From the NCBI GenBank assembly GCA_030430725.1, contig JAUIKP010000136.1:1-8018 (forward strand): a DNA stretch of 8,018 nucleotides, read 5' to 3'. The notes below the pieces were generated by a model. The model saw only the letters and a list, made by a program, of their open reading frames with translations, made no database searches and was not told where the DNA came from. Positions 1 through 8,018 of the stretch are shown here, piece after piece. How positions within the stretch are numbered: position 1 is the first letter of the stretch; every line of letters starts with the position of its first letter. The position numbers were made by a program, and so were the translations under genes. Origin of the DNA: Nitrospiria bacterium. GTDB lineage: Bacteria > Nitrospirota > Nitrospiria > Nitrospirales > UBA8639.

Positions 1-755
1 CATCATGGGCCATTTGCCCTTGAAAATCTTTATTATTCAACCTCCCTGTGTGTATCCGTAAATGATTCTGCTTTGAAAAGAATAGGTCTTTGATGTTTTG
101 GCTTGGAACATACGAATGAGCAAGTCCGTTGCCAACTTCGGTGGTAAGGGTAAGGTCTGCATATTGGGATCACAATTTTTAGAATGCGCTTGTAGAAAGT
201 GAGTTTTAGAGAGCGAAAGAAGTTTTCCAGTGGGGAGAAAGGCAATGGGCAAGAGATTCTTGGGAGTGGAAAGGTATGCCCAGTAGCAAGATTTAGTGAT
301 TAAATTAATGTACTTGCTTTCACTGGCTTTTGGATTAAGCGGTACATGCAATTTTGTAGAACATTCTTTTTAACAGGATAACAATAAGATAACCGATTTT
401 TCAGGAGAGAGATATTGTGGGATTTAGAGCTGGGCGTGCATGAAGGACCGGAACGAACAGATCAAAATAAGAGGATAACGCATCTGTTGGTTTTTTTTTT
501 AGGCGGAGTCCTGTCTCCTTTTGGCCTTTTGTTGCCTTTCCTGAAGGGCTCGGACCGAATTTGCTGGGCTTTTTAAATGGTGGATGGTGGAATAACTGGG
601 ACAAGGGGAAGCGTCAATGCTGGTTTCTTCTTAAACAGCATAGAGTTTTCCATCAGGCACTCGTGGAAAGGAAAAATTGGCCTCATCTTTGGTACGTGCT
701 TCAGATGCTGCTATGTACTGCTGTTCGTGGTTCCGGACTTCATGATCGCGACTCT

Positions 756-773
756 GAAATACCACGGTATTTC
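756..773. repeat. 18-bp perfect palindrome, operator-like
   Basis: GAAATACC and GGTATTTC flank a 2-bp centre (AC). Two 8-bp arms at one fixed spacing would arise by chance about once in 65,000 positions, so it is mildly unusual but not compelling. No gene start lies next to it, so its role is unknown. Confidence 0.4.
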
Positions 774-1047
774 TTCTCGGTAGAGGAGTTTTCTTGTGAT
801 TTCTTGGGTTCATTCCCGACAGAATATTTTTTGAAGCCTAATTGGAGAAGTACTTAGTGAAAAAAAGAGTTTAGAGGAGATCTTTATTTTGAAAAGCCTA
901 TATTCGAAAATTTCGGACCTGTAGAAGCCAAGCAGAAAAAATAAAATTTGAAAAATGCCATGGGTGTTAGACTCTTGAAACGGTGGTCGTACATTCTGTT
1001 CCCCTTCAATTATCTTCTATCTTCTCCGACACGGTTTTTAGGTCAAA

Positions 1048-1102
1048 GGCCTGCTCCACCCTGTTCAGGCTTAGCATTTTTGAGCCTGAACAGGGCAAGG
1101 CC
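1048..1102. repeat. long inverted repeat / stable hairpin
   Basis: The 13-nt arms CCCTGTTCAGGCT (1059-1071) and AGCCTGAACAGGG (1083-1095) are exact reverse complements. The stem extends inward by a G-T wobble and an A-T pair to 15 pairs, leaving a 7-nt loop. Outside it, GGCCT (1048-1052) can pair with AGGCC (1098-1102) across an asymmetric internal loop. There is no T-run after either arm, so a classical intrinsic terminator is unlikely. It could be a dispersed palindromic repeat of REP or MITE type, part of a structured RNA, or a processing site. A 13-bp exact inverted repeat is not expected by chance in 8 kb. Confidence 0.7.
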
Positions 1103-1150
1103 ATTCAACCGCTCTTGTTGGTGTCACAGGGAAGACAAATATAATGCCTC

Positions 1151-1264
1151 TTGAGAAAAATAAACATTTCAAAACAGATTCGTTCGCGCACAAAGTACGG
1201 TTTTGTCCTCATTATTAGTCTGGGAATCCCTTTGGCTGTCTCAGTCCGCATTTTTCTGCCCTAG
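1151..1264 (+). CDS. doubtful 37-aa single-helix membrane peptide
   Basis: A TTG-initiated frame of 37 codons encodes a basic N-terminus (R-K-I ... K-Q-I-R-S-R-T-K) followed by one hydrophobic stretch, which is the charge layout of a small inner-membrane protein. It has no convincing ribosome binding site. After the stop at 1262-1264 another frame continues with hydrophobic codons to about 1348, so this could equally be the frameshifted remnant of a longer membrane protein, or chance. No family is recognised. Confidence 0.15.
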   Translation: MRKINISKQIRSRTKYGFVLIISLGIPLAVSVRIFLP

Positions 1265-1318
1265 CAGCGGTTCCTATCCCAACAGCATTGTTGTCTTGGA
1301 ATCGAAAAGTTCTGATTT

Positions 1319-1573
1319 TTAGCAGTGCCGGCGCAATTGTTTGGTGATCTTCTTTGTGTCCAAAACAGGTTTGGCGGGCCATAGAGTCAGAGAAGCCAGG
1401 AAGATACTTAAAAAGACAAGAAGTAAAAGTGTAGTGGTAGTGTCTGGTCGTTGAATATGGTCAAAATATAAGGTTTGCGCATTCGCCAGAACTTTGTCCG
1501 AAGCAGATACCCCGCCCAAGAGCATCATGGTCATGATGGAACCAATAATCATTCCTCCGAATATTTTCAGCAT
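1319..1573 (-). CDS. small two-helix membrane or exported peptide, unknown function
   Basis: This 84-residue protein is not recognised. An N-terminal hydrophobic segment (about residues 3-23, after a short Lys-containing start) may be a signal peptide or membrane anchor. A polar stretch of about 24-47 follows, then a second hydrophobic helix (about 48-68) and a basic tail with several Lys and Arg. The start is chosen as the ATG at 1573 because AAAAGGAG lies 7 nt upstream. A GTG at 1597 in the same frame would place that site inside the gene and lies almost at the predicted transcription start. A sigma70-like promoter sits directly upstream. It is a single-gene unit as far as can be seen. Confidence 0.6.
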   Translation of the reverse strand: MLKIFGGMIIGSIMTMMLLGGVSASDKVLANAQTLYFDHIQRPDTTTTLLLLVFLSIFLASLTLWPAKPVLDTKKITKQLRRHC

Positions 1574-1580
1574 GAAAGCA

Positions 1581-1588
1581 CTCCTTTT
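1581..1588 (-). promoter_or_regulatory. ribosome binding site fixing the start at 1573
   Basis: AAAAGGAG on the minus strand, 7 nt before the ATG at 1573. It argues against the upstream in-frame GTG at 1597. Confidence 0.7.
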
Positions 1589-1605
1589 GTTAAACACGAA
1601 AGTTA

Positions 1606-1634
1606 ATGAGAAGTTTTTCGATTTCTTAGGTCAA
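1606..1634 (-). promoter_or_regulatory. sigma70-like promoter for the 1319-1573 gene
   Basis: On the minus strand TTGACC (1629-1634) is separated by 17 nt from TCTCAT (1606-1611), matching 5/6 and 4/6 of the consensus. Transcription would start near 1599, giving a leader of about 25 nt with the ribosome binding site in it. A small dyad, TTCCC/GGGAA (1639-1654), lies just upstream of the -35 box. Confidence 0.5.
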
Positions 1635-1676
1635 CTACTTCCCGGTATGGGGAAAAGGTTTTTGTAGGGTGTTCGA

Positions 1677-1692
1677 TTCATCACCTGATGAA
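1677..1692. repeat. 16-bp palindrome upstream of the membrane-peptide promoter
   Basis: TTCATCA and TGATGAA flank a 2-bp centre (CC). It lies about 43 bp upstream of the -35 box at 1629-1634, a position suited to an activator or other dimeric regulator. Chance is not excluded with 7-bp arms. Confidence 0.35.
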
Positions 1693-1842
1693 GAGATATC
1701 GAGAAAAGGGTGAGTAGGGAAATACCGCTAATGGCTTAGCAGTTGAACCCTGAATAGGAAAAGTTAGGGATGAGGAAGGGCTTATTGATTCGAGGGTTTG
1801 GGAAGAGCGCTGTTTTGAAGAAGAGCAACAGATAAACCGGAA

Positions 1843-2211
1843 TTATTGGTCTAATGCCAACTGAACCACGGACAAGAATTGGCTAAAATTGCAGGGTTTA
1901 TCTAGGATCGCAAAAACTCCTGCCTGACGAGCTCGTTGTTTATCCTGTTCGTTGAGATGACCGCTAAGTAAGATAACGGGGATTGGGATGGGATCTTTAT
2001 CGTGCAGTTTGATTTGGTCAATAAAATCTAGACCTGCCAGAACCGGCATTTGATTGTCCGAGATAATCAGGTCCGCCCTGTTGTTGGACAGCCAAGCGAT
2101 GGCTTCTGATCCATTTCCGACCTCAATACATTCTAATTTCTGAGATTCCAGGACCAGGCGAAGGGCTTCCCGAGCATTGAGATCGTCATCTACTAGAAGA
2201 ACTTTTTTCAT
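1843..2211 (-). CDS. stand-alone response regulator receiver (CheY-like)
   Basis: The 122 residues are a single receiver (REC) domain with no output domain. The acidic pocket is formed by D8, D9 and D10 after the first strand, the phosphoacceptor is D52 (context ISDNQMP), the switch Ser is S83 (LLSGH) and the invariant Lys is K105 (LDKP). All catalytic positions are present, so it should accept phosphate from a histidine kinase or histidine phosphotransfer protein and act by protein-protein contact. No kinase is encoded in the window, so the partner is unknown. The ATG at 2211 has only a weak ribosome binding site (GGGAAC just before it). A poor promoter candidate, TGGACA with TAAAAT at 19-nt spacing (2263-2293), lies upstream. 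The family assignment is firm; the pathway is not known. Confidence 0.93.
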   Translation of the reverse strand: MKKVLLVDDDLNAREALRLVLESQKLECIEVGNGSEAIAWLSNNRADLIISDNQMPVLAGLDFIDQIKLHDKDPIPIPVILLSGHLNEQDKQRARQAGVFAILDKPCNFSQFLSVVQLALDQ

Positions 2212-2392
2212 GTTCCCGTTCGCTTGTTCAATCGAATCCTCAAACCCGAATAATTCCCTCTCATTTTAAAAGATCAGAACAACACATTGTCCACCCCCCT
2301 AAGGGACTGGCCGTTAATCCTTGTAACGAAAGCTCCAGGTTTTATCCTCCCCAGGATTTCTATAAAACCAGCGTGTGGATATTTCGTTATTC

Positions 2393-2638
2393 TTATTGAG
2401 AAGAAAGCGGTATGGCCGTGTACCCCTTCGCCTCCAAACACCCTTCCAATGAATAAACTTCTTTGGTTCTTTGAGTGGTTCCTGTTGAGAAGAGGGCTTC
2501 TTCGCAATCAGCTTTATCACGGGAAAAGGTCGCCTGGGAGGTCCCTGGCTTGAACCATTTCACCGGGGCGGAGGCGCAACTCACGGCTGTAAGAATTGCC
2601 AGAAGACCTACGATCACATCTATTTTTAGATACGGCAT
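2393..2638 (-). CDS. small putative lipoprotein with W-x-K-P-G motif
   Basis: This 81-residue protein starts with a short signal sequence ending in a tolerable lipobox (A-V-S-C, Cys21), so it is probably exported and lipid-anchored. The mature part carries W28-F-K-P-G followed by a Phe, then D-K-A-D-C, and near the end C-L-E-A-K-G-Y. From memory, small Gram-negative lipoproteins of unknown function share this order (W-x-K-P-G, F, D-x-x-x-C, later C-x-x-x-G-Y/W). The two mature cysteines may form a disulfide. No strong Shine-Dalgarno precedes the ATG, but a good promoter lies about 25 nt upstream, which separates this gene from the HEAT-repeat gene before it. Its function is unknown. Confidence 0.7.
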   Translation of the reverse strand: MPYLKIDVIVGLLAILTAVSCASAPVKWFKPGTSQATFSRDKADCEEALFSTGTTQRTKEVYSLEGCLEAKGYTAIPLSSQ

Positions 2639-2667
2639 TTTTTTGCTCAGGGAGAAAAAGAAGGCGA

Positions 2668-2696
2668 ATTGTAATGATTTTCTCTCAAGTATTCAA
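2668..2696 (-). promoter_or_regulatory. sigma70-like promoter for the small lipoprotein
   Basis: On the minus strand TTGAAT (2691-2696), a 17-nt spacer and TACAAT (2668-2673) match the consensus 4/6 and 5/6. The predicted transcript begins near 2661, about 23 nt before the ATG at 2638. Confidence 0.5.
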
Positions 2697-2794
2697 TCAA
2701 GTGCAGTGAACATGGAAAAATTTTGACCTATGGGTAGCATTGGCCGGAAATTTGCGGGGAACGAGAAAATAACGCCGAAGAAGTTTTATGGAGC

Positions 2795-3568
2795 TTAAGT
2801 AGCCTGACCAATTTGGACAAGGGCCCATGAGGCCCAAAAATGCACATTGGGAGTCGGGTCGGTTTCCATGGCTTCTTTCAGGGCAAGCACATCCACGCTG
2901 GTTCCCAGTTTGCCTAAACGATACGCGGCTTCTGATCGCACACCCACGCTTGGATCTTGGAGAAGATGGGTGCGTAAAAACTGGAGTCCTCGGGGGTCGC
3001 CTAATTCACCGAGTCCTGCAATTGCGGATTGTCGAGTGAGGGAATCCGGACTTTCCAAAGCTTGAAGGTATACAGAATAGGAAAATGGAAATTCAAAGTG
3101 AGCAAGAGATTGGATAATGGTTCTTTGGGTGTCAATCGTGGAAATAGCGTAGGCTTCGGTTAACACTAGCAATAATTTCTCCTGCACAGTGGTCCGACCC
3201 AAGGCCAATACCACAGCCTGTTTGACTGAGTCGGATGGATCCGTAAGGTGCTGAACCAACGCAACTAAAGCCTTATCTGACAGGGAATCGGCCATCGTTC
3301 CCAAGGCCCACGCGCTTGATTGTCGAACCTGGTCGTCTGGATCCGACAATGCGAGAACAAGGGCTGGAATGCCCTGAGGGTCACCAATTTTCCCAAGTGA
3401 TAAGGCTGCGGTCCGTCTCGTATCAGACTGAGTATCTGTCAGCAGGGGAATGAGTCGTTCGGTGACGGTTTCAGCGGATTCAGGTGGAGATTCAATGACA
3501 CAACCCGTGAGCCCAAAGAAACAAAATGCACCGATAACGACAGTAGAAGGGATGTAGATTGGTAACAA
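2795..3568 (-). CDS. HEAT-repeat lipoprotein
   Basis: This protein of about 257 residues has a hydrophobic leader ending in a clear lipobox, L-T-G-C (Cys23), so the mature protein should be membrane-anchored outside the cytoplasm. The rest consists of HEAT-like (PBS lyase type) helical repeats. Clear copies are about 34-66 (D-T-R-R-T-A-A-L-S-L-G-K-I-G-D), 67-97, 101-128 and 166-225, each with the A-A-x-x-L-G-x-x-G-D type signature. The stretch 129-160 is degenerate. Such repeats normally bind other proteins and have no catalytic residues. It begins 7 nt after the TatA-like gene and is surely co-transcribed. The start is uncertain: TTG at 3568 gives a leader without positive charge, whereas upstream CTG codons at 3583 or 3589, overlapping the tatA end, would add His and Lys. 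No ATG fits. Confidence 0.85.
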   Translation of the reverse strand: MLPIYIPSTVVIGAFCFFGLTGCVIESPPESAETVTERLIPLLTDTQSDTRRTAALSLGKIGDPQGIPALVLALSDPDDQVRQSSAWALGTMADSLSDKALVALVQHLTDPSDSVKQAVVLALGRTTVQEKLLLVLTEAYAISTIDTQRTIIQSLAHFEFPFSYSVYLQALESPDSLTRQSAIAGLGELGDPRGLQFLRTHLLQDPSVGVRSEAAYRLGKLGTSVDVLALKEAMETDPTPNVHFWASWALVQIGQAT

Positions 3569-3575
3569 GAAAGGC

Positions 3576-4364
3576 TTATGCAGATCCAGAAGGTTCTTTG
3601 GGAGTCAGAGGTTCTTTTGCCACTTCTATGGAGTCCTGCATCTCTTTTTCGGCAGACTCAAGCTCGGCTTGAATGGTGCGCATTTGAGGATCAATCGAAT
3701 TTTTAATATCCGCCGCGGCATCCCGGAAGGTTCGTACGGCACTCCCAAGGCCCTCTCCCAATGATTGCATATCTCGTGGAGCTAATCCGGATTGCTGGGA
3801 AGCCTGGGCTTTCATGGCAGCTTGTTGAGCTTGGACGCGGGCCACAGCTTGTTTATTCACAACAGCTGCAGGTCGCTTCAGCACAGGCTTCGCTTGTGCA
3901 TTAGCCGGGAGAGCGGGGTATTGCCTGGAAGCCATAGGAGCTGGTTGCGCTTGCCTATCCTCCATGGACATCGGTGGGGGGGCAGACGGAGTTGTCGTCG
4001 TTTCAGGAGTACCAGAAGTCGCCGCAGATTTAGATGAAGGCTGTACCACCTCCGGTCCCGCTCCCTTGTAAAGTAACGCTGCAGTAGTTCCCGGTGTTTG
4101 TTCAGGACCAGGTTGGAATGGTTGATTTGTTGGGGTGCCTACCGGCGTGGTTGGTTGGGATTGATCCTGTCCTGGTTCTAGCGGTGTGGTTGGTGGTGCC
4201 TCATTGGGATCCACGGGCTGAGGTATATCGGCGACTTCTTTTTTAAAGCCTTTTAAGGCTTTCCCCACACCTTCTCCGATCTGCGGGAGCCGACCTGCCC
4301 CGAAAATAATCAAAATGATCACCAGAATGATCATGAGTTCAGAGAACCCCATGGTTCCGAACAT
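3576..4364 (-). CDS. tatA: TatA/TatB-family protein with long Pro/Gln/Ala tail and a second amphipathic-helix motif
   Basis: Residues 1-47 are a classic TatA/B start: a short periplasmic end, one membrane helix (about 7-21, with E9), the F-G hinge (21-22), then R-L-P-x-I-G-E-G and an amphipathic helix containing G-F-K-K-E. This family forms the protein-conducting part of the twin-arginine translocase. Usual TatA proteins have 60-100 residues; this one has 262. Residues 48-200 are low-complexity Pro, Thr, Gln and Ala. Residues 202-226 (L-G-E-G-L-G ... F-R-D-A-A-A-D-I ... D-P) closely resemble residues 29-53 (I-G-E-G-V-G ... F-K-K-E-V-A-D-I ... D-P), with 11 of 25 identical, followed by a charged helix. 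AAAGGG lies 8 nt before the ATG. No tatC is in the window. TatB-like function is possible. Confidence 0.88.
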   Translation of the reverse strand: MFGTMGFSELMIILVIILIIFGAGRLPQIGEGVGKALKGFKKEVADIPQPVDPNEAPPTTPLEPGQDQSQPTTPVGTPTNQPFQPGPEQTPGTTAALLYKGAGPEVVQPSSKSAATSGTPETTTTPSAPPPMSMEDRQAQPAPMASRQYPALPANAQAKPVLKRPAAVVNKQAVARVQAQQAAMKAQASQQSGLAPRDMQSLGEGLGSAVRTFRDAAADIKNSIDPQMRTIQAELESAEKEMQDSIEVAKEPLTPKEPSGSA

Positions 4365-4415
4365 AGAAAAAACCCTTTCCCTTCAGCTCCCTGTGAAAAT
4401 TGAAGTCTATAAATG

Positions 4416-4445
4416 ACTCTATCTTTCAAGATTGACGAGTGTCAA
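4416..4445 (-). promoter_or_regulatory. sigma70-like promoter for the TatA-HEAT operon
   Basis: On the minus strand a perfect TTGACA (4440-4445), an 18-nt spacer and TAGAGT (4416-4421) lie about 45 nt before the ATG at 4364. The -35 box is one arm of the dyad TTGAC-GAGT-GTCAA (4432-4445), so a dimeric regulator could compete with RNA polymerase here. Confidence 0.5.
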
Positions 4446-4471
4446 CCTAAATGCGGTAGGCTTGGAGCACC

Positions 4472-4499
4472 ATGGCAAAGCCAAGTTTTTGCCTATACT
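4472..4499 (+). promoter_or_regulatory. possible promoter for the 4541-5011 gene
   Basis: ATGGCA (4472-4477), a 16-nt spacer and TATACT (4494-4499) match the consensus 4/6 and 5/6. Transcription would start near 4506, some 35 nt before the ATG at 4541. The region also forms a short dyad, GGCAAA/TTTGCC (4474-4493). If real, it excludes the upstream ATG at 4472 as the start of translation. Confidence 0.35.
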
Positions 4500-4540
4500 T
4501 CATTTTGTGTTATGCCATTGAAAAATCGAGTAGGTTCAGG

Positions 4541-5011
4541 ATGTCGTTACTTTCACCGCCTCAAATCCCTCTTTTTCGGATTACATTGTTTTACGGCCCT
4601 GAAGCCGTTGAGGGTGCCTCAGAATCAGTGCACTGTGTGTTTAATGTCAAAAAACGCAGCTGGAAAGGCGGGGTACAAGTCGAGGTGGTGATGAAAAAGA
4701 GCCAAATAGCCAGGCTCGAAGAAATACTTCAGCATTCGTCATGGTTGGAAGCCGTTCTGATGGGCGTTCCGGTGGAAGACCGAGAAGACTATCAGGAAAA
4801 AAGTCATGATTTATTGGTCCAGTTGCTGTGTTTCTACAAGCTTCATGCCTTTATTCATAAGGGAATCAAGCAGGAGAATATCCAGGTTTCAGGTGATGCG
4901 CTCATTGCGGAGACTGATGAGGTGGTGGCGCGGGAGGCCGAAGAAATCAAGAGGCAGATTGTAATCGAGTTGGATCTGATTGAAACAAAAGAGAACCCTC
5001 AGTCAATATGA
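4541..5011 (+). CDS. hypothetical soluble protein, not recognised
   Basis: This protein of 156 residues from the ATG at 4541 matches no family I recognise. An N-terminal part with alternating hydrophobic residues (about 11-52, including F-R-I-T-L-F-Y-G-P-E and W-K-G-G-V-Q-V-E-V-V) suggests a beta sheet. It is followed by helices (about 53-75 and 86-108) and a long acidic and basic helix (about 125-149, ending in E-T-K). There is no signal peptide or membrane segment. The same frame opens at an ATG at 4472 with GGAG 4 nt before it. Those 23 extra residues (many Cys, Tyr and Phe) look non-coding and overlap a promoter candidate, so the shorter form is preferred. It is transcribed divergently from the TatA operon. 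Confidence 0.65.
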   Translation: MSLLSPPQIPLFRITLFYGPEAVEGASESVHCVFNVKKRSWKGGVQVEVVMKKSQIARLEEILQHSSWLEAVLMGVPVEDREDYQEKSHDLLVQLLCFYKLHAFIHKGIKQENIQVSGDALIAETDEVVAREAEEIKRQIVIELDLIETKENPQSI

Positions 5012-5023
5012 AAGTATCAAATT

Positions 5024-5032
5024 TGCTATAAT
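5024..5032 (+). promoter_or_regulatory. extended -10 promoter for the 5134 gene
   Basis: TGCTATAAT is a perfect extended -10 element (TG-n-TATAAT), and no good -35 box is needed with it. It lies 12 nt after the preceding gene and would give a leader of about 95 nt before the ATG at 5134. Confidence 0.5.
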
Positions 5033-5116
5033 TTTCTTTTTTGTATTTAAAAACAGAAGACTAACCATTCATTCAGGTTTAAAATACTCACAAGAAAGTT
5101 TGCATGACAATTAAAC

Positions 5117-5125
5117 AGGGAGGAG
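5117..5125 (+). promoter_or_regulatory. strong ribosome binding site fixing the start at 5134
   Basis: AGGGAGGAG ends 8 nt before the ATG at 5134, a near-ideal Shine-Dalgarno. It lies inside the frame if the upstream ATG at 5104 is used, so 5104 is unlikely. Confidence 0.75.
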
Positions 5126-5133
5126 AAAGCCTT

Positions 5134-5526
5134 ATGCGCCAATTCAAGGTTTTATGGGGGGGAATGTTAAAAAAAGTAACTGGGGTATGCGTATTGTTGG
5201 CTTTTTCCCTGGTTGTTTGTCTGGGTGCCACAGGGATGAGTCTGGCTGCCGAACAGGAATTATCAAGCCCAACCAATGAGGCGGGCCTTGGTATTGGGAG
5301 TGCGTTGCTCACAGTGGTGTATTTCCCTTGTAAGTTGGCTTATGCCATCTTGGGTGGGATTGTGGGAACCTTTTCCTATGGATTGACGGGTGGTGACCTT
5401 GAAACGGCAAAAGCCGTATGGGAACCGAGTTTCTACGGCACGTATGTCATCACTCCCGATCACCTGAAAGGTAATGAACCCGTTCGATTTATAGGGCTCT
5501 CCGCATACGAGGATCAAGCGTTATAG
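5134..5526 (+). CDS. small exported protein with one hydrophobic helix, unknown function
   Basis: The 130 residues begin with a signal peptide: a basic start with R2, K5, K13 and K14, a hydrophobic core of about 17-34, and a likely cleavage site near S-L-A-A/E-Q at 36-41. The mature part has a hydrophobic, Gly-rich segment (about 52-82, V-V-Y-F-P-C-K-L-A-Y-A-I-L-G-G) and a motif G-G-D-L-E-T-A-K-A-V-W with P-S-F-Y-G-T-Y-V-I-T-P about 10 residues later. I recall similar uncharacterised proteins in Nitrospira and deltaproteobacteria, but not a function. A second in-frame ATG (residue 11) would shorten the leader. The glutamine amidotransferase-like gene starts 38 nt downstream and may be co-transcribed. 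Confidence 0.75.
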   Translation: MRQFKVLWGGMLKKVTGVCVLLAFSLVVCLGATGMSLAAEQELSSPTNEAGLGIGSALLTVVYFPCKLAYAILGGIVGTFSYGLTGGDLETAKAVWEPSFYGTYVITPDHLKGNEPVRFIGLSAYEDQAL

Positions 5527-5564
5527 ACCGAAAGATCACACCCGCCTGAGTTGAATCGACTGGC

Positions 5565-6317
5565 ATGGTCAAACCTATCATTGGGATTACACCGGATTTT
5601 AACCCTGGAAACCGAAAGGACATGGGTGGGAAAGAACCCACCTATTTTTTGCGGGCCAGGTACCTTCAGGCAATTCAGGACGCCGGGGGAGTGCCCATAG
5701 TGCTTCCCCTGGTCCGTGGCCTGGCGAAACAGACATATCTTTTACAGCGGTTGGACGGTCTTCTGGTCACTGGAAGCGGGTCGGATTTAGCTCCTGAGTT
5801 GTATAAGGAGAAGCAGAGATACCCTTTTCAGCGAATGAGCGAAGAGCGCGCCCAACTTGAGCTTGGATTATCCAAGTTGGCCTTTCGTCAGGGGCTACCG
5901 ACGCTGGGAATCTGCGGAGGTATGCAATCCATGAATGTGGCCTTGGGAGGAACCCTGGTACAGGATATTTCCTCTCAATTGTCGACGAAAATTGAACACC
6001 GTCCCAACAAATCGGCAATCAAAACTGCCCATCTGGTTGACATTGAACCCAACAGCTTACTTCAGCGCATCGCGAAGCGGTTAAGTATTGCGGTGAATAG
6101 CTCCCACCATCAATCTATCAAATCTGTTCCGTCGTCCTTTCAAGTTACTGGTACTGCTCCAGACGGAGTCATTGAAGCGATTGAGGCCTCTCGCCATCCA
6201 TTCTGGCTTGGGGTCCAATGGCATCCGGAGTTTTTATACCGGCACGACCCGATTCAGAAACGTCTATTTACTGCATTGATACGATCCGCCAGGGATTTTG
6301 CCGTCAGCCGAACATAG
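5565..6317 (+). CDS. gamma-glutamyl-gamma-aminobutyrate hydrolase-like class I glutamine amidotransferase
   Basis: The 250 residues match the PuuD / peptidase C26 family in length and motif order: I-I-G-I-T-P-D near the start, the L-V-T-G-S-G-S-D loop (67-74), the nucleophile elbow G-I-C-G-G-M-Q with Cys117, then N-V-A-L-G-G-T-L-V-Q-D-I, S-S-H-H-Q-S (179-184) and Q-W-H-P-E-F with His220 and Glu222. C117, H220 and E222 form the expected triad. The family cleaves gamma-glutamyl amide bonds, in E. coli releasing GABA from gamma-glutamyl-GABA in putrescine breakdown. No other putrescine gene is nearby, so the substrate here is unproven. Many members have G-I-C-R-G; here it is G-I-C-G-G. Ribosome binding is weak. 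The terminator overlaps the stop codon. Confidence 0.9.
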   Translation: MVKPIIGITPDFNPGNRKDMGGKEPTYFLRARYLQAIQDAGGVPIVLPLVRGLAKQTYLLQRLDGLLVTGSGSDLAPELYKEKQRYPFQRMSEERAQLELGLSKLAFRQGLPTLGICGGMQSMNVALGGTLVQDISSQLSTKIEHRPNKSAIKTAHLVDIEPNSLLQRIAKRLSIAVNSSHHQSIKSVPSSFQVTGTAPDGVIEAIEASRHPFWLGVQWHPEFLYRHDPIQKRLFTALIRSARDFAVSRT

Positions 6318-6333
6318 CCTGTTCGGGCTTTTT
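6306..6333 (+). terminator. intrinsic terminator overlapping the stop codon of the hydrolase gene
   Basis: AGCCGAACA (6306-6314) pairs with TGTTC-GGCT (6320-6329, one bulged G at 6325). This gives a 9-pair stem with loop TAGCC, followed directly by TTTTT (6329-6333). The stop codon TAG (6315-6317) lies in the loop. On the minus strand no T-run follows, so it should act only for plus-strand transcripts. Confidence 0.8.
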
Positions 6334-6398
6334 GGGCTTGGTTCGCAAACATTCATTCGAAAGAGAATATTCAATACGGATACGAGGGCTGGGAGTTT

Positions 6399-6806
6399 TT
6401 ACGGAGCCGGGTCTTTGGCTTCGGGAGCTGGTTGTGGGGGATCCGATAGAGCCGGTGATTTGGGTGTAGGGGGTTTGGTCTCTTGTGTGGGCACTGCCTT
6501 GGCTGCAGGAGGAGTGGCGGGTTTTGGAGGAGGCACGGGTTTGGGCTTTTCGGGCTTAATGCCACCTTCCCAATGAGGGCCTGTATACATATCGTCGGTC
6601 AAGTCCGTTTCTTTCCATCTGGCTTCAAAGTCTGCGGCGGCTTTATTGGGGGTTTCTCCTGTTCCAACAGTTTGATTCCACGGATAGATGCGGGGAGATA
6701 TCCGGCAGGTAGACTCATCCTGGCACATGTACAGTGCAATCGGATTTCCTCGATAAGGGCCCAGAATAATATGGACCGTGCCGACTAATTCAGGAAGAGA
6801 ATCCAT
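6399..6806 (-). CDS. hypothetical protein with Pro/Lys/Ala-rich tail
   Basis: The protein of 135 residues has two parts. Residues 1-82 look like a small folded domain (V-H-I-I-L-G-P-Y near the start, Cys28 and Cys34, then T-P-N-K-A-A-A-D-F-E-A-R-W-K-E and D-D-M-Y-T-G-P-H-W-E-G-G). Residues 84-135 are a Pro, Lys and Ala tail without structure. There is no signal peptide. The ATG at 6806 is the only usual start after an in-frame stop (TAG) about 30 nt upstream, yet no Shine-Dalgarno precedes it, which leaves the start open. It lies 159 nt after the PsiE gene and may have its own promoter, which I could not place. It is not recognised, and whether it acts in the cytoplasm is inferred only from the lack of a leader. 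Confidence 0.6.
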   Translation of the reverse strand: MDSLPELVGTVHIILGPYRGNPIALYMCQDESTCRISPRIYPWNQTVGTGETPNKAAADFEARWKETDLTDDMYTGPHWEGGIKPEKPKPVPPPKPATPPAAKAVPTQETKPPTPKSPALSDPPQPAPEAKDPAP

Positions 6807-6936
6807 GATACCAACACAACAGATTGTCGCCTAAAAAGGAGGCTATACTGCCACACCCCCCCGCGGTATGCAATATGAGCCCAAGAAGTTCATCAGGAAT
6901 ATATGACAATCATACGATTGAGGGAAGAAAAATGAG

Positions 6937-6962
6937 AAAAAACATTTTCCTGAAATTCGGAA
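6937..6962 (-). terminator. weak terminator candidate after the PsiE gene
   Basis: On the minus strand TTCC and GGAA (6959-6962 and 6947-6950) can form a short stem, followed by AATG and six T (6937-6942), just after the stop of the PsiE-family gene. The stem is only 4 bp, so termination would be inefficient. Confidence 0.25.
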
Positions 6963-6965
6963 GGG

Positions 6966-7445
6966 CTATTTGGTGAGAAGAGGTTCTGCCGGGAGCTCGG
7001 ATTTTCGGTGAAGATATAATGCGATCATAAGGACCAAAATCACGATGACATGTAAGGACATATCCATGAGGTAATGACGAAACATGTCTTCAGGGACAGA
7101 TTCCTGATGCGAGAATTCAGCCCCAGCGGTGAGAATTCTTCGGACAGAAGCGATGATCCCCACATGGAGGAAGGGTTCGAGTCGAATTCGGTCGTTTTGC
7201 AAGAAACCTAAGACCGTGCGAAACAATTCCAAAAGTATGATGACGAACAACAGGTCATTCAGTAAAGCGATGGTTGCTGGCAAAAACTCGGTCTGTACCG
7301 ATTGGGCGTAGGCGACCCAACTATAACCGAAGACCAGCATGCCCACGAGAAGAAAACTCAAGCAGGCGGTGATGTAGCCCCACCGGTCGAGGAACTGCAT
7401 CCAGCGGACCCATTGTTTAATTGATTCTGGTGTCCACCCTAACAT
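6966..7445 (-). CDS. PsiE-family (phosphate-starvation-inducible E-like) membrane protein
   Basis: From the ATG at 7445 the protein has 159 residues, close to the usual PsiE-like length. Hydrophobic helices lie at about 24-47, 57-81 and 130-147, with a further semi-hydrophobic segment at about 92-106. The family core is visible as E-L-F-R-T-V-L-G-F-L (73-82) followed by V-G-I-I-A-S-V-R-R-I-L (95-105). It should sit in the inner membrane. The name comes from induction in E. coli under phosphate starvation, and the molecular function is unknown. A longer in-frame start at 7532 would add 29 polar residues overlapping the upstream gene, and is rejected. GAGG lies 12 nt before the chosen ATG, a rather long spacing. 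The gene follows the desulforedoxin-like gene by 16 nt. Confidence 0.8.
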   Translation of the reverse strand: MLGWTPESIKQWVRWMQFLDRWGYITACLSFLLVGMLVFGYSWVAYAQSVQTEFLPATIALLNDLLFVIILLELFRTVLGFLQNDRIRLEPFLHVGIIASVRRILTAGAEFSHQESVPEDMFRHYLMDMSLHVIVILVLMIALYLHRKSELPAEPLLTK

Positions 7446-7461
7446 TGTTGCATGTGTCCTC

Positions 7462-7863
7462 TTATGCGTTTCCGTGATGTGGGGTGTTGGGGGTTTGCTC
7501 CTGATTGGTGTTCTCTCCCCGCATTTGACCAAACTCTAAACTCTGGATCGCTTTTGCCCCAAACGAATGGCCACAACAGATGACTTCCTGAAATCCTTGG
7601 CCGCCCGCCATGACCATTAAGCGAAGTCCACAGGAATCCGTTGCAACGAATTTCTCATCGAGGGGCATGCCGACTGCCAAGGCTCCTGCTCGTCGGCCAC
7701 GCTCTTGGTTGAACGAGGGAACCACGTCTTCCACGGTCAGGTCATGCCCGCAACATCGAATTTTTTCAAAGCCCTCCCCACCGCTCATCACCTTGAGTAC
7801 CAGTCCGCAAGAATCCGGAAACCGTTTGCGTTCGTCGATAATGTCCCCTTTTTTCAATGCCAT
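7462..7863 (-). CDS. duplicated desulforedoxin-like metal-site protein
   Basis: The 133 residues contain two copies, about 59 residues apart, of one unit: D-S-C-G-L near residues 17-21 and 76-80, V-M-S/A-G-G-x-G-F in the middle, and C-C-G-H at 37-40 and 96-99. The layout (C-G, hydrophobic strand, G-G-x-G turn, C-C-G) resembles desulforedoxin and the N-terminal domain of desulfoferrodoxin, which bind iron with C-x-x-C and C-C. Here the first Cys is missing in both copies (Pro16 and Thr75 at the equivalent place), and a His follows C-C-G, so each site has C19/C37/C38/H40 or C78/C96/C97/H99. Metal binding is inferred. The last 25 residues are polar. There is no signal peptide, so it is probably cytoplasmic. 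Confidence 0.7.
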   Translation of the reverse strand: MALKKGDIIDERKRFPDSCGLVLKVMSGGEGFEKIRCCGHDLTVEDVVPSFNQERGRRAGALAVGMPLDEKFVATDSCGLRLMVMAGGQGFQEVICCGHSFGAKAIQSLEFGQMRGENTNQEQTPNTPHHGNA

Positions 7864-7870
7864 AGCCATG

Positions 7871-7876
7871 CTCCTT
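7871..7876 (-). promoter_or_regulatory. ribosome binding site fixing the start at 7863
   Basis: AAGGAG on the minus strand is 7 nt from the ATG at 7863 but only 1 nt from the ATG at 7869, so translation should begin at the second one (M-A-L-K-K). Confidence 0.75.
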
Positions 7877-7939
7877 GCTCCCGAAATGAATCATGGAATT
7901 CCGTCATCAGCAATTGGAATAGATGAATGGATGTGTCGA

Positions 7940-7968
7940 TTTATACAGCAAGATTGGTAGCTAAACAA
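7940..7968 (-). promoter_or_regulatory. possible promoter for the desulforedoxin-like/PsiE operon
   Basis: On the minus strand TTGTTT (7963-7968), a 17-nt spacer and TATAAA (7940-7945) lie about 70 nt before the ATG at 7863. The -10 box matches 5/6 and the -35 box only 3/6. Confidence 0.4.
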
Positions 7969-8010
7969 ATCTTTGTAGGGAATGTCCAGAATTAGGCCAG
8001 GCCCTTCTGT

Positions 8011-8018
8011 AAGGAGGT
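8011..8018 (+). promoter_or_regulatory. Shine-Dalgarno-like sequence at the window edge
   Basis: AAGGAGGT is the exact complement of the usual 16S rRNA 3' end and ends the window. A plus-strand gene may begin within the next 15 bases, divergent from the operon at 7863. A single octamer without the following start codon is weak evidence. Confidence 0.3.

Follow-up and report, generated by a model that had tools for sequence, protein, structure and literature searches.

Desulforedoxin, the textbook minimal iron protein, is a homodimer of 36-residue chains with a fold core built round its metal, which is held in an Fe(SCys)4 centre by four Cys. Its chain (1dxg, 1cfw; PF06397) has Gly-Asp at the beginning of strand 1, a C-x2-C first knuckle ending in Cys-Gly, then a hairpin and a Cys-Cys-Gly pair. 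Related domains are found in the desulfoferrodoxin N-domain and 2Fe superoxide reductase (1vzg, 2ji1, 1dfx), and in class III superoxide reductase (Treponema pallidum type) the N-terminal extension is described as lacking the iron centre (PMC3116461).

In the present study, we analysed a stretch of 8,018 nucleotides (the window), one whole contig of a Nitrospirota genome bin, and in it a gene whose product we name TDx, for tandem desulforedoxin-like protein. TDx shares with desulforedoxin the Gly-Asp, the Cys-Gly, the hairpin and the Cys-Cys-Gly pair, but it lacks Cys1, has by register a Glu in its place, carries two extra residues in the hairpin, and joins two domains in one chain where desulforedoxin is a homodimer. 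The extension of class III superoxide reductase is fused to a catalytic domain, whereas TDx is stand-alone, duplicated and keeps three Cys per domain. We propose that TDx, which is spread across a whole order, is a new form of the desulforedoxin fold in which each domain probably has a Cys3-Glu site; no mention of TDx occurs in the parts of PMC8290217, PMC9714041, PMC13374858 and PMC3116461 that were available.

Results

The open reading frame around TDx spans 7462-7869 on the reverse strand, and the start is likely at 7863 (MALKKGD...), because AAGGAG lies 7 bases upstream and most aligned homologues share this start (Table 1). The two copies align with each other as profiles at 99.7% (E 6e-26, hhalign) and the six Cys are kept in every homologue counted, so that the repeat is a duplication and not chance. 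Both copies contain D-S-C-G-L, V-M-x-G-G-x-G-F and C-C-G-H, and in each the Cys pair begins 18 residues after the single Cys, exactly as the initial annotation of this DNA had claimed. The C-terminal tail (7462-7530, reverse strand) is of low confidence in the predicted model but closes with a conserved G-x-A (36/36 for both G132 and A134, alignment numbering), as if the final residues served as a recognition tag.

Table 1. Features of the TDx locus, in positions of the 8,018-nucleotide window.
Feature	Position	Strand	Remarks
TDx gene, tandem desulforedoxin-like protein	7462..7863	-	133 aa + stop
TDx copy 1	7711..7863	-	residues 1-51; AF2 model pLDDT 94.4; top six Foldseek matches desulforedoxin/desulfoferrodoxin
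TDx copy 2	7528..7686	-	residues 60-112; hhalign against copy 1
Glu11	7831..7833	-	203/203; predicted fourth ligand of copy 1, at the place of desulforedoxin Cys9 by Gly-Asp register; role inferred
Cys19, first retained Cys of copy 1	7807..7809	-	203/203
Cys37-Cys38 pair, copy 1	7750..7755	-	203/203
His40 of C-C-G-H, copy 1	7744..7746	-	H in 198/203, N in 5
Glu70, copy 2 counterpart of Glu11	7654..7656	-	203/203
Cys78, first retained Cys of copy 2	7630..7632	-	203/203
Cys96-Cys97 pair, copy 2	7573..7578	-	203/203
His99 of C-C-G-H, copy 2	7567..7569	-	H in 180/203; otherwise N, R, K, L or Q (23)
PsiE-family membrane protein gene	6966..7445	-	16 bp after TDx; PF06146, 44.7 bits against cut-off 23.9
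Bipartite element TGGACATT-N11-TTTGTTTAGCTA	7958..7988	-	about 125 bp upstream of TDx start; probable promoter or operator

Domain 1 alone was modelled with AF2 (pLDDT 94), and the predicted model has the three-strand desulforedoxin fold: its six best PDB matches were desulforedoxin and, at ranks 2 to 6, the desulfoferrodoxin and 2Fe superoxide reductase structures, and all 36 residues of 1dxg superposed on it at 1.6 A. The top matches and this superposition thus bear out the suggestion of a desulforedoxin-type fold. The family profiles stay below their cut-offs on the window protein (PF06397, 12.6 bits against 23; NCBIfam TIGR00319, 8.1 bits against 36.05), and the profile scan gave no match in TDx to the catalytic FeHis4Cys domain of superoxide reductase (PF01880), a domain detected in just 5 of the 235 genomes of the window's order. 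The C-x2-C knuckle is reduced to Cys2, and no single TDx domain holds the four Cys of an Fe(SCys)4 centre; the missing Cys1 rules out a classical four-Cys desulforedoxin.

The residues that remain were followed through 209 aligned rows (78 sequences, i.e., 77 loci and the window, plus 131 listed database proteins), of which 203 are distinct and at least 52% identical to the window protein; two of the 79 loci of the pattern scan described below (L080, L081), being partial only, were omitted. Cys1 occurs in 0/203 in either copy, while Cys2 and the Cys-Cys pair (Cys3 and Cys4 of desulforedoxin) are present in 203/203 in each, so that all six Cys of TDx are invariant. At the position that C-x2-C spacing would give to Cys1, three before the first retained Cys, copy 1 has P, Q, S or L and copy 2 any of ten residues, never Cys. 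The alignment therefore upholds the loss of the first Cys proposed in the initial annotation and, since that Cys is absent from both copies of every homologue counted, the change is probably as old as the duplication, or older. Among the 44 columns common to the two copies, six are identical in every sequence and in both copies (E11/E70, C19/C78, G20/G79, G31/G90, C37/C96 and C38/C97), and the Glu is the sole shared invariant residue besides Cys and Gly. Counted from the N-terminal Gly-Asp, this predicted register sets E11 against Cys9 of desulforedoxin, with a 5-residue insertion between E11 and the first retained Cys; the Cys1 position would then not be simply empty, but occupied by Glu. The same annotation had put forward the His of C-C-G-H as part of a possible three-Cys, one-His site. 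The His is replaced in some relatives in either copy, where six Cys and two Glu never are, and the three-Cys, one-His site accordingly loses its place as the defining feature.

A pattern scan of one genome per species (84,980 species) returned 79 TDx loci, all with Nitrospirota-type record titles except L013 (Nitrospinaceae) and L043 (Nitrospinota). The TDx of these two is 73% and 52% identical to that of the window, and they are perhaps misnamed bins. Named relatives are mostly Nitrospirales and Nitrospira. Within Nitrospirota, 91 of 395 genomes gave a match, 89 in the window's order and two, chance-like, outside it; TDx hits thus come from one Nitrospirota order only. This Nitrospira-related order has TDx in 135 of its 235 genomes and in 34 of its 37 genera; in three of the 135 two matches were seen, one or both of which are partial. 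Elsewhere in the phylum there are desulforedoxin domains of the canonical kind, with matches above the cut-off in 66/295 genomes, although the match in G153 is TDx itself; in the order, PF06397 passes its cut-off in only 3/235 genomes, by 23.1-bit matches that all fall on TDx genes. Other Nitrospirota have small proteins, many of them rich in Lys, that carry a motif like that of desulforedoxin, C-x2-C ... C-C (L113-L124, L126-L129, L131); the hairpin is longer in several of them, and they are perhaps further undescribed variants.

As for the surroundings of the gene, the product of the next gene downstream scores well above the PsiE-family cut-off, and a PsiE-family gene directly follows TDx in at least 62 of 102 loci, a lower bound because the sequence of L045 is given as N at this place and that of L033 amounts to 619 bp; five further loci are too short for this count, in which some genomes are entered twice under two locus ids. 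The upstream names PepA, NagZ, QueE and HAD phosphatase were given from our reading of the sequences and not from searches against families. In 68 of 73 loci, TDx is preceded on its own strand by a gene of the PepA/NagZ cluster whose end lies no more than 1.7 kb away, the distance exceeding 1 kb in 8 of the 68; four loci were omitted as too short, and no such gene lies within that distance in L027, L059, L067, L071 and L078. Further upstream, a QueE-like gene is found in 61/80 sequences and a HAD-like one in 53/80. In the window's own genome, contig C162, with NagZ at its end, overlaps the end of the window. The window also holds a conserved gene with a Pro/Ala-rich tail and no Pfam match (6399-6806, reverse strand), a TatA/B/E-type protein with a long Pro/Gln-rich tail (3576-4364, reverse strand) followed by a HEAT-repeat protein (2795-3568), and a peptidase C26 protein (5565-6317, forward strand) whose gene cluster is present in 49/80 sequences.

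Upstream of TDx, the element TGGACATT-N11-TTTGTTTAGCTA is conserved in near relatives, occurring with 0-2 mismatches 125-136 bp before the TDx start in 8 of 77 loci and exactly in four, the window included. The best match has 6-10 mismatches in 12 loci and at least 12 in the other 57, which include Nitrospira loci with a similar motif. A scan of the window's genome found none elsewhere beyond control, and the sigma-70 consensus scan did not pick out the element, which we take to resemble an ECF-type promoter; it is probably a promoter or operator.

The distribution of TDx was also compared with that of ammonia monooxygenase (AMO, PF02461), which is found in 61 of the 235 genomes, all in two genera (g7, 49; g10, 12). 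No genome has both: 61 have AMO, 135 have TDx and 39 have neither, and both AMO genera contain TDx-positive species (13 in g7, 12 in g10). The NagZ locus was compared in 35 genomes (17 with AMO, 12 with TDx, 6 with neither; G187 gave no NagZ match). TDx and PsiE were absent from the fetched NagZ flank in 17/17 AMO loci, the flank of G105 being just 16 bp, and in G406, with neither gene, the contig ends 218 bp after NagZ. In the eight AMO loci of g7 with a flank, NagZ is directly followed by the homologue of the 6399-6806 gene, which means that TDx and PsiE are missing together; the adjoining of these two genes is a feature of g7 genomes without TDx and PsiE. The 1.5 kb flank of the eight AMO loci of g10 showed no such homologue, which means a different arrangement there.

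A tree of PepA and NagZ was built from 34 tips, 16 of them with AMO (LG+G4+F, 1000 ultrafast bootstraps; G108, lacking PepA, was dropped); since both genes come from one locus, this tree should not be read as a species tree. The g7 AMO genomes form two groups: G326 pairs with G105 (support 100), and 12 tips make up the main group (support 85). Between the two falls the TDx-positive tip G416, which joins the main group with support 100, and the three together have support 95. With at least one further absence in g10, which is poorly resolved inside (support 19-24), TDx is absent from AMO genomes on at least three branches of this two-gene tree. The main AMO group also contains five tips with neither gene (G212, G322, G177, G193, G169), perhaps bins in which amo is missing.

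Discussion

Each TDx unit is likely a Cys3-Glu site for one metal, the role of the Glu, the nature of the metal and the function being what we infer from these patterns. Three invariant Cys and the invariant Glu of each domain would hold a single ion, probably iron and otherwise zinc, with Glu11/Glu70 replacing Cys9 as the fourth ligand on a longer loop. As carboxylates bind metal less strongly than thiolates, this fourth arm would be labile: a small molecule could gain access to the site, or oxidation could release the metal, and TDx would then be a cytosolic redox or metal sensor or buffer and not simply carry electrons. In loci with the PsiE gene next to it, the two proteins would work together. 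For this whole picture, of two desulforedoxin-fold domains with Cys3-Glu sites acting as such a sensor or buffer, we judge the prospects to be evenly balanced.

Other ways of reading the site have to be weighed against it. A three-Cys, one-His site would be of the familiar C3H zinc type and the His is indeed common in both copies, but its replacement in 5 and 23 of the 203 homologues, next to constant Cys and Glu, makes this unlikely, all the more so as desulforedoxin has a non-ligand Glu at the aligned place, beyond the Cys pair. The exact number of three invariant Cys per domain would suit three thiolates in a trigonal arrangement round a soft metal, Cu(I) for example, the Glu being structural, and a buffer of this kind might be unwanted in copper-demanding AMO cells; TDx is absent from all 61 AMO genomes. 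Comammox Nitrospira and nitrite oxidisers are described as having different copper homeostasis genes (PMC13374858, PMC9714041): proteins of copper homeostasis are encoded in the gene clusters specific to comammox (PMC9714041), and nitrifier guilds are unlike in their copper systems (PMC13374858). We nevertheless consider a copper site improbable, given that the Pfam scan found no copper family among the ten window proteins and that Fe or Zn would be expected from the desulforedoxin ancestry. In some proteins a vicinal Cys pair takes part in redox chemistry, and a metal-free TDx whose pair and third Cys cycle through disulfides or persulfides could be imagined; a distant PsiE homologue (orf14) lies alongside Trx and KefB on the tLST stress island, which protects against chlorine (PMC8290217). 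Such a protein seems quite improbable, however, for a fold of this metal-centred ancestry in which three equally invariant Cys are joined by an invariant Glu. Lastly, the Rtf2 RING finger profile (PF04641) reaches E 6e-4 on the window protein and is listed for 35 of 36 relatives (limit E 10, best 4e-4), and C-C-G-H-S-x4-A-h-x2-L resembles a RING second knuckle and helix. Yet the 19.6 bits stay below the cut-off of 27.4, neither predicted model contains a helix longer than 4 residues, hence no RING-like helix, and the fold search places desulforedoxin first with no RING fold among the PDB matches listed, though an unlisted family may match too, so that degenerate RING or treble-clef zinc domains appear highly improbable.

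The exclusion of TDx with AMO is the most useful lead to the function of TDx. It might reflect shared ancestry only, the ancestors of comammox having lost TDx for other reasons, and we regard this as a real though lesser possibility: AMO is confined to two genera, g10 is poorly resolved, one loss with a regain in G416 could account for the g7 pattern, and 39 genomes have neither gene. Against it stand the zero overlap in 235 genomes despite TDx and AMO species in both genera, and the well-supported position of G416 between the two AMO groups of g7. Should the exclusion be functional, TDx with its putative Cys3-Glu sites would be dispensable or unwanted in cells running ammonia monooxygenase. 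The boldest version, in which TDx founds a new class of metal site, Cys3-Glu in a duplicated desulforedoxin fold, and is an AMO-incompatible sensor or buffer, lost at least three times independently in lineages that were to become comammox and marking nitrite-only Nitrospira, is for the moment doubtful.

A natural, order-wide exchange of a Cys for an invariant Glu in the desulforedoxin fold would show what one ligand contributes to the choice of metal and to the redox potential. The absence of TDx from AMO genomes poses a physiological question, namely what in ammonia oxidation makes TDx useless or harmful, and copper demand, hydroxylamine and nitric oxide are the candidate factors.
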